Below, one piece after another: positions 1 through 64,000 of a stretch of DNA of 64,000 nt. The translations under genes and the position numbers were made by a program. The notes below the pieces were generated by a model. The model saw nothing but the letters and a program-made list of their open reading frames with translations. It made no database searches and was not told the origin of the DNA. Location of the stretch: the NCBI GenBank assembly GCA_027013165.1, contig JALUXV010000226.1, forward strand, positions 1 to 64,000. Reading direction: 5' to 3'. Within the stretch, counting starts at the first letter, position 1. Each line of letters opens with the position of its first letter. Origin of the DNA: Alteromonadaceae bacterium (GTDB lineage Bacteria > Pseudomonadota > Gammaproteobacteria > Enterobacterales > Alteromonadaceae).

Positions 1-765
1 AGCTATGGCATTATTGGCTTTGTGGATGATTATCGAAAAGTGATACGCAAAGATGCCAAGGGACTCATCGCTCGCTGGAAATACTTTTGGCAATCTGTAG
101 TTGCTGTTGGCGTTGCTTTTTATCTTTACTCCAGTGCCACCTTGGGAGCAGAAACCTCGTTGCTGGTGCCCTTTTTTAAAGAAGTGATGCCCCAACTTGG
201 ATTGTTCTTTGTGGTAGTGACCTACTTCGCCATTGTAGGTACAAGTAATGCAGTCAATCTTACTGATGGGCTCGATGGATTAGCTATTGTACCCACTATA
301 TTAGTTGCTGGGGCCTTTGCCATATTTGCTTATGTTACGGGTAATGCAAACTTTGCGTCTTATTTGAATATTCCGCACATTCCCCTGACCAGTGAATTAG
401 TGATCGTATGCACCGCCATAGTAGGCGCTGGCTTGGGCTTCTTGTGGTTTAACACCTATCCCGCACAAGTATTTATGGGTGATGTAGGGTCATTAGCCTT
501 AGGGGCAACCTTGGGTGTATTGGCGGTACTGGTTCGCCAAGAGATTGTGCTGATTATTATGGGCGGTGTGTTTGTGATGGAGACTGTCTCGGTTATTTTG
601 CAAGTGGGATCGTACAAATTACGCGGGCAGCGCATTTTCAGAATGGCGCCCATCCATCATCACTATGAACTCAAAGGCTGGCCAGAACCACGAGTCATCG
701 TGCGGTTTTGGATCATTTCTATCATTCTTGTCCTTATTGGACTGGCTACGTTGAAGCTTCGTTAA
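1..765 (+). CDS. mraY: MraY, phospho-N-acetylmuramoyl-pentapeptide transferase (5' partial)
   Basis: The enzyme moves phospho-MurNAc-pentapeptide from UDP onto undecaprenyl phosphate in the inner membrane, giving lipid I. The frame is open from base 1, so the gene starts outside the window; 254 residues remain of the roughly 360 usual for the family. Visible signatures are the DDYRKV motif near bases 25-42, [10 protein letters not shown] from base 256, FMGDVGS near 470-490 and the HHH motif at 655-663, interleaved with several hydrophobic membrane segments. The GTG at base 22 lies inside the conserved DDY region and is not the true start. The stop overlaps the murD start (TAATG), as expected in a division and cell-wall operon. 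Confidence 0.97.
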
Positions 766-2084
766 TGACTTATTTAGTAAGTGAACATCGCTATGTAGTT
801 TGTGGGCTTGGCCTGACTGGTCAGGCTTGCGTGCGATTTTTACTTGAGCAAAATGCGTACGTAAAGGCGTTCGATACTCGCGAAAATCTAGCGTTAAAGA
901 ATGCCGACGACTTAGCGTCAATTGGCGTACTTTTGGGTCAGCCAAACGCATCGTTTTTTGACGATGTAGACACCCTAATACTCAGCCCAGGTGTGTCACC
1001 ATTAGCTCCGGCAGTACAGGAAGCTAAACGTTGTGGTCTAGAAATTATCGGCGACGTAGAGTTATTCGCACGATTAAACAAAACACCATGTATCGGCGTG
1101 ACGGGGTCGAATGGTAAAACGACAGTTACACTGTTAACAACCCACATTCTTAATACGTTGGGCAAAAAAGCAGTGGCGGCAGGTAACGTGGGTAAGCCAG
1201 TTTTGGAAACCCTTGGATTGGAACTGGACGTTATTGTGCTTGAGCTGTCGAGTTTTCAACTAGAAATGACGAGTTCGCTAGCGCTTCAAGGAGCGACATT
1301 ACTGAACTTGTCTGAAGATCATCTCGATCGACATGGCTCACTGGAAGGTTACGGTATCGCTAAGCAAGGTATTTTTGCCCATTGTGAAAAGGCTGCCGTG
1401 TGGCGAGATCATGCTTACAGTGTTCCTCAACATCCCGTGGCTGAACATATTAGTTACGGTTTAACCCAATCTAATCAAGGTTTTGGTGTGAGTGATGAAA
1501 ATATTACTTACCAGGGTAAGCCGTTGCTCACATTGTCTGATATACCCTTAGCGGGTGAACACAATTTACTCAATGTTATGGCAGCGTTGGCGCTGTGCGA
1601 GTCCATAGGGGTTGACCTGAGTGAAGCAGCCATTGCCGTTAAATCCTTTGAGACTGCACCTCATCGCTGCGTTGAGCTTGGCCGCTTTAACGGCGTTCGC
1701 TGGATAGATGACTCAAAAGCAACCAATGTTGGTGCAACAATTGCTGCGATCGAAGGTATTGCGCCTAAGCTTCAAGGACAACTGCATCTTATTGCAGGGG
1801 GCGATGCCAAAGGTGCCGATTTATCGCCACTCGCCCCCGTGTTTGAAAAACACGTAAAGTCAGTATTTGCACTGGGTAAAGACGCGCACCAAATAGCCTT
1901 GGTATTTCCCAAGACTCAATGTGTTACAACGATGAAAGATGCAGTCGTAGCGGCCAATAACGCTGCGGTTAATAATGACGTTGTTATGCTTTCCCCGGCG
2001 TGCGCGAGTATCGACATGTTCAATAATTACATCGAGCGTGCGCAGGCGTTTAAAGCCGCAATCATGGAGGTGCAAAACTCATGA
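765..2084 (+). CDS. murD: MurD, UDP-N-acetylmuramoyl-L-alanine--D-glutamate ligase
   Basis: Cytoplasmic ATP-dependent ligase that adds D-glutamate to UDP-MurNAc-L-Ala. The 439-residue product has the N-terminal Rossmann-like UDP-binding part (VVCGLGLTG near residue 11), the Mur-ligase ATP loop GVTGSNGKTT at 111-120, and the C-terminal WIDDSKATN motif. I place the start at the ATG overlapping the mraY stop by one base, because an upstream in-frame start at 708 would lie within mraY and the extra residues do not resemble the family. The 3' end overlaps ftsW by ATGA, so the two genes are probably translationally coupled. Confidence 0.96.
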   Translation: MTYLVSEHRYVVCGLGLTGQACVRFLLEQNAYVKAFDTRENLALKNADDLASIGVLLGQPNASFFDDVDTLILSPGVSPLAPAVQEAKRCGLEIIGDVELFARLNKTPCIGVTGSNGKTTVTLLTTHILNTLGKKAVAAGNVGKPVLETLGLELDVIVLELSSFQLEMTSSLALQGATLLNLSEDHLDRHGSLEGYGIAKQGIFAHCEKAAVWRDHAYSVPQHPVAEHISYGLTQSNQGFGVSDENITYQGKPLLTLSDIPLAGEHNLLNVMAALALCESIGVDLSEAAIAVKSFETAPHRCVELGRFNGVRWIDDSKATNVGATIAAIEGIAPKLQGQLHLIAGGDAKGADLSPLAPVFEKHVKSVFALGKDAHQIALVFPKTQCVTTMKDAVVAANNAAVNNDVVMLSPACASIDMFNNYIERAQAFKAAIMEVQNS

Positions 2085-3418
2085 TAAATGCAGCGCCTTC
2101 ACTAAGTGCAATTTTTTCCGCCCAACACGACGACGTTCGTGTTCAGCGCCCATTTGACCTCGGGTTAGTTCTACTCTCGGTGTCACTATTGAGCATTGGT
2201 CTTATTATTGTCATGTCGGCATCTATCCCTGTTGCTGACCGTATTCACGGAAATCCTTTTCACTTTGCGATTAGGCATACCATCTACATTATTTTGGCAC
2301 TTATTTCAGCCATGGTAGTGCTGCAATTGCCTATGCAATTTTGGCGGATGTCTAACCCTTACCTGTTATTGGCCGCCATAGGACTGCTTTGTGCAGTGTT
2401 AGTGGTGGGACGAACAGTGAATGGTAGTACCCGTTGGTTAGCGTTAGGGCCAATAACTATTCAAGCCGCAGAGCCAGCGAAGCTATTTTTCTTCGCATAT
2501 CTGGCAGGTTACATGGTTCGGCGATACGAAGAAGTTACCGAAAACCTCAAGGGGTTTATTAAACCTTTGATTGTGTTTTTTGTGCTAGCGGTGTTGTTGC
2601 TGCGGCAGCCCGACCTTGGAACCGTTGTGGTCATGTTTGCTACCACTATAGGATTATTGTTTCTTGCTGGAGCCAGACTCTGGCAGTTCTTTGCACTTGT
2701 TTTTGCGGGTCTTTCAGCTGTAGTGGCGTTGATTATTTTTGAAGAATATCGCATGAAGCGAGTGACTTCATTTTTAAATCCGTGGGAAGATCCCTACGGC
2801 GCAGGCTATCAGCTCACACAGTCTTTAATGGCATATGGTCGTGGAGAGTGGTTCGGGCAAGGTTTAGGTAATAGCCTTCAGAAACTCGAGTTTTTGCCAG
2901 AAGCGCACACTGACTTCATTATGGCGGTGCTAGCTGAAGAGTTTGGCTTTGCCGGTGTTATGTGCATATTGATGTTAATTTTGACCATGGTGGTTAAAGC
3001 ACTCCAAATTGGCAACCGAGCACTGTCTAGAGAGCGCCCGTTTGATGCGTATTTAGCCTATAGCATAGGTATTTGGTTTAGCTTTCAAACCGCGGTGAAT
3101 GTAGGGGCTAGCGCGGGGATTTTACCTACCAAAGGGCTTACCTTGCCACTGGTGAGTTATGGTGGTTCTTCCCTTATTGTCATGTCCGTTGCGGTCGCTA
3201 TTTTACTGCGTATAGATTTTGAATTGCGCGTTGAGGGCGTACAGGCCCTCGACCGAGGCGACAAGCCCAAAGCTAAAAAGGGGTTAACCAACAAAAGTAA
3301 ATCTGCCAACGCCAATACAGACGTTAACCAAGCGTCTGTGGAATTACCCAAAGATGAAGGTAAATCGGGAATTAAAGCGATTCTTGCCCACGTAGAGCGG
3401 GAGGCTACCCATGACTAA
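2081..3418 (+). CDS. ftsW: FtsW, septal peptidoglycan glycosyltransferase (SEDS family)
   Basis: Polytopic inner-membrane SEDS protein that polymerises lipid II at the division septum together with FtsI. The 445 residues contain about ten hydrophobic segments and SEDS signatures such as GSTRWLALG, the QPDLGTVVV stretch, EAHTDFI and the terminal GLTLPLVSYGGSS. It is longer than E. coli FtsW (414) because of a roughly 60-residue hydrophilic Lys/Asn-rich C-terminal tail after the last membrane segment. Its start overlaps the murD stop (ATGA) and its end overlaps murG by 8 bases. The division-gene context makes FtsW, rather than RodA, the correct paralogue. Confidence 0.95.
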   Translation: MINAAPSLSAIFSAQHDDVRVQRPFDLGLVLLSVSLLSIGLIIVMSASIPVADRIHGNPFHFAIRHTIYIILALISAMVVLQLPMQFWRMSNPYLLLAAIGLLCAVLVVGRTVNGSTRWLALGPITIQAAEPAKLFFFAYLAGYMVRRYEEVTENLKGFIKPLIVFFVLAVLLLRQPDLGTVVVMFATTIGLLFLAGARLWQFFALVFAGLSAVVALIIFEEYRMKRVTSFLNPWEDPYGAGYQLTQSLMAYGRGEWFGQGLGNSLQKLEFLPEAHTDFIMAVLAEEFGFAGVMCILMLILTMVVKALQIGNRALSRERPFDAYLAYSIGIWFSFQTAVNVGASAGILPTKGLTLPLVSYGGSSLIVMSVAVAILLRIDFELRVEGVQALDRGDKPKAKKGLTNKSKSANANTDVNQASVELPKDEGKSGIKAILAHVEREATHD

Positions 3419-4484
3419 GCGTTGTTTGATCATGGCTGGTGGTACTGGCGGACATGTATTTCCTGGATTGGCAGTGGCTAATGCCATGAAAGAAGAAGGC
3501 TGGGAAGTACATTGGCTGGGTACCGCTGAGCGTATGGAAGCAGACTTGGTCCCCAAATACGGTATTCCGATTCACTTTATTCCCGTGAAGGGTATCCGAG
3601 GCAAAGGGATAAAAGCTAAGTTAAGTGGGCTTTGGGCCTTAATAGCTAGTTTATTCTCAGCACGAAAAATTATTAAGCAGTTGGCACCCAATATTGTCAT
3701 TGGATTTGGTGGTTACGCCAGTGGACCGGGCGGAGTTGCTGCCAAGTCGCTGGGTATTCCTGTGGTGATTCACGAACAAAATGCTGCTGCTGGAATGACA
3801 AATAGATTGTTAGCCCGTATAGCCAGCAAAGTATTACTGGGCTTTGGCGATGCCAAGTCTCAGTTCGAAGGGATTACAAAAGTCGTTGAAACCGTTGGAA
3901 ACCCAGTTCGCAATGAGATAGCGCAAATCAATGCTCGAGTATTGTCTTCTTCAGCGCTTAATGTGCTGGTGATTGGTGGTAGCTTAGGCGCCAAAGTGCT
4001 GAACGAAACTTTACCTAGTGTATGTGCGAATCTTAATGGTATTGCGATTCGTCATCAATGTGGAAAAGGCAACCAAGCCGAAGTTAAACAAAGATATGCC
4101 GATGCCCAATACGCAGTAGAGGTGGACGAATTTATTGACGATATGGCAAAAGCTTACGAATGGGCAGATCTTATTGTTTGTCGCGCTGGTGCACTTACGG
4201 TGTCTGAAGTTGCGGCCGCCGGTAGAGCAGCTATTTTCGTGCCACTGCCCCATGCTGTTGACGATCACCAAACCAAAAATGCTATGTCTTTGGTGTCTCG
4301 TGGGGCTGCGATACTGATTCCTCAGCAAGAATTAGCATTGAGATTGCACGAAGAAATGTGTGGGTTCATCAATAATCCAGAAAAATGTATTTCGATGGGA
4401 GCAAAAGCTAGACAGGCAAGTAGTTCTTATGCGACAGAAAAAGTAGTAAGCCACTGTGTAGCAGTGGCAGGAGTAGGGGCATAA
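3411..4484 (+). CDS. murG: MurG, UDP-GlcNAc--lipid I N-acetylglucosaminyltransferase
   Basis: Peripheral membrane GT28 glycosyltransferase that converts lipid I to lipid II on the cytoplasmic face. The 357-residue protein begins with the glycine-rich [14 protein letters not shown] loop (residues 10-23), has the second loop [12 protein letters not shown], and the C-terminal UDP-binding [10 protein letters not shown] and [14 protein letters not shown] motifs. Length and motif order match the family. The start lies inside the last codons of ftsW and the stop overlaps murC by one base (TAATG), so expression is tied to the surrounding operon. Confidence 0.96.
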
Positions 4485-5932
4485 TGGTTTTTAAAACCCC
4501 ATTTGAAAGTCCGCAGATGCGGAAAGTAAATAACATCTTCTTTATCGGCATCGGTGGTGCGGGTATGGGAGGTATTGCCGAAGTTTTGCTAAACGAAGGC
4601 TACCGAATTGCTGGCTCTGATATTCAAGACGGAGCAATGACTAGAAGGTTACGCGGATTAGGTGCTAACGTTGAAATTGGACACAGAGAAAGTAACGTCG
4701 ACGGTATGGACGTTATTGTAGTGTCTAGCGCCATAAATGAATCTAATCCAGAGATTATTGCGGCCCGAGCACAGCGTATCCCTATTATTCGTCGTGCCGA
4801 GATGCTTTCAGAGCTGATGCGTTTTCGTCACGGTATAGCGGTAGCTGGTACACACGGAAAAACCACCACTACCAGTTTAATCGCAACCATATTTGCCCAA
4901 GCCGAATATGATCCCACGTTCGTTATTGGCGGCTTGTTAAATAGTGCAGGTACCAATGCAAGACTGGGTACTAGCCGTTACTTGATTGCGGAAGCTGATG
5001 AAAGTGACGCGTCGTTTTTGCATCTGCAACCTATGGTCTCAGTAGTAACGAATATTGAAGCTGACCATATGGATACCTATGGCGGTGACTTTTCGAAAAT
5101 GACCGATACCTACGTGGAGTTTCTTCACAATCTGCCGTTTTATGGTCAGGCCATTGTGTGCGGTGATGACAAGAATATTCAGGCCTTACGTCCTCGAATT
5201 GGGCGGAATATTCTTACCTATGGTGTTGAAGCACATAATGATGTGCGTGCAGAAAATATCAAGTTGTCGTTTGGGCGAGCAGATTTTACCGTTATTCGGC
5301 CAAACAAAGCGCCGTTGGCAGTGACATTAAATTTAACTGGTCAGCATAACGTGCTAAACGCTTTGGCAGCGATCAGCGTTGCGACTGACGAAGGTATCGA
5401 CGACGAGGCAATAGTTAAAGCACTTGCCGGATTTGGTGGTATTGGTCGACGCTTTGAAGTGTTAGGCAACTTTACCTCTCCCAATGGAGAGGTGTGTCTA
5501 GTTGACGATTATGGCCATCACCCCACCGAGGTGGCTGCAACAGTCGCTGCTGCTCGCGCCAATTGGCCAGATAAACGTTTAGTTATGGTATATCAGCCAC
5601 ATAGATTCACGCGTACACGAGATCTTTACGAAGACTTTGTTGAAGTGCTTTCACAAGTGGATGTGCTTTTGCTTCTTGATGTATATGCCGCTAGTGAATC
5701 ACCCATCGATGGTGCTGACAGCAAATCTCTTTGCCGTTCAATACGCCAGCGCGGTGAAATTGAGCCAGTGTATGTGGGAGAGCCTTCGTCATTACCAAGT
5801 ATTTTGTCAAACGTACTTGCCGCTGGTGATGTACTCATGACTCAGGGGGCAGGTAACATTGGCAAGATAGCTAAAACCTTAGCCGAGTGCGAACTTGATT
5901 ACGATAAGCTCAAAGAGGAGCTTGGTGCATGA
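4484..5932 (+). CDS. murC: MurC, UDP-N-acetylmuramate--L-alanine ligase
   Basis: Cytoplasmic ligase adding L-alanine to UDP-MurNAc, the first step of stem-peptide synthesis. The 482-residue product carries the N-terminal [17 protein letters not shown] dinucleotide-like motif, the ATP-binding [10 protein letters not shown] loop, the [10 protein letters not shown] region and the YGHHPTEV motif, all in the usual order. The length is close to that of E. coli MurC (491). The start overlaps the murG stop by one base and the stop overlaps the ddl start by ATGA. Confidence 0.96.
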
Positions 5933-6897
5933 GTAGTATGGAATTGATTACATTTTCGAATGCAAATCTTGGCAAAGTGGCCGTGCTACTCGGCGGAGAT
6001 TCCGCCGAGCGTGAAGTGTCATTGAACTCAGGGAATGCCGTACTTCAAGCGTTACTGAGAAAGGGGGTTGACGCCATTGGATTTGACCCATCTGAGCGCC
6101 CATTGACTGACTTGCTCGATGAGAAAATCGACCGTGTAATCATTATGTTACATGGACGTGGTGGTGAAGATGGCAGTATGCAAGGTGCACTTCAGTTGTT
6201 GAAAATTCCCTACACTGGAAGTTCTGTTTTAGGCTCAGCCCTTGCTATGGACAAAATTCACACGAAACAAGTGTGGCAAAGTGTAGGTTTACCTACTGCA
6301 AAATACCAAATAGCAGACAAAAGGCACTTTGAAGCTGGATCATGCAGCGCTATAATGTCTGAATTGGGGAATGAGGTCATGGTAAAACCGGCGCGAGAAG
6401 GGTCGAGTATTGGCATGGCGAGAGTGACAAGCGCTAAACAACTCGAAAACGCGATTCAAGACGCCTTTAATTACGATAATCAAGTCTTGTTGGAGCAGTT
6501 CATAGATGGGCCTGAGTTTACTGTAGCTGTGCTACAAGGGCAGGCGTTACCGTCTATCCGCATGTCTACACCACATACATTCTACGATTACGCTGCTAAG
6601 TATCAGGACAACACCACGGAATATTATTGTCCCAGTGGTTTGCCTGACGATCAGGAAAAGGAACTCGCTGAGCTGGCAAGCTCGGCTTTTTCAGCTGTTT
6701 CTGGTTCTGGGTGGGGGCGTATTGATGTTATGCAGGACAAAACGGGGCAGTTCTTTCTGCTTGAAGCGAATACCGTTCCGGGCATGACAGAAAAAAGCTT
6801 AGTGCCTAAGGCCGCTCAAGTGGCGGGGATTGGCTTTGATGACCTGGTGTTAGCCATTTTACACACCAGTTTTGAGAAGGATATCACGCGCGTTTAG
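5929..6897 (+). CDS. ddl: D-alanine--D-alanine ligase
   Basis: ATP-grasp ligase that makes the D-Ala-D-Ala dipeptide used by MurF. The 322 residues include the N-terminal [17 protein letters not shown] motif, [12 protein letters not shown], the ATP-grasp [10 protein letters not shown] segment and the terminal [20 protein letters not shown]. Position between murC and ftsQ corresponds to DdlB of E. coli. The start chosen overlaps the murC stop (ATGA); a second ATG nine bases later (5938) is equally possible and would only remove three residues. Confidence 0.95.
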
Positions 6898-6913
6898 CGC
6901 GCCGGGGCGAACT

Positions 6914-7654
6914 ATGGCAAAAAGTACTAACAACAAGAGTACGCTTTGGGGCGGTGTTATATTTTTGCTTTTAGTTATTGTGTTCATTTTGTTTGCGGGA
7001 ATTAAAGCGCATAATTATTTGCAAGATGAACAACAAATGCCCGTGCAAGTTATTGATTTTTCAGGGAGCTACCAGTACGTTGATATTGGTAAACTGGAAA
7101 GTCTTATACGTCGTTCACAACCTGGAAGTTTTTTTGCTTTAGATGTTAACGAAGTATACGAGCTCTTAGAGGCTCAACCTTGGGTTTATCGTGCCTCCGT
7201 GAGGAAGCAATGGCCCAATAGGTTAAATATTTACGTGGTTGAACAGACACCCGTGGCTCGTTGGAACGGAGATTTAATACTCAATCCATATGGCGATACC
7301 TTTAGCCCAGAAGGAGTAGCCATATCGTTGCCCGATTTGTTTGGGCCAGGAGGGAGCGAGAAAACGGCTCTGGAAGGTTACAACACTATGCATGCGTTGT
7401 TATCTACCATGGATATGCAGATTGCAGAGTTGTCGTTGAGTGAACGATTTGCGTGGCAACTACAACTTGATTCGGGCGTAAAGCTAAATTTAGGACGTCA
7501 GGCGTTTATTGATAGATTACAGCGCTTTATAGATATCTATCCGCTGTTGATGCAACAGGAGAAGGCAGTGAGTTACGTCGACCTTCGATACGACACAGGT
7601 GTGGCTGTGGGATGGAAAGATGCATCCGACGGCAAAACAAATGAAGAGAGTTAA
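6914..7654 (+). CDS. ftsQ: FtsQ, cell division protein
   Basis: Bitopic divisome protein that links the early Z-ring components to FtsL/FtsB. The 246-residue protein has a short cytoplasmic N-terminus, one membrane helix (about residues 13-32), then a periplasmic POTRA-type domain (MPVQVIDFSGSYQYVD onward) and a beta domain ending in VDLRYDTGVAVGW. I chose the ATG at 6914, 16 bases after ddl, because an earlier in-frame start at 6872 would sit inside ddl and add a non-hydrophobic arginine-rich stretch not seen in the family. Sequence conservation in FtsQ is low, so context carries much of the weight. Confidence 0.93.
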   Translation: MAKSTNNKSTLWGGVIFLLLVIVFILFAGIKAHNYLQDEQQMPVQVIDFSGSYQYVDIGKLESLIRRSQPGSFFALDVNEVYELLEAQPWVYRASVRKQWPNRLNIYVVEQTPVARWNGDLILNPYGDTFSPEGVAISLPDLFGPGGSEKTALEGYNTMHALLSTMDMQIAELSLSERFAWQLQLDSGVKLNLGRQAFIDRLQRFIDIYPLLMQQEKAVSYVDLRYDTGVAVGWKDASDGKTNEES

Positions 7655-7661
7655 TAAAACC

Positions 7662-8891
7662 ATGTCAAAACCGTCTGAACGCGATTTGATTGTAGGGCTA
7701 GATATTGGCACCAGCCAAGTGAAGGCCGTGGTAGGTGAACTACTAGATGACGATCAAATTAGTATTGTTGGCGTGGGTACCCATGCAGCAAAAGGTATGG
7801 ATAAAGGCGGTGTAAACGACTTAAACCTAGTGGTGAAGTCGGTGCAAAGAGCGGTTAACGAAATGGAGTTAATGGCTGATTGCCGAGTATCGTCAGTGTT
7901 TATGGCGATTTCTGGCCGCCATGTTAAATGCCAGAATGAAAATGGCATGGTGCCAATAAATAACCAAGAAGTAACACAAGAAGATGTAGACAATGTTATT
8001 CACGCAGCGCGAAGTGTGCCTATTGCCGCTGAACGCCGTTTGCTGCATGTGTTACCACAAGAGTTTACCATTGACGTGCAAGAGGGCATTAAAAACCCCA
8101 TAGGTATGTCAGGTGTGCGAATGGAAGCCGACGCTCATATCATTACCTGTGCTGATGATATGGCAAAAAATTTAGTGAAATGCGTAGAGCGGTGTGAATT
8201 AAATGCCGACCAATTGATATTTTCTGCGCTAGCGTCGAGTTATGCAGTGCTCACTGATGACGAAAAAGAGCTAGGCGTCTGTGTTGTTGATATTGGTGGT
8301 GGTACTATGGACATGGTGATATACACCGATGGCGCTATTCGCCATACGGCTGTAATTCCTGTGGCGGGTAACCAAATTACCAGCGATATTGCTAAAATTT
8401 TCAGAACGCCCATTAGCAATGCAGAGGAAATCAAGGTCAACTATGCCTGTGCATTGAAAGATATGGTTAGCATGGAAGACAGTATTGAGGTGCCCAGTGT
8501 GGGCGGCCGACCAGCAAGAGTTATGTCTAGACATACCCTTGCTGAGGTTATTGAGCCTCGATATCAAGAGTTGTTCGAATTAGTCCATGACGAAATAAAG
8601 GCCAGTGGACTGGAAGAACAAATTGCCGCCGGTTTGGTATTGACCGGTGGAACTGCCAAAATGGAAGGTGCGGTAGAATTCGCAGAGGAGTTGTTCCAAA
8701 TGCCAGTGCGCGTAGGCAAACCAATTAATGTGAAAGGTTTGTCCGAATACGTTGATGACGCTGGTTTTGCGACTGTGGTTGGTCTTCTGCAATACGGAAA
8801 AGCGCAAACAGATAATAAGAAATCCAGTAAGCAGCGTTCCGGTGAAAGTTTGTTTCATCGATTGCAAAGCTGGTTCAAAGGTGAATTTTAA
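7662..8891 (+). CDS. ftsA: FtsA, actin-like cell division protein
   Basis: Actin-fold ATPase that anchors FtsZ filaments to the membrane and recruits later divisome proteins. The 409-residue product shows LIVGLDIGTSQVKAVVGE at the N-terminus, the phosphate-binding GVCVVDIGGGTMDM segment, VLTGGTAKMEG, and a C-terminal amphipathic membrane-targeting helix (ending SLFHRLQSWFKGEF). The ATG at 7662 gives a product that begins immediately before the first conserved strand; earlier in-frame starts at 7599 and 7641 lie inside ftsQ. About 100 bases separate it from ftsZ, containing a 10-bp palindrome CGCTATAGCG at 8904-8913. Confidence 0.96.
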   Translation: MSKPSERDLIVGLDIGTSQVKAVVGELLDDDQISIVGVGTHAAKGMDKGGVNDLNLVVKSVQRAVNEMELMADCRVSSVFMAISGRHVKCQNENGMVPINNQEVTQEDVDNVIHAARSVPIAAERRLLHVLPQEFTIDVQEGIKNPIGMSGVRMEADAHIITCADDMAKNLVKCVERCELNADQLIFSALASSYAVLTDDEKELGVCVVDIGGGTMDMVIYTDGAIRHTAVIPVAGNQITSDIAKIFRTPISNAEEIKVNYACALKDMVSMEDSIEVPSVGGRPARVMSRHTLAEVIEPRYQELFELVHDEIKASGLEEQIAAGLVLTGGTAKMEGAVEFAEELFQMPVRVGKPINVKGLSEYVDDAGFATVVGLLQYGKAQTDNKKSSKQRSGESLFHRLQSWFKGEF

Positions 8892-8995
8892 TTTTTTTAG
8901 GGGCGCTATAGCGAAGGCATGAGAGTGCGCAAGGAATGCAGCACAAGTCATTCATGACAACGCGTAGTGTTAAGACGTACAACCGGAGAGTAAGT

Positions 8996-10168
8996 ATGTT
9001 CGAGTTAATGGATAATCACGGTGAAGAAGCCGTAATTAAAGTTATCGGTGTCGGCGGCGGTGGTGGAAACGCTGTTGAGCACATGGTAAAGCAAAGTATT
9101 GAAGGTGTTGAATTTATCGCGGTGAATACCGACGCTCAGGTGTTGAGAAGTTCAAGTGCCGATGTCACCCTGCAAATTGGATCAAGCGTAACCAAAGGTT
9201 TAGGTGCAGGCGCAGATCCAAATGTAGGTAGAGAAGCGGCTCAAGAAGACCGCGAAACCATTCGTCAGGCCCTTGAGGGTGCTGATATGGTATTTATTAC
9301 TGCCGGAATGGGTGGCGGAACGGGTACAGGTGCAGCGCCAGAAGTGGCAAAGATTGCGCGCGAAATGGGTATCCTTACCGTTGCTGTGGTGACTAAACCG
9401 TTTCCATTCGAGGGTAAAAAGCGCACGTCATTTGCCGATCAAGGTACTGCTGAGTTGGCCAATAACGTTGATTCATTAATTACCATCCCGAATGAAAAGC
9501 TACTTAAAGTGATGGGGCCGGGTACACCGTTGCTTCAAGCATTTAGTGCGGCAAATGACGTACTTCGTGGTGCGGTTCAAGGTATTGCAGAATTGATTAC
9601 TCGCCCTGGCCTAATTAACGTTGACTTCGCCGACGTTAAAACTGTGATGTCTGAAATGGGTAAAGCTATGATGGGTAGTGGAGCTGCAAATGGACCAGAT
9701 CGCGCTGAAGAAGCGGCAGAGTCTGCGATTGCCAGCCCGTTGTTGGAAGACATCGACCTGTCAGGTGCCCGTGGTATCTTGGTAAACATTACTGCTGGCC
9801 CTGATTTCGCTATCGACGAGTTCGAAACTGTAGGTAATGCAGTTAAAGCGTTTGCTTCTGAAAACGCCACTGTGGTTGTTGGTACTGTTATCGATATGGA
9901 AATGACCGACGAACTGCGTGTAACAGTTGTAGCAACAGGCATTGGTGCGGAACGTAAACCTGATATTTCACTGGTGAGTTCAGAAACCACTGGTCGCTTG
10001 GGTCAACAAGCGCCAAGAGAATATGGTGTAGGTTCATCTTCAGAATCTCGCCCTGCTGTTGGTGGAACTGAGGGTAATCAAGCGTTAAAACCGGAAGATG
10101 AAGCGCAACCTGGAAACGACTTAGAATACTTAGATATTCCAGCGTTTTTAAGAAAGCAAGCGGATTAA
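8996..10168 (+). CDS. ftsZ: FtsZ, tubulin-like cell division GTPase
   Basis: Polymerising GTPase that forms the division ring. The 390 residues contain the nucleotide-binding loop [14 protein letters not shown] near residue 17, the tubulin signature GGGTGTG at 106-112, the [11 protein letters not shown] (T7) region, and the conserved C-terminal peptide [15 protein letters not shown] (376-390) that binds FtsA, ZipA and ZapD. The start is the ATG at 8996, preceded at 8985-8990 by a strong GGAGAG ribosome site; an upstream in-frame ATG at 8936 has no comparable site and would add 20 non-conserved residues. The region between ftsZ and lpxC (204 bp) holds no clear terminator. Confidence 0.98.
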
Positions 10169-10306
10169 TCTACAGAAATGGGAACTTTTTGTTTACTAGA
10201 GCGTACTTAGCTTTGTGTTAGGTAGGTTGCACCACGATTGATTTCGTGGAATAGTGATTGAAAAGTAAGCGTTTTGTATGATTTATTGGTTAAAATTTGA
10301 TTAATT

Positions 10307-10335
10307 TTGACATGTGAGTACTAACTCACTATAAT
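10307..10335 (+). promoter_or_regulatory. lpxC promoter, full consensus, with palindrome in the spacer
   Basis: TTGACA (10307-10312) and TATAAT (10330-10335) are separated by exactly 17 bases, a perfect sigma-70 promoter 37 bases upstream of the lpxC ATG. The spacer contains a perfect inverted repeat, GTGAGT-ACTA-ACTCAC (10314-10329), which looks like a binding site for a dimeric repressor placed between the two hexamers. The promoter match is seen directly; the regulatory role of the palindrome is inference. Confidence 0.85.
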
Positions 10336-10372
10336 TCGCGCCCGCTTTTTAAGATAGGTAAAAGCTCGTAAT

Positions 10373-11284
10373 ATGATTAGACAACGTACAATAAAGCGCC
10401 CAGTCCAAGAAACTGGAATAGGGCTTCACAAAGGTGAGAAGGTCACTATGACTCTCCGACCTGCGCCTGCTAACACTGGAATTGTGTTTAGGCGTGTTGA
10501 TCTTCAACCCTATGTTGATATTCCTTCCCGTGCTGATGCGGTAGGGAACACTATGCTTTGTACCTGTTTAAATAATGACGACGGCGTAACTATTCAAACT
10601 GTGGAGCATTTAGCTTCGGCGCTAGCAGGTTTAGGTATCGATAATATTATTGTCGAGGTGGATAGTAATGAATTACCTATCATGGACGGCAGTGCTAGCC
10701 CGTTTGTATTTTTACTTCAGTCTGCGGGCATCGAAGAGCTAAACGCACACAAGCAGTTTATCCGCATTAAAAAGCCACTGCGTGTTGAAGAAGAAGATAA
10801 GTGGGCAGAACTTGTACCACACGATGGTTTTCGCGTTGATTTTCAAATCGACTTTGATCATCCAGTAATTAGTCAAACTCGCCAACACATGGTGATGGAT
10901 TTTGACTCTTGTTCTTATGTAGATGAAGTTAGCCGTGCACGTACCTTTGGTTTTATGCGTGACTTAGAGTACATGAACGCGAACAATTTAGCCTTGGGCG
11001 GCAGCATGGAAAATGCCGTTGCGCTAGACGACTTCCGAGTACTAAACCCTGAAGGTTTGCGTTACGACGATGAATTTTTGAAACACAAAATTCTCGATGC
11101 TATTGGCGACCTTTATTTAGGTGGTCATAGTATTATTGGCGAGCTTAGGGCTTACAAGACTGGCCATGGACTGAATAACAAGTTATTAAACGCTTTGTTA
11201 GCTCAGGTAGATTGTTGGGAATTTGTCACCTTTGATTCCCAGGAAGCTGCACCAATTAGGTACCTTCAGCCAGCGCTTGCGTAA
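10373..11284 (+). CDS. lpxC: LpxC, UDP-3-O-acyl-N-acetylglucosamine deacetylase
   Basis: Zinc amidase catalysing the committed step of lipid A synthesis. The 303-residue protein has the zinc ligands H79 (EHLASALAG), H238 and D242 ([10 protein letters not shown]) plus the catalytic D246 and H265, at the same residue numbers as in E. coli LpxC (305 residues). It starts [19 protein letters not shown], typical of the family. It follows ftsZ as in other gammaproteobacteria but has its own consensus promoter and is followed by a strong terminator, so it can be a single-gene transcript. No recognisable C-terminal FtsH degradation tag was assessed. Confidence 0.98.
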
Positions 11285-11301
11285 AATAAATCAAATATAA
11301 G

Positions 11302-11325
11302 GCCGCCTATTGGGCGGCTTTTTTA
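11302..11325 (+). terminator. Rho-independent terminator of lpxC
   Basis: GCCGCC (11302-11307) pairs with GGCGGC (11313-11318) around a 5-base loop and is followed directly by a run of six T. It lies 17 bases after the lpxC stop. Confidence 0.9.
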
Positions 11326-11485
11326 CGGGTAGATTTTATACCTGTTGTTGTTTAAAGTATAAAACCATAATTAAAGCGGGCATTTAATTGCTTGCAGATA
11401 GATGAAAGTAAGCGCAATCGTTGCTAATTGTGAAGAGCAACGAACACGGTTACACTATGCACAATAATAATAATGTATCTGTAGT

Positions 11486-12364
11486 ATGAAACTAACAATA
11501 ACACTATCAGGCGGAGCAAAGCGTTACAGGCGCAGTATCAGTGTACGAACACTGGTAAGCGTTACTGTGTTGTCTTCGCTGTTTATGTTGGTGTCGAGCC
11601 GTTCTACAGAATCTATGTCAGAGGATGTTGCGCGTATAAGATTAGCGCAATCAGACCTAGAAAGAACACAGTCAGACGTAAGTGCGCTCGAGCGTAATAC
11701 GGCTGATAAACTCAATGCATTGCTAACACACGTCGCGTCATTGTCGGCAAAGGTGTCTTTGTTAGATGAACAGAGTAAGCAAATAGCAGAAGAATTAGGA
11801 ATGGATGCGGCTGACCTGGACGCGTTCGTTCCAAGATCGATTCCCGATGATCTAGAACAAGACCCTATACTTAACGAGATATCTTTGCTTCAGCAATCCC
11901 TCGATGTTAAGTCTCAACAACTTTCTATGCTTGAAAGTTTGGTCAAAGGTCACCATATCCACGAACAGAGTCAGTTATCTGGTCGTCCGATAGCGTCGGG
12001 ATGGTTGTCGTCTTATTATGGTATGCGAGCTGACCCTTTTTCAGGGAAGCCAGCTATGCATAAAGGGTTAGATTTTGCTGGAAAGGCCGGTGATGACGTT
12101 ATTGCTACCGCTTCAGGTATTGTTACTTGGGCGGGTGATAGATACGGTTACGGTTATCTAGTAGAAATTGACCATGGTGATGGTTTTGTTACTCGATACG
12201 GGCACAACGACGAATTGTCGGTGTCTGTTGGTGATGTGGTTGTCAAAGGGCAGCCAATTGCAACTATGGGGAACACGGGACGCTCTACCGGAGCTCACGT
12301 ACATTACGAAGTCATAAAAGACGGTGAACAAGTCGATCCTCTACCTTATGTTTATGGAAGGTAA
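11486..12364 (+). CDS. Membrane-anchored LytM/M23-family peptidase or divisome activator
   Basis: The 292-residue protein has a short basic N-terminus, one membrane helix (about 22-38), a Glu/Gln/Ser-rich region likely to form a coiled coil (about 45-155), and a C-terminal LytM domain. The zinc ligands of M23 peptidases are all present: H192 and D196 (HKGLD), H240, and the HVH motif at 271-273, so it should be an active peptidoglycan endopeptidase rather than a degenerate EnvC/NlpD-type activator. It sits between lpxC and secA, where enterobacteria encode SecM; an M23 gene at this site is common in other gammaproteobacteria. A link with cell division or envelope growth is inferred from the neighbours. 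Confidence 0.88.
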   Translation: MKLTITLSGGAKRYRRSISVRTLVSVTVLSSLFMLVSSRSTESMSEDVARIRLAQSDLERTQSDVSALERNTADKLNALLTHVASLSAKVSLLDEQSKQIAEELGMDAADLDAFVPRSIPDDLEQDPILNEISLLQQSLDVKSQQLSMLESLVKGHHIHEQSQLSGRPIASGWLSSYYGMRADPFSGKPAMHKGLDFAGKAGDDVIATASGIVTWAGDRYGYGYLVEIDHGDGFVTRYGHNDELSVSVGDVVVKGQPIATMGNTGRSTGAHVHYEVIKDGEQVDPLPYVYGR

Positions 12365-12383
12365 CTAAGGTAGCAGCCAGGTA

Positions 12384-12434
12384 GTAAGCCTTGCGCTTAC
12401 GTTCTCAATTCGCATAGCCACACTTTGGTGTGGC
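12384..12434 (+). promoter_or_regulatory. Two hairpins in the secA leader
   Basis: GTAAGC (12384-12389) can pair with GCTTAC (12395-12400), and GCCACAC (12417-12423) with GTGTGGC (12428-12434) around a TTTG loop; the second stem can extend by ATTCG/GAAT outside a four-base bulge. They lie in the 138-base gap before secA, which contains no secM-like gene. Whether they regulate secA is unknown. Confidence 0.5.
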
Positions 12435-12502
12435 GAATAACGTTAATCGTAGCTGTGCTCAATGTGAGTGGCATCTCGACAAGTAGTGGAAATAACAAGC
12501 TA

Positions 12503-15208
12503 ATGTTTGCAAGCATCCTGACAAAAGTATTCGGTAGCCGAAACGACCGTCTTCTAAAAAAATTACAAAAAAATGTAGATGCCATTAATGCATTGGAAGC
12601 CGAGTTCGAAAAGCTTTCAGACGAAGAGTTAAAAGGGAAAACTGCTGAGTTTAAGGCGCGTATTGAAAAGGGTGAAACCCTTGATGCAATACTTCACGAA
12701 GCTTTTGCTACGGTTCGAGAAGCCAGTAAGCGTGTTTACGGTATGCGTCATTTTGATGTGCAAATGCTCGGTGGACAAGTACTTCACCAAGGTAAGATTT
12801 CTGAGATGCGCACAGGTGAGGGCAAAACGTTAACGGCAACCCTTCCAACCTATTTACATGCGCTATCAGGTAAAGGTGTTCATGTTGTTACCGTGAACGA
12901 TTACCTCGCCCGTCGTGACGCCGAGTGGAGTAACCAGTTGTTTACCTTCTTGGGTATGCGAGTAGGTTGTAATATTCCAGGAATGTCGCCTGAGCAAAAA
13001 CGCGATGCGTACCAAGCTGATGTTACTTATGGTACGAATAACGAATTCGGCTTTGATTACCTTCGCGACAACATGGCGTTTAGCCCGCAAGACCGGGTGC
13101 AACGACCACTTAATTTTGCTGTAGTCGATGAAGTTGACTCAATTCTAATCGATGAAGCACGTACGCCACTGATTATTTCAGGTCAAGCAGAAGACAGTTC
13201 AGAGCTTTACCGTAAAATAAATACACTTATTCCCAAACTAGTGCAGCAAGAGGAAGAAGACGAAGAGGGCAAAGAGGGTGATGGTGACTTCACTATCGAT
13301 CTTAAATCGAAGCAAATTCACCTAACCGAGCGTGGTCAGATCCACGTTGAAGAAATTCTTCAAGAAGCGGGCATATTACCAGAAGGTGAGTCTTTGTTTG
13401 CTGCGGGTAATATCTCACTACTTCACCATATTAACGCGGCGCTTAAAGCGCATAAGCTTTTTGCTAAAGACGTAGACTACATCGTAAAAGAAGGTCAGAT
13501 TGTCATCGTTGATGAGCACACTGGACGTACGATGGAAGGCCGTCGCTGGTCTGAAGGCCTTCACCAAGCTGTTGAAGCGAAAGAAGGGGTACGAATTCAA
13601 AACGAAAACCAGACCCTTGCTTCGATTACGTTCCAGAACTACTTCCGCTTGTACACCACACTGTCTGGTATGACAGGTACCGCGGATACTGAAGCATTTG
13701 AATTTCAGCATATCTATGGTTTGGAAACTGTGGTTATTCCTACCAATAAACCAATGCAGCGCAAAGATAAGCCCGACCTTATTTATCTTACTGCGGAAGA
13801 AAAATACGAAGCCATTGTTGAAGATATCAAGGCTTGTGTTAAACGAGGTCAACCTACCTTGGTAGGTACTGTGTCCATCGAGAACTCAGAATTACTTTCT
13901 CGTGTGCTTAAAAAGAGCAAGATACCCCACAAGGTACTGAACGCTAAATTCCACGAGCAAGAAGCGGACATTGTTGCTCAAGCGGGTAAATCAGGTGCAG
14001 TTACTATCGCTACAAACATGGCGGGTCGTGGTACGGATATTGTGCTTGGCGGTAATATGCAGGCAGAGATTGATAAAATTGATAATCCTACTGAAGCCCA
14101 GCTTGCAAAAATTAAGGAAGAATGGAAAGCCCGTCACGACGCAGTTTTAGAAGCTGGTGGCTTACACATTATTGGTACTGAGCGCCATGAATCTCGTCGT
14201 ATCGATAATCAGTTGCGCGGTCGTTCTGGCCGTCAGGGTGACCCGGGTTCTAGCCGTTTCTACCTATCGCTAGACGACGCTCTTATGCGCATTTTTGCCT
14301 CTGAAAAAATGGGTAACATGATGAAGCGCTTGGGTATGGAACGTGGTGAAGCCATTGAGCACCCATGGGTTACTCGCGCTATCGAGAACGCTCAGCGTAA
14401 AGTGGAAGGCCGTAACTTTGATATTCGTAAGCAGCTTTTAGAATATGATGACGTTGCTAATGATCAGCGTAAGGTGATTTACGAACAGCGTAATGAGTTA
14501 CTCGACGAGGGGGATATTAGTGAAACTATCGCTGCTATCCGTGAAGATGTTGTTTCTGGTGTAATTGACGAATACATTCCGCCACAATCCTTAGAGGAAA
14601 TGTGGGATGTTAAAGGGTTAGAAGAACGTCTTAAAGCTGACTTCTCGGTAAATCTGCCACTACAAGAATGGCTGGATAACGACGATAAACTTTATGAAGA
14701 GAAGTTACGTGAACGTATCTTGGGTGATATTACTGCGGCCTATACTGAAAAAGAAGCCGTGGTTGGTGCACCTGTACTTCGCCAGTTTGAAAAAGCGGTA
14801 ATGTTGCAAAACCTCGACAGTCATTGGAAAGAGCACTTGGCGGCAATGGACCACCTGCGTCAAGGTATTCACTTACGTGGTTACGCGCAGAAAAACCCTA
14901 AGCAAGAGTATAAGCGTGAGTCGTTTGAGTTGTTCTCAGGCATGTTAGAAGCGCTGAAAGTGGAAGTTATAACTATTCTTGCCCGCGTAAAAGTAAAAGC
15001 GGAAGAAGATGTTGAAAAGGTTGAACAACAACGTCGTCAAGCTGACAACGGTCCAAAGAACTTCCAACACGAAAGTGCTTCAGCAGTGCCTGAAGGTGCC
15101 AAAAAGCCAAGCACAGCAGTGCGAGAAGGTCCTAAGGTTGGTCGCAATGATCCTTGCCCTTGTGGTTCGGGTAAAAAGTACAAGCAATGCTGCGGTAAAC
15201 TTAGCTAG
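12503..15208 (+). CDS. secA: SecA, preprotein translocase ATPase
   Basis: Motor ATPase that pushes unfolded preproteins through SecYEG. The 901-residue product has the same length as E. coli SecA. Motifs include Walker [10 protein letters not shown] (102-110), the DEAD-like [12 protein letters not shown], the second nucleotide fold with [11 protein letters not shown] and [20 protein letters not shown], and a C-terminal zinc-binding tail with C885, C887, C896 and C897 that contacts SecB and lipids. The start at 12503 gives the canonical [16 protein letters not shown]. The frame stays open 78 bases further upstream and would add a hydrophobic stretch ([10 protein letters not shown]) with only TTG or GTG starts; I regard it as untranslated or a chance reading. 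Confidence 0.98.
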
Positions 15209-15594
15209 TGGCAATGGTTCATGTAGCAGTAGGCGTTATTCTTAGAGAAGGTAACGTCTACATTACTCGCCGAGCAAAAGATGCTCACCAAGGCGGTAAA
15301 TGGGAATTCCCCGGCGGTAAAGTGGAAACTGGGGAAACCGTTACCCAAGCGCTCGCTCGTGAACTAGCAGAAGAAGTGGGTATTGATGTGTCCAATAGCG
15401 AACCATTGATACTTATCGAACACGACTACAGCGACAAGTCAGTCAAGTTAGATGTTCACACAGTGACTGAATTCGGTGGCGAACCCTTCGGCAAAGAAGG
15501 CCAAGAAGGAACTTGGGCTCCCATAGCGGCCCTAAATGAATATACCTTTCCCAAAGCCAACGAAGTCATTATTCAAAAGCTACAAGAAAAGTAA
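15208..15594 (+). CDS. mutT: MutT, 8-oxo-dGTP diphosphatase
   Basis: Nudix hydrolase that removes mutagenic 8-oxo-dGTP. The 128-residue protein contains a full Nudix box at 36-58 (GGKVETGETV, then ARELAEEVG) and is the same size as E. coli MutT (129). It follows secA as in E. coli, with the GTG start overlapping the secA stop by one base (TAGTG); an ATG six bases later (15214) is the alternative. No terminator is evident immediately after the gene; the next recognisable structure is the palindromic element starting at 15602. Confidence 0.93.
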   Translation: MAMVHVAVGVILREGNVYITRRAKDAHQGGKWEFPGGKVETGETVTQALARELAEEVGIDVSNSEPLILIEHDYSDKSVKLDVHTVTEFGGEPFGKEGQEGTWAPIAALNEYTFPKANEVIIQKLQEK

Positions 15595-15601
15595 AATTAG
15601 A

Positions 15602-15785
15602 AATGCCAACTCTGGGAAGGTTAACGGGTAGTGCAAGCCTTTTGAGAGGGAACGGTGTACTTTTTATAGCACGCCAGTTCCATCCGTGGGGCTCAGCTTC
15701 GGCAAACTTGCCTCAGATGGCTATAAAAGTACGCCGCTCCCTCTCTAGAATGCCTTAAACAATGTTTGCTTAACTGACTAGCATT
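15602..15785 (+). repeat. Palindromic MITE-like element, copy A (184 bp)
   Basis: An imperfect inverted repeat with long arms: 15644-15670 (GAGAGGG...ACTTTTTATAGC) pairs with 15720-15745, and the ends carry AATGCC (15602) and TTAACTGACTAGCATT (15770-15785). The centre holds GGGGCTCAGCTTCGGCA followed by CTTGCCTCAG, a core shared with the copy at 24551 and, more loosely and inverted, at 43935. Size equals copy C (185 bp). No flanking duplication is seen here, so this copy is probably old. It contains no gene. Confidence 0.75.
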
Positions 15786-16380
15786 TCGCTTGAGCGTCCT
15801 CTTAGCGCTATACCAGCTGAAAATGCCACTAAATCTGTCCATTGAAAACCAACCCCAAGCACTAAACCGCCTAGCCTAGTATGACGAATATTATTAATCC
15901 AATTCGCCTGTCAGAGCTGAGAGGCTTCAATTGAGAACGAAACAGTAAGGCAACAATGGCGCATATCCAGTGGCTTTTGTGGGGCACAAAAAATCGTATC
16001 AACCAATATACAATTGATGTCCACAGCTAGTAGCCCACGTACATCGCAATGGAATGATAATACTCAAACACGCTAGAGCGAGTAAAAAGGCCAAGCAAAA
16101 CAGTGCCACGTGCTAACAAAGCATAGGTGATTCGGGAGCGATAAATCATGGAGTGTCTAACTCTATGTTATCCAGTTATTGGGCGTTTACACCAATGTGT
16201 TGGTTTATCCATTCGGCAAAATGAGGTAATTAATTTGTAGACCTTAACTCTAGTTATTATTCTTGTATCAAACACTATGAACTTAGCGTTATTGTTTATG
16301 CAGTGCAATTCACTCGCTCTATAATCAGTGTAATGTGTTATTTTTAATAATTCTATATAAAGCAATGGCTTACTATGGGT
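15786..16380. other. Gene-free accessory stretch
   Basis: About 600 bases between the palindromic element and the upstream region of the HTH gene. Only short open frames are present, none with a recognisable product or ribosome site. No tRNA, terminator or transposase fragment was recognised. The stretch is AT-rich near its right end (16230-16380), where the promoter of the next gene may begin. Confidence 0.5.
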
Positions 16381-16413
16381 TGACGTAACGTGACGTAATA
16401 CTGTCGTAGTATT
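16381..16413. promoter_or_regulatory. Operator-like repeats upstream of the HTH-DUF4019 gene
   Basis: TGACGTAA occurs twice in direct orientation with a 10-base period (16381-16388, 16391-16398), i.e. on the same face of the helix, followed by a perfect inverted repeat AATACT-GTCGT-AGTATT (16397-16413). The group ends 54 bases before the ATG of an HTH protein, so autoregulation is a reasonable guess. The repeats are seen; their function is inferred. Confidence 0.45.
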
Positions 16414-16467
16414 TAGACGTTTTGTTTAACACACTCCTCACCAAATTATTGAGATGAGGATAAGGCA

Positions 16468-17175
16468 ATGGAAATGAAAATTAACTCAGCGCTTATTGTT
16501 GAGTTGCGAAGCGCAAAAGCTTGGAGTCAGCAGCATCTAGCGGATGTAGCAGGGCTAAGTTTACGAACGGTCCAGCGTGTTGAAAATACCAGTAGTGCAT
16601 CGCATGACTCAGTAAAGGCGATTGCAATGGCATTTGATAAAGTGCCCGCAGATTTGGCAGTGCAGAGCGAGTCAGAGCAGTCAGATTCACCCGAACATCA
16701 AAGCTGGCCTAATCACAAATTTCGGACGATTGGAGCAGGGGTGTTGACCGTTATTGCATTAGTAGCGGCGGCCTATAGTTATGCGTATTTTGCCAAAGAC
16801 AATGCCTCAACCGAAACGGGCACCTACACTGTTTCGATAGATGCCGTTGAGCAAGCGGCTATTAGTTGGTTAGCGCTTATTGATGCTCAAGAGTATGACA
16901 TTAGCTGGGACCGCCTAGGTAAACTGGCTAAAGCGAGAGTGACTGAGCGTCAATGGTCTGAGGCACTAACCCAGAGCAAAAGTATTTTTGGAGAAGTGAA
17001 TTCACGAGAACTACGTGGCGTTGATACCTCTGGAGCAATGATCGGGTTACCTCAGGGCGAATACGCTACCCTTACCTTTTCTTCGTCTATGGAAAAAAGG
17101 CCGATAGCTACCGAAATTATCACTATGAGTAAAGAAAGTGGCCAGTGGGTGGTGATTGGATACTTTATTCAGTAA
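16468..17175 (+). CDS. Membrane-anchored XRE-type HTH protein with periplasmic DUF4019 domain
   Basis: The 235-residue protein has an N-terminal XRE/Cro-type helix-turn-helix (about 8-62, with WSQQHLADVAGLSLRTVQRVEN), an acidic linker, one hydrophobic segment (about 87-109) and a C-terminal region (about 121-234, beginning EQAAISWLALIDAQEYDISW) that I recognise as DUF4019. The topology puts the DNA-binding domain in the cytoplasm and DUF4019 in the periplasm, the layout of one-component membrane regulators such as ToxR/CadC, although the HTH class differs. The first ATG has a GAGG site 8 bases upstream; the second, at 16474, is possible. Flanking palindromic element and transposase stump mark an accessory insertion between mutT and yacG. 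The signal and targets are unknown. Confidence 0.85.
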   Translation: MEMKINSALIVELRSAKAWSQQHLADVAGLSLRTVQRVENTSSASHDSVKAIAMAFDKVPADLAVQSESEQSDSPEHQSWPNHKFRTIGAGVLTVIALVAAAYSYAYFAKDNASTETGTYTVSIDAVEQAAISWLALIDAQEYDISWDRLGKLAKARVTERQWSEALTQSKSIFGEVNSRELRGVDTSGAMIGLPQGEYATLTFSSSMEKRPIATEIITMSKESGQWVVIGYFIQ

Positions 17176-17342
17176 AGCTTGTTAATTCATTTAGGTTATC
17201 AAGCACCACATGAGGTAAAACTATAATGCGTTCGTTAGTCAGTGCCATGGGGCGAGCTAAGCAAGGTTATGCAAATCATACCTCGCGCAATTTCAACAGC
17301 AATAGTGCACAGCCAACAAAACTAAGCAGTGTGGCTAGACAA

Positions 17343-17430
17343 CCTGACGAAAGACCGAGAAAAACGTTAGGCTATGAAACACCAGCAAAGAAATTTAACT
17401 GATGTGTTGCGTCTATCGATTGAACTCAAG
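17343..17430 (+). pseudogene. IS30-family transposase remnant (3' end)
   Basis: Bases 17343-17402 read P-D-E-R-P-R-K-T-L-G-Y-E-T-P-A-K-K-F-N-stop. This is the highly typical C-terminus of IS30-family transposases (N-x-R-P-R-K-x-L-G-Y-x-T-P). The following GATGTGTTGCGTCTATCGAT and TTGAACTC resemble the right end of such elements (stop, then xTGTTGCxxxT...TTGAA). The rest of the transposase is gone: no upstream frame matches. The remnant lies tail-to-tail with the aspartoacylase-like gene and marks past insertion in this pocket. Confidence 0.75.
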
Positions 17431-17446
17431 ACCTATAACCGATACA

Positions 17447-18313
17447 TCAAATCTCGCATTTATCTGCTGTGGCGAATGCAATGTGTAGTTTGCTGTAGGC
17501 GGCTTCATTGATGAAGTGAGGGAAGGTAACCTCATTGCCCCACCATCCAATGGTTTCGCCATCGAAAGCCGTGAACACTGGGTCGCCAGGCAGTAGGGGG
17601 GCAAAATCATTGTCTTGTAAATCGCGGTGAACCATGGCTGTTCGCTCACCATTGTCATCAAGCGGAAACGAGACGGTTTCGCCTAATCTGAAAGCTTCAC
17701 ACGGCGTATCAACTAACGACTCGTTCTCGTTGTAATGGGTACAAAAGCTAAGAATGGCAATTGCCATTTTTTCTACGAGTTTGTATACATCTTCTCGCAT
17801 TACGCCTTGGGGTTGCGCACCCACTTCAATCATGACTCCTTTATTTCCCACGGTACAAAGGTAACCGTGTTCTTCAATGGGTTTCTCATCTTCTACTAGG
17901 ATAATTGCTTCAGGCATCACGTGCTTTACATAGCGGGCAAGCTGGGTATTGAAGTGGTCAGTTTCTAAGATAATAAGCGTAGCGCCCATGTTGCTTGTGG
18001 TGTTATGAATATCAACAACAAGATCTGTCTTTGACGAGCCTTTCGGACCAAATTCTATGTTGAAGTTAGCTGCACATTTAGCTTCTAGGGTGTCTTTTTG
18101 CTCTGCAAGGGCTTGATACGTAAATTGTCTATTGAGGTCTTCGTCAACAAAGCGAACGTTATCTTCTATCGCACGATGATTTGCTATTACTAAATCTAAA
18201 TTTAAAGCGGCTAAATGCTCAGGAACACCATGGCGTTTCCAATGGTTAATCAATTGAATACCGCTGGTTTCGTTTCCATGAGTACCACCAACCAAAACTA
18301 CCTTTCCTAACAT
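17447..18313 (-). CDS. Aspartoacylase-like zinc amidohydrolase (AstE/AspA family)
   Basis: The 288-residue protein belongs to the M14-like AstE/AspA family, which removes acyl groups from N-acyl amino acids. Zinc-site motifs are present: VVLVGGTHGNETSG with H12 and E15 near the N-terminus, DLVVDIHNTTSN with the third ligand His, and GVMIEVGAQPQG with the catalytic glutamate. The C-terminal part carries the small beta domain (RTAMVHRDLQDNDFAPLLPGDPVF). Length and motifs match vertebrate-type aspartoacylase and aminoacylase-3 homologues better than AstE (about 320). The true substrate (N-acetylaspartate or N-acyl aromatic residues) cannot be read from sequence. It precedes the convergent IS30 stump. 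Confidence 0.85.
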   Translation of the reverse strand: MLGKVVLVGGTHGNETSGIQLINHWKRHGVPEHLAALNLDLVIANHRAIEDNVRFVDEDLNRQFTYQALAEQKDTLEAKCAANFNIEFGPKGSSKTDLVVDIHNTTSNMGATLIILETDHFNTQLARYVKHVMPEAIILVEDEKPIEEHGYLCTVGNKGVMIEVGAQPQGVMREDVYKLVEKMAIAILSFCTHYNENESLVDTPCEAFRLGETVSFPLDDNGERTAMVHRDLQDNDFAPLLPGDPVFTAFDGETIGWWGNEVTFPHFINEAAYSKLHIAFATADKCEI

Positions 18314-18327
18314 TACGGTTCCTTACA

Positions 18328-18555
18328 CTAGTGAGAAAAAAATTGGTCGCCTTGTTTGGCGAGCATGGCTTCTATTTCTTCAACGTCAATAGCATCAGGT
18401 GAAGCTGCTTCTTCGGGTTTTGAAGCAATTTTATGTTCTTCTGATGCCCAGTCACCTAAGTCGATGAGTTGGCATTTCTTAGAGCAGAAGGGACGGAATG
18501 GACTTTCTTCTGACCACTCAACAGAGGCAGAGCAAGTGGGGCAATCTACTTTCAT
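18328..18555 (-). CDS. yacG: YacG, zinc-binding DNA gyrase inhibitor
   Basis: Small zinc protein that binds GyrB. The 75-residue product has the four zinc cysteines in the family pattern, CPTC near the N-terminus and CSKKC about 20 residues later (in [16 protein letters not shown]), followed by an acidic tail. I chose the ATG at 18555 (MKVDCPTC) because family members begin directly before the CPxC motif; a GTG five codons upstream is open but unsupported. It keeps the coaE-zapD-yacG order known from E. coli. Confidence 0.93.
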
Positions 18556-18590
18556 ACATTGGGCGAACACAAATTTAGGATGTAAGGAGT

Positions 18591-19343
18591 TTAACAGGCT
18601 GCCAGGCTAAACTGAACATCTGAGTTAACGGAACTCGATTGGTTTTCTTCTGAGTCAAACCACATAAATCGCAACGCGTAACGGTATTTGTTACCACTGA
18701 GTGTAGGGTAGTAGCCTTCGTCAACACTGCACTTGATACGTATTAGCTCTTTTTTGTCGTCGGCCGTGCCTTGAAAAAAGCCATTGGCGGCTAGGGTTGG
18801 AGTGAATTGTCCCCGCTCACGTATAAATGACAAACTGACATCAATTGCATCATTAAGCAAAGAGAGATCTGACAACCAACGAGAAATATCTTGCTGTTTT
18901 TGTGCATCGGGCTGTTGAAGCCAAAAATGTAGGTTGGGTAAATCAAAACTACAGGCTCCACCCGGAATAGCAAAACGTTGGCGAATCGAGGAAAGTAATT
19001 TATCTTCTTTTAAATTATTACAAAACTTGCGATCTGCTCTTAATCGCTCGCGTAAAGAAAGTACAGTTTTTAACGCATTTTCTAACGCACTGCTGTCTAT
19101 TTTAGGGTGTTGTGACCAATAAACTAGGTTCTTTTCATGGGCTTCTAAATCTTTACCTATGTCGGTGCGAAGATCGAGTCGCTCAATAAGATCTAATAAA
19201 TCAAATAGCTGTGAAAAAAAGACCAGTAACAACTGATTACTTTGCGGGTTAGATGTGCTTTTTAATTGGCCAAGCAGCTGCTCGACGCGCAAGTAGTTAC
19301 GCATCTTCTCCTTTAACGGAAATTCAAACACCGCTTCGCTCAT
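18591..19343 (-). CDS. zapD: ZapD, FtsZ-ring-associated protein
   Basis: Cytoplasmic protein that cross-links FtsZ filaments by binding the FtsZ C-terminal peptide. The 250-residue product starts [24 protein letters not shown], has a mostly helical N-terminal half and the characteristic [14 protein letters not shown] and WLSDL...[14 protein letters not shown] segments. The start at 19343 has AGGG six bases upstream; the frame is open eight codons further to a GTG without support. The FtsZ tail it binds is conserved at the end of ftsZ in this window. Confidence 0.93.
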
Positions 19344-19468
19344 GGATACCCTTTTAAACACAGTCACTTAGATTTAAAGACTAAAGCAAGAATAAGGTGA
19401 TGCCAAGTTGGAATTCAAAAGAACTTTAGTTTTGATATCAACTGAGTAAAAAAGTTGCAAAAATACTC

Positions 19469-20074
19469 TTAATTACCGATGGTTTCTAAAAAATTATGGT
19501 AGAGCGCATCAACTTGCGTATTTAATTCTTCCAGCGTACCACTGTTATCAATAACATGTGTAGCGGCTGCTTTTCGCTGCGCTCGTGAGGCTTGTGCAGC
19601 CATGATGTTTTCAATGGTTGCTTTTGAACTACCGTCGCGTTTCATCGCCCTTTGAAGTTGCAGTTCTTCTGGGCAATCAACCACAATCACGTAATTACAC
19701 ATAGTCGTAAGTTTGTTTTCAACTAGCAATGGTACAGACAAAATAGTAAACGGGCCGTCACTGATGTCGAGTTGTCGAGCCATCTCTTCCCTAATAAGTG
19801 GGTGAAGTAAGCCGTTTAGCCACTCTTTCTCACTACTGTTATTGAATACTTGTTCTCTAAGTACAGCGCGATTGAGCGTGCCATCGGTATGCAAAACTTG
19901 GTTTCCAAAGTGTGTTGCGATGGCGGCTAAACCTTTCGAACCCTTTTCTACCACTAGCCTTGCGACTATGTCTGCATCTACTATGGATATACCTTTGCTT
20001 TTAAACGCGTCTGAAACCGCAGATTTTCCGCTACCTATTCCGCCTGTTAGCCCAACGACTACACTGTTTCCCAT
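19469..20074 (-). CDS. coaE: Dephospho-CoA kinase
   Basis: Final enzyme of coenzyme A synthesis, phosphorylating the 3'-hydroxyl of dephospho-CoA. The 201-residue protein opens with the P-loop VVGLTGGIGSGKSAV (8-20) and has the DAD motif (IVDADIVAR) and HPLIRE in the CoA-binding part. Size fits the family (206 in E. coli). The start overlaps the pilD stop by one base (TAATG), the usual linkage of coaE to the type IV pilus operon in gammaproteobacteria. Confidence 0.95.
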   Translation of the reverse strand: MGNSVVVGLTGGIGSGKSAVSDAFKSKGISIVDADIVARLVVEKGSKGLAAIATHFGNQVLHTDGTLNRAVLREQVFNNSSEKEWLNGLLHPLIREEMARQLDISDGPFTILSVPLLVENKLTTMCNYVIVVDCPEELQLQRAMKRDGSSKATIENIMAAQASRAQRKAAATHVIDNSGTLEELNTQVDALYHNFLETIGN

Positions 20075-20973
20075 TAATCGATTACCCAGCTTATATAAGC
20101 GCTAATAATAGGTTCTTTATAAAGCAGCGTAATGAAGCCTGCAACCGCTATATAGGGTCCAAAGGGCATAGGTTGTGAAGTATTCGCTTCATCAGAGTCC
20201 GATTTCAGGCGTAACAATAAAATTCCGACAATCGCTCCAACTAAAGAGGACAACAAAATAATTATTGGAAGACCTTGCCAACCGGTGAACGCGCCCAGTG
20301 CAGCTAATAATTTAAAATCGCCGTACCCCATACCTTCTTTCCCTGTGGCCAGTTTGAACAACCAGTACACAGACCAAAGACTTAGATAGCCTGCTGCCGC
20401 ACCAATAATTGCGTCAAACATGTCTACAAATATAGATTGGGTGCTGAGGAGTAAACCAAGCCAAAGCAGGGGTAGCGTAAGCTGGTCTGGCAGTAACATT
20501 TTATCGGCATCGATAAATATTAATGCGATTAAAATGTAGCAAACCAACACAGACCAAAGAGCGGTCACTGATGGGCCATAGTGCCAAGCGGCTAATGTGC
20601 ACACTAATGCCGTAAAAAGTTCCACAGCTGGATAGCGAATTGAAATCTTAGATTTACATTGAGAGCATTTTCCACCTAACACCAAATAACTGATGACAGG
20701 TATGTTTTCCCAAGCTCTTATTCTATGTCCACAACAAGGGCAAGTACTGTGCGGTAGTACAAGATTAAAGGGCTGTTTTACGTCGTTTTCGACGGCAGAT
20801 TCTTTGGTTGAAAAGTAGTTTTTGTATTCCTCTTTCCAGCTGTTCTCCATCATTATCGGAAGTCGATAAATCACAACGTTCAAGAAACTACCTACCATCA
20901 AGCTGGTAATAAATACAATGGCATAGAAAAACGCGGGTAATTCAATACTTACCTGTATAACCGCATCTAGCAT
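20074..20973 (-). CDS. pilD: PilD, prepilin peptidase / N-methyltransferase
   Basis: Inner-membrane aspartic protease that cleaves type IV prepilin leaders and methylates the new N-terminal phenylalanine. The 299 residues have about eight hydrophobic segments, the cytoplasmic zinc cluster with two CxxC pairs (STCPCCGHRI and GGKCSQCKSK), and both catalytic aspartates in FIDADKMLLPD and GMGYGDFKLLAALGAF. It probably also processes type II secretion pseudopilins. It lies downstream of pilC and upstream of coaE in one transcript. Confidence 0.96.
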   Translation of the reverse strand: MLDAVIQVSIELPAFFYAIVFITSLMVGSFLNVVIYRLPIMMENSWKEEYKNYFSTKESAVENDVKQPFNLVLPHSTCPCCGHRIRAWENIPVISYLVLGGKCSQCKSKISIRYPAVELFTALVCTLAAWHYGPSVTALWSVLVCYILIALIFIDADKMLLPDQLTLPLLWLGLLLSTQSIFVDMFDAIIGAAAGYLSLWSVYWLFKLATGKEGMGYGDFKLLAALGAFTGWQGLPIIILLSSLVGAIVGILLLRLKSDSDEANTSQPMPFGPYIAVAGFITLLYKEPIISAYISWVID

Positions 20974-21026
20974 AAAAATTCTCTGAGTTATTTAGTGACA
21001 TGTATTGTACACAGGTGAAAGTGAAT

Positions 21027-22238
21027 CTACACCACGTTCCCCATTTCGAAGATGGGTAAGTACATAGCTACGATTAAGCCACCTATTACTACGCCAAGTA
21101 CTGCCATTATCATCGGCTCTAATAGGCTAGTTAGCCCGTCTACCATGTCGTCTACTTCGGCTTCATATATTGTGGCTATTTTACTCAGCATGGCGTCGAC
21201 GGCACCAGATTCTTCGCCAATCGCTATCATCTGAGTCACCATTTCGGGGAACACTTGAGTTACGCCCATAGCGGTGTGCATCGGCATGCCGCCTGCTACT
21301 TCTTTTCTAATGTACAGTATGGCGTTTCTGAATACCGCATTGCCCGATGCCCCCGCAGCAGATTCCAATGCGCCAATGAGGGGAACGCCTGCCGAAAAAG
21401 TCGTTGCTAGGGTTCTTGTAAAACGGGCAATAGAGGCTTTCTTTAATATTTCACCAATCACAGGAATTTTTAAGATTCGCACGTCTAGCTTGTCTCTTAA
21501 TGACTGGCTTTTTTTATAGGCACGTGTAAATAGGTAACCTGCAGTTCCCACACCAGCGGCAATTAACACGCCATAGTCTTGTACAAATCGAGAGATACCT
21601 AACACAAACTGGGTGAATACGGGGAGTTCGGCTCCAGAACTCTTAAAAATGTCTTCAAACTGAGGGACAACGAAGATCAAAAGAATCGTCGTAACGATAA
21701 AAGCAACGACCAAAACTGCGATGGGGTAGAACATGGCTTTTTTGATTTTTGATTTTAGTGCTTCGGCTTTTTCTTTATAAGTAGCGATTCGCTCGTAAAT
21801 CGTTTCTAGTGCACCAGATTGTTCCCCGGTAAACACTAAGTCGCAATAAAGGGTGTCAAATTGCTCGGGGTGTTTTTTCAATGCACTGGATAGTGGACTA
21901 CCCGCTTTCACTTCATTGGCAATATCCCGCAGCATGTCGCGCATGGTAACTTTACTATGCCCCTGTGCAATCATGTCGAGGGTTTGTATAAGCGATACCC
22001 CAGCACCTAGCATGGTTGCGATTTGTCGTGACATCACACAGATGTCTGCGGCAGTTATTTTTTGCCCACCAGAGCCAAATAAAGGCTTACTGAGTTTTTT
22101 AACTTTGTTTGCAGATATTCCTTGGCGGCGAAGTAGATTTTTGGCTTCAGCGAGGGACGTTGCAGCAATCTCGCCTTTACGGTTGTTTCCTTTGCGATCC
22201 TTTCCTTGCCAAGTGAATGTAAGACTTGCTTTTGCCAT
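21027..22238 (-). CDS. pilC: PilC, type IV pilus inner-membrane platform protein
   Basis: Polytopic platform protein (GspF family) on which PilB and PilT act during pilus growth and retraction. The 403-residue product has two tandem GspF domains, each with the signature (ADICVMSRQIATMLGAGVSL and ASIARFTRTLATTFSAGVPL), and three predicted membrane spans, the last near the C-terminus (PMIMAVLGVVIGGLIVAMY). The assembly ATPase gene pilB, normally between pilA and pilC, is not here; only 74 bases separate pilA and pilC. Confidence 0.96.
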   Translation of the reverse strand: MAKASLTFTWQGKDRKGNNRKGEIAATSLAEAKNLLRRQGISANKVKKLSKPLFGSGGQKITAADICVMSRQIATMLGAGVSLIQTLDMIAQGHSKVTMRDMLRDIANEVKAGSPLSSALKKHPEQFDTLYCDLVFTGEQSGALETIYERIATYKEKAEALKSKIKKAMFYPIAVLVVAFIVTTILLIFVVPQFEDIFKSSGAELPVFTQFVLGISRFVQDYGVLIAAGVGTAGYLFTRAYKKSQSLRDKLDVRILKIPVIGEILKKASIARFTRTLATTFSAGVPLIGALESAAGASGNAVFRNAILYIRKEVAGGMPMHTAMGVTQVFPEMVTQMIAIGEESGAVDAMLSKIATIYEAEVDDMVDGLTSLLEPMIMAVLGVVIGGLIVAMYLPIFEMGNVV

Positions 22239-22270
22239 AGTGATGATTTTTGTGCGCTAGGAAAAGGCAT

Positions 22271-22292
22271 TAGCCCAGCAATGGCCGGGCTA
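22271..22292 (-). terminator. Hairpin between pilA and pilC
   Basis: On the minus strand TAGCCC pairs with GGGCTA around a ten-base loop and is followed by AATGCCTTTTCC. It is a plausible partial terminator that would let the abundant pilin transcript exceed the pilC message. The T run is short, so read-through is likely. Confidence 0.55.
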
Positions 22293-22312
22293 GTCGGGTC
22301 AGGTACTGGTTG

Positions 22313-22741
22313 TTAGCACAAGGTAGTTGGTGTGCAAGCTGTACCCCAAGTAACGCGACCATTTGATACGGTTGGCGTTAGTACATAAGTTGCGGCTGCG
22401 TTTGAACCATCTACAATGCCTGAATCTGGAGATGCAGTTGCAGTGATTACACCATTTACAGTACCTACACCAACAATACTACCAGACGCAGAAACATCTG
22501 CCGGAATACCACTGGTACCGCCGTCACAGTTAGCAAGCGTTGAGTCAACAGTTTGAGCACAAATTTCAACTGCGGTTTTAGCCGCTGCGGTTGCGTTGGT
22601 AACTTCGGTGAACTTCGCTTTTTCAGTGTAGTTTTGATACGCCGGTAAAGCGATGGCCGCCAAAATGCCGATAATGGCAACAACGATCATTAATTCAATT
22701 AGTGTAAAACCTTTTTGGTTTTGGGTAGTCATGTTAGTCAT
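22313..22741 (-). CDS. pilA: PilA, major type IV pilin
   Basis: Type IVa prepilin, 142 residues. The leader is [11 protein letters not shown] followed by [18 protein letters not shown], giving cleavage after Gly11, N-methylated Phe and Glu at position 5 of the mature pilin. Four cysteines are present, including a C-terminal pair in [11 protein letters not shown] that would form the disulfide-bounded D-region. I chose the ATG at 22741 because a GGAG site lies 7 bases upstream; an earlier in-frame start at 22768 would lengthen the leader to an unusual 20 residues. It heads the operon with pilC and pilD, all transcribed leftward. Confidence 0.95.
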
Positions 22742-22844
22742 GGTATTTCTCCGGTACGTATACAACACGTTAAACGTTAAATTGACGATTCAAATGGACC
22801 TGATACCTGAGTCGCCTCTGGTACGGCCCTGGTACATGTTTTTC

Positions 22845-22872
22845 AGTATAGAAGGCAATGTGCCACTGACAA
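22845..22872 (-). promoter_or_regulatory. Sigma-70 promoter of pilA
   Basis: On the minus strand TTGTCA (22867-22872) and TATACT (22845-22850) are 16 bases apart, about 100 bases before the pilA ATG. Between promoter and gene there is a direct repeat of GTACCAG. A GGCAC element typical of sigma-54 is present in the spacer but without a correctly spaced GC, so I do not call a sigma-54 promoter. The remaining 22873-23090 stretch contains an 8-bp hairpin (GCGCACTC/GAGTGCGC, 23048-23070) near the nadC end and nothing else recognisable. Confidence 0.6.
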
Positions 22873-23090
22873 GTATCAGAAATCATACCCGTGTTTACCT
22901 TTCTATTTAGCAAGCGCTACGTGATGAGCTAAAAAAATAGAACGTGGTAAAAACCTTTTATAGTCAGACAGTTAATATGTTGTCTAAATTAATACTTGGG
23001 TATTTTTCAGAACTGAGCTTCGAAAAGTTATTGGAGAGATTAGACCAGCGCACTCTGAGATTGAGTGCGCAAATAGTACAAGACGCAAGA

Positions 23091-23945
23091 TTAAGAAATA
23101 TGGATCCTAAGGGACAAGTCGATAGCCTCCACATGCTTAGTCAACGCGCCTGACGATATATAATCTACACCTAACGTAGCTAATGAACTGAGTCGAGCGT
23201 CAGTAATGTTGCCAGACACTTCCAGTTTACTTTGGCCGTTGTTTAGCGCTACTGACTCTTGTATCTGTTCGTTGGTGAAATTGTCTAGCATGATGATGTC
23301 TGCGTGGGCAGATAAGGCTTTTTTGAGCTCGTCGATACTTTCGACTTCAACTTCTACAGGAACACCAGGCTTCATTGCTTTTGCCCTTGATACTGCTTTT
23401 TCAATGCCTCCACAGGCAAAAATATGGTTTTCCTTAATCAGGAAAGCGTCAAACAAGCCAATGCGATGATTCTTACCTCCGCCGCATGCTACGGCATATT
23501 TCTGGGCCAGTCTAAGCCCTGGTATGGTTTTACGGGTGTCGAGAATCACTGTTTTACTGTCTTTAAGAATATCAGCATAGTACTGAGTAACAGTTGCCGT
23601 TGCCGACAGTGTTTGTAAAAAGTTTAACGCGGTACGCTCACCGGTAAGAATAATCCGAGCATTTCCCGTTAAAGTGGCAAGTGTTGTGTTTGCGTCTACT
23701 TGATCACCGTCTTTGACATGCCAGGTAATATCTAAGTCGCCGTCAAATACCGTGAAGGCTTCTGTTGCCCACGCTACACCGCAAATTACACAAGGCTCTC
23801 GCGTAATTATGGTTGCAGTTGCTGTGGCTTGTTCGTCGATAAGACATGCTGTGATGTCATTGGCTAACGAAACTGTACCACCTAGGTCTTCGCTCAACGC
23901 GGCTGATACTTGCTGGCGAATGGCTGTTGGGCTTGGGGCTGTCAT
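23091..23945 (-). CDS. nadC: NadC, nicotinate-nucleotide pyrophosphorylase (carboxylating)
   Basis: Converts quinolinate and PRPP to nicotinate mononucleotide in de novo NAD synthesis. The 284-residue protein carries the family motifs ERTALNFLQTLSATAT, DTRKTIPGLRLAQKYAVACGGGKNHR and the C-terminal ISSGALTKHVEAIDLSLRI. The length is close to E. coli NadC (297). It sits between pilA and ampD as in many gammaproteobacteria. The hairpin at 23048-23070 just past its stop lacks a T run. Confidence 0.95.
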   Translation of the reverse strand: MTAPSPTAIRQQVSAALSEDLGGTVSLANDITACLIDEQATATATIITREPCVICGVAWATEAFTVFDGDLDITWHVKDGDQVDANTTLATLTGNARIILTGERTALNFLQTLSATATVTQYYADILKDSKTVILDTRKTIPGLRLAQKYAVACGGGKNHRIGLFDAFLIKENHIFACGGIEKAVSRAKAMKPGVPVEVEVESIDELKKALSAHADIIMLDNFTNEQIQESVALNNGQSKLEVSGNITDARLSSLATLGVDYISSGALTKHVEAIDLSLRIHIS

Positions 23946-23964
23946 AGAATCACACTGTATTGCT

Positions 23965-24471
23965 TTAGAGGGTACGCAATATTAACCGTTCTCCGCGCTG
24001 AGTAAACTCCAATTGGCGCAAAACGCTCATTCCCAGCAGAATTTCGTCATCGCTCATTCCCGGATTGAGGTTTGCTTCAACATCGCGAAGTACAATATCA
24101 CCGATACGCAGCGTATCAATACGGGATTCGTTGATTTGCACAATACCATTTGCAGTACTGGCTAACGCTTGTCTCCCTGCTTGCATTTGCAAGGTTGATG
24201 CAAGGTGTGCAGGCACTGCAACATCCGTTGCGCCCGTATCAACCAAAAACGTTACCTTGGTGCCATTAATAAAGCCAGAAGTGACATAGTGACCAGCACG
24301 ATTTTGTTTAAGTCTGACTTCCACACGATTTCCCACCTGAGAAGACTCTGGGGAGGAATTTGGATTAACTTGACGGTCCAACAGCTCTGAAAATACCATA
24401 ATTAGCAAGCCAAACGCCGATATCCAAGCCAGCACAATCATCCACTTACCCATGCTTTTTTGTTCAGTCAA
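23965..24471 (-). CDS. Membrane-anchored retropepsin-like aspartic protease (clan AA)
   Basis: The 168-residue protein has one N-terminal membrane helix (about 9-28), a polar linker, then a retropepsin-like domain with the catalytic triad in FLVDTGATDVAVP (D78) and the second hydrophobic loop EILLGMSVLRQLEF. It corresponds to the TIGR02281-type family of bacterial single-domain aspartic proteases, which act in the periplasm on unknown substrates. The start is a TTG with a GAGG site 7 bases upstream; no ATG fits so well. It lies between nadC and ampD. Directly upstream (34 bases from the start codon) is an eight-unit hexamer repeat. Confidence 0.88.
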   Translation of the reverse strand: MTEQKSMGKWMIVLAWISAFGLLIMVFSELLDRQVNPNSSPESSQVGNRVEVRLKQNRAGHYVTSGFINGTKVTFLVDTGATDVAVPAHLASTLQMQAGRQALASTANGIVQINESRIDTLRIGDIVLRDVEANLNPGMSDDEILLGMSVLRQLEFTQRGERLILRTL

Positions 24472-24504
24472 AAGAATTCCTCTTTAAAGTTGTGTGGTAA
24501 CGTT

Positions 24505-24552
24505 GTCTATGTCTATGTCTATGTCTATGTCTATGTCTATGTCTATGTCTAT
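24505..24552. repeat. Hexanucleotide microsatellite, (GTCTAT) x 8
   Basis: Eight uninterrupted copies of GTCTAT (48 bases) lie in the gap between the aspartic-protease start (24471, minus strand) and ampD. On the minus strand the unit reads ATAGAC and occupies the place where the protease promoter or its upstream contacts should be. The last unit abuts a palindromic element. The unit length leaves any reading frame unchanged, so an effect would be on promoter spacing or DNA shape. Confidence 0.95.
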
Positions 24553-24654
24553 GGGAAGTCATGGACCATTCCCTTCACGCCACAAGCCCCTCCATGGGGG
24601 CTCTGCTTCGGCATCCATGCCTCAGAAGGAAGTGAACGGCCCATGACTTCCCAT
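24551..24654. repeat. Palindromic element, copy B, with a degenerate partial copy after it
   Basis: ATGGGAAGTCATGGACC (24551-24567) pairs with GGCCCATGACTTCCCAT (24638-24654), around a core GGGGGCTCTGCTTCGGCA then CCATGCCTCAG that matches copy A. A second, decayed left arm follows at about 24671-24712 (ACTCATGAGCCATTCCCTCC against AGTCATGGACCATTCCCTTC). The outer GTCAGTTAA-type ends of copies A and C are missing, so this is a shorter or eroded member. The rest of the gap to ampD (24713-24824) holds only an AT-rich probable promoter. Confidence 0.7.
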
Positions 24655-24824
24655 TGACTACAACAACGAAACTCATGAGCCATTCCCTCCACGCCAAAAA
24701 TCCCGCGCAGAAAGCTGCTTATAGTCTCTCGTCACAACGCCCGTTACAAATTATCGTTGCGTTCAAAAAATTAGGTGTCACACTTCTATAATTAATTGAG
24801 GTTAATATAAAAATTTAAACCCTT

Positions 24825-25424
24825 ATGAAGTATTACCCTTTGGCAGCTCAAGTGGATTGTCCTTTTTTCGATGAGCGCCCCAATGAAAGCGACGTAAACT
24901 TGCTTGTCATACACAATATATCACTACCGCCCGAAGAGTTTGGTGGTGATGGCATTAGGGGGCTGTTTACAGGCACATTAGACTACAGTGCCCATCCGTT
25001 TTATGCGCAGTTAGAGGGGCTTAGAGTATCCGCCCATTGTGTTATTTATCGCGATGGAAAGATAGAGCAATATGTGCCATTTAGTCACAGAGCATGGCAT
25101 GCTGGTGTGTCTTCTTTCCAAGGCGTGAGCCGTTGCAATGACTACTCTATTGGTATCGAGTTGGAAGGCACTGATAATTTGGCCTACACACAAGTTCAGT
25201 ATGATGCGTTGGTCGAGTTAACTTCTTTTATCAGAAAGGTTTATCCTCGGATCTCATTAGGTCGAATTGTGGGGCATAATGATATTGCTCCGGGACGAAA
25301 AACTGATCCGGGTGTTGCCTTTAATTGGACGTATTTTCGTCAACGAATTAACCACAGAAAATCGTTGGTATCGGAGCCAACACAAATGAACGTCACTGCG
25401 AAAAAGAGTAGGGAAAAACTATGA
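24825..25424 (+). CDS. ampD: AmpD, 1,6-anhydro-N-acetylmuramyl-L-alanine amidase
   Basis: Cytoplasmic zinc amidase of peptidoglycan recycling that cleaves the stem peptide from anhydro-MurNAc. The 199-residue protein has the zinc ligands H30 (LLVIHNISLP), H151 (VGHNDIAPG) and D161, plus E112 and K159, which correspond to the catalytic residues of Citrobacter AmpD. Length is slightly above the E. coli protein (183). It overlaps ampE by ATGA. In species with AmpR/AmpC its loss derepresses beta-lactamase; no ampR is seen nearby. Confidence 0.96.
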   Translation: MKYYPLAAQVDCPFFDERPNESDVNLLVIHNISLPPEEFGGDGIRGLFTGTLDYSAHPFYAQLEGLRVSAHCVIYRDGKIEQYVPFSHRAWHAGVSSFQGVSRCNDYSIGIELEGTDNLAYTQVQYDALVELTSFIRKVYPRISLGRIVGHNDIAPGRKTDPGVAFNWTYFRQRINHRKSLVSEPTQMNVTAKKSREKL

Positions 25425-26287
25425 TCCTGATGAGCTTGTTATTGGTTTTGAGCATAGAGCGGCTGGTAGCAAAAACGTCGAAATGGCATGGTGAATTTTA
25501 TGTTCGTGCCTACAGAGAATGGCTTGAGCAGAAAGGGTTATTGTCTGAACACACCAAGGATTTGGCATTGTGGTTCTATATGATTGCGCCTGCTTTGATT
25601 GCGGCGGCGGTTGAAGCATGGCTACTTGGGGCGGCGTTAACATTTGTATTGCAAACACTGGTGCTATTCGTTGCTATTGGTTGTCCGGCGTTACGCGCTA
25701 CGTACAAGTGCTTTCTGAATGCTGCTGACCGTGGTGACTTGCAGGCTTGTAGCATGTATACCGACCAGCTCGGGCATTGCGATAATCAAGAAAAAGAGGC
25801 CTCTGCAAAGTCAGAAGGGCGCAGTTTCGGACAACATTTGACCTGGTTAAACTACCAACATTACGCTGCGGTTATGCTCTGGTTCGTTGCGTTTGGTGCT
25901 CCTGGTGTGATTTTTTATTGTTTGAGTCGCAATACCGCAGATGCTTTATGTGCTGCAAAACATCCTATGGCTGCTAGTGCGCGACACTTGATGTACGCTC
26001 TAGACTTTATTCCTGTGCGTATTACAGCGCTAGGATTACTGTTTATGGGGCATTTCTCCCGAGCGTTGCCAGAGTGGTTGAAGTACGTGTTGTCGGTGAA
26101 AACACCGGCTTATGACGTGTTAACCTCGGTATCGTCGAAAGCGGAAATGTTAAGTGAAGACGAATTAGAAGCTCAGGCGTACAACGCGTCTGTCGAGCCT
26201 AAGGTATTGGTTAAATTAGCTAAAAGAAATGTCATGTTTTTACTTGCAGCCACGTCAATACTGACATTGAGCGGTTTTATTGCCTAA
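25421..26287 (+). CDS. ampE: AmpE-like inner-membrane protein
   Basis: The 288-residue protein has several hydrophobic segments (about 55-90, 145-170, 190-210 and a C-terminal helix) and matches AmpE in length (284 in E. coli) and in segments such as LLLVLSIERL, HGEFYVRAYREWLEQKG and the central CSMYTDQLGHCD...FGQHLTWLNYQHYAAVMLWFV-type region. AmpE was proposed as a sensor of cell-wall state linked to ampD; its biochemical role remains unclear. It is translationally coupled to ampD (ATGA); an ATG nine bases in is an alternative start. A strong hairpin follows. Confidence 0.9.
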   Translation: MILMSLLLVLSIERLVAKTSKWHGEFYVRAYREWLEQKGLLSEHTKDLALWFYMIAPALIAAAVEAWLLGAALTFVLQTLVLFVAIGCPALRATYKCFLNAADRGDLQACSMYTDQLGHCDNQEKEASAKSEGRSFGQHLTWLNYQHYAAVMLWFVAFGAPGVIFYCLSRNTADALCAAKHPMAASARHLMYALDFIPVRITALGLLFMGHFSRALPEWLKYVLSVKTPAYDVLTSVSSKAEMLSEDELEAQAYNASVEPKVLVKLAKRNVMFLLAATSILTLSGFIA

Positions 26288-26299
26288 AAAGCACCTCCA

Positions 26300-26352
26300 A
26301 CGGCTTGACTATTGGTAAAACAAATTTCGACCAATAGTTGGCCGTTTCTTTC
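26300..26352 (+). terminator. Hairpin after ampE
   Basis: ACTATTGGT (26308-26316) pairs with ACCAATAGT (26330-26338), extended by ACGGC/GCCGT outside small internal loops, then TTCTTTCCT. It probably ends the ampDE message. The arms also contain ATTGGT and ACCAAT, the PdhR half-sites, but 13 bases apart instead of 3, so I do not call it an operator. Confidence 0.6.
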
Positions 26353-26471
26353 CTCAGTTAGAACTTTCTCTCTCATCAGACCAGTTGTTTGGTGTCTGTG
26401 TTTTCCCTTATTTATCAACAAAAAACTACTTTAGTTAGTGCAAAGTTCTTGGCTTTATTTTTCACACAGTA

Positions 26472-26525
26472 TTTACGTATCTGGCGATCTGACCTACACT
26501 AATAAGGTAAATTGGTATTACCAAT
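26472..26525 (+). promoter_or_regulatory. pdhR promoter with PdhR operator
   Basis: TTTACG (26472-26477) and TACACT (26495-26500) are spaced by 17 bases. Ten bases after the -10 lies ATTGGTATTACCAAT (26511-26525), a perfect match to the known PdhR box ATTGGTnnnACCAAT, placed over the transcript start as in the E. coli pdh operon. Autorepression relieved by pyruvate is expected from the family. The rest of the 318-base gap upstream has the ampE hairpin and no gene. Confidence 0.88.
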
Positions 26526-26605
26526 ATGAGTTTTCAAGCCATCTTGTTTACATAAACTACGAGGTTTGAGGGCTGAATGGTTACTCAAAGGGAAGCGATT
26601 CAAGT

Positions 26606-27352
26606 ATGCGTCAGCAACGCAAAAAGTTAGCAGATGTAATTACTGAACAACTAGAATCCATGATTCTTGATGGCACCCTTTTGTCTGGGCAAAAGCTGCC
26701 CCCAGAGCGAGAGCTTGCATTACAGTTTGATGTATCTCGCCCGTCACTAAGAGAAGCCATTGGTAATTTGCAAGCGCGAGGATTGGTCGAGCGTAAGCAG
26801 GGTGGTGGAACTTTCGTTAATCGAAATTTAAATTCCGCGATGCGTGACCCATTAATGGCTCTAGTGAGTAAACGTCCTGAAACTCAGTTCGATTTACTAG
26901 AGTTCAGGCACGCATTGGAGGGTATGGCAGCTTATTACGCGGCACTTCGCGGACAGCCAGAAGATTACGATGCGTTAAAACAAGCATTGAAAGATTTACC
27001 TTCACCCGGCCCAAAAGAAAGTAAGCGAGCGCAAGCCGAGGCCCTAGGGCAGTTTTACGTGATTATGGCAAGAGCCTCTCACAATATGGTGTTGCTTCAC
27101 GTAATGAATACCATGCAAAGCATGCTGGTTGAAAATATTGAGCGCAACTTAGACATGTTAGCGCTGCACACTGACGTGAGTGACGACATAGGCCGCCAGC
27201 GTCACGAAATTGTTGAAGCAATAGCGGCGCGCGACCCTGAAGCAGCGCGCCAAGCGTGTAATACGCACCTTGCTTACATTGAGAAAACACTATTAACCAT
27301 TAACCAGCGAGACAGCCGTGTACAACGAGCGCTTCGACGGTTAGAAATTTAG
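26606..27352 (+). CDS. pdhR: PdhR, pyruvate-responsive GntR-family repressor
   Basis: Repressor of the pyruvate dehydrogenase operon. The 248-residue protein has an N-terminal winged helix (about 8-75, KLPPERELALQFDVSRPSLREAIGNLQARGLVERKQGGGTFV) and a C-terminal FCD effector domain with the typical EFRHALEGMAAYYAA and RHEIVEAIAARDPEAARQ segments. It is followed by aceE, aceF and lpd and preceded by its own operator at 26511-26525. Length is near E. coli PdhR (254). Confidence 0.95.
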   Translation: MRQQRKKLADVITEQLESMILDGTLLSGQKLPPERELALQFDVSRPSLREAIGNLQARGLVERKQGGGTFVNRNLNSAMRDPLMALVSKRPETQFDLLEFRHALEGMAAYYAALRGQPEDYDALKQALKDLPSPGPKESKRAQAEALGQFYVIMARASHNMVLLHVMNTMQSMLVENIERNLDMLALHTDVSDDIGRQRHEIVEAIAARDPEAARQACNTHLAYIEKTLLTINQRDSRVQRALRRLEI

Positions 27353-27525
27353 CGACTTAAGTCGCAAAAAAGAATTGCAGTAAGCGGTAGTGGTAGTAAA
27401 CAACACCGCTGCAAAGAGAATCACGTTCAAATGAACGTGAACAAAATAACGTAAATTGAAGTTTCCCTTTTCCCAGATCCCATGGCGAGAGGGATTTTCT
27501 GTATCAGCAACTATAGGATGGCACC
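27352..27525 (+). promoter_or_regulatory. aceE leader with four consecutive hairpins
   Basis: The 173-base pdhR-aceE gap contains, in order, the perfect palindrome GCGACTTAAGTCGC (27352-27365), a stem AGCGGT/ACCGCT (about 27383-27411), the perfect inverted repeat CACGTTCA-AA-TGAACGTG (27422-27439), and ATCCC/GGGAT followed by TTTTC (about 27477-27497). The last resembles a weak terminator. No promoter stands out, so these may process or attenuate the pdhR-aceE transcript. A good AGGA site precedes the aceE ATG. Confidence 0.5.
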
Positions 27526-30201
27526 ATGACTGATATGATGCACCAAGATGTAGATCCCAACGAAACTAAAGAGTGGATTGATGCGCTAGAGTCGGTTTTA
27601 GAAGAGGAAGGCGTAGAACGCGCTCACTATTTACTCGAAAAACTTATTGATAAAGCTCGTCGAAGCGGAGCGCATTTACCGTATGACGCTACTACTGCCT
27701 ACATCAATACTATCCCTGCGGCGCAAGAGCCAAAAATGCCTGGTGACTTGACCATCGAAGCGCGCATCCGTGCCGCTATTCGTTGGAACGCATTGATGAT
27801 TGTGTTGCGTGCATCTAAGAAAAACCTTGAGCTTGGTGGTCACATTGGAAGCTTCGCATCATCGGCTATGTTTTACGATGTTGGTTTTAATCATTTCTTT
27901 AAAGCACCTAATGAGAACCAAGGCGGCGACTTCATTTTCGCACAAGGCCATATTTCTCCTGGCATTTATGCCCGCTCTTTCATGGAAGGCAACCTCACGG
28001 AAGAACAGTTAAACAACTTCCGTCAAGAATGTGCAGGCGACGGTCTATCGTCTTACCCCCATCCTCATTTGATGAAAGACTACTGGCAGTTCCCAACGGT
28101 ATCTATGGGCCTTGGCCCACTTCAAGCTATCTACACCGCTCGCTTCCTTAAATACCTAACGAACCGTGGTATTAAAGACTGTTCAGATCAACGTGTATAC
28201 TGCTACATGGGTGACGGCGAGTGTGATGAGCCAGAAAGCTTGGGTGCAATTGGTCTTGCGTCTCGAGAAGGTCTAGACAACCTTACTTTTGTTATCAACT
28301 GTAACCTTCAGCGCCTAGATGGCCCGGTACGTGGTAACGGTAAAATTATCCAAGAACTTGAAGGAACGTTCCGCGGCGCAGGTTGGGAAGTTGTGAAAGT
28401 TATCTGGGGTAGTTACTGGGATGAACTTCTAGCTCGTGATAAATCTGGCAAACTAGTTCAGCTGATGAGCGAAACAGTGGACGGTGAATACCAAAACTGT
28501 AAAGCCAAAGGCGGCAAGTACACCCGTGAAAACTTCTTCAACAAGTACCCTGAAACTGCTGCGCTGGTAGCAAACATGTCTGACGATGACATCTGGCGCT
28601 TGAACCGCGGTGGTCACGATCCAGTGAAAATGTATGCCGCTTATCAAAAAGCGATTGATACCAAAGGTCGTCCAACGGTAATTCTTGCTAAAACCGTTAA
28701 AGGTTTTGGTTTAGGTCAGTCGGGTGAAGCGCAAAACGTGGCGCACAACGTTAAGAAAATGGACGTTGATTCAATTAAAGCCTTCCGTGACCGCTTCAAC
28801 ATTCCTGTAGCAGACGACAAGATTGCTGATCTGCCTTATTTCAAGTTTGATGATGACAGCGAAGAAATGAAGTACCTTCGCGCCCGTCGTGAAGCCTTAG
28901 GCGGATACCTTCCTGCTCGTCGCGAGCAAGCAGAAGAGCAGCTTGAAATTCCAGAACTAAGTGCATTCGATGCAATCCTGAAAGGTTCAGGCGAACGTCA
29001 AGTGTCATCAACAATGACCTTCGTACGTGTGCTTAATGCCCTATTGAAAGACAAGAAAATTGGTAAGCGTATTGTTCCAATTATTCCTGATGAAGCCCGT
29101 ACCTTCGGTATGGAAGGCTTGTTCCGTCAGGTAGGTATTTACGCCAATGAAGGTCAAAAATACGTACCTCAAGATGCTGACCAAGTTGCTTACTATCGCG
29201 AAGACAAAAAAGGTCAGGTGCTACAAGAAGGTATTAACGAATTAGGTGCAATGGCATCTTGGGTTGCGTCAGGTACGTCTTATTCGACGTGCAACGCTAC
29301 TACTATTCCGTTCTATATTTATTACTCAATGTTTGGTTTCCAACGTGTTGGTGATCTTGCATGGGCAGCGGGTGATAGCCAAGCACGCGGTTTCCTATTA
29401 GGTGCAACGGCAGGTAGAACAACACTTAATGGTGAAGGTTTGCAGCACCAAGATGGTCATTCCCATGTGCAAGCTAACCTGATTCCTAACTGTATTACCT
29501 ACGACCCAACTTACGGTTACGAAGTTGCAGTTATCGTTCAAGACGGTCTACGTCGCATGTACGGTAACAATGAAAATATTTTCTACTACCTAACCTTGAT
29601 GAACGAGAACTATCAGCACCCTGCTATGCCAGAAGGTGAAAATATTGCTGAGCAAATCATCAAAGGTATCTACAAATTAGAGCGTGTTGAGGCTGCCAAG
29701 TCTAAACTTAATGTTCAATTAATGGGTTCAGGTACTATCTTGAACGAAGTGCGTAAAGCAGCACAAATTCTTGCTGAAGACTACAAGGTGTCTTCTGACG
29801 TTTACTCGGTAACCTCATTCAACGAGCTGGCTCGTGAAGGTCAAGACGTTGAGCGTTTCAACATGCTTAACCCAGAAGCAGAGCAAAAAGTCCCTTACAT
29901 TGGTCAGATTATTACCAAAGAAGCAGGTCCTGCGATTTCTGCGACTGACTATGTGAAGAACTACTCTGACCAAGTACGTGCGTTCATCGATACAGAATAC
30001 CGCTGCCTAGGTACAGATGGTTTTGGTCGAAGCGATAGCCGTGAAAATCTACGTACTCACTTTGAAGTAAACGCGTCATATATCGTGGTTGCATCACTTT
30101 ACGAATTAGCTCAACGCGGTGACGTCGAGAAAAAAGTGGTAGCAGAAGCCATCAAGCGATTTGATATTAACGCTGAAAAACTTAACCCACTTTACGCGTA
30201 A
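27526..30201 (+). CDS. aceE: Pyruvate dehydrogenase E1 component (homodimeric)
   Basis: Thiamine-diphosphate enzyme that decarboxylates pyruvate and passes the acetyl group to the lipoyl arms of E2. The 891-residue product matches the homodimeric gammaproteobacterial type (887 in E. coli). The ThDP-binding motif runs from GDGECDEPESLG (about residue 230) to NCNLQRLDGPVRGN, and the transketolase-like second half contains the IPIIPDEARTFGMEG and EGLQHQDGHSH motifs. It is followed after 22 bases by aceF. Control is expected through PdhR. Confidence 0.98.
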   Translation: MTDMMHQDVDPNETKEWIDALESVLEEEGVERAHYLLEKLIDKARRSGAHLPYDATTAYINTIPAAQEPKMPGDLTIEARIRAAIRWNALMIVLRASKKNLELGGHIGSFASSAMFYDVGFNHFFKAPNENQGGDFIFAQGHISPGIYARSFMEGNLTEEQLNNFRQECAGDGLSSYPHPHLMKDYWQFPTVSMGLGPLQAIYTARFLKYLTNRGIKDCSDQRVYCYMGDGECDEPESLGAIGLASREGLDNLTFVINCNLQRLDGPVRGNGKIIQELEGTFRGAGWEVVKVIWGSYWDELLARDKSGKLVQLMSETVDGEYQNCKAKGGKYTRENFFNKYPETAALVANMSDDDIWRLNRGGHDPVKMYAAYQKAIDTKGRPTVILAKTVKGFGLGQSGEAQNVAHNVKKMDVDSIKAFRDRFNIPVADDKIADLPYFKFDDDSEEMKYLRARREALGGYLPARREQAEEQLEIPELSAFDAILKGSGERQVSSTMTFVRVLNALLKDKKIGKRIVPIIPDEARTFGMEGLFRQVGIYANEGQKYVPQDADQVAYYREDKKGQVLQEGINELGAMASWVASGTSYSTCNATTIPFYIYYSMFGFQRVGDLAWAAGDSQARGFLLGATAGRTTLNGEGLQHQDGHSHVQANLIPNCITYDPTYGYEVAVIVQDGLRRMYGNNENIFYYLTLMNENYQHPAMPEGENIAEQIIKGIYKLERVEAAKSKLNVQLMGSGTILNEVRKAAQILAEDYKVSSDVYSVTSFNELAREGQDVERFNMLNPEAEQKVPYIGQIITKEAGPAISATDYVKNYSDQVRAFIDTEYRCLGTDGFGRSDSRENLRTHFEVNASYIVVASLYELAQRGDVEKKVVAEAIKRFDINAEKLNPLYA

Positions 30202-30223
30202 GCCAAATTAAGGGATTTTACAT

Positions 30224-32236
30224 ATGTCAGATATTCAAAAGATTATCGTACCTGATGTAGGCGGTGACGAAGTTGAAGTTATCGAACTCTGTGTTGCCGT
30301 GGGCGACAGCATTGAGGCAGACGAGGGCGTTGTTACTGTTGAAAGTGACAAGGCATCAATGGACATCCCAGCGCCCTTTGAAGGTGAGATTGTAAGCCTG
30401 ACAGTATCTGTAGGCGATAAAATCAAAGAAGGCGATGTGATTGGTGAAATGAAAGTCGCAGGTGGTGATACTGCGTCAGAAGCGTCGTCTTCAGACGACG
30501 CTGCCAGTGCTTCACCGGCAGAACCGAAAGTTGAAGCACCAGCACAAGCGGCGCCAACGGAACAAAGCTCGCCAGCTGCTGCGCCAGCCGCTTCTGGTGC
30601 AAGCGAAGTGATTGAAGTTGCTGTTCCAGATATAGGTGAAGACGGCGAAGTTGACGTTATCGATGTATTGGTTTCAGTAGGCGACACCATTGAAAAAGAA
30701 GATGGTCTTATCACGCTTGAAACTGATAAAGCGACGATGGACGTTCCTTCTACACACGCAGGTACAGTAAAAGAAGTATTTATTAGTACTGGCGACAAAG
30801 TGAAAGAAGGCGTTGTAGTAATCAAACTTGAGATCGCTGGCTCTGGTTCAGCGCCAACTGAATCTGCACCAACCGCAGCTGCACCTGTTGCACAGGAAAG
30901 CGCGGCTCCAGCGCCCGTAGTAGCCAGCAGTGAAACTATTGAAGTCGCAGTACCTGATATTGGTGAAGACGGCGAAGTTGATGTTATCGATGTCTTAGTA
31001 TCGGTTGGCGATTCGGTTGAAAAAGAAGACGGCCTAATAACCCTAGAAACTGATAAAGCGACAATGGATGTACCTTCTACTCATGCAGGTACTATCAAAG
31101 AAGTTTATATCAGCACGGGTGATAAAGTTAAGCAGGGTACTTTGGTAGTGAAGCTTGAAACTAGCGGTGGTTCATCATCGCAAGCTGCGCCAGCGCCAGC
31201 ACCTGTTGCTGAAAAGCCAGTGGAACAACCTGCCCCAGCACCTAAGCCATCGGCACCACAAGCGAGTGCTCCAGTATCTGCTGCTCCAGCGGCAAAAGGC
31301 AATGGCAAAGCCCACGCATCACCGTCAGTTCGTCGTGTTGCTCGTGAGTTTGGTGTAGACCTTACGCTAGTTAACGGCACTGGACCTAAAAACCGTATTC
31401 TGAAAGAAGACGTTCAAGCTTATGTTAAAGCTGAATTGGCTAAGCCGCGCACAACAGCTGCCGCAGCAAGCGCGCCTGTAGGCGATAACGTGCTTCAAAT
31501 TGTACCGGTTAAGCCTGTTGACCACAGCAAATTTGGCGATATCGAAGAGCAGAAGCTTTCTCGTATTCAAAAGATTTCTGGTCCGTTCTTACACCGTAAT
31601 TGGGCGACTATCCCCCACGTTACACAGTTTGACGAAGCAGATATCACTGATGTTGAAGCGTTCCGCAAAGAGCAAAACGCTTACCATGCGAAGATTAAGT
31701 CTGGCCTTAAAATCACGCCTCTTGTATTCGTGATGAAGGCAGTAGCTAAAGCGCTTGAAAAATACGAGCTATTTAACTCGTCACTGTCTGATGACGGCGA
31801 GAGCTTAATCATTAAGAAGTTTATCAACATTGGTATTGCTGTTGAAACACCGGGCGGCCTAGTAGTACCGGTTATTCGTGATGTAAATAAGAAAGGTATT
31901 GAGCAGTTGTCTCAAGAACTTATCGAAATATCTAAGAAAGCCCGTGACGGCAAGCTTAAGGCTGCTGACATGCAGGGTGGTACATTCACCATCTCGAGCC
32001 TGGGCGGAATTGGTGGTACTGCGTTTACACCTATTGTAAATGCGCCAGAAGTCGCCATATTAGGTGTGTCTAAGTCTGAGATGAAGCCAAAGTGGAATGG
32101 TAAAGAATTTGAGCCGCGCTTAATGGTGCCGTTAAGCCTATCTTATGACCACCGAGTCATTGATGGGGCGGTAGGTGCAAGATTCTCTACTGAGATTGCA
32201 GCAAACCTTACTGACTTACGCAGAATCATACTTTAA
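30224..32236 (+). CDS. aceF: Pyruvate dehydrogenase E2, dihydrolipoyl acetyltransferase with three lipoyl domains
   Basis: Core of the pyruvate dehydrogenase complex. The 670 residues show three lipoyl domains with lipoylated lysines K43 (ESDKASMD), K169 and K279 (both ETDKATMD), joined by Ala/Pro-rich linkers; a peripheral-subunit-binding domain (about 364-401, ASPSVRRVAREFGVD); and a catalytic domain ending in the SYDHRVIDGAVG motif. Lipoyl domains 2 and 3 are almost identical in protein sequence but differ at many synonymous positions, while domain 1 is clearly divergent. E. coli AceF (630 residues) also has three lipoyl domains. Confidence 0.98.
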   Translation: MSDIQKIIVPDVGGDEVEVIELCVAVGDSIEADEGVVTVESDKASMDIPAPFEGEIVSLTVSVGDKIKEGDVIGEMKVAGGDTASEASSSDDAASASPAEPKVEAPAQAAPTEQSSPAAAPAASGASEVIEVAVPDIGEDGEVDVIDVLVSVGDTIEKEDGLITLETDKATMDVPSTHAGTVKEVFISTGDKVKEGVVVIKLEIAGSGSAPTESAPTAAAPVAQESAAPAPVVASSETIEVAVPDIGEDGEVDVIDVLVSVGDSVEKEDGLITLETDKATMDVPSTHAGTIKEVYISTGDKVKQGTLVVKLETSGGSSSQAAPAPAPVAEKPVEQPAPAPKPSAPQASAPVSAAPAAKGNGKAHASPSVRRVAREFGVDLTLVNGTGPKNRILKEDVQAYVKAELAKPRTTAAAASAPVGDNVLQIVPVKPVDHSKFGDIEEQKLSRIQKISGPFLHRNWATIPHVTQFDEADITDVEAFRKEQNAYHAKIKSGLKITPLVFVMKAVAKALEKYELFNSSLSDDGESLIIKKFINIGIAVETPGGLVVPVIRDVNKKGIEQLSQELIEISKKARDGKLKAADMQGGTFTISSLGGIGGTAFTPIVNAPEVAILGVSKSEMKPKWNGKEFEPRLMVPLSLSYDHRVIDGAVGARFSTEIAANLTDLRRIIL

Positions 32237-32243
32237 ATAAAAG

Positions 32244-32287
32244 GTCGAAAAAGTTTACAATATCAGTAACATTTTCGACTATTTTAT
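32244..32287 (+). terminator. Hairpin after aceF
   Basis: GTCGAAAA (32244-32251) pairs with TTTTCGAC (32272-32279) around a 20-base loop, followed by TATTTTAT. The long loop makes it a weak terminator; partial read-through into lpd is likely. Confidence 0.5.
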
Positions 32288-32308
32288 ACGCCCATTTTGT
32301 GGCATTTC

Positions 32309-32341
32309 GGTTATGCTATTACACAAATTAATAGCATAACC
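32309..32341 (+). promoter_or_regulatory. Perfect 12-bp inverted repeat in the lpd leader
   Basis: GGTTATGCTATT (32309-32320) is exactly complementary to AATAGCATAACC (32330-32341) with a 9-base loop, 26 bases upstream of the lpd ATG. It could be an operator, since lpd usually has a separate promoter serving other dehydrogenases, or a leader hairpin near the ribosome site. No T run follows. Confidence 0.6.
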
Positions 32342-32367
32342 CTACAAGAACAGGACTGAGGTTCACG

Positions 32368-33789
32368 ATGAGCGAAATTAAAACGCAATTAGTGGTATTA
32401 GGGGGCGGACCTGGCGGCTATTCAGCTGCATTCCGTGCAGCCGATTTAGGCATTGAAACAGTTATCGTAGATTCACGGGACACCCTAGGTGGTGTTTGTT
32501 TGAACGTGGGTTGTATTCCGTCAAAAGCATTGCTTCACGTTGCTAAAGTTATCAAAGAAGCAAAGCATCTATCTGCTCACGGCGTTACGTTTGGTGAACC
32601 AACGTTCGACCTAGATAAAATTCGCGCGTACAAAGATGGCGTTGTAAGTCAGTTAACCAAAGGCTTAGGCGGCATGTCTAAAATGCGTAAGGTTAAGCAC
32701 GTTCAAGGCTACGGAAAATTCACTGGCAGTAATGCTTTGGAAGTGACTGCGGCTGACGGTTCTACTACAACGGTCACTTTCGAAAACGCAATCATTGCCG
32801 CAGGTTCTGAGCCTGTATCTCTGCCTTTCATCCCAGAAGATGATCGCGTAATTGATTCAACTGGCGCGCTTGAAATGAAAGACGTTCCAGAAAAAATGTT
32901 GGTACTTGGTGGCGGAATCATCGGCCTAGAAATGGGTACGGTATACGAAGCACTAGGTTCGAACATTGACGTGGTTGAGTTCTTAGACCAGCTAATTCCT
33001 GCTGCTGACAAAGACATCATGAAAGTCTTCATGAAAGACTACAAAGACAAGTTTAACATCATGCTAGAAACCAAAGTGACTGCGGTTGAAGCAAAAGACG
33101 ACGGCTTGTATGTATCATTTGAAGGCAAAAACGCTCCAGCTGAGCAAGTGCGCTATGACAAAGTGCTAGTAGCGGTTGGTCGACGTCCAAACGGTAAACT
33201 TATCGGCGCTGAAGCTGCTGGTGTTGCGGTTGACGAGCGTGGATTCATTAACGTTGACAAACAACTTCGCACTAACGTTAATCACATTTTTGCTATTGGT
33301 GATCTAGTGGGTCAACCAATGCTTGCTCACAAAGCGGTGCACGAAGGTCACGTTGCTGCTGAAGTTATTGCTGGTAAGAAGCACTACTTCGACCCACGTT
33401 CAATTCCATCGGTGGCTTACACTGAGCCAGAAGTTGCTTGGGTTGGTCTTACTGAGAAAGAAGCGAAAGAGCAAGGTGTTAACTACGAAGCGTCTGTGTT
33501 CCCATGGGCAGCATCAGGCCGTGCAATTGCGTCAGATGCAACAAACGGTATGACTAAGATGATCTTCGACAAAGACACTGGCCGTGTTATCGGTGGTGCG
33601 ATTGTTGGTACCAATGCTGGCGAGCTTTTAGGTGAGATTGGTCTTGCAGTTGAAATGGGCGCAGATGCAGAAGATGTTGGTCTTACTGTACATGCTCACC
33701 CAACGCTTTACGAATCAGTAGGCCTTGCAGCTGAAATTTTTGAAGGTAGCATTACCGATTTGCCGAACCCTAAGGCGAAAAAGAAGTAA
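32368..33789 (+). CDS. lpd: Dihydrolipoamide dehydrogenase (E3)
   Basis: FAD-dependent enzyme that reoxidises lipoyl groups of pyruvate and 2-oxoglutarate dehydrogenases. The 473-residue protein has the FAD-binding VVLGGGPGGYSAAFRAAD, the redox-active pair C44/C49 in GGVCLNVGCIPSK, the NAD-binding LGGGIIGLEMG, and the C-terminal HAHPTLYESV with the catalytic His-Glu dyad. Length equals E. coli Lpd (474). It completes the pdhR-aceE-aceF-lpd order and is followed by a strong terminator. Confidence 0.98.
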   Translation: MSEIKTQLVVLGGGPGGYSAAFRAADLGIETVIVDSRDTLGGVCLNVGCIPSKALLHVAKVIKEAKHLSAHGVTFGEPTFDLDKIRAYKDGVVSQLTKGLGGMSKMRKVKHVQGYGKFTGSNALEVTAADGSTTTVTFENAIIAAGSEPVSLPFIPEDDRVIDSTGALEMKDVPEKMLVLGGGIIGLEMGTVYEALGSNIDVVEFLDQLIPAADKDIMKVFMKDYKDKFNIMLETKVTAVEAKDDGLYVSFEGKNAPAEQVRYDKVLVAVGRRPNGKLIGAEAAGVAVDERGFINVDKQLRTNVNHIFAIGDLVGQPMLAHKAVHEGHVAAEVIAGKKHYFDPRSIPSVAYTEPEVAWVGLTEKEAKEQGVNYEASVFPWAASGRAIASDATNGMTKMIFDKDTGRVIGGAIVGTNAGELLGEIGLAVEMGADAEDVGLTVHAHPTLYESVGLAAEIFEGSITDLPNPKAKKK

Positions 33790-33810
33790 TTTCTTCTGAA
33801 TAGTTACATG

Positions 33811-33840
33811 AAAAGGCCAGTCGAGAGATTGGCCTTTTTT
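33811..33840. terminator. Bidirectional terminator between lpd and the convergent hydrolase gene
   Basis: AAAAGGCCA pairs with TGGCCTTTTTT (33811-33840) around a short loop, with T runs on both strands. It sits between the stop codons of lpd and the leftward hydrolase gene. Confidence 0.9.
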
Positions 33841-33841
33841 G

Positions 33842-35143
33842 TTAGGCACCGGTTAATAGCTTTGCTTGCTGAATAGATTCAATATGATGTCTTAAGAACA
33901 GTGAAGCAATGTCAAAGGACACAGAACCAAAGTCCCAAAAGTGCTCGGTTTTTGCATTGATATTCACCGCTACGGCCATGTTGTAATCAGGGATAACCAT
34001 AAGCCAGCTTTGTGCACCTCTTGAAACACCGCCATGGTTGGCCTGAAAGAGCCTACCTATGCCTTCGCCAAAGTCTGACTCCCTTACCCGCCAACCAATA
34101 GCGTAACCTTGTTCGTTAACCTGTCCATCATTTAGTGTTTGCGGTGTCCAAAAAGCACTTCTTGTTGAAGCGCTAACAAAGTTATTGCTATTAAACCCAA
34201 TACCTAGTCTTACTAAATCAGATGACGTCGAAATAAATCCTCCTCCTGCAAGCCTGTGACTTAAGTCAACGTCTCTCCACGGTTTGACTAGCTCTCCTTT
34301 ATCGTCTTTGTGCCAATAGAAGGTCACTAGGTTTTCTGCCAACGAATTATCACTGTTCGATTCTTCCTGCGCATAGGTGTGTTGCATACCTAAAGGTTGA
34401 AGTACTTCTTTGCGCATTGCATATTGAAACTGGGTGTTGGTACTTTCTTGCATAACTGCGCTCAGTAATACCGTCCCTAAACTTGAGTAACTAAATGCTT
34501 CACCTGGAGAAAATAACAGTTCACTTTCGTCGAACAAGCGTGTTGCATCCGCTACATTGGTGTAGTGGGTGTTCAGCGAAATAGAGCGATAGAGACCATC
34601 AAATTCGGTGTTTTCTCCGTAATGTGGAATGCCAGCCATATGAGAGGCTAGCTGACGTGGAGTTATATTTTGCCATTTTGGATTTAGCTGACCTACTGGA
34701 TACGTGGATATTGGGGTATCTAAAGTAAGAGCGTTTTTGTCAACTAACCTTGCAAGTAATGCCGACGTTAGTGCTTTTGATGTACTCCCAATGCGAAAAA
34801 CAGACCTTGTGGTCATTGGTACTTCGCGCTCAATATCCGCCCATCCAGAAGCACCTGCCCATACTAACTTTCCATTGATTGCCACAGCGGCTGAAATACC
34901 TGGGCTATTAATGCCTCGTCTGTGAGATTCAATTTGCGCTACTGCTAGTTCACCTTGCGTTACAAAATCTTCATCGAAGACTATGCTATCTGTTGGACCA
35001 GAATTGGGAACATGAATATATGAAGCGCCAAGCATGGGGGCTTCATGGCGATGAGCATAAAACTGATACACAGGCATCAGAAAGTAGGTAATTAGGGCAA
35101 TAATGATAGCTAGTGCGATCAATAGACGTTTCATGAAGTTCAC
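33842..35143 (-). CDS. Class-C beta-lactamase-like serine hydrolase, membrane-anchored
   Basis: The 433-residue protein has an N-terminal hydrophobic helix (about 5-25) and a serine-hydrolase domain of the beta-lactamase/D-Ala-D-Ala carboxypeptidase fold. Motif 1 SxxK is STSK (in RIGSTSKALTSALLARL), motif 2 is YSS (FSYSSLGTVLL) and motif 3 is HGG (QANHGGVSRG), the pattern of LACTB/EstB-like esterases and peptidases rather than true AmpC (YxN, KTG). The active site should face the periplasm. Substrate is unknown. A 7TM-AraC regulator lies just upstream on the same strand, so the two may form a unit. Confidence 0.85.
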   Translation of the reverse strand: MNFMKRLLIALAIIIALITYFLMPVYQFYAHRHEAPMLGASYIHVPNSGPTDSIVFDEDFVTQGELAVAQIESHRRGINSPGISAAVAINGKLVWAGASGWADIEREVPMTTRSVFRIGSTSKALTSALLARLVDKNALTLDTPISTYPVGQLNPKWQNITPRQLASHMAGIPHYGENTEFDGLYRSISLNTHYTNVADATRLFDESELLFSPGEAFSYSSLGTVLLSAVMQESTNTQFQYAMRKEVLQPLGMQHTYAQEESNSDNSLAENLVTFYWHKDDKGELVKPWRDVDLSHRLAGGGFISTSSDLVRLGIGFNSNNFVSASTRSAFWTPQTLNDGQVNEQGYAIGWRVRESDFGEGIGRLFQANHGGVSRGAQSWLMVIPDYNMAVAVNINAKTEHFWDFGSVSFDIASLFLRHHIESIQQAKLLTGA

Positions 35144-35209
35144 TCCTAAAAAAGAGTGGATAAGTTACATTTAGTGCTTCACGTTCGTCTTATCATTATT
35201 GAAAACATC

Positions 35210-35231
35210 TGCGCATTTTTGAAAATGCGCA
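35210..35231. promoter_or_regulatory. Near-perfect 22-bp palindrome upstream of the serine hydrolase gene
   Basis: TGCGCATTTT (35210-35219) and AAAATGCGCA (35222-35231) are exact complements separated by TG. The site lies 66 bases before the hydrolase start and 44 bases past the AraC-type gene's stop. It may be an operator or a terminator stem for the upstream gene; the lack of a T run on the minus strand favours an operator. Confidence 0.5.
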
Positions 35232-35275
35232 AAAATAGTAAATTTTTCAGATTATTAGTTAGCCTTTGTTATCCG

Positions 35276-36307
35276 CTAACTGTGTGATTTCCGATATTCA
35301 GAAGGGGTCACCCCGGTGAATTCTTTGAATGCCCTATTGAAAGAGGCGATAGAGTTGAATCCTGCATTTAGCGCGTGGGTGAGTATAGGAATAGATCTAT
35401 CCTGCTGAATTAGCTTTTCACATACCAAAGGGATCCTGTAGCTATTGAGAAACTTTGAAAAGTTATCGAACCCCATTTCTACGTTGATTAGCTTCCGTAA
35501 TTGATGGTCAGGTAACGCCATGGCTTCGGCCATTTTCGAGACGGTCAATTCACTTTGGCAGAAGAACTCTGGTTGCATTAGTTGCATTAATTTTTCGACT
35601 TTTGGGTTGAGAGAGTGGGGGCTTATATTCTGTTTATCAACAATATTAGTTTGTGTTGCACTGTGACTCTCAATAAAACGAAGGGCGAAAAATGCTGTGA
35701 GGACAAACATGAGCAACGCATTAATTACGCTAAACAGCCAATGATCTTTTATTGAGTAAAAAAATATCTCAACCAAAGTTAGACACAGTGAATATACGCC
35801 AATGATAATGATGGTTTGCAACCTAAAGCCACGTCTGCTCTCATCAAGGTCTTCCTTGTAGTCTCTTAGGGCATCGACAACAATGTAGAAGAGTATAAAC
35901 ATACCGATCACATGATTAATGTCATGAAAAATGCCACGCCCCTGATACACAAAGAAAAACAAGGTTAACCAAGCAAGCCAAATACACAACACAACTCTGA
36001 ACAACATGGAAAGGCTGAGGAAAAATGATTTTTTGTGCACTTTTTGCCAATACACTGCAAACAAACTATAGGCCGTAAGGTCTGTGAGGAGTAACAGTAA
36101 AGGCCGAGTCCAACCGTATATGTGGTTTTCTATAGGAGCGGTCAATAGAATGTACGCCGCCAAGCAGCTAGCAAGCGCTACATTTGAAAGTATCTGAGGA
36201 GTAAACTTGATTGTCATAAACCCAATCAGACACAAAATGCCAACAGCTTGGAAGCGAAACAGTAAATCAATAAGTTGTACAAGCGAAAGCGTAATATCGA
36301 GTTGCAT
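35276..36307 (-). CDS. Multi-pass membrane AraC-family regulator
   Basis: The 343-residue protein has about seven N-terminal hydrophobic segments (residues roughly 5-205) and a C-terminal AraC DNA-binding domain (about 240-343) with two helix-turn-helix units: LTVSKMAEAMALPDHQLRKLIN and the signature ALNAGFNSIASFNRAFKEFTGVTPSEYRK. Such 7TM-AraC proteins are membrane sensors that bind DNA directly. I chose the ATG at 36307; the frame stays open to a TTG at 36346. The immediate downstream neighbour is the serine hydrolase, a likely but unproven target. Confidence 0.85.
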   Translation of the reverse strand: MQLDITLSLVQLIDLLFRFQAVGILCLIGFMTIKFTPQILSNVALASCLAAYILLTAPIENHIYGWTRPLLLLLTDLTAYSLFAVYWQKVHKKSFFLSLSMLFRVVLCIWLAWLTLFFFVYQGRGIFHDINHVIGMFILFYIVVDALRDYKEDLDESRRGFRLQTIIIIGVYSLCLTLVEIFFYSIKDHWLFSVINALLMFVLTAFFALRFIESHSATQTNIVDKQNISPHSLNPKVEKLMQLMQPEFFCQSELTVSKMAEAMALPDHQLRKLINVEMGFDNFSKFLNSYRIPLVCEKLIQQDRSIPILTHALNAGFNSIASFNRAFKEFTGVTPSEYRKSHS

Positions 36308-36515
36308 ACTAACAAAATTAAACGGTAAGTAGATGAACGCTATCAAAAAGTCTCATCTAATTCGAGCCTAGAAAGCTAAGGTTAGTTGGTAATACTACCA
36401 CTTGGCTGTCTTATATTGTGTATAATCCACTATACATTTTTGCCAAATTCAAACTGGCATTTCTTTAATGTTGCATGTAGCTTTTAGTCTATCTCCGATT
36501 AATCCGGCGTAAACT

Positions 36516-36794
36516 ATGTCACAACAATCATCTCGTGCGTCCCAGCTGGAATTTTTTTCAATTCCAAGTCCGTGCGTTGGTGTTTGTGAATCAGGGCCTC
36601 GAGGATATTGCAAAGGTTGCTTCCGAAGCCGTGAAGAACGGTTGTATTGGTTGCAAATAGACGACAGTACACGACGCACCATAGTCAACGCTTGCCAGCG
36701 TCGTAAGAAAGCAGCACTAAGGCGAAATACAAAGCAGCTAGGCGATGAATTACCTTCAGAGTTGCCTGTACAAGCGAGCTTTTTTGATGAATAA
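36516..36794 (+). CDS. DUF1289 small cysteine-motif protein
   Basis: The 92-residue protein has the DUF1289 pattern PSPCVGVCESGPRGYCKGCFRS followed by REERLYW, with four cysteines that may bind a metal. The C-terminus is charged and variable. DUF1289 proteins are widespread in proteobacteria without an established function. A TATAAT-like element lies about 90 bases upstream. Confidence 0.85.
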   Translation: MSQQSSRASQLEFFSIPSPCVGVCESGPRGYCKGCFRSREERLYWLQIDDSTRRTIVNACQRRKKAALRRNTKQLGDELPSELPVQASFFDE

Positions 36795-36858
36795 GCGCCG
36801 GTTGTGACGTGCGTTTGGTAAATGAAATTTTAGATAACGTTAAACAGTGGATACTTGC

Positions 36859-37680
36859 ATGTCGTTAGATAAATACGTGGCTTTCGCGACTAAATCTTTT
36901 GCATTACCTGATGTATGTTTACGAATTCGTGGAATATTAGATGATCCTCGTTCAGACGCTGAAGCTATTGGAAAGGTCATTAGTTTAGACCCGTCATTGT
37001 GCGCAAAGGTACTGCGTTTGGCCAACAGCTCCTTATTCCGTTTTCCTTCTCAAGTATCAACAATAACAAAAGCCGTTAATGTGGTTGGTGGCGAAGCCTT
37101 ATACAACCTAGTGATGGCAGAAACCGCGAATTCAGCCTTCAAATACTTTAATACAAAGCTCATTGATTTAGACAAGCATTGGTATAAGTCGGTGTATTGC
37201 GGCATGGTTGGGCGTTACTTAGGGCGTCAAATGGCTATTCGTGGGAGTGAGCGCTTTTTTGTTATGGGTATTTTAAAAAACCTTAGCGAGCTGGTGCTCG
37301 CTAATAAAAACCCTGACAAATATCAAGAGTACCTAGATGACACTAGCGATTTATCTTACGATGCAAAACAACAAGCCCACTTTGGTTTTACTTTTGCTGA
37401 GTGCAGTGGTGCTATCTTAGAGGTCTGGAAACTTCCTCTTGTACTTTATTACCCAGTGAAGTACTTACATGACCCAGCAAAGCAAGCAGCAGACACTGAT
37501 GTTTCTTTGTTTAATGCTGCCAGTGCCCTCGCTGAATTAAAAATGATTCAACCAGATTGCGAATCCGTTGAACTTTTTTTGAACAGCGACATCAATACTC
37601 TTAACCTAGATAAGTCGGCACTGTTGAAAGCGGTTGATCACGCAGATAAAGAAACGGCGAAAGTCGCAGTGATGATGTAA
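36859..37680 (+). CDS. HDOD-domain signalling protein
   Basis: The 273-residue product is a single HDOD domain (LPDVCLRIRGILDDPRSDAEAIGKVISLDPSLCAKVLRLANSS and GGEALYNLVMAET), a relative of HD phosphohydrolases that lacks the catalytic metal ligands and usually acts as a protein-interaction module in signalling and chemotaxis pathways. The ATG at 36859 has a GTGGAT site upstream; the frame is also open from a GTG at 36847. No partner domain (GGDEF, EAL, receiver) is attached. It is followed after about 70 bases by a DUF481 gene. Confidence 0.85.
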   Translation: MSLDKYVAFATKSFALPDVCLRIRGILDDPRSDAEAIGKVISLDPSLCAKVLRLANSSLFRFPSQVSTITKAVNVVGGEALYNLVMAETANSAFKYFNTKLIDLDKHWYKSVYCGMVGRYLGRQMAIRGSERFFVMGILKNLSELVLANKNPDKYQEYLDDTSDLSYDAKQQAHFGFTFAECSGAILEVWKLPLVLYYPVKYLHDPAKQAADTDVSLFNAASALAELKMIQPDCESVELFLNSDINTLNLDKSALLKAVDHADKETAKVAVMM

Positions 37681-37749
37681 GACGCTGTAATTAAACAACT
37701 AAAAAATTTCGCTATATAACAATAAACAAGAATAAAAGACGCTAAAACA

Positions 37750-38550
37750 ATGATAAAAAAATCAATGTTGGGATGGAGCATGCTCGCGGCCAGTATAACG
37801 CTGCATGGCTATGCTCATGCTACTCCTAGAGATTTAATTAATGATGTGTACCACGCAGATATCACGTCGCAAAGTGATGAACTGAGCTCGTCGTTGGATG
37901 GCGAATTAGGTATTTTGTTGAGTAGTGGTAATACATCAGCAAACAGTATTAAAGCAGGGCTCATCGCGCAACATGACACTGATAACTGGAGTAATAGCTA
38001 TACAGTTGAAATGCTTTACAAGCAAAGCGTTTTGTCAGAAGGCAACAAAGAGACTACAGCGCATCGATTCTATGGCACCGCGCAATTCGATTACAAGTTA
38101 GGACGTACAGATCGGCGATTATTCGTATATGGAGATTACGAGAATGATCGTTTCAACGGTTACGACCATCGTGCTTCTCTAGCGGTGGGTTGGTCCCATC
38201 GCTTATGGCGAGATAACATGAGTGCGTTCAGATATAGTGTTGGTCCCGGTTATTCATTTGTAAAGCCGCTTGAAAGTAACACTGCAAATATTGGCGACAG
38301 TGTTATAGTAAGGGCGTCTGCTGAGTATGAGTATAAGTGGGAGTCTGGCGCTAGGTTACGTCAGTTTTTGAGCACAGAGGCCGGTGAGTTTAATACTAAA
38401 TCTCGTTCTGAAACTTCCGTGTCAGCTAACGTGTTTGGTGAAATGGCAATGAAGCTATCAGTGGTGCTCAATCATGATTCTGATACACCAGAAGATGTTG
38501 CTTCCTTAAACACTGAAACCTCAGTGGCACTGGTTTACCAGTTTTTTTAA
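37750..38550 (+). CDS. DUF481 outer-membrane protein, copy 1
   Basis: The 266-residue protein has a signal peptide (MIKKSMLGWSMLAASITLHGYAHA) and a DUF481 domain, a family of salt- or stress-related outer-membrane beta-barrels. Visible features are the opening LDGELGILLSSGNTSANSIKAGL, alternating aromatic strands, and the C-terminal TSVALVYQFF ending in phenylalanine, the usual barrel-assembly signal. It is paralogous to the next gene: both share the GELG-TGNT start, the central GWSHRL-GYSF section and a TxxALVYxFF end. Confidence 0.88.
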   Translation: MIKKSMLGWSMLAASITLHGYAHATPRDLINDVYHADITSQSDELSSSLDGELGILLSSGNTSANSIKAGLIAQHDTDNWSNSYTVEMLYKQSVLSEGNKETTAHRFYGTAQFDYKLGRTDRRLFVYGDYENDRFNGYDHRASLAVGWSHRLWRDNMSAFRYSVGPGYSFVKPLESNTANIGDSVIVRASAEYEYKWESGARLRQFLSTEAGEFNTKSRSETSVSANVFGEMAMKLSVVLNHDSDTPEDVASLNTETSVALVYQFF

Positions 38551-38622
38551 GCTTAGGTTCATTTTACTAAGGTAATCTTTTTATACTTTTGTAGCGATAC
38601 TTGCTCAAACTAGCAGGTTTAT

Positions 38623-38656
38623 TTGACTCGACAGATGGGGCAGGTACTATTGCCCC
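38623..38656 (+). promoter_or_regulatory. Promoter of the second DUF481 gene with inverted repeat over the -10
   Basis: TTGACT (38623-38628) and TACTAT (38645-38650) are 16 bases apart. GGGGCA (38637-38642) and TGCCCC (38651-38656) form an inverted repeat that brackets the -10 hexamer. A repressor site is possible; the gene starts about 85 bases downstream. Confidence 0.5.
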
Positions 38657-38739
38657 GTTTAGATAAACGACTCTCTGGCGCCCATAATAAAACTAATATT
38701 GAGGTGCACTAATCCAATTTTCATTGATCAGGAACGCAC

Positions 38740-39483
38740 ATGAAAAAAAGGCTTTTAGCGACACTCATTTCATCATTGTTAGTATCAAACCTATCGTTTG
38801 CTGAAGACGAAGTAAAACCCTTCACCTTGGAAGGTGAGCTTGGTGTTATTGCAACTACAGGTAACACGGAAACCACGTCAATTAATGCGGGGCTTGCTGC
38901 GCATCACGAGACCGAAATGTGGAGTAACGATTATATTATCGAAGGCTTGTATAAGCGCGAAACGGTAGAAAGAGATGGTGAAGATGTTGAATTTACCTCG
39001 GCTCAAAAGTTTTATGCTTCTGCACAGGGTAACTATAAATTAGAAGATCCAAATAACCGTTTGTTTGGATTTACCTCATACGAAGATGATCGGCTTAGTA
39101 ACTTTGCCTATCAAGCGACTATTGCAGCTGGTTGGAACCAAAAGCTATTTCAAACTGATAAGCAAAAGTTTGAGTACTCGATAGGTCCGGGTTATGCGTT
39201 TGCAGAAACTCAAGACGGTGAAGAACAAAATAGTTTCATTGTACGTGCGTCATTAGCTTACCAATGGATTATTTCAGATACTGCCAAATTCATCCAAACG
39301 GTGAGTACGGAAGTGGGTTCGGAAAATACTAAATCACGTGCTGAATCTGCACTGTCTGCAACTATTAGTGGGAACCTTTCTATGAAGGTATCGCTAAAAC
39401 TTGATCACAACTCAGACGTGGCAGACGATATCGATAACTTAGATACAGAAACTGCGGTTACGTTGGTTTATAACTTCTTTTAA
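38740..39483 (+). CDS. DUF481 outer-membrane protein, copy 2
   Basis: The 247-residue protein starts with a signal peptide (MKKRLLATLISSLLVSNLSFA) and continues EDEVKPFTLEGELGVIATTGNTETTSINAGL, the DUF481 opening. It ends TAVTLVYNFF, again a barrel-type C-terminus. It is a clear paralogue of the gene at 37750 but is transcribed from its own apparent promoter and ended by a strong terminator. The pair probably arose by tandem duplication and has diverged well, so separate regulation is plausible. Confidence 0.88.
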   Translation: MKKRLLATLISSLLVSNLSFAEDEVKPFTLEGELGVIATTGNTETTSINAGLAAHHETEMWSNDYIIEGLYKRETVERDGEDVEFTSAQKFYASAQGNYKLEDPNNRLFGFTSYEDDRLSNFAYQATIAAGWNQKLFQTDKQKFEYSIGPGYAFAETQDGEEQNSFIVRASLAYQWIISDTAKFIQTVSTEVGSENTKSRAESALSATISGNLSMKVSLKLDHNSDVADDIDNLDTETAVTLVYNFF

Positions 39484-39510
39484 ACCACGGTACATTTAAC
39501 GGCTACCAAT

Positions 39511-39540
39511 AAAAACGGCTTCCTTGGAAGCCGTTTTTGT
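39511..39540. terminator. Bidirectional terminator between DUF481 gene and serA
   Basis: AAAAACGGCTTCC pairs with GGAAGCCGTTTTT across a two-base loop (39511-39539). T runs on both strands serve the rightward DUF481 gene and the leftward serA. Confidence 0.92.
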
Positions 39541-39559
39541 GTCTAGTTTACTCAGTGTA

Positions 39560-40789
39560 TTAATGAAGTATACGAGTTTTAATGGTGCCGTTGATTTGCT
39601 GCAACTGAGCAAGGGCGTCGTAGGCTTTGTCTTCTACAACGTCTACAACCACGTAACCAATCTCGGCATTGGTTTGAAGGTATTGCGCTTCAATGTTAAT
39701 ACCTTTTTCAGCAAACGCTTGGTTAATCTGAGTAAGAATACCAGGCTGGTTTTTGTGAATGTGAAGTAAGCGCGAGCGTCCAGTGTGCTCTGGAAGGGAT
39801 ACTTCAGGAAAGTTCACCGCTGATAAAGTAGAGCCGTTGTCACTGTATTTTGCTAGCTTACCTGCCACTTCAATTCCAATGTTTTCCTGTGCTTCTTGAG
39901 TACTTCCACCCACGTGCGGTGTAAGAATAACATTGTCGAACTGACGAAGTGGAGACACAAATTCTTCGCTGTTAGACTTTGGTTCAACTGGAAATACATC
40001 GATTGCAGCGCCGTTCAAGTGACCGCTGGCAAGTGCTTCCGTCAATGCGTCGATATCTACAACGGTACCGCGAGACGCATTGATCAAAATAGAGCCTTGC
40101 TTCATCTGAGCGAGCTCTTCTTGGCCAATCATGTCTTGGGTTTCTCCGGTTTCTGGAACGTGTAGTGATACTACATCGGAAGTATTAAGCAGCTGTTTAA
40201 GGGATTTCACTTGCGTAGAGTTACCTAGTACGAGTTTGTCCTCGATATCAAAAAACTGCACGCGCATACCCAAGTGCTCGGCAAGTATGCTGAGCTGTGT
40301 GCCGATATGACCGTAACCGATAATGCCTAGTGTTTTGCCACGGGCTTCATATGAGCCAACCGCGGTTTTTTCCCACTCACCACGGTGAGCCTTAGCACTT
40401 TTGCTGGGTACTTGTCTAAGTAACAAGATAATTTGACCCAATACCAACTCAGCAACAGAGCGAGTGTTTGAAAACGGTGCATTGAATACTGGAATACCGC
40501 GCGCTTGGGTAGCGACCAAATCCACTTGATTGGTTCCAATACAGAAACAACCGATAGCAACAAGTTTCTGAGCAGCTTCAACCACGTTTTCAGTGATTTG
40601 AGTGCGCGAGCGAATACCTACAAAATGCGCATCTTTAACTTTTTCAATGAGTTCGTCTTCCGGCAGAGAAGTCTTTAGGTACTCAATATTAGTGTAACCG
40701 TTACTCTTAAAGGTCTCTAGGGCACTCTGGTGTACACCCTCAAGTAACAGGATTCGAATTTTATCCTTTGGCAGTGAAACTTTACTCAT
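39560..40789 (-). CDS. serA: D-3-phosphoglycerate dehydrogenase
   Basis: First enzyme of serine synthesis, oxidising 3-phosphoglycerate to phosphohydroxypyruvate. The 409-residue protein (410 in E. coli) has the NAD-binding LGIIGYGHIGTQL, the substrate arginine in NASRGTVVD, the catalytic His in TPHVGGSTQEAQ, and a C-terminal ACT domain (about 335-409, RSRLLHIHKNQPGILTQINQ) that binds serine for feedback control. serA next to rpiA is the conserved gammaproteobacterial order. Confidence 0.97.
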   Translation of the reverse strand: MSKVSLPKDKIRILLLEGVHQSALETFKSNGYTNIEYLKTSLPEDELIEKVKDAHFVGIRSRTQITENVVEAAQKLVAIGCFCIGTNQVDLVATQARGIPVFNAPFSNTRSVAELVLGQIILLLRQVPSKSAKAHRGEWEKTAVGSYEARGKTLGIIGYGHIGTQLSILAEHLGMRVQFFDIEDKLVLGNSTQVKSLKQLLNTSDVVSLHVPETGETQDMIGQEELAQMKQGSILINASRGTVVDIDALTEALASGHLNGAAIDVFPVEPKSNSEEFVSPLRQFDNVILTPHVGGSTQEAQENIGIEVAGKLAKYSDNGSTLSAVNFPEVSLPEHTGRSRLLHIHKNQPGILTQINQAFAEKGINIEAQYLQTNAEIGYVVVDVVEDKAYDALAQLQQINGTIKTRILH

Positions 40790-40878
40790 GAATTAATGTT
40801 CTCTCAAAAACTTTAATAGGCATCTAGACGTCTAAACGGAAGTTAGCAGAATTTATCGTCAGTGAAAAGCGCTAATTG

Positions 40879-41535
40879 CTATTCGTAGGTTTCTACACCG
40901 TTATTCGTGGCAGATAATACGATATCTGCACCGCGAAGGGCGAAAATACCGTTGGTGACAACACCAGGAATATTATTGATGCTCTGTTCTAATTCTCTAG
41001 GGTTAATAATACTGAGGTTGTGTACATCTAGAATAACGTTGCCGTTGTCCGTAACTACACCTTGGCGATACACAGGGTCTCCGCCTAGTTTAACTAACTG
41101 TCTAGCGACAAATGAACGAGCCATTGGTATGACTTCAACAGGTAGAGGGAATTTTCCTAAAACAGGAACCCGTTTACTTTCGTCAACAATACACACGAAA
41201 GTTTTTGCTGCCCCAGCAACGATTTTTTCACGTGTAAGCGCTGCTCCACCGCCTTTTATCATGTGTTTGTGTTCAGTCACTTCATCAGCACCGTCAATGT
41301 ACACCGATAATTCACCTGCGTTATTGAGTTCAAAGACCTCAATACCTAGTGCCTCTAATCGTTTTGTGGATGCATCTGAGCTAGAAACTGCACCTTCGAT
41401 ACGATTCTTGATTTTACCAAGTTCATCGATAAAAAAATTGACAGTAGAACCTGTACCAACACCCACAATGCTGCCCTGTTCTACGTATTGAATAGCGGCC
41501 TTGGCCACAGCTTGTTTTTTCGCGTTCTGATCCAT
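40879..41535 (-). CDS. rpiA: Ribose-5-phosphate isomerase A
   Basis: Interconverts ribose 5-phosphate and ribulose 5-phosphate. The 218-residue protein (219 in E. coli) has [31 protein letters not shown], the catalytic YIDGADEV and [12 protein letters not shown]. It is divergent in function but adjacent to serA and fau. In this window it is complemented by a nucleoside hydrolase and ribokinase about 3 kb upstream, which together would feed nucleoside ribose into this isomerase. Confidence 0.97.
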
Positions 41536-41611
41536 GTTTTAGGTCTCCAGCTCAGTTTTGCGGAAGTGTACCTGAAAAGCCTCACGGCCCCTAGTCAAAA
41601 ACGCGATGGCG

Positions 41612-42229
41612 TTAGTCGTTTTTGAAATGCAATATTCTTGTTGGGGTTACTATGGCATCAAGAGGGACATCCCAGGGTTGTGCGGGTAACTCGTTTACCT
41701 CTTGGCAGTCGTGGGCTATGCCAACCAGCTTTGGGCGTTTTTTCTCATTGCGCACACTGCTTAAGGTTCTGTCGTAATAGCCTCCCCCCATACCTAGGCG
41801 ATTTCCTTGACGGTCAAACCCAACCAAGGGCATAAGTATCACATTGTGGTTTTTTACCAGCTCAATGCTATTGCAAGCCAGAGCAGGCTCCACAATCCCG
41901 TATTTGTTTTCGGTCATCTGTGTCGATGGAGTATACGCCAACATGAGCAAGTGGCCTTTATTAATCGGGTGAATAACGGGTAGAGTAATACGTGTTACGC
42001 GCGTATCTGCGCATCGCCATTGATCTGCTATGAATGAAGATAACGATACCTCACCATCGTTTGAGAGATAACAGGCAATGGTAGAAGACGAAGTAATAAA
42101 TTCACAGGTAGCCAATTGCTGAGCAACCTGTTTTTCCGCAAAGACCTGCATATCGTGGGACAAATTTTTTCGAGCTTTGCGTAATGATATTCTTAGCGTT
42201 TTTCTATCAAATGAACAATGAAGACTCAT
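41612..42229 (-). CDS. fau: 5-formyltetrahydrofolate cyclo-ligase
   Basis: Converts 5-formyl-THF to 5,10-methenyl-THF with ATP. The 205-residue product carries the family motif LMPLVGFDRQGNRLGMGGGYYDRTL and the N-terminal LRISLRKARKNLS. It is the ygfA gene that in E. coli directly follows ssrS (6S RNA) on the same transcript; here about 3.8 kb of other genes intervene. I chose the ATG at 42229; an upstream frame to 42283 would overlap the kinase gene. The preceding histidine kinase gene ends 16 bases away on the same strand, so they may be cotranscribed. Confidence 0.92.
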   Translation of the reverse strand: MSLHCSFDRKTLRISLRKARKNLSHDMQVFAEKQVAQQLATCEFITSSSTIACYLSNDGEVSLSSFIADQWRCADTRVTRITLPVIHPINKGHLLMLAYTPSTQMTENKYGIVEPALACNSIELVKNHNVILMPLVGFDRQGNRLGMGGGYYDRTLSSVRNEKKRPKLVGIAHDCQEVNELPAQPWDVPLDAIVTPTRILHFKND

Positions 42230-42245
42230 TACTGAAGTGATAAAC

Positions 42246-43874
42246 CTACGAAGTGGGGGGTAAGAATTTGTTAAGGATATCAATTAACGCGGAGTTGTCG
42301 ACAGGTTTTGTCAGAATGTCGCAAATGCCATGCTTTGCTAATTCAGTACGCTCAGAAATTGCGTCTGCGGTGAGGGCGACCACAGGCACATTAGACGCAG
42401 GCCCGGCTTTAATGCGTTTAGTTGCTTCAAGCCCATCTATACCGGGAAGGTTGAGATCCATCAACACTAAATCGACCGGGTAGATGCTTGCATATTCAAC
42501 GCCTTCCTCTCCAGTAGGCACTACCGTAAGCGGCACCCCTAACTTTTCAAATACGGTTTTAATAACGACTTGATTGATATAATGGTCTTCGACCACCAGT
42601 ATGTTTGGGTTGTCGATAATATTGAGTAGTGGCAGGTTTTCTTCTTTGGATAGCTTGACCGTGTCTGATAAGGCTGACTCCGGTGCGCTCACCGAAATTG
42701 TCACCCGAGTACCTTGGTTTAATTCACTTTTGAATTTCATAGAGCCTTTCATCAAGGCAATTAGCTGTTTAGTGATGTTTAAACCAAGCCCTGTGCCGTC
42801 AATACTGTGCGCGTTATCCATTCGCTCGAAGGGTTTGAACAGTTTCGCTTGTTCTTCTTCACTAATGCCAATACCTTCATCTTTTACGGTGAAAATCAAT
42901 GTACCTTTTTTGTATTTTACCTGCGCAAAAATTCTCTTGTTTTCGGGCGTATATTTCACCGCATTGGATAAAATATTTAGAGCGATCTGGCTGTATTTAG
43001 TGTCATCTAAATCTACAGATTTAGGGACCGATTCATCAATGACGTATTCAAACAGAACATGCTCATCTTCTGCCCTTATATTGGTTAATGAGAACAGATG
43101 AGTAAATAGATCATGAGTGCTGACTGCCCTTGGCGTTACGCGCATTTTCCCTGCTTCAAGCTGCTTTAAATCGAGAACGGAATTCACGATTTCTAACAGA
43201 CGTTCACCACTTTTATTAATGTGACCTAAAGGTTCAGTAAAAGAGCGGGGAAGTTGCAAAGATTTAGCTTCACCTTCTAGCAATCGGCTAAAGGTGTTGA
43301 TGGCATTAAGTGGAGTTCTTACCTCATGACTTAAATACGACAAAAAGTCAGACCGGAATTTGCTCGTCCGTTCAAGATCCCTGTTTTTTCGGCGCAATTC
43401 TAAATGAGCAATAACAGAGTGACTCAGTGTAGTTAATGCTTCTTTTTGAGATTCTGTTAGTGCTTTGGGCTTATCACTGATAGTACATAGGGTACCGATT
43501 GCATGACCCGAAGGTGTAACCAAAGGGGCGCCAGCATAAAACCGAATGTTTGGGTCTCCCGTGACTAAAGGGTTGTCGTGAAAGCGGGGATCTTCTTTGG
43601 CATTGTTAATCTCAAAGACCTCTCGTTGCAAAATTGCATGAGAGCAAAACGCGATGCTGCGCGACGTTTCCGTGGCGTCTAGTCCAACTCTTGATTTAAA
43701 CCATTGGCGGTCGGGGTCTATTAGGCTAATTAATGCAATAGGGGTTTCACAAATTTGTGATGCAAGTTGTGTTAGCTCGTCAAACAGCGTTTCAGTATCG
43801 GTATCGAGTACATCATAGCTCACAAGTTCTGCGACTCGTTGAGGTTCATCGTCCGGTACAGGTGCTGATATCAT
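42246..43874 (-). CDS. GAF-domain hybrid histidine kinase
   Basis: The 542-residue protein has no membrane helix. Domain order: GAF (about 27-160), HisKA with the phospho-acceptor H183 (LSYLSHEVRTPLN), HATPase_c (about 290-395; NILSNAVKYTP, DEGIGIS, DGTGLGL), and a C-terminal receiver (about 424-540) with E429/D430 and the phospho-acceptor D473 in LVLMDLNLPGIDG plus K in TKPVD. It is a cytosolic hybrid kinase without an HPt domain, so a separate phosphotransfer protein is expected. It lies between fau and the palindromic element, in a block foreign to the usual ssrS-fau junction. The stimulus is unknown. Confidence 0.92.
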   Translation of the reverse strand: MISAPVPDDEPQRVAELVSYDVLDTDTETLFDELTQLASQICETPIALISLIDPDRQWFKSRVGLDATETSRSIAFCSHAILQREVFEINNAKEDPRFHDNPLVTGDPNIRFYAGAPLVTPSGHAIGTLCTISDKPKALTESQKEALTTLSHSVIAHLELRRKNRDLERTSKFRSDFLSYLSHEVRTPLNAINTFSRLLEGEAKSLQLPRSFTEPLGHINKSGERLLEIVNSVLDLKQLEAGKMRVTPRAVSTHDLFTHLFSLTNIRAEDEHVLFEYVIDESVPKSVDLDDTKYSQIALNILSNAVKYTPENKRIFAQVKYKKGTLIFTVKDEGIGISEEEQAKLFKPFERMDNAHSIDGTGLGLNITKQLIALMKGSMKFKSELNQGTRVTISVSAPESALSDTVKLSKEENLPLLNIIDNPNILVVEDHYINQVVIKTVFEKLGVPLTVVPTGEEGVEYASIYPVDLVLMDLNLPGIDGLEATKRIKAGPASNVPVVALTADAISERTELAKHGICDILTKPVDNSALIDILNKFLPPTS

Positions 43875-43934
43875 AAATAGTGGTAAACCAAGTTAATTAG
43901 TTTAAAAGTACTATAAAAAAGGCGCTTACGCAGC

Positions 43935-44119
43935 TAATACCAGTCAGTTAGCAGGGTTTTCGATATAAGCGAGGGGAAGTGATTAACTTTTTACGGCCGT
44001 CCTCGGCATGGATGCCGAGGACGAGCCCCATGGAAGGGGGTTACTGCGTGCAGTAAAAAGTTTATTGCTTTCCCTCAGTGAGTTCGAGACAACCTTTTAT
44101 CGTTTAACTGACCGGCATT
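43935..44119. mobile_element. Palindromic MITE-like element, copy C (185 bp), with 11-bp flanking duplication
   Basis: The ends are inverted repeats (AATACCAGTCAGTTAG at 43936-43951 against TTAACTGACCGGCATT at 44104-44119). Inside, GAGGGGAAGTGATTAACTTT (43971-43990) pairs with 44057-44076, and the centre carries the core GGGGCTC...CCTCGGCATCCATGCC on the minus strand. GCTTACGCAGC occurs directly on both sides (43924-43934 and 44120-44130), as expected of a target-site duplication. There is no coding sequence, so transposition would need a transposase in trans. An 11-bp duplication suits the IS4 group, which is inference. Confidence 0.8.
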
Positions 44120-44156
44120 GCTTACGCAGCGCTTTTAGGGTAATAAAAATCGCTTA

Positions 44157-45098
44157 CTACAAAGCGTAGGTGTCTATAAACAATTGTTCCAGTTTTGCGT
44201 GATCTACGCCTGTGGCAACCTTGATGGTATTTGCTTCTGTCCATAATGGGCTTGGGGTTGTACCAGCAGGAGCCACAATGGTTTGACCTCGGTCTAATTC
44301 ACCCGTGCCAACACGTGCATGACCTTCAGTCATAGTAAATAGCTCTGGATGACGTAAATGCGCTATTGGGAAAGCGTCGTGGAAAAAGCACACTCGGTCT
44401 TCGCGATTTGCTGAATAGAAATCCATATAGAACTGGGCGCTTTCTTGCACAAAGCCACCTAGCTTCGAATTTTTCTCAGCAAGAATATCGACAAAGGTTG
44501 GTGCGAATGGCACGTCATTAGTTACGTCTAGGCCGAACATATTGAGTTCCCAATCGGCTGCAAAAACGATGGCTGCGGCGTGGGCGTCGTTCCAAATGTT
44601 TGCTTCTGCTACTGGGGTTACGTTTCCGCGAACAAAAGCTGCACCACCCATGATACTCACGCCTTTTACCAACTTAGGTAACTCTGGCTCTAGACGCAAT
44701 GCAAGAGCAAGATTGCCTAGCGGGCCAATTGCTACGATGGTGATTTCACCAGGATATTTACGCGCCATATCAATAATAAATTGCGCTGAGCTTCTAGGAT
44801 CCAGTTCACCTTTTGGGGGCTCTGGTTTGATGTGGCCAAAACCATAGTCGCCGTGTACAAAATGAGCATAGCCCGATTCCGGACCTACCCATGGCATACC
44901 TACACCTTTAGTCACGGGAATATCTTGCCCCGCCATTTCACACAAGGTAAGTGCATTTTGTGCAGCCATTTCTACTGGTACGTTGCCGTAAACTGTGGTG
45001 AGTCCAAGTACTTCAATGTCCGGAGATTGAAAAGCGAAGAAAATCGCCATTGCATCATCAATACCAGGATCTGTATCTAAAATAATTTTATGTGTCAT
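44157..45098 (-). CDS. Inosine-uridine-preferring nucleoside hydrolase
   Basis: Hydrolyses the N-glycosidic bond of ribonucleosides to base and ribose. The 313-residue protein begins KIILDTDPGIDDAMAI, with the calcium-binding D10, D14 and D15 cluster typical of IU-nucleoside hydrolases, and has the GPLGNLALAL and NIWNDAHAA segments and a late HDAFPIAHL histidine. Substrate preference among RihA/B/C types cannot be decided. It follows a ribokinase gene by 14 bases on the same strand, so ribose released would be phosphorylated and passed to RpiA. Confidence 0.93.
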   Translation of the reverse strand: MTHKIILDTDPGIDDAMAIFFAFQSPDIEVLGLTTVYGNVPVEMAAQNALTLCEMAGQDIPVTKGVGMPWVGPESGYAHFVHGDYGFGHIKPEPPKGELDPRSSAQFIIDMARKYPGEITIVAIGPLGNLALALRLEPELPKLVKGVSIMGGAAFVRGNVTPVAEANIWNDAHAAAIVFAADWELNMFGLDVTNDVPFAPTFVDILAEKNSKLGGFVQESAQFYMDFYSANREDRVCFFHDAFPIAHLRHPELFTMTEGHARVGTGELDRGQTIVAPAGTTPSPLWTEANTIKVATGVDHAKLEQLFIDTYAL

Positions 45099-45112
45099 AG
45101 GAATGCTTACCT

Positions 45113-46012
45113 TTATGTGTTGGCATTTGCTGACAAAAATAGGTCAACATCTTGAATAGAAGGAATACTTTGGGCTGCGCCCTCTCGTGTTACGGCAACT
45201 GCCGATGCTGCGCACCCTCGAGTAAGCGCTAGTTCAGCATCGCCATTCTGGGTATATGCGGCTAAGAAATAACCGATAAATGTGTCACCGGCAGCGGTAG
45301 TATCAATGGCATAAACCGAAAAAGCGTTAACTTGCAGTTTTTCGCCATCGCGTAACATGATTACGCCCGCTTTACCCAAGGTGATAATGACTTCACTGTG
45401 TGACCAATTTTCGCGGAAATAAGCGATGATATCGTCTAACGATTCTTTTCCAGTTATACCCGCAGCCTCGGTTTCGTTAACAATTAATAAGTCAACGCAG
45501 TGAAGAGGCAGTGATTTTACTGATGCTGTCATTGGTGCAGGGTTGAACGCTACCTTGAGGCCTTGTGATTTGGCTTGTTCAAGTACGGCATCAATACTAC
45601 TGGTTTCGTTTTGCGTGAGAACCCAATCACCCGCTTGAGTGTCACTGAGCGCATCGGAAACTGTTGTTTCCGTGAGTGTTTGATTGGCACCACCAAATAA
45701 CACAATAGCGTTTTCCCCACTGGGAACAACCTGAATAATCGCGTGCCCAGAGGGGGTGTCTGAACAACTAACGCCGCGACAATCTACGCCTTTCTTAATA
45801 AGTGATTGTTTAAACGCCGCGTCAGAATGATGAATGCTGCCTACATGACGGGCATCTGCACCGGCTTGTGCAAGTGCTATAGACTGGTTTGCCCCTTTTC
45901 CACCTAACAGCTGTTGATAATGAGAAGATGCTAGGGTTTCTCCGGGCTGAACAAAATGTTCGACCTGATAAACGTGGTCGATATTAATAGACCCAAAATT
46001 GATTATTGCCAT
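45113..46012 (-). CDS. rbsK: Ribokinase (PfkB family)
   Basis: Phosphorylates D-ribose. The 299-residue protein has the PfkB motifs INFGSINIDHVYQVEHFVQPGETL, the glycine-rich LLGGKGANQSIALAQAGA, and the C-terminal DTTAAGDTFIGYF with the catalytic aspartate. I start it at the ATG at 46012; the frame is open to 46024. No rbs transport genes are here; pairing with the nucleoside hydrolase points to nucleoside salvage. The start lies only about 24 bases after the 3' end of 6S RNA, so it may be expressed by read-through from the ssrS promoter. Confidence 0.9.
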   Translation of the reverse strand: MAIINFGSINIDHVYQVEHFVQPGETLASSHYQQLLGGKGANQSIALAQAGADARHVGSIHHSDAAFKQSLIKKGVDCRGVSCSDTPSGHAIIQVVPSGENAIVLFGGANQTLTETTVSDALSDTQAGDWVLTQNETSSIDAVLEQAKSQGLKVAFNPAPMTASVKSLPLHCVDLLIVNETEAAGITGKESLDDIIAYFRENWSHSEVIITLGKAGVIMLRDGEKLQVNAFSVYAIDTTAAGDTFIGYFLAAYTQNGDAELALTRGCAASAVAVTREGAAQSIPSIQDVDLFLSANANT

Positions 46013-46035
46013 TTCTTCATCCATCGAAAGAGGGC

Positions 46036-46215
46036 GTCTCCCAAAATGCCGCTGTTCATCGTTCGCCCGTGAACCGAAAAGTTCAGGGCGGAAGCATCAC
46101 GGTCACCGTAGGCTTCTCGATACGTGTCGAGCTTGCGCAATAGCATCCGTTTCAACTTCCTAAGTTTAAAGCATCGGCCAGGGACATGAGTGAACTGGCG
46201 AACATCTCAGGAGAC
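46036..46215 (-). ncRNA. ssrS: 6S RNA
   Basis: Regulatory RNA that mimics an open promoter and binds sigma-70 RNA polymerase in stationary phase. On the minus strand the 5' end GTCTCCTGAGATG (46215-46203) pairs over 13 positions, allowing G-U, with CATTTTGGGAGAC at the 3' end (46048-46036), forming the closing stem. The conserved TGTTCGCC, TGTCCCTGGCCGATGC and GAGAAGCC segments of gammaproteobacterial 6S RNA are present in order. Length of about 180 is normal (184 in E. coli). It lies upstream of ygfB in opposite orientation as in E. coli, but zapA is absent and fau is displaced. Confidence 0.9.
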
Positions 46216-46324
46216 ATAGTTACTGTGTAACACAACAGCGTAGCGCAAATCAGTAATAGGGTGAAGAAAACCCAATGATAAAACGAGGCATCTGTTGTTC
46301 TCGGCTGTCAGTGAAAATCTTATT

Positions 46325-46348
46325 CTGACCATTTGGTCAGTGATTATA
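46325..46348 (-). promoter_or_regulatory. Candidate distal promoter of ssrS with palindromic operator
   Basis: On the minus strand TATAAT (46343-46348) is followed three bases later by the perfect inverted repeat CTGACCA-TT-TGGTCAG (46325-46340), which would cover the transcript start. The -35 region (TTTAAG at 17 bases) is poor. The site is about 110 bases upstream of the 6S RNA 5' end, in a region without genes. The palindrome resembles operators of TetR-type repressors. The remaining gap to ygfB has a TATTATA element near 46594 and nothing else recognised. Confidence 0.4.
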
Positions 46349-46626
46349 CACTCAAAAATATCAACCTTAAAGCAGACCGTAAAGCTGAATGTTGCCGACA
46401 GAAAAATCCGTATTTCTGGTTTGAGATCATAGAGTAAATAAGGCGGTCTTGCCACAAAAAGACGGCACATGGCGTGTTAAATGTTCAGTCTATGAGCAAG
46501 TAGATGATTCTTACAGCACAGTGAACGAATTGAAGTATTACAAATCAGCGTGGCTTGTACATCGCCTATGGGTTTTGAGTGTGTGGTTTGCTACTATTAT
46601 ACCAATTACATTAAGGACACATCTTT

Positions 46627-47193
46627 GTGGAAAAGCAGCTTACTTATGACAAGGTATCTAATGTCTTGTCGCAACACGACGTAGTGGTAGATGGTGCCGA
46701 AGTACAGGGCATTTTATGTGGAATGCTGTGTGGAGGTATGTCATTGACAGACCAAAATTGGACATCTGCACTTGCCGACACCATCAATCAAGGTAAGTCA
46801 TTCAACGACCAAACCACTCATACTCTCACTCAATTATTCAATCAACTGTGTCAGCAACTGTTAGAGCCTGAGTTTGCCCTACAACTTATGATGCCCAACG
46901 ACGATGCGCCTATTAACGATAGGGGCGCGGCCCTGATTAACTGGGTGCAAGGTTTCATGATGGGGTTCGGTTTGCATCAGCAAGACCTGACAAAATGCTC
47001 TGATGACGTAAAAGAAGCACTTGAGGATTTTTCTGACATTGCGCGCATGGAAGAGCCAATGGACGATGACGAAGAGTCAGAAAAAGCACTCTTTGAAGTG
47101 GTTGAATATGTAAAAATTTCAGCAATTCTATGCTTTAGTGAATTAGGTCGTTCATTGTTAGACGACCAACAAGACCCGCCAACGGTTCACTAG
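46627..47193 (+). CDS. ygfB: YgfB, UPF0149 family protein
   Basis: Small acidic UPF0149 protein of 188 residues, with the family segments DGAEVQGILCGMLCGG near the N-terminus and LINWVQGFMMGFGL in the middle. In Pseudomonas a YgfB homologue modulates AmpD-related gene expression; no such link is shown here. The start is GTG with AAGGA upstream. It is followed at 9 bases by pepP, then ubiH and ubiI, the conserved ygfB-pepP-ubiH-ubiI order. Confidence 0.93.
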   Translation: MEKQLTYDKVSNVLSQHDVVVDGAEVQGILCGMLCGGMSLTDQNWTSALADTINQGKSFNDQTTHTLTQLFNQLCQQLLEPEFALQLMMPNDDAPINDRGAALINWVQGFMMGFGLHQQDLTKCSDDVKEALEDFSDIARMEEPMDDDEESEKALFEVVEYVKISAILCFSELGRSLLDDQQDPPTVH

Positions 47194-47202
47194 TTTCGCC
47201 CT

Positions 47203-48522
47203 ATGATAAGCCAACAAGAATTTATCGCTCGACAAGACAGATTACTCGCTGAATGCGAGCCAAATAGCGTGTGTTTTGTGCCTGCCGCATCGCTGGCTAC
47301 CCGTAGCAACGATACGCACTATTTGTTTCGTCAAAACAGCGATTTTTGGTATTTGACTGGGTTTGAAGAGCCTGATGCTTGGCTTATTCTTTCTAATCAT
47401 CCTAGGTACGGTGAAAACTATCGTGCCATGGTGTGTCCCACCAAAGACAAAACCACGGAAATTTGGCAAGGAAAGCGCCTTGGAGCCGATGCAGCGTTGG
47501 CGCGATTTAGCCTAGACGAAGCTTTCGACCTAGAAGAGCTGGATGATGCTGTGCTCGAAAGCCTTCAAGGTCACGACAATGTATACTTTGCCCTTGGAGA
47601 TAATGCATCCGCAGATACCTTGTTGATGGACGCCATGTCTCATTTACGTGGGATCCCAAAACGCGCATTGGCACCATCATCTATAAAGGATATTCGCCCA
47701 CTTATTCATGAAATGCGTTTGTTTAAGTCTGCCTGCGAGATAGCCGTTATGAAAGCCGCGGCCAATATTTCTGCGCGAGCACATAAACGGGCAATGACCT
47801 TTGCTTATCCTGAATGCTACGAATATCAGATAGAGGCGGAACTTCATCATGAGTTTGCGATGGCGGGAGCTCGTTCACCCGCCTATGGCACTATTGTTGG
47901 CGCTGGTAGCAATGGCTGTATTTTGCATTACACCCAAAACAATGCACAGATTTGTGACGGTGACTTGATCCTGATCGACGCAGGCGCCGAATACTTGGGT
48001 TATGCTGCGGACATTAGTCGAACTTTTCCGGTGTCGGGTAAATTTAGCGAACCACAAAAAGCTCTTTACGAGATAGTGCTAGCTGCCCAGGAAAAGGTAC
48101 TCACTATGGTAGGGCCGGGCATCACTTTACCAGAAGCCATGCAATGCAGTGTTGAAGTAATTACTCAGGGTTTAGTGGCCTTGGGAGTACTCAAAGGCAG
48201 CGTGGCAGAAAACTTAGCGTCAAAGGCGTGGCAGCAGTTTTACATGCACGGCATTGGTCACTACCTTGGATTAGATGTTCATGATGTGGGTGAATACAAA
48301 ATCAAGGGAGAGGACAGACCGTTCAAACCGGGAATGGTTTTGACTATCGAGCCTGGAATATATATTAGTGATGATGCTGATGTTCCCAGTCAATACAAGG
48401 GCATTGGTATTCGTATTGAAGATAACGTGGTGATTACGGCGACGGGTGCCGATGTAATCACCAGTGATGTACCGAAAACCGTGGAACAAATTGAGCAGTT
48501 GATGGAAGGTAGCCTAGGTTGA
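47203..48522 (+). CDS. pepP: Xaa-Pro aminopeptidase P
   Basis: Manganese M24 peptidase that removes N-terminal residues preceding proline. The 439-residue protein (441 in E. coli) has the metal ligands in ILIDAGAEYLGYAADISRTFP (two Asp), HGIGHYLGLDVHD (His), LTIEPGIYI (Glu) and GIRIEDNV (Glu). The N-terminal domain starts ISQQEFIARQDRLLAEC. The stop overlaps the ubiH start (TTGA), so the genes are coupled. Confidence 0.96.
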   Translation: MISQQEFIARQDRLLAECEPNSVCFVPAASLATRSNDTHYLFRQNSDFWYLTGFEEPDAWLILSNHPRYGENYRAMVCPTKDKTTEIWQGKRLGADAALARFSLDEAFDLEELDDAVLESLQGHDNVYFALGDNASADTLLMDAMSHLRGIPKRALAPSSIKDIRPLIHEMRLFKSACEIAVMKAAANISARAHKRAMTFAYPECYEYQIEAELHHEFAMAGARSPAYGTIVGAGSNGCILHYTQNNAQICDGDLILIDAGAEYLGYAADISRTFPVSGKFSEPQKALYEIVLAAQEKVLTMVGPGITLPEAMQCSVEVITQGLVALGVLKGSVAENLASKAWQQFYMHGIGHYLGLDVHDVGEYKIKGEDRPFKPGMVLTIEPGIYISDDADVPSQYKGIGIRIEDNVVITATGADVITSDVPKTVEQIEQLMEGSLG

Positions 48523-49745
48523 ATTGCATAGATGTGGTTATTGTTGGCGGTGGCGTTGTAGGCAATGTATTAGCTAAAGGACTAGTAGAAAGTACTGACT
48601 TTTCTATAGCTTTGCTTGATGAGGTCGCACCCGATAATCATATCAGCCCAGCGCAAGATAAACGGGTAATTGCCCTCGCACAGCGCACGGTAGATGAGCT
48701 TCACGCTTTCGGAATTGCACTTGAAAAATTGCAACAACAGAATCTTGGTGCGATAAAGCATATCGAAGTATCAGACAAAGGCTGGTTGGGGCTAACTGAC
48801 CTTCATTGCCAAGACTATGGTCTTGATAGCTTTGGGCAAGTAGTGTCACTAAGCGCACTGACAAAACTTGTTGGAGAATCCCTTACCACATCACCGGAAT
48901 CCCGTTTTAAGCATTATCAACCCGTATCGGTAACTTCGGTCACTCGTGTTACAGACTATGCCGAGGTTGTCTTGTCTTCCGGCGAAACGTTACACGCTAA
49001 ATGCGTTGTATTAGCCGATGGTGGACGTTCGCCCCTTTCCGACAGTGTAGGTATAAGCCGTACAACGGAAGACTACGGGCAGACTGCTATTATTTGCAAT
49101 TTACATACAGCCAAGCCACACGAATTTTCTGCGTTCGAACGTTTTACCAATTCAGGGCCGCTCGCGTTCTTGCCTTACGATTGTGATATTAATGGAATAG
49201 TTTCACAGGGTACTGGTTTCTCAGTGGTGTGGACGGTAGACAGTGCTCAAAAAGACGAGATATTGTCTTTGTCTGACGCCAACTTTATCCACGCATTGCA
49301 ACAGGCCTTTGGTTATCGCGCGGGGCAAATTCTTCGAGTGAGTGATCGCGTGTCCTATCCGTTAGCATTGCGTTATGCAGAAAGTATAACGAGTCATAGA
49401 GTAGTGCTAGTAGGCAATGCAGCACAAAGCTTACACCCTATCGCCGGACAGGGGTTTAATTTGGGGCTTCGAGATATTACAGGTTTAGTAAATACCCTTG
49501 CTTCAGCGAGTGATCCTGGTGAGTACGCTGTTCTACAAGCCTATTCGCAAACTAGGCAAAAAGATAGAAGCGCAACCATAAGCCTCACAGATACCCTAGT
49601 GAGAGTATTTTCGAATGATTACCTACCAATGGTATTGGGGCGCAATGCTGCTTTACTTGGACTAAGCGCTATTAAATCTGCCAAATCGGCCTTTGTGCGC
49701 CAAACCACGGGTTTTGGTACACATACGTTCACTAAAGGAATGTAA
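48519..49745 (+). CDS. ubiH: UbiH, 2-octaprenyl-6-methoxyphenol hydroxylase
   Basis: FAD monooxygenase of ubiquinone synthesis. The 408-residue protein has the N-terminal DVVIVGGGVVGNVLAKGL dinucleotide motif, the DGGRSPLSDSVGI segment and the second FAD motif VGNAAQSLHPIAGQGFNLGLRD. The GNAAQ form (instead of GDAAH) is also characteristic of E. coli UbiH and distinguishes it from the next gene. The start is a TTG overlapping the pepP stop; no ATG fits before the conserved strand. Confidence 0.92.
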   Translation: MNCIDVVIVGGGVVGNVLAKGLVESTDFSIALLDEVAPDNHISPAQDKRVIALAQRTVDELHAFGIALEKLQQQNLGAIKHIEVSDKGWLGLTDLHCQDYGLDSFGQVVSLSALTKLVGESLTTSPESRFKHYQPVSVTSVTRVTDYAEVVLSSGETLHAKCVVLADGGRSPLSDSVGISRTTEDYGQTAIICNLHTAKPHEFSAFERFTNSGPLAFLPYDCDINGIVSQGTGFSVVWTVDSAQKDEILSLSDANFIHALQQAFGYRAGQILRVSDRVSYPLALRYAESITSHRVVLVGNAAQSLHPIAGQGFNLGLRDITGLVNTLASASDPGEYAVLQAYSQTRQKDRSATISLTDTLVRVFSNDYLPMVLGRNAALLGLSAIKSAKSAFVRQTTGFGTHTFTKGM

Positions 49746-49752
49746 AACCATT

Positions 49753-50940
49753 ATGCAACATGTTGACGTAGCTATAGTTGGCGGTGGAATTGTGGGGTTA
49801 ACCCTTGCCCTTGCGTTAAAAGATACCCCATGCTCAGTTGCTGTAATTAACAATGGGCCGTTAACAACGCCTTTATTAGACAAGCCCACAGCAAGGGTAA
49901 GCGCCATTAATCAAGGCAACATTAATGCACTGGAGCAAACTGGCGCGTGGCAGTTGATTCAGCACGACAGAGTCAACCCTTACGGTGAAATGCATGTGTG
50001 GGACAAAGACAGCTTCGGCGATATTCATTTTAGCGCCAGTGAGCTAGCTCAAGATTCATTGGGGGTTATTGTTGAGAACCAAGCGTTGGTCAATGCGTTG
50101 GCCCAGCGGGTGGAACAACTGCCCAATGTCACCGTGATAAATGGCAAAATTGATAGAGTGCTGCCAAGTCCACAACAAACCATGTTAATGATGTCGCAAG
50201 AGCAGGGGAGTGACGATGATATCGTTACCTGCCGCTTGCTGGTGGGGGCTGATGGGGCTAACTCGTACGTAAGAAAGCAAGCTGGCTTTCCACTCACGTT
50301 TAAAGGTTATGATCACCTAGCCATTGTTGCTAATGTGCGCACAGACCTCCCTCACGAAAATGTAGCAAGACAAGCATTTACATCAACGGGTCCTTTGGCT
50401 TTGTTACCTATGGCAGACCCACATGTATGTTCTATTGTATGGTCACAGCAGTCAGAAAAAGCCGTTGAGCTTATGGGCCTTGATGACACAAGTTTCTGCA
50501 ATGCCCTTTACGTGGCGTCAAATGGTGTATTAGGAAGCTTGTCTCTAGAAACCAAACGTTCGGACTTTCCATTGACTATGCGTTACGCAAGACAATGGGC
50601 AAAAGATGGCGTAGTCATTATTGGTGATGCTGCGCACACTATTCATCCACTAGCCGGACAAGGTGCTAATTTAGGTATGCAAGATGCGCTGTGTTTGGCA
50701 AATTTGATTGCTCGTTTGTACGAGCAACAAAAAGATATTGGCTTACTAAAACACCTACGAGAGTTTGAGAGAGCGAGAAAAACCGAAGCAGTAAAAATGA
50801 TTGCCGCTATGGATGGTTTTGCCTACTTGTTTGATGGTAGTCATCCATTGAAAAAGCTTATTCGAGGCGTGGGGCTTGCTGCCACAGATAAACTCTCAGC
50901 CGTTAAGCATGCCTTTGTAAGCCACGCGATGGGCCTTTAA
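49753..50940 (+). CDS. ubiI: UbiI, 2-octaprenylphenol hydroxylase
   Basis: FAD monooxygenase that hydroxylates C5 in ubiquinone synthesis (formerly VisC). The 395-residue protein has DVAIVGGGIVGLTLALALKD, DGANSYVRKQAG and IGDAAHTIHPLAGQGANLGMQD, the standard UbiH/I/F-family signatures. Assignment to UbiI rests mainly on its place directly after ubiH, as in E. coli. The ATG at 49753 has AAGGA upstream; the frame continues into ubiH. The stop is directly followed by the start of the transporter gene. Confidence 0.9.
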   Translation: MQHVDVAIVGGGIVGLTLALALKDTPCSVAVINNGPLTTPLLDKPTARVSAINQGNINALEQTGAWQLIQHDRVNPYGEMHVWDKDSFGDIHFSASELAQDSLGVIVENQALVNALAQRVEQLPNVTVINGKIDRVLPSPQQTMLMMSQEQGSDDDIVTCRLLVGADGANSYVRKQAGFPLTFKGYDHLAIVANVRTDLPHENVARQAFTSTGPLALLPMADPHVCSIVWSQQSEKAVELMGLDDTSFCNALYVASNGVLGSLSLETKRSDFPLTMRYARQWAKDGVVIIGDAAHTIHPLAGQGANLGMQDALCLANLIARLYEQQKDIGLLKHLREFERARKTEAVKMIAAMDGFAYLFDGSHPLKKLIRGVGLAATDKLSAVKHAFVSHAMGL

Positions 50941-51813
50941 ATGTGGGTGTTTTTTACGTGTTGGGCGGTAACGTTACAAACCGTAAGAAATGCACTTCAA
51001 AGTCGACTGACTGGGCAGGTTAACAGTATAGGTGTAACCCTTTCCCGTTTTATTCTTGCTGCACCTATCGCTGGTGTGTATTTGACAGGTTTATACACCT
51101 ATTCCAATCAGCCAGTACCATCCTTTAGTGTCAGTTTTTTAGGTATCGTCCTGCTTGCAGGCATATTTCAAATTGCCGCAACATTTTTGATGGTGGTATT
51201 GCTGCGGCAGAAGAATTTTGCCATTGGGGCTGGGCTGGCTAAAAGTGAAGCCATAGTGGCAGGAATTCTTGGTACGCTGTTTTTTGGTAGCCACTTAAAT
51301 ACCATAGGTTGGTTAGGTATTGTCGTTGGAGCCATTGCGGTTATTATCATGAGTATGGGCGAGAACAAACGCCTACCTAGCGTAAAAACTATGCTTATAG
51401 GTTTGGCGTGCGGTACCTGTTTTGCACTTACCAGCTTGTTAGTAAGAGAGGCCAGTAAGCTTCTAGACATACCCACCTTTCATGCCGCAGGCTGGGTACT
51501 ACTTATTATCTTACTCATTCAATCTATTGGTTTAAGTGTTTATATTGCACTTACCCAGCCCAACACTTTCTTGCAAATGATTGCCAATAAAGGGCAGGTA
51601 TTAGCTATAAGTACCGTGAGCTGTTTGGGGTCTATTGGATGGTTTACCGCTATGGCGATGCAGCACGTCGCATATGTTAAAACACTCGGCCAAATAGAGG
51701 TGTTATTAACGTTACTCTTGGCGCATTATTGGCTGAAAGACAACATAAATCGGCAGGATGTTATTGGGCTGCTGCTCATCGCTTTAGGGGCGATTCTGGT
51801 AATGTGGGCCTAG
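50941..51813 (+). CDS. EamA-type drug/metabolite transporter
   Basis: The 290-residue protein has ten hydrophobic segments arranged as two five-helix EamA repeats; the second ends in ADGLLLIALGAILVMWA-like sequence (IGLLLIALGAILVMWA). It begins immediately after the ubiI stop with no gap. EamA proteins export or import a wide range of metabolites, and nothing here shows the substrate. The start ATG has no separate ribosome site beyond the 3' end of ubiI, so translation is likely coupled. Confidence 0.85.
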   Translation: MWVFFTCWAVTLQTVRNALQSRLTGQVNSIGVTLSRFILAAPIAGVYLTGLYTYSNQPVPSFSVSFLGIVLLAGIFQIAATFLMVVLLRQKNFAIGAGLAKSEAIVAGILGTLFFGSHLNTIGWLGIVVGAIAVIIMSMGENKRLPSVKTMLIGLACGTCFALTSLLVREASKLLDIPTFHAAGWVLLIILLIQSIGLSVYIALTQPNTFLQMIANKGQVLAISTVSCLGSIGWFTAMAMQHVAYVKTLGQIEVLLTLLLAHYWLKDNINRQDVIGLLLIALGAILVMWA

Positions 51814-51839
51814 TAAAACAAAGAAATCGGAGCACAATA

Positions 51840-53120
51840 ATGAACAAAAGAGATTTTCTTAGATTAACAGGCCTTAGTGCAGTACTCGCCCCCATCTCGG
51901 CAATGGCTGGTGCTGGTGTAATGTCGCCTGCTGATGCTTCCACTTTAACCCCCATTACTTCTAATAGCGTGCCAATCTCTGCGGATGAAAGAAAAGCACG
52001 GATTAAAAAAGCCCAGTCACTTATGGAAGAGCAAGGGGTTTCGGCCATTCTTGTAGAACCCGGTGCGGCAATGGATTATTTTTGTGGTCTTCAGTGGTGG
52101 CGAAGTGAGCGTTTAACCGCGTTAGTTATTCCTCAAAAAGGTGATATTGCGGTAGTTACCCCTTTCTTTGAAAAGCCCAGTGTACTCGAGTCATTGCAAG
52201 TAGGCGATGATGTACATGTATGGCAAGAACACGAAAGCCCCTTCAAGCTTGTTAATGAAATTCTGAAATCTCGGGGTATAACGTCTGGTAAGTTGGGTAT
52301 TGAGCACAGTGTGCGATATTTTGTAGTGAGTGGTCTACAGTCCGAGGCCGGTCATATGGAATTAGTACCAGCCGAAGCCATAACTTTAGGCTGTCGCATG
52401 TATAAATCGGCAAATGAACTTGCGCTTATGCATAAGGCCAATGAGATCACACTCAAAGCCTATGAATTTGTGTATAGCCAATTAAAAGTTGGTATGAGCC
52501 AAAGTGAAGTCAAAGGCTTGATGAACACTGCGCAGCAACAGCTAGGTGGCAGCCGAACGTGGGCGATGGCATTGTTTAATGATGCAAGCGCGTACCCCCA
52601 TGGCACCAAAGCTCATCAGACGATTCGCGAAGGTTCAGTCGTTTTAATGGACAGCGGCTGTGCGGTTCATGGGTATCAATCGGATATTAGCCGTACATTT
52701 GTTGTAGGTACGCCGTCGCAAAAAGTGGTGGATGTTTGGAACACCGTGCGAGAAGGTCAAAATGTGGCTTTTACTGCTGCTAAACTAGGTATGCCGGCAG
52801 GAGCAGTTGATGATGCGGTTCGCGCATATTACAACACCCAAGGTTATGGAAAAGACTACGCCCTACCGGGGTTAAGTCACAGAACGGGCCATGGTATTGG
52901 AATGGAAGGCCACGAAAGCGTGAACTTTGTACGCGGCGAATCTACTGTACTTACCAAAGGCATGTGTTTTTCAAATGAGCCAGGTATTTATATTCCAGGT
53001 GAGTTTGGTGTGCGTTTAGAAGACTGTATTTATATGACAGATACAGGCCCTGCATATTTCACAGAGCCACCAGAAAGTTTGGCTAAGCCTTTGGGTAGTC
53101 TAGCGGCCAGACGCTTCTGA
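51840..53120 (+). CDS. Exported M24-family Xaa-Pro peptidase
   Basis: The 426-residue protein has a signal peptide with a KR-x-F-L motif (MNKRDFLRLTGLSAVLAPISAMA), a twin-arginine-like signal with Lys in place of the first Arg. The catalytic domain has M24 metal-site motifs: MDSGCAVHGYQSDISRTF (two Asp), HRTGHGIGMEGHE (His), SNEPGIYIPGEFG (Glu) and VRLEDCIY (Glu). It therefore looks like a periplasmic prolidase or creatinase-type hydrolase. The ATG at 51840 has GGAG upstream; an open frame reaches back into the transporter gene. The end overlaps the convergent pectinesterase gene by 21 bases. Confidence 0.88.
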   Translation: MNKRDFLRLTGLSAVLAPISAMAGAGVMSPADASTLTPITSNSVPISADERKARIKKAQSLMEEQGVSAILVEPGAAMDYFCGLQWWRSERLTALVIPQKGDIAVVTPFFEKPSVLESLQVGDDVHVWQEHESPFKLVNEILKSRGITSGKLGIEHSVRYFVVSGLQSEAGHMELVPAEAITLGCRMYKSANELALMHKANEITLKAYEFVYSQLKVGMSQSEVKGLMNTAQQQLGGSRTWAMALFNDASAYPHGTKAHQTIREGSVVLMDSGCAVHGYQSDISRTFVVGTPSQKVVDVWNTVREGQNVAFTAAKLGMPAGAVDDAVRAYYNTQGYGKDYALPGLSHRTGHGIGMEGHESVNFVRGESTVLTKGMCFSNEPGIYIPGEFGVRLEDCIYMTDTGPAYFTEPPESLAKPLGSLAARRF

Positions 53121-54257
53121 TTCAGCTAATGGGTTCCAGCCAGCTAGAATAGCCTGTTTGGTATAAAAGCTCGCCTCTTCTTCCGTTAGTTGAGGGCGGC
53201 TAGGGGGAGCAGTGGCACCAGGCCCATAGCTACCAAATTCTGCAAAGCGGGCTTGGGTTAACGGGTCAAATTGGATTCTCGTGCCATCAATAGACTTCCC
53301 AAACATTGTCGTCCAGCCCATGGGCGCGATATGTTCATCCATGTAGGTCATTAAGAAAGTGGTTTTACCTTCAGCGAATGGGTTTGCGTATCGGCCATCT
53401 GCAAAGGTTGTCGTTGGATGCCAAGGTCGCCCCAGTGCAATGCTATTGGCTAGAACACCGTCTTCTCGCAGTAATTTACACCCTAAGAATGTTAAACCGA
53501 AGGGGCGAGTGTTCAAGGTGCTGGGAGCGGTAATATAGCCAGCAAAGTCTCCATAATCGTGCTTTTTGCGAGATATTATATCTACCGATTCGAACAGCGC
53601 AGTGCCACCACCAAAGATAAAATCCACATGACCGGCAATACTACCGCCTAACATGTAAGTTCGGTTTCCTCTTACGTACAGAGTATCCTGATATCCCCAC
53701 AATGAGACGTTGTGCAGAAATATAAAATCGGTGTCGTCGTTTATTTTCAACGCAACCGCTTGAGTACCTTTTAGTTTGGCGGGTGAATTAGGTTCAAGTA
53801 ATTCATTGGCAGGGTAGTCAAAGCTGTTACTGATACTCAGGTTAGATAAGGTTACGTTAGATGCATTTATCTCTACACTTGCAGTTCGGCCCGTACCCCA
53901 TGTTTCATCGGAATCGTCGCTAACTCGCTGCCCTGCATATCTATTAAAACTTATATGAGTTGATTGCTCACCTTGTCCTTGTAGGTGTACGAAAGGCTTA
54001 TTAATAACTACGCGTTCGTTATAGTGACCGGGAGATATTGATATTGTCCAAACACCCTCTCGTTCAAGTGGAATGGCGTTAATAGCTGCCGTAATGGTTG
54101 AGTACACGGGAACATTGGCGTCGTGGCCCGACACGCTGACAATTGCATTGGCAGAAGGGCTTGGTTGCTGGACAACATTTGTCGAAAGGTTGGGCTCAGC
54201 ATTAACTGAGCCGATCATAGTCAAGATAAGAAGGAAGAGTGAGAATTTAGACTGCAC
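53100..54257 (-). CDS. Pectin methylesterase (CE8)
   Basis: Removes methyl esters from homogalacturonan in the periplasm or outside the cell. The 385-residue beta-helix protein has the CE8 catalytic motifs: GYQDTL with the acid/base D191, GHVDFIFGGG with the nucleophile D212, and LGRPW with R277. I choose the GTG at 54257 because AAGG lies upstream and the product then opens with a clean signal peptide (MQSKFSLFLLILTMIGSVNA); the ATG at 54290 would overlap the preceding gene by 32 bases and spoil the signal. It is the last gene of the GH105-GH28-CE8 operon. Confidence 0.92.
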   Translation of the reverse strand: MQSKFSLFLLILTMIGSVNAEPNLSTNVVQQPSPSANAIVSVSGHDANVPVYSTITAAINAIPLEREGVWTISISPGHYNERVVINKPFVHLQGQGEQSTHISFNRYAGQRVSDDSDETWGTGRTASVEINASNVTLSNLSISNSFDYPANELLEPNSPAKLKGTQAVALKINDDTDFIFLHNVSLWGYQDTLYVRGNRTYMLGGSIAGHVDFIFGGGTALFESVDIISRKKHDYGDFAGYITAPSTLNTRPFGLTFLGCKLLREDGVLANSIALGRPWHPTTTFADGRYANPFAEGKTTFLMTYMDEHIAPMGWTTMFGKSIDGTRIQFDPLTQARFAEFGSYGPGATAPPSRPQLTEEEASFYTKQAILAGWNPLAESEASGR

Positions 54258-54258
54258 G

Positions 54259-55716
54259 TTAGCTACCTTCAAAACTAACAGATTCGCCATTAATAATAAC
54301 GTTGTGAGTTGTTAAACCGGTTACGTTTTCTACTACAGACTCACTTGTTGCATTGTCTATATTCACATTTGCAAGGGTAAGCCCAGAAATTGGCGTGTGA
54401 CTGAACCCTCGAAGCATAAAGGCTCGATTAGCATTTTCTACCTTCAATTCCTCGATGCTAATGTCTTCTAGAATGGGAGGGAAGGGGCCGCCATCGCCTT
54501 CTTCATAGAAAAAATTCACCACGATGGCATCTTTTACTTGCCCGATAGTGATATTGCGGTAGTTGAGGTTTTTAAGGTGTCCGCCACGTACGCTGTTTGT
54601 CTTAATGCGGATCCCTCGATCGAGATCTGGGCTACTCATTACACAACGCTGTGCATAAAGGTTGTTTACACCTCCGGATATTTCACTGCCAATAACCACG
54701 CCACCGTGTCCGGCTCTCATCTCACAGTCTTCAATAATAATGTTAGCGGTGGGAACATTAACACGGCGACCATCATTGTTACGGCCTGACTTAATGGCGA
54801 TGCAGTCGTCTCCAGTGTCAAAAACACAACCAGTAATTAAAACATCGGTACAGCTTTCTGGATCACAGCCGTCGGAGTTTGGACCATAGCTTTTACAATA
54901 GATATCTTTAACCGTTACATTTTTGCAAAGCACTGGGTTAACTAACCAAAACGGTGAACGAACAATACTTACGCCTTCAATTAACACGTTGTCACAGCTG
55001 TACGGCTGTATCATTGGCGGACGAAGGTAGTTAGACTCAAATACGCGCTCCTGGGGTGGGACGTTTTGTTCTACCATCTTCATTAGCGCTTGGCGTGTGA
55101 ATTTTTGGTTCTCCACTGGGTGGTCGCCCCAAGGCGCAGTTTTCCACTTTCCTTTCCACGGCCACCAGTTATCCGCAGCGCCGCCACCGTCAATGGTACC
55201 TTTACCTGTTATCGCGATGTTAGTTTGCTGGTAAGCGTAAATAAGTGGTGAGTAGCCCATTAATTCCATGCCTTCCCAGCGAGTTAACACATAGGGCAGA
55301 TAGTCGCTTGGTGTTGTTGAGAAAAGCAGTGTGGCTCCCTCTGACACGTGTAAGTTAACGTTTGACTTAAGATGAACAGGGCCTTGGCTGAAAAATAGCC
55401 CTTTGGGGATAACAACCTTGCCACCACCTTGCTGCGAAACGTGTTCGATCGCCTCGTTGATTGCTTTTATGGTGGTAGAATCTGTAACATCTTCTTGGGC
55501 GCCAAACGCTGTTATTTCTACCGTGTAGTCGGGAAACGTTGGTGGGTTAATGCGCTCTCTGATGAGATTGGCTTCAGCGTCCCATTGTTCTTGGGTGCGT
55601 ACTTGGTCGCTTGGTGTTACAGCTCCACTACACCCACCTAGTAAGCCTAAGGTAGACAACAAAGAGGTTGCAGCTCCTGCTTTAATCACCGAACGACGAT
55701 CGATTTTAATAGACAT
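54259..55716 (-). CDS. Polygalacturonase / glycoside hydrolase family 28 lipoprotein
   Basis: Hydrolyses alpha-1,4 bonds between galacturonate units, or the rhamnogalacturonan backbone. The 485-residue protein has a twin-arginine motif (DRRSVIK at 6-12) followed by a hydrophobic stretch and the lipobox LGGC (C29), suggesting Tat export and lipidation. GH28 catalytic residues are in NSDG (280-283), DTGDD (300-304), GHGG (336-339) and RIK (370-372). Exo- or endo-action and exact substrate cannot be told. The stop is one base from the GTG of the esterase; the GH105 gene is 25 bases upstream. Confidence 0.92.
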   Translation of the reverse strand: MSIKIDRRSVIKAGAATSLLSTLGLLGGCSGAVTPSDQVRTQEQWDAEANLIRERINPPTFPDYTVEITAFGAQEDVTDSTTIKAINEAIEHVSQQGGGKVVIPKGLFFSQGPVHLKSNVNLHVSEGATLLFSTTPSDYLPYVLTRWEGMELMGYSPLIYAYQQTNIAITGKGTIDGGGAADNWWPWKGKWKTAPWGDHPVENQKFTRQALMKMVEQNVPPQERVFESNYLRPPMIQPYSCDNVLIEGVSIVRSPFWLVNPVLCKNVTVKDIYCKSYGPNSDGCDPESCTDVLITGCVFDTGDDCIAIKSGRNNDGRRVNVPTANIIIEDCEMRAGHGGVVIGSEISGGVNNLYAQRCVMSSPDLDRGIRIKTNSVRGGHLKNLNYRNITIGQVKDAIVVNFFYEEGDGGPFPPILEDISIEELKVENANRAFMLRGFSHTPISGLTLANVNIDNATSESVVENVTGLTTHNVIINGESVSFEGS

Positions 55717-55741
55717 CTCAAACTCTCCGAAGTCAATACTG

Positions 55742-56938
55742 CTATAGTGACAAGTAATAGGCGGCTAAAATGAATGGCCCTACACCTTTAGGGTCGTTAG
55801 AGTTAACTGGCTCGCTCATATAGTACTCGAAAGATCCATCTCTGTACGGGTTACCACCAAGGCCTGCAACACGGCATGTGTTATCTAGGCTAATGATATT
55901 GGTGTTTGGATCGACACTAATCATTTGGTCAATCATGCCGGCGAAACCTTTTTCAGCGAAATGCAGATAGTCGGAAGGTAAAAAGCCAAGTTTCGCACCT
56001 TTGGCGATAGCATAGGTGATCATTGCTGTACCAGACGCTTCTAAATAGTTTTCTTCTCTGTGGCCCAAATCAGTAACCTGATACCAGTTACCAGAAACGT
56101 GCTGATACTTTACTGTGGCATCAATGAACTTTTGAAAACGTGCTTGTAACCAAGCGGTTTTAGGATGCTGTTCTGGCACAATCTCTAACACGTCAACCAT
56201 AGCCATAGCATACCAGCCTAAGGCTCGAGTCCAGTGATTCGGTGACAAGCCAGTGTCTTTGTCGGCCCAAGCTTGCTCGCGAGAAGCGTCCCAGCCGTGA
56301 CGAGGTAATCCAGTTGTCTCGTCGTAAAGATTCGCCTCGATTAATTCAAACTGAAGAAATACATCTTCTAATTCTTTCATGTCGCCCCAGCGAACAATGT
56401 ATTCTGCGTAAAACGGTGCCCCCATGTACAAGCCATCGAGCCACATTTGATGAGGATAGCGTTTTTTGTGCCAAAAGCCGCCTTGCTCAGTGCGCGGGTG
56501 GTCGACTAACTGTTGGCGTAAAATTGCCGCAGCTTTTTTATATTTTTCTTTTCCAGTGACGTCGTATAAGAAAAACAAAACTTTGCCTGGGTTAACCATA
56601 TCAATGTTAAATTTTTCTCTAACATACGTTTTGATTGTACCGTCTTCTTCAATAAGCATATCGTAGTAACTATCGATATAGGCTAGGTATCTAGGGTCTT
56701 TTGTTTGTTGATAAACTTTAGAGAAACCGAGTAAATTTAAGCCATGTATATAGTCCCACTGAGGCTCTTCGTCCCAATCTATCTGCCAAGACTCTGGGAA
56801 TCTTATCATTTCAGATTCTATCATTCTTACAGCCCAAGGCTGGGTGTTGTCTAACGGTGAGGGAGCTTGAGCGCACGCGCTACCAGCAGTAGATAACAAG
56901 ACAATGAGGAATAGCCGATTCAGCAAGAGTTTGAACAT
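55742..56938 (-). CDS. Unsaturated rhamnogalacturonyl hydrolase (GH105)
   Basis: Removes the unsaturated uronate from the non-reducing end of pectin-lyase products. The 398-residue protein has a signal peptide (MFKLLLNRLFLIVLLSTAGSACA) and the alpha/alpha-barrel of GH105/GH88, including MWLDGLYMGAPFYAEY with the catalytic D168, HGWDASREQAWAD and ALGWYAMAMVDVLE. Products would be 4-deoxy-5-keto-uronate and shortened oligosaccharide. It heads the leftward operon and has a consensus promoter overlapped by a LacI-type operator (56977-57018). Confidence 0.92.
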   Translation of the reverse strand: MFKLLLNRLFLIVLLSTAGSACAQAPSPLDNTQPWAVRMIESEMIRFPESWQIDWDEEPQWDYIHGLNLLGFSKVYQQTKDPRYLAYIDSYYDMLIEEDGTIKTYVREKFNIDMVNPGKVLFFLYDVTGKEKYKKAAAILRQQLVDHPRTEQGGFWHKKRYPHQMWLDGLYMGAPFYAEYIVRWGDMKELEDVFLQFELIEANLYDETTGLPRHGWDASREQAWADKDTGLSPNHWTRALGWYAMAMVDVLEIVPEQHPKTAWLQARFQKFIDATVKYQHVSGNWYQVTDLGHREENYLEASGTAMITYAIAKGAKLGFLPSDYLHFAEKGFAGMIDQMISVDPNTNIISLDNTCRVAGLGGNPYRDGSFEYYMSEPVNSNDPKGVGPFILAAYYLSL

Positions 56939-56976
56939 AACGAATACCTCTAAAATAACAATTAATGAACATTGGG

Positions 56977-57018
56977 TGCTACCGGTAGCATAATGATGGT
57001 TGGTATTGTAAATGTCAA
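56977..57018 (-). promoter_or_regulatory. Promoter and LacI-type operator of the GH105-GH28-CE8 operon
   Basis: On the minus strand TTGACA (57013-57018) and CATTAT (56990-56995) are 17 bases apart. Immediately after the -10 lies the perfect 14-bp palindrome TGCTACCGGTAGCA (56977-56990), covering the start point, 39 bases before the GH105 ATG. The central CG and even symmetry are typical of LacI-family sites. The regulator is not in the window. Confidence 0.8.
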
Positions 57019-57203
57019 CTTAGGATCGAGATTTATTTTACATTCCGTTTACGTGGTATGATTATGGCTGATTTCAGTTAACTTCATGAATTTGTTGCCA
57101 TAAATATTAACTATTCTCATTATTGATAGAGGTTTTAGGGAAAAATTTTCGAGTTGGTTTTGAACTTTTCTCGAAAACAAATATTAACATTGTGAAAAAA
57201 GTG

Positions 57204-57232
57204 TTGCCACCGGTAGCATTTATCGTTACGAT
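57204..57232 (+). promoter_or_regulatory. Promoter and LacI-type operator upstream of the TonB-dependent receptor
   Basis: TTGCCA (57204-57209) and TACGAT (57227-57232) are 17 bases apart. TGCCACCGGTAGCA (57205-57218), one base different from the operator at 56977, overlaps the -35. The leader to the receptor ATG would be about 310 bases. The rest of that leader (57233-57550) contains no gene; short frames on either strand there are not convincing. Confidence 0.7.
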
Positions 57233-57550
57233 GTAAATCAAATGTAAACCTAAGGTTGTTAGTATAGGCTTGCGTTTGAGTTGGAAAAGGACAGTGTAGT
57301 AATTTGCTAATAGCAAAAACCTTTTTCTTTTTAAGACATTGCAACTGAGTGCAACACATATACCCTGCACAAGTTAGGGCAACATATACGGGGATTAACA
57401 CTAGGTCATAATAAATAATTGCTTAGAGACCGTTTAAACTTTTGTAATTATTTGACCTTCGGTGGCATATGTTTATGCCTAGTTAACACGTAGCATGTTG
57501 CTTACTCGCACTCGATTCTTGCTTTGTCTAGAACAGCGGAGAGAAAACCA

Positions 57551-60247
57551 ATGACACACAGAAGAAAACAGTTGGCAGTACTTATAGCGTTCGCTCTATC
57601 AGGTGCGTCAGCCATTGCACAAGAAAATGATACTAATTCCAGTACCCCAGATGCCAATGCTATGGAAGTGATAGAGGTGTCGGGTTTCCGAAGCTCTTTG
57701 AATAGATCACTCATGGAAAAGCGCACGTCGGTCAACAACAAGGAATCAATTGTTGCTGAGGATATCGGTAAGTTCCCTGACCTAAACATCGCAGAATCGA
57801 TTCAAAGGGTACCAGGCGTAGCTATTGGAAGAGAAGGTGGTGAAGGTCGTAATATTACCTTACGTGGTCTTGGGCCATCTTTCACTCGTACAACGCTTAA
57901 TGGTATGGAAGTTCCTGCAAGTACAGATGGTACGGATTCTGGTGGCGGTGTAAACGGTGGCCGTGGATTCGACTTTAACGTATTTGCATCTGAGTTGTTT
58001 AATCGTGTAGACATTCAAAAATCACCTGTAGCGTCTATGGAAGAAGGTGGTATCGCAGGTACGGTAGATCTCTACTCTGCTAAACCTTTTGATTACGAAG
58101 GCTTTAAATTAGTTGCCTCAGCACAAGGCGGTTATAACACCAACACCGAAGAGACAGATCCAAGAGCTGCGATTATGGTAAGTAATCAGTTTATGGATGG
58201 TACCGTAGGTGTGCTTTTCTCTGCTGCGGTTTCAGAGCGTACAGTAAGACAAGAAGGCTACGGCACTGTTCGCTGGACTACACCTGTTAGAGATGGCGGT
58301 GGTTTGTTCGCTGATACATCCAATACCGTTGTTACTGGAACCCCTGATGTAGGAGCTTGCGAAGACGATGGTCAAGCGGTAGATCCTATCAACTGTTTGT
58401 GGACACCGCGCTTACCGCGTCCTGACTATTTCGGCAACGAACAAGAACGCGTTGGTTTTACGGGTGCAATCCAATGGGCTCCAACAGACGACTTAACTAT
58501 TACGTTAGACGGTTTAGTATCAACGCTAGACAATACTCGTACTATGTATAATTTCTTCCACATGTTTAGAAGTACTTTCGATGAAATTACTCCTACAGCC
58601 ATTACGGTTCACCCCAACGGCAAGCAAGTGTTAGCAGGTACATACGAAGGAATTAAATCTCGTATAGAGAGTCGTCGCCAAGAGTCAACTACTGACTTTA
58701 GTCAATTTGTATTGTCTGGTGAGTGGTTCCCTTCTGAAAGCTTGAAGATCAATGCCATGGCTGGTACCGCAGAGTCAGATGCTCGTTCAGAGCAATATCG
58801 CTACAACATGACGCTACTGCAACCTACTACCTTTAGTTTTGACTTTAGCAACAATATTAACGCTCCTGATGTGACTTATGGTTACGATGTTAATGATGCA
58901 AGCAACTATAACCTTAGTGACGGTCGTCTTCGCGCAACTGACGTACTTCGTGAAAATGACACAGTAAAAATTGACGCTACGTACTTTGCTGACGATGTGA
59001 CTATTAGAACCGGTTTAGCGTTTAACGATAGAACCGTAACTTATAGTGAAGAGCAAATTAATGGCTTCCCTGACCAAGCGACTGCGGTAGGTTATGCTGA
59101 AATGATGCCTGTAGATGACTATGGTCACGGCTTCGATGGCAATTTGTCTCCGTTCATTGTTGCTGATTTTGACGCAATCAATGCTCAACTACTCGATGTT
59201 GTTTGGACACCGCGTACAAACCAAAGCTGGCAAGTGGGTGAAGAAACACAAGCGGCTTACATTGAGTTAGACACTAGCTACGAAATTTCCGATATGTTGC
59301 TTCGCGCAAACTATGGTGTTCGTTACGTTAAAACCACAACAACCTCTGAAGGTTTTGTTGATGGCGACGCAGTTTCTATTGAAAATGATTACAGTAACTT
59401 CCTTCCTGCGGTTAATTTAGCGCTTGAAGCTACTGATGACATTATCGTTCGTTTGGGCTTAACTCAGTCTATGACTCGTCCAAGCTTAAACTCAATGAGC
59501 CCAGGTAATCCAAGATTTGATTACATCAACGGGTCGGTTAGTGTAGGTAATCCTTTCTTAACGCCATTTACGTCAAACAACGTTGATTTTGGTGTTGAAT
59601 GGTACTTCGATGACGAAGCGTTACTTGCTGCCACCGTGTTCTACAAAGACATTGATAACTGGATTGTAAGAGCGTCTGAAGAGCGTTTGGTAGATCCAGC
59701 TTATTATGCCTTTATTGACAGCGACCCTCAGTACGATCCACAAATCGCGCTTGACCCTCGTACCGTTGCTTATGAGCACAGTAGCCCAATTAATGCTGAC
59801 GAAAGAACTATCAGCGGTTATGAGCTAATTTATCAACAGCCATTTAACTTCTTACCAGGTGCATTTAAAAACATGGGTATTGTATCTAACTATACTCACG
59901 TAAATGCCGATGAAATAGAAGGTACAAGTGAGAAGTCGTATAACTTTACTTTGTACTATGAAACAGATGTTTATGGCGCACGTGTTTCAGTTAATAAGCG
60001 TGACGATTACATCACTGACTTTACCGGAAGTAACGGTAACGTAGCTCACGGCACAACTGGGCCTACGCAGGTTGATTTCTCTTCTTTCTATAACTTTAGT
60101 GAGAATCTAACCTTTACCTTTGAAGTAATTAATGCGACCGACGAGTATGAGCGTTTGTTCACTACTGGTGATGGTTCACTCAACTTAATGCGTGAATATA
60201 ACCAAACAGGTCGACAGTTCTTCTTGGGTGCTCGTTATACCATGTAG
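57551..60247 (+). CDS. TonB-dependent receptor of the Xanthomonas/Caulobacter polysaccharide type
   Basis: Outer-membrane active transporter of 898 residues. It has a signal peptide (MTHRRKQLAVLIAFALSGASAIAQ), a plug domain (IVAEDIGKFPDLNIAESIQRVPG, then GRNITLRGLGPSF and TLNGMEVPAS) and a long C-terminal beta-barrel ending RQFFLGARYTM. The plug sequence is typical of the TIGR01782 group used for plant and algal saccharide uptake. The context predicts pectin or rhamnogalacturonan oligosaccharides. The ATG at 57551 has GGAGAG upstream; the frame is open to 57524. It is followed by a terminator, then an acetylesterase. Confidence 0.92.
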   Translation: MTHRRKQLAVLIAFALSGASAIAQENDTNSSTPDANAMEVIEVSGFRSSLNRSLMEKRTSVNNKESIVAEDIGKFPDLNIAESIQRVPGVAIGREGGEGRNITLRGLGPSFTRTTLNGMEVPASTDGTDSGGGVNGGRGFDFNVFASELFNRVDIQKSPVASMEEGGIAGTVDLYSAKPFDYEGFKLVASAQGGYNTNTEETDPRAAIMVSNQFMDGTVGVLFSAAVSERTVRQEGYGTVRWTTPVRDGGGLFADTSNTVVTGTPDVGACEDDGQAVDPINCLWTPRLPRPDYFGNEQERVGFTGAIQWAPTDDLTITLDGLVSTLDNTRTMYNFFHMFRSTFDEITPTAITVHPNGKQVLAGTYEGIKSRIESRRQESTTDFSQFVLSGEWFPSESLKINAMAGTAESDARSEQYRYNMTLLQPTTFSFDFSNNINAPDVTYGYDVNDASNYNLSDGRLRATDVLRENDTVKIDATYFADDVTIRTGLAFNDRTVTYSEEQINGFPDQATAVGYAEMMPVDDYGHGFDGNLSPFIVADFDAINAQLLDVVWTPRTNQSWQVGEETQAAYIELDTSYEISDMLLRANYGVRYVKTTTTSEGFVDGDAVSIENDYSNFLPAVNLALEATDDIIVRLGLTQSMTRPSLNSMSPGNPRFDYINGSVSVGNPFLTPFTSNNVDFGVEWYFDDEALLAATVFYKDIDNWIVRASEERLVDPAYYAFIDSDPQYDPQIALDPRTVAYEHSSPINADERTISGYELIYQQPFNFLPGAFKNMGIVSNYTHVNADEIEGTSEKSYNFTLYYETDVYGARVSVNKRDDYITDFTGSNGNVAHGTTGPTQVDFSSFYNFSENLTFTFEVINATDEYERLFTTGDGSLNLMREYNQTGRQFFLGARYTM

Positions 60248-60278
60248 TAATTGTGTTCCGTGAAAACGGGTGTGTTTT

Positions 60279-60308
60279 GGCCATCATGTATTTGATGGCC
60301 TTTTTTGT
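60279..60308 (+). terminator. Terminator after the TonB-dependent receptor
   Basis: GGCCATCA (60279-60286) pairs with TGATGGCC (60293-60300) around a short loop, followed by TTTTTTG. It separates the receptor from the acetylesterase, whose start lies only 18 bases further, so the esterase may depend on read-through. Confidence 0.88.
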
Positions 60309-60325
60309 TTTAGAGTGTAATAAAA

Positions 60326-61090
60326 ATGAAGAAGTTAATTACTGCAATTTTTGCTACTTGGTGTGGACTATCGTTTGCACATACACCAACGTCTACGCAA
60401 GCGCCAGTAACGCTGCATTTAGTGGGTGATTCAACCATGTCTGATAAGCCAAATTTGGCCTATCCTGAGCGTGGCTGGGGGCAGCTACTTCCAGAGTATT
60501 TGTCTCCTACTATTCGAGTGTTTAACCATGCGGCCAATGGGCGCAGTACAAAACGCTTCGTTGATGAAGGGCGTTGGAACAGAATGTTGTCTGAGCTTAG
60601 AGCGGGTGACTATGTGTTGATACAGTTTGGTCATAATGACCAAAAAGCGTCTGATCCTGCGCGTTATGCCGATGTGAAAACAGCGTATCCAGAATACTTA
60701 ACTCAGTTTATTCGTGATGTAAGAGCAAAAGACGCGACACCAATGATTGCTAGCTCTATTTGTCGTCGCCACTTTGATGAAGAAGGGCAGTTGAAGCGAA
60801 CGCTTACTGAATATGCTAATGCTGCTAGACAGGTCGCAGAATTGGAAGATGTAGATTTTATTCCAATGAATACGTTGAGCTGTAACTTTTTGGCAGAAAT
60901 AGGAGAGCCAGACAGCAATCACTATTTCATCAAAGTTCCGCCAGATCTTTATACGCGCTATCCCGAGGGTAAAACGGATAACACGCACCTGAACACAGTA
61001 GGAGCCGCTAAAATTGCTCAGTTGTTCGTTAGGGAGCTACAGCGGCAAGAGCTGAGCTTGTCGGAATTTGTGTACAGAGATACCTTGTAA
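60326..61090 (+). CDS. Rhamnogalacturonan acetylesterase-like SGNH hydrolase (CE12)
   Basis: Removes acetyl groups from pectin. The 254-residue protein has a signal peptide (MKKLITAIFATWCGLSFA) and the SGNH blocks: GDST with S36, the NGRSTK block, FGHNDQ with N104 and DNTHLN with D218 and H221. The block spacing and the ERGWGQLLPEYL segment fit CE12 rhamnogalacturonan acetylesterases (YesT/RhgT type). It complements the CE8 esterase by removing the other common pectin substituent. A shared terminator structure separates it from kdgK. Confidence 0.88.
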   Translation: MKKLITAIFATWCGLSFAHTPTSTQAPVTLHLVGDSTMSDKPNLAYPERGWGQLLPEYLSPTIRVFNHAANGRSTKRFVDEGRWNRMLSELRAGDYVLIQFGHNDQKASDPARYADVKTAYPEYLTQFIRDVRAKDATPMIASSICRRHFDEEGQLKRTLTEYANAARQVAELEDVDFIPMNTLSCNFLAEIGEPDSNHYFIKVPPDLYTRYPEGKTDNTHLNTVGAAKIAQLFVRELQRQELSLSEFVYRDTL

Positions 61091-61118
61091 AAAAAGAAAG
61101 GGCAGCTTTTGCTGCCCC
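61088..61118 (-). terminator. Terminator of the kdgK operon
   Basis: On the minus strand GGGCAGC pairs with GCTGCCC around AAAA, followed by TTTCTTTTTTT. It lies 15 bases past the kdgK stop and overlaps the end of the convergent acetylesterase gene. Confidence 0.9.
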
Positions 61119-61132
61119 TAATTTCAGAATAG

Positions 61133-62050
61133 TTATTGAATGGGGGGGATATGAGACTTGAACGCAGATTCAGAAATAATCGCGCCGGGGTAAGTAATCA
61201 CAGTTGCAGCCACTTTTGCGCCAAAGCTAGCGCTCTCTACTGAACTTTTACCGGCTAAACGCGCAGACATATAACCTGCATTAAATGCGTCTCCGGCAGC
61301 CGTTGTATCTACCACAGCACTTACTCGCTCTACCGGTACAATACATTGTTTGCCTTCTGTGAGAATATGAACCCCTACAGACCCATTTTTCATAACAATT
61401 TCACCGATTTGCTTATCAGCTAAATAAGTAAATATGTCATCAGCGCAGGTGTGTCCAAACAACATTAAATGATCGTCTCCACCAGGAAATGCTAGGTCGG
61501 CACATGCGTAAGCTTTTCCAATCCACTCCTGAGCCGCTTCTTCGTTTTCCCAAAGCAACGGACGATAATTCGGATCGAAAGCTATTCGACAGCCGTCTTT
61601 TTTGAGTTTTTCGATTAATGAAAACAACATGTTGCGCTGTTCGATATCTAGGATAGAGATAGAAATACCACTAAAGTAAAACCAATCACCGTCAATCTTC
61701 ATGTCAGGAAGTAGATGCATGGTTTGACGCGCCGCTGATTGTGAACGCCAATACCCAAAAGTACGCTCTCCGTGGTCGTCATTCCTAATCATGTATAAGC
61801 CTAGGTTGAGATCATTAGAACGAAAGACTAAATCCGTATTGATTTCTTGCTCTCCCATTTTTAACAGGAGTTCGTCTGATAAGAAATCAGCACCTATGGC
61901 AGTAAGGTAACTCACTGACGAAACGGGTAAACATCGTTTGAAATAGACGGCGGTATTATAGGTATCACCTGCGAAACTTTTGGCTAGCGTGTCGCCATGC
62001 TGTGTTCTTAGTTCCACCATACATTCGCCAAAAATAATGATTCGCTTCAC
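61133..62050 (-). CDS. kdgK: 2-dehydro-3-deoxygluconokinase
   Basis: PfkB-family kinase that phosphorylates 2-keto-3-deoxygluconate (KDG) to KDPG. The 305-residue protein has the N-terminal IIIFGECMVELR and GDTYNTAVYFKR motifs of KDG kinases and the C-terminal VVDTTAAGDAFNAGYMSA with the catalytic aspartate. The GTG start overlaps the eda stop by four bases (GTGA). With eda downstream in metabolism and the uronate reductase upstream in the operon, the function is well supported. Confidence 0.93.
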   Translation of the reverse strand: MKRIIIFGECMVELRTQHGDTLAKSFAGDTYNTAVYFKRCLPVSSVSYLTAIGADFLSDELLLKMGEQEINTDLVFRSNDLNLGLYMIRNDDHGERTFGYWRSQSAARQTMHLLPDMKIDGDWFYFSGISISILDIEQRNMLFSLIEKLKKDGCRIAFDPNYRPLLWENEEAAQEWIGKAYACADLAFPGGDDHLMLFGHTCADDIFTYLADKQIGEIVMKNGSVGVHILTEGKQCIVPVERVSAVVDTTAAGDAFNAGYMSARLAGKSSVESASFGAKVAATVITYPGAIISESAFKSHIPPIQ

Positions 62051-62685
62051 GCTGCAACCTCACTGAAAAGTGCAACACTGTCTTTGCAGCGTTGTGTGAT
62101 AGACAGCCAATTTCCGTCGTTTACATCTCGCGCTGGTATCATCCAAGTACCACCAACAGCTTTTACGTTGTCGAGGGCGAGATAACTATCGGCATTGTTC
62201 AAATTAACACCGCCAGTAGGGCAGAAAGTCACGTCGTTAAATACACTTCCTATGGCTTTAATAAAGTCTGGTCCACCACTTAAGTGCGCTGGAAACAATT
62301 TCATTTCACGTACGCCAGATTCATAAGCGGTTAGAATATCAGACGGGCCAGCAACTCCGGGTAAAAACGGAGCATTACTTGCAACTAATGAAGTCAGCAA
62401 CTTAGGGGTTGCTGTTGGTGTTACTAAAAACTGTGCACCAGCGTCTAAAGCTTCGTGAATATGAGAACTATTCATCAAAGTGCCCATACCAATGTTCAGT
62501 TCTGGAAAGTGCTTTCTCATTGCTGACAGTGCTTCGAAAGCCGCTGCTGTTCTTCTAACAACTTCAATGTTTCTTAAGCCGCTATTGGCAATGGCTTCAA
62601 CAGTCTTTAAACCCTGAACCACATTTTTAGGTTGTACAATTGGTAGAAGTGGAACACCACGCATTAGGTTAAATGTACTTTTCAT
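62047..62685 (-). CDS. eda: KDPG aldolase
   Basis: Splits 2-keto-3-deoxy-6-phosphogluconate into pyruvate and glyceraldehyde 3-phosphate. The 212-residue protein has the class I aldolase residues E41 (RNIEVVRRT) and the Schiff-base K129 (EMKLFPAH), plus CPTGGVNLNN. Its start overlaps the stop of the preceding gene (ATGA) and its stop overlaps kdgK. It may serve the uronate route specifically, with another eda copy elsewhere, but this cannot be checked here. Confidence 0.93.
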   Translation of the reverse strand: MKSTFNLMRGVPLLPIVQPKNVVQGLKTVEAIANSGLRNIEVVRRTAAAFEALSAMRKHFPELNIGMGTLMNSSHIHEALDAGAQFLVTPTATPKLLTSLVASNAPFLPGVAGPSDILTAYESGVREMKLFPAHLSGGPDFIKAIGSVFNDVTFCPTGGVNLNNADSYLALDNVKAVGGTWMIPARDVNDGNWLSITQRCKDSVALFSEVAA

Positions 62686-64000
62686 AATATGTCTTCTAAT
62701 CCCTGTATAAAACCTTCTTGTGAGAGCTGAGAGAGGGTTTTGACGTGTTCGAGAACAAGATGTTTAAACTGCTCAAAATCACTGAGCTCAGCGAATATAG
62801 ACGTGTCGTTCAACACAGCTTCTGCAAATACAGAGGGAACATACTCACATTCCTTGGCGAGGGCGGTGAACTCGTCAGCTTTAGGGTCAGTAATGGCTTC
62901 GCCATTGACTGATTTCTTGCACAAAAATACTAACCAAGCGGCAATTGGAACGCTCAGCAGCTTAAAAGGAAGTCCAAGCTTTATATTGTCTCGCACGGTA
63001 TCGAGTATTCTAAAAGGTAACTTTTGTGAGCCATCCCAAGCAATTTGTGACAGCAAATGTCTAATGTGCTTATTCTCGTAACGAGCGATGATCTCTTGTG
63101 CGTAAGCCTGAAGGTCAATTTGGCTGTTATCTCCTAAAGAAGGGATAATTTCTGTGTTAAGGAGTTTTTCAATTAGGCTTCTGATAGTTGGTGATGATAT
63201 AGCTTCAAAAACCGTTTCCTTATCACATAGACTGCCAACATAAGCCAAAGTTGAGTGAGTACCATTAAGTATCCTCAACTTCGCTTTTTCGAAAAAGCTT
63301 ACGTCGTTAGTGAAGGTTACACCTACTTTGTCCCATGCAGGGCGCGGGCCAGAGAAGGTGTCTTCAACAACCCACTGAGTAAATGCTTCTCGCTGAATTG
63401 GCCATTGGTCTTCTAAACCTAGGTTTGTATTGGTAGCAGTTAGAAAGGCATCATCGGTTGCAGGAGTTATACTGTCAACCATGGTGCATGGGAAAGCAAT
63501 ACTCGCCTCTATCCAATCGCCTAAGCTATCGTCCACTAGTCTGGCAAAGCCAACCACAGCTTTTTTAAGCTTTTTACCGTTATCTGCAACGTTGTCGCAA
63601 CTAATAATGGTTAGTTGTGAATGACCAAGTGCACGACGGGTTTTCAGTGTTTGTACCAACAAACCAACGGCGCTAATTGGTGTTTCAGGATTTGCCAAGT
63701 CGTGAACGATATCTTTGTGAGCCTGATCGAGGTCGCCGTGTTGATTCAGGCAGTAGCCCTTTTCAGTGACGGTGAGAGTAATAATGTGTGTCGTAGGTGC
63801 ACACAGTATTTCATTGATTTCTTGCCTGTCGGTCGCCAACACTGAAAGTGATTTTATGGCGCCGATAATTTGCATCGAAGGTTCGTTGTCGAGTACAGAT
63901 AACGTATATAAATTATCTTGTTTAGCCAGTTTTTGTTTCAGCGTTGCACTGCGCATAGACACGCCGTGTATACGCCAATTGCCGCCATAGGACAAAGCGA
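62682..64000 (-). CDS. Fructuronate reductase-like mannitol dehydrogenase family protein (5' partial)
   Basis: NAD-dependent long-chain polyol dehydrogenase of the mannitol dehydrogenase/UxuB/UxaB group. The frame is open to the window edge, so roughly 40 N-terminal residues with the start of the nucleotide fold are missing. Visible features are YGGNWRIHGVSMRSATLK, FTNDVSFFEKAKLRILNGTHSTLAYVG with the family catalytic lysine and histidine region, and KLPFRILDTVRDN. Position before eda and kdgK supports a role in the hexuronate branch, reducing fructuronate or tagaturonate; the two cannot be separated from this fragment, so no gene symbol is given. Confidence 0.87.
   Translation of the reverse strand, partial: ALSYGGNWRIHGVSMRSATLKQKLAKQDNLYTLSVLDNEPSMQIIGAIKSLSVLATDRQEINEILCAPTTHIITLTVTEKGYCLNQHGDLDQAHKDIVHDLANPETPISAVGLLVQTLKTRRALGHSQLTIISCDNVADNGKKLKKAVVGFARLVDDSLGDWIEASIAFPCTMVDSITPATDDAFLTATNTNLGLEDQWPIQREAFTQWVVEDTFSGPRPAWDKVGVTFTNDVSFFEKAKLRILNGTHSTLAYVGSLCDKETVFEAISSPTIRSLIEKLLNTEIIPSLGDNSQIDLQAYAQEIIARYENKHIRHLLSQIAWDGSQKLPFRILDTVRDNIKLGLPFKLLSVPIAAWLVFLCKKSVNGEAITDPKADEFTALAKECEYVPSVFAEAVLNDTSIFAELSDFEQFKHLVLEHVKTLSQLSQEGFIQGLEDIL

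Follow-up and report, generated by a model that had tools for sequence, protein, structure and literature searches.

A phased direct-repeat array in front of a predicted membrane-anchored XRE-DUF4019 regulator and its relatives

Membrane-integrated one-component regulators of the ToxR/CadC type join an N-terminal cytoplasmic DNA-binding domain, a winged helix, through one membrane helix to a C-terminal periplasmic domain. A comparable order of parts is found in RodZ, a morphology protein with an XRE-like helix-turn-helix (HTH), a membrane helix and a periplasmic domain. Lambda CI, of the Cro/C1 fold, is soluble, binds palindromic operators and activates transcription at PRM, and the Pho boxes associated with PhoB are direct TGTCAT repeats 11 bp apart. 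Here we describe a gene and its upstream region that combine features of these systems: the predicted topology resembles that of ToxR/CadC, the modeled DNA-binding fold is that of Cro/C1 proteins and the repeats are spaced as in Pho boxes.

Each likeness has its limits. The protein shares with the ToxR/CadC type the predicted succession of domains across the membrane, but carries a Cro/C1-type HTH and a DUF4019 domain where those regulators have a winged helix. It resembles RodZ in its XRE-like HTH and in its predicted single membrane helix and periplasmic domain; the periplasmic domain of RodZ is a different one, however, and the same genome holds a separate gene (L251) that we read as RodZ-like. 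As with lambda CI at PRM, a Cro/C1 fold is associated with an activator-like site beside the −35 region, although direct repeats and a membrane anchor take the place of palindromic operators and a soluble protein. Direct repeats 11 bp apart beside a promoter recall the Pho box, yet the family unit is TGTCGTA rather than TGTCAT and is found with XRE genes. A literature search whose scope left most subscription papers outside returned no paper that we recognised as describing the XRE family or its array; the parts of PMC12131743, PMC11628618 and PMC11237479 that it covered describe neither, and a single paper among those covered, PMC12440251, mentions DUF4019.

Domain layout and genomic setting of the regulator gene

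The window, as we call the whole 64,000-nucleotide stretch of DNA analyzed here, contains an open reading frame at 16468-17175 on the plus strand that encodes a protein of 235 residues. Its N-terminal part (16468..16665, plus strand) is a putative cytoplasmic XRE/Cro-type HTH domain, matched by HTH_3 (PF01381) at residues 12-60 with E = 7.4e-4 and a score of 19.9-22.4 bits, below the Pfam cut-off of 23; relatives score higher, for example 35.4 bits for L011. The Pfam matches at the N-terminus are HTH_3 and HTH_31, and no winged-helix domain is among them. Residues R33, T34, Q36, R37 and E39 of the recognition helix are invariant in 23 aligned members. An AlphaFold2 model of the protein (39 sequences in the alignment; mean pLDDT 88.5, above 90 across residues 1-60) consists of an essentially helical N-terminal domain, a helix at residues 89-111 and an alpha-plus-beta C-terminal domain. 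In Foldseek searches, the HTH matched 434 Cro and C.AhdI at E = 6.4e-3 and 6.8e-3, and the TM scores of the predicted model, by target length, were 0.76 to 2cro and 0.77 to 1y7y, as for a Cro/C1-type fold. This assignment rests on the Foldseek list because the VIA-align rows are dominated by residues 120-235.

Hydropathy analysis finds a single hydrophobic stretch, starting at residue 88, and taken together with the modeled helix at residues 89-111 (16732..16800, plus strand) it predicts a cytoplasmic HTH, one membrane helix and a periplasmic C-terminus. The C-terminal domain (16855..17163, plus strand) matches DUF4019 (PF13211) at residues 130-232 with E = 7.6e-24 and 84.6 bits, exceeding the Pfam cut-off of 26.5. 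When residues 120-234 of the predicted model were compared with VIA-align, the DUF3887 protein 4hyz matched with Z = 12.9 (2.1 Å over 106 residues) and the N-terminal NTF2-like parts of PBP5 and PBP2a with Z = 10.4-11.7; as modeled, the DUF4019 domain has an NTF2-like fold, matched over the whole domain. The fold is shared with these proteins, but identity to the DUF4019 domain is 8-11% in the rows quoted, and we know of no HTH in any of the three. In related genomes, most DUF4019 proteins that stand alone have a hydrophobic, signal-peptide-like N-terminus, which fits a periplasmic location, and from these N-termini and the topology the DUF4019 domain of the window protein is probably periplasmic too. 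In an NCBIfam scan of six proteins, five of them of this kind or with DUF4019, no model matched above its cut-off.

An earlier note on this DNA had read the gene as a membrane-anchored one-component regulator (XRE, TM, DUF4019) with an operator-like upstream region, which the domain layout and the array described below support; it had also considered the layout unusual, and here the gene turns out to have company. Open XRE-TM-DUF4019 fusions occur in 7 of 59 genomes of the same genus, with one more, in G012, broken, and the HTH is also carried by proteins with other C-termini. DUF4019 matches were present in 19 of the 59 genomes, in 11 of them as a separate protein (the copy in G049 has an internal stop). 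A single-sequence scan of the genome contigs returned no relative; an alignment scan returned 7 loci. The six other fusions share one site, which we recognise as the interval between genes taken to be rapA and phoH, unlike the window gene with its place between mutT and astE. At three of the six (L069, L071 and L072), and likewise at L073, one or two further genes separate rapA from phoH. At the same site, G029 has an array without a gene (L196) and G012 an array with the broken fusion (L188). Transfer from the rapA-phoH site of the gene's own genome was considered and rejected, as no HTH gene lies between these genes in G000 or G040.

The window gene is part of a 1.6-kb mosaic insert (15797..17432) between mutT and astE. 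In G040, the nearest relative as judged by YacG (89% identity), this insert is missing and some 110 unmatched bases stand at the corresponding place. Genome comparison identified three further pieces around the regulator: a copy, with broken frame, of the gene for a 130-residue hydrophobic protein (15806..16174, minus strand; 84% identical to C375), presumably DUF2809-like, whose open counterpart lies at another place in the genome; a 3'-terminal gene fragment (17177..17248, minus strand; 88% identical to C558) from what we take to be a HAD-like hydrolase gene; and the C-terminal stump of an IS30-type transposase (17283..17399, plus strand). The last, already named in the earlier note, is real and short, covering residues 20-58 of an ORF at 17226-17402, and shares 64-67% identity with the C-termini of three plasmid-borne Alteromonas transposases, two of which are annotated as IS30. 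The order secA-mutT-astE-yacG-zapD-coaE-pilD is kept in four of five longer regions, with mutT, astE and yacG identified by Pfam and the other four names being our assumption. The proposed mobile pocket in a mutT-yacG junction is thus an insertion indeed, placed more exactly between mutT and astE, with astE separating it from yacG. A palindromic element said to flank the gene also exists (15603-15770, arms 15644-15664/15725-15745), and 8 further loci in the same genome show matches to parts of it. G040 has it at the same place, so the element predates the insert, and we rejected it as part of the regulator unit. Elsewhere in the window, the sole Rfam match at gathering score is a 6S RNA at 46034-46216 on the minus strand.

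Such surroundings raise the question of whether the window copy still has a function or is a passenger decaying within a mobile scar. The gene sits among broken pieces of others and is missing at this place in G040, and the rapA-phoH site holds a broken fusion in G012 and a geneless array in G029; however, the frame is open, the HTH residues that are invariant in the family are present and the array has the highest score in the family, and we regard this reading as improbable.

The array is linked to the HTH, not to DUF4019

Upstream of the gene lies an operator-like array of three direct units (16381..16408, plus strand), TGACGTA at 16381-16387, TGACGTA at 16391-16397 and TGTCGTA at 16402-16408, with spacings of 10 and 11 bp. 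It scores 28.9, whereas none of 200 shuffles of this upstream region exceeds 12.9. When all 59 genes of the HTH family were scored with a model trained on the family's own promoters, this array ranked highest. Two phased TGACGTAA repeats noted earlier in this region are present, at 16381-16388 and 16391-16398, and make up only part of the signal, the consensus unit being TGTCGTA and a third unit starting at 16402. By itself TGACGTAA is only mildly enriched, with 6 copies in 64 kb against 2.3 expected and at least as many in 3 of 100 shuffles; since single copies turn up across the window and TGTCGTA-like units fit the family better, we rejected it as the repeat unit. An AATACT/AGTATT inverted repeat, also noted earlier, is exact in the window (arms at 16397-16402/16408-16413), but its arms match at only 2/6 positions in each of six orthologues and, among 41 arrays tested, no other reaches a 5/6 arm match, and it was rejected as an operator because it is not conserved in orthologues. 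What orthologues do keep, in the comparison that the earlier note had suggested, is the repeats, in the form of an 11-bp-phased TGTCGTA array. Promoter and terminator scans of the window stayed at chance level. High array scores also occur in the window inside coding DNA, at 27209 and 63987 on the minus strand, and position 58918 on the plus strand scores 14.3.

To place this array among its relatives, we assembled 59 genes with this HTH from matches in the genus. By hydropathy, 57 of the encoded proteins have at least one membrane segment, and their C-terminal parts differ, comprising DUF4019, 2TM, DUF4177, unassigned sequence or a membrane helix alone. The array recurs across these subfamilies; it is not tied to membrane anchoring as such, since two of the 59 proteins, L153 and L179, have no hydrophobic helix. 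TGTCGTA-like units are common to the upstream regions, and in 33 representatives two units stand at a distance of 11 bp in 31 cases (200 shuffles averaged 1.3 and reached at most 5), at 22 bp in 18 (at most 5 in shuffles) and at 33 bp in 10 (at most 8 in shuffles). The unit keeps T, G, C and mostly G, with G at position 5 in 76-78% of family units. Near the gene start, 41 of 59 genes have an array score of at least 14.4, of which 35 exceed all of 390 shuffles, and the other 18 score at most 7.5. The first array model was trained on the promoters that it scores; after retraining on 36 representatives without the DUF4019 members, the window gene scored 28.9 and its six orthologues 22.8-28.0 (0/200 shuffles each, the closest shuffle reaching 21.8 against 22.8 for L070), while 202 other ORF upstreams scored at most 12.4.

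Of the 18 genes with no array near their start, 16 stand behind an ORF on the same strand whose end lies no more than 12 nt away. For 10 of the 18, several of which are close relatives of each other, an array lies 490-694 nt upstream, before the preceding gene (at most 2/200 shuffles each). Two of these ten are weak, L178 scoring higher on the opposite strand and L180 in the reversed-sequence control, and the remaining 8 have no array upstream either. Ten loci (L152, L155, L160, L164, L169, L175-L178 and L180) encode short XRE proteins of 98-108 residues, each gene following a separate ORF that ends within 12 nt and has the array in front of it; the first-gene proteins gave no Pfam match in the two scanned (L152 and L176). 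At the other end of the size range, L207 encodes an XRE-DUF4870-beta-lactamase-like protein of 482 residues, and its gene, too, has the array immediately in front.

Our searches covered all 59 genomes of the genus, and the order and class as samples of 295 and 369 genomes. In the class sample outside the genus, 13 loci were found and 12 evaluated (L224, which had no matching ORF, was left out), and 10 of the 12 carry the array (0/100 shuffles each), three of these belonging to another genus of the same family. On three named contigs, L216 and L217 carry it as well (0/200 shuffles), and L218 has an array scoring 30.3, with no shuffles of its own, that is separated from its gene by an IS-like insertion. 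Outside the genus, 13 of 15 evaluated relatives thus have the array, once beyond an IS-like insertion, and the two in which we found none, L226 and L232, both encode 104-residue proteins. By contrast, 19 separate (secreted) DUF4019 genes evaluated out of 21 (L017 and L037, which had no ORF, were left out) all lacked the array, with a best score of 7.9. The array is linked to the HTH and not to DUF4019. In the gene's own genome, three of the 16 HTH_3 places have the R-T-x-Q-R helix and two of these have an array (28.9 and 17.6); of the 13 places without that helix, one (L247) reaches 17.2 with a site that falls in the coding sequence of the gene before it, and the rest score at most 5.4, a neighbouring ORF having apparently been taken for L239 and L244.

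A search of the 59 genomes for the three-unit pattern with at most three mismatches gave 40 places, against 34 in a reversed control. Twenty-four of them are family promoters, including those of the broken fusion in G012, the geneless array in G029 and the XRE-DUF4870-beta-lactamase-like gene in G053, and 16 are non-family. Away from family promoters there was no excess over the control in these genomes, and at this stringency the search shows no wider regulon; because the pattern passes over the 10-bp spacing found in the window as well as many degenerate arrays, a regulon of weaker sites may lie beyond it. Fifteen of the 16 non-family places were inspected (G021:C1:1846459 was left out), among which L187 precedes a sigma-factor-like gene and L197 resembles a Pho box. 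Two genomes have a similar three-unit site (L183 and L194), presumably between a sugar-kinase-like and a ROK-like gene, which may be another target or chance.

These data also bear on whether a response regulator of the OmpR/PhoB type binds the array, with the XRE genes merely among its targets. Pho boxes share the 11-bp direct-repeat geometry, position 5 is A in some arrays of the family, and the array model gives 14.2 for the phoB promoter in both G000 and G040. We used phoB promoters as the Pho-box control because pstS follows phoR; pstS upstreams, which score 0.9-5.6, are uninformative in this role. As three other phoB promoters (G042, G025 and G021) score just 9.1, 4.0 and 3.4, the five values together mean that geometry alone does not decide against PhoB. 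The sequence and distribution of the units argue against it: G prevails at position 5, the array goes with HTH genes, lying in several cases before the gene that precedes them, and no genome-wide excess is seen elsewhere, the 16 non-family places of 40 comparing with 34 in the control. We judge control by a PhoB-type regulator very unlikely.

Promoter geometry and a model of autoregulation

The position of the array relative to the promoter carries information on the direction of control. In 12 of 29 promoters, the distance from the first base of the last unit to that of a TAnnnT motif is 28 or 29 bp, which 0/500 shuffles matched, the best pair of offsets averaging 4.4 in the 500 shuffles. With TAnnnT taken as the −10 box, the last unit would span roughly −40 to −34, a stretch from which a bound activator can contact the sigma factor. 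At the 28-29 bp offset, the promoter of the window gene lacks a −10-like box, and a sigma-70 scan found none there on the gene's strand.

Overall, we consider it likely that the window gene encodes a membrane-anchored one-component regulator that controls its own promoter, with the XRE domain binding the array and DUF4019 as the likely input. The N-terminal XRE domain would face the cytoplasm and bind the three direct repeats of consensus TGTCGTA; since the repeats are about one turn apart, we infer one monomer per repeat along one face of the DNA helix. The membrane helix would tie the XRE domain to the inner membrane, and the periplasmic, NTF2-like DUF4019 domain would be the probable input, modulating binding. 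In many relatives the last repeat would abut the −35 position before a −10-like box, from where bound protein would most probably recruit RNA polymerase, with positive autoregulation as the outcome; repression by occlusion would be the alternative.

That alternative has the regulator binding the array and repressing its own promoter, for homeostasis rather than self-activation. Autorepression is common among XRE proteins, and the XRE-2TM genes (L145-L151 and L028) have a TTGACA-like hexamer ahead of the array; the units would then lie over the spacer and the −10 region, an arrangement that would point rather to repression in these genes. However, in 12 of the 29 promoters the last unit stands at a fixed distance before the −10-like box, in an activator's place. 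We therefore favour positive autoregulation, and the regulator is probably self-activating; repression is a possibility that we hold to be the less likely of the two.

The conserved arrays suggest that the membrane proteins of this family regulate their own synthesis. Tentatively, one could go further and picture these as a widespread family of self-dedicated membrane proteins, built from one conserved XRE module, its 11-bp operator code and interchangeable membrane or periplasmic parts (DUF4019, 2TM, DUF4870 plus beta-lactamase-like and others), which would switch their own gene, as the main and perhaps only target, by lambda-CI-like positive feedback and might read their own insertion or the state of the envelope. 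In either case, a conserved recognition helix is coupled to a conserved and easily tested operator in proteins of Gammaproteobacteria that carry envelope domains, and if autoregulation holds, each array would be a ready reporter for what the fused domain senses, DUF4019 included. L218 offers a natural test of control by the array, as an IS-like element (L218:938-2672), which we take to be of the IS3 type, lies between its array and the XRE gene.
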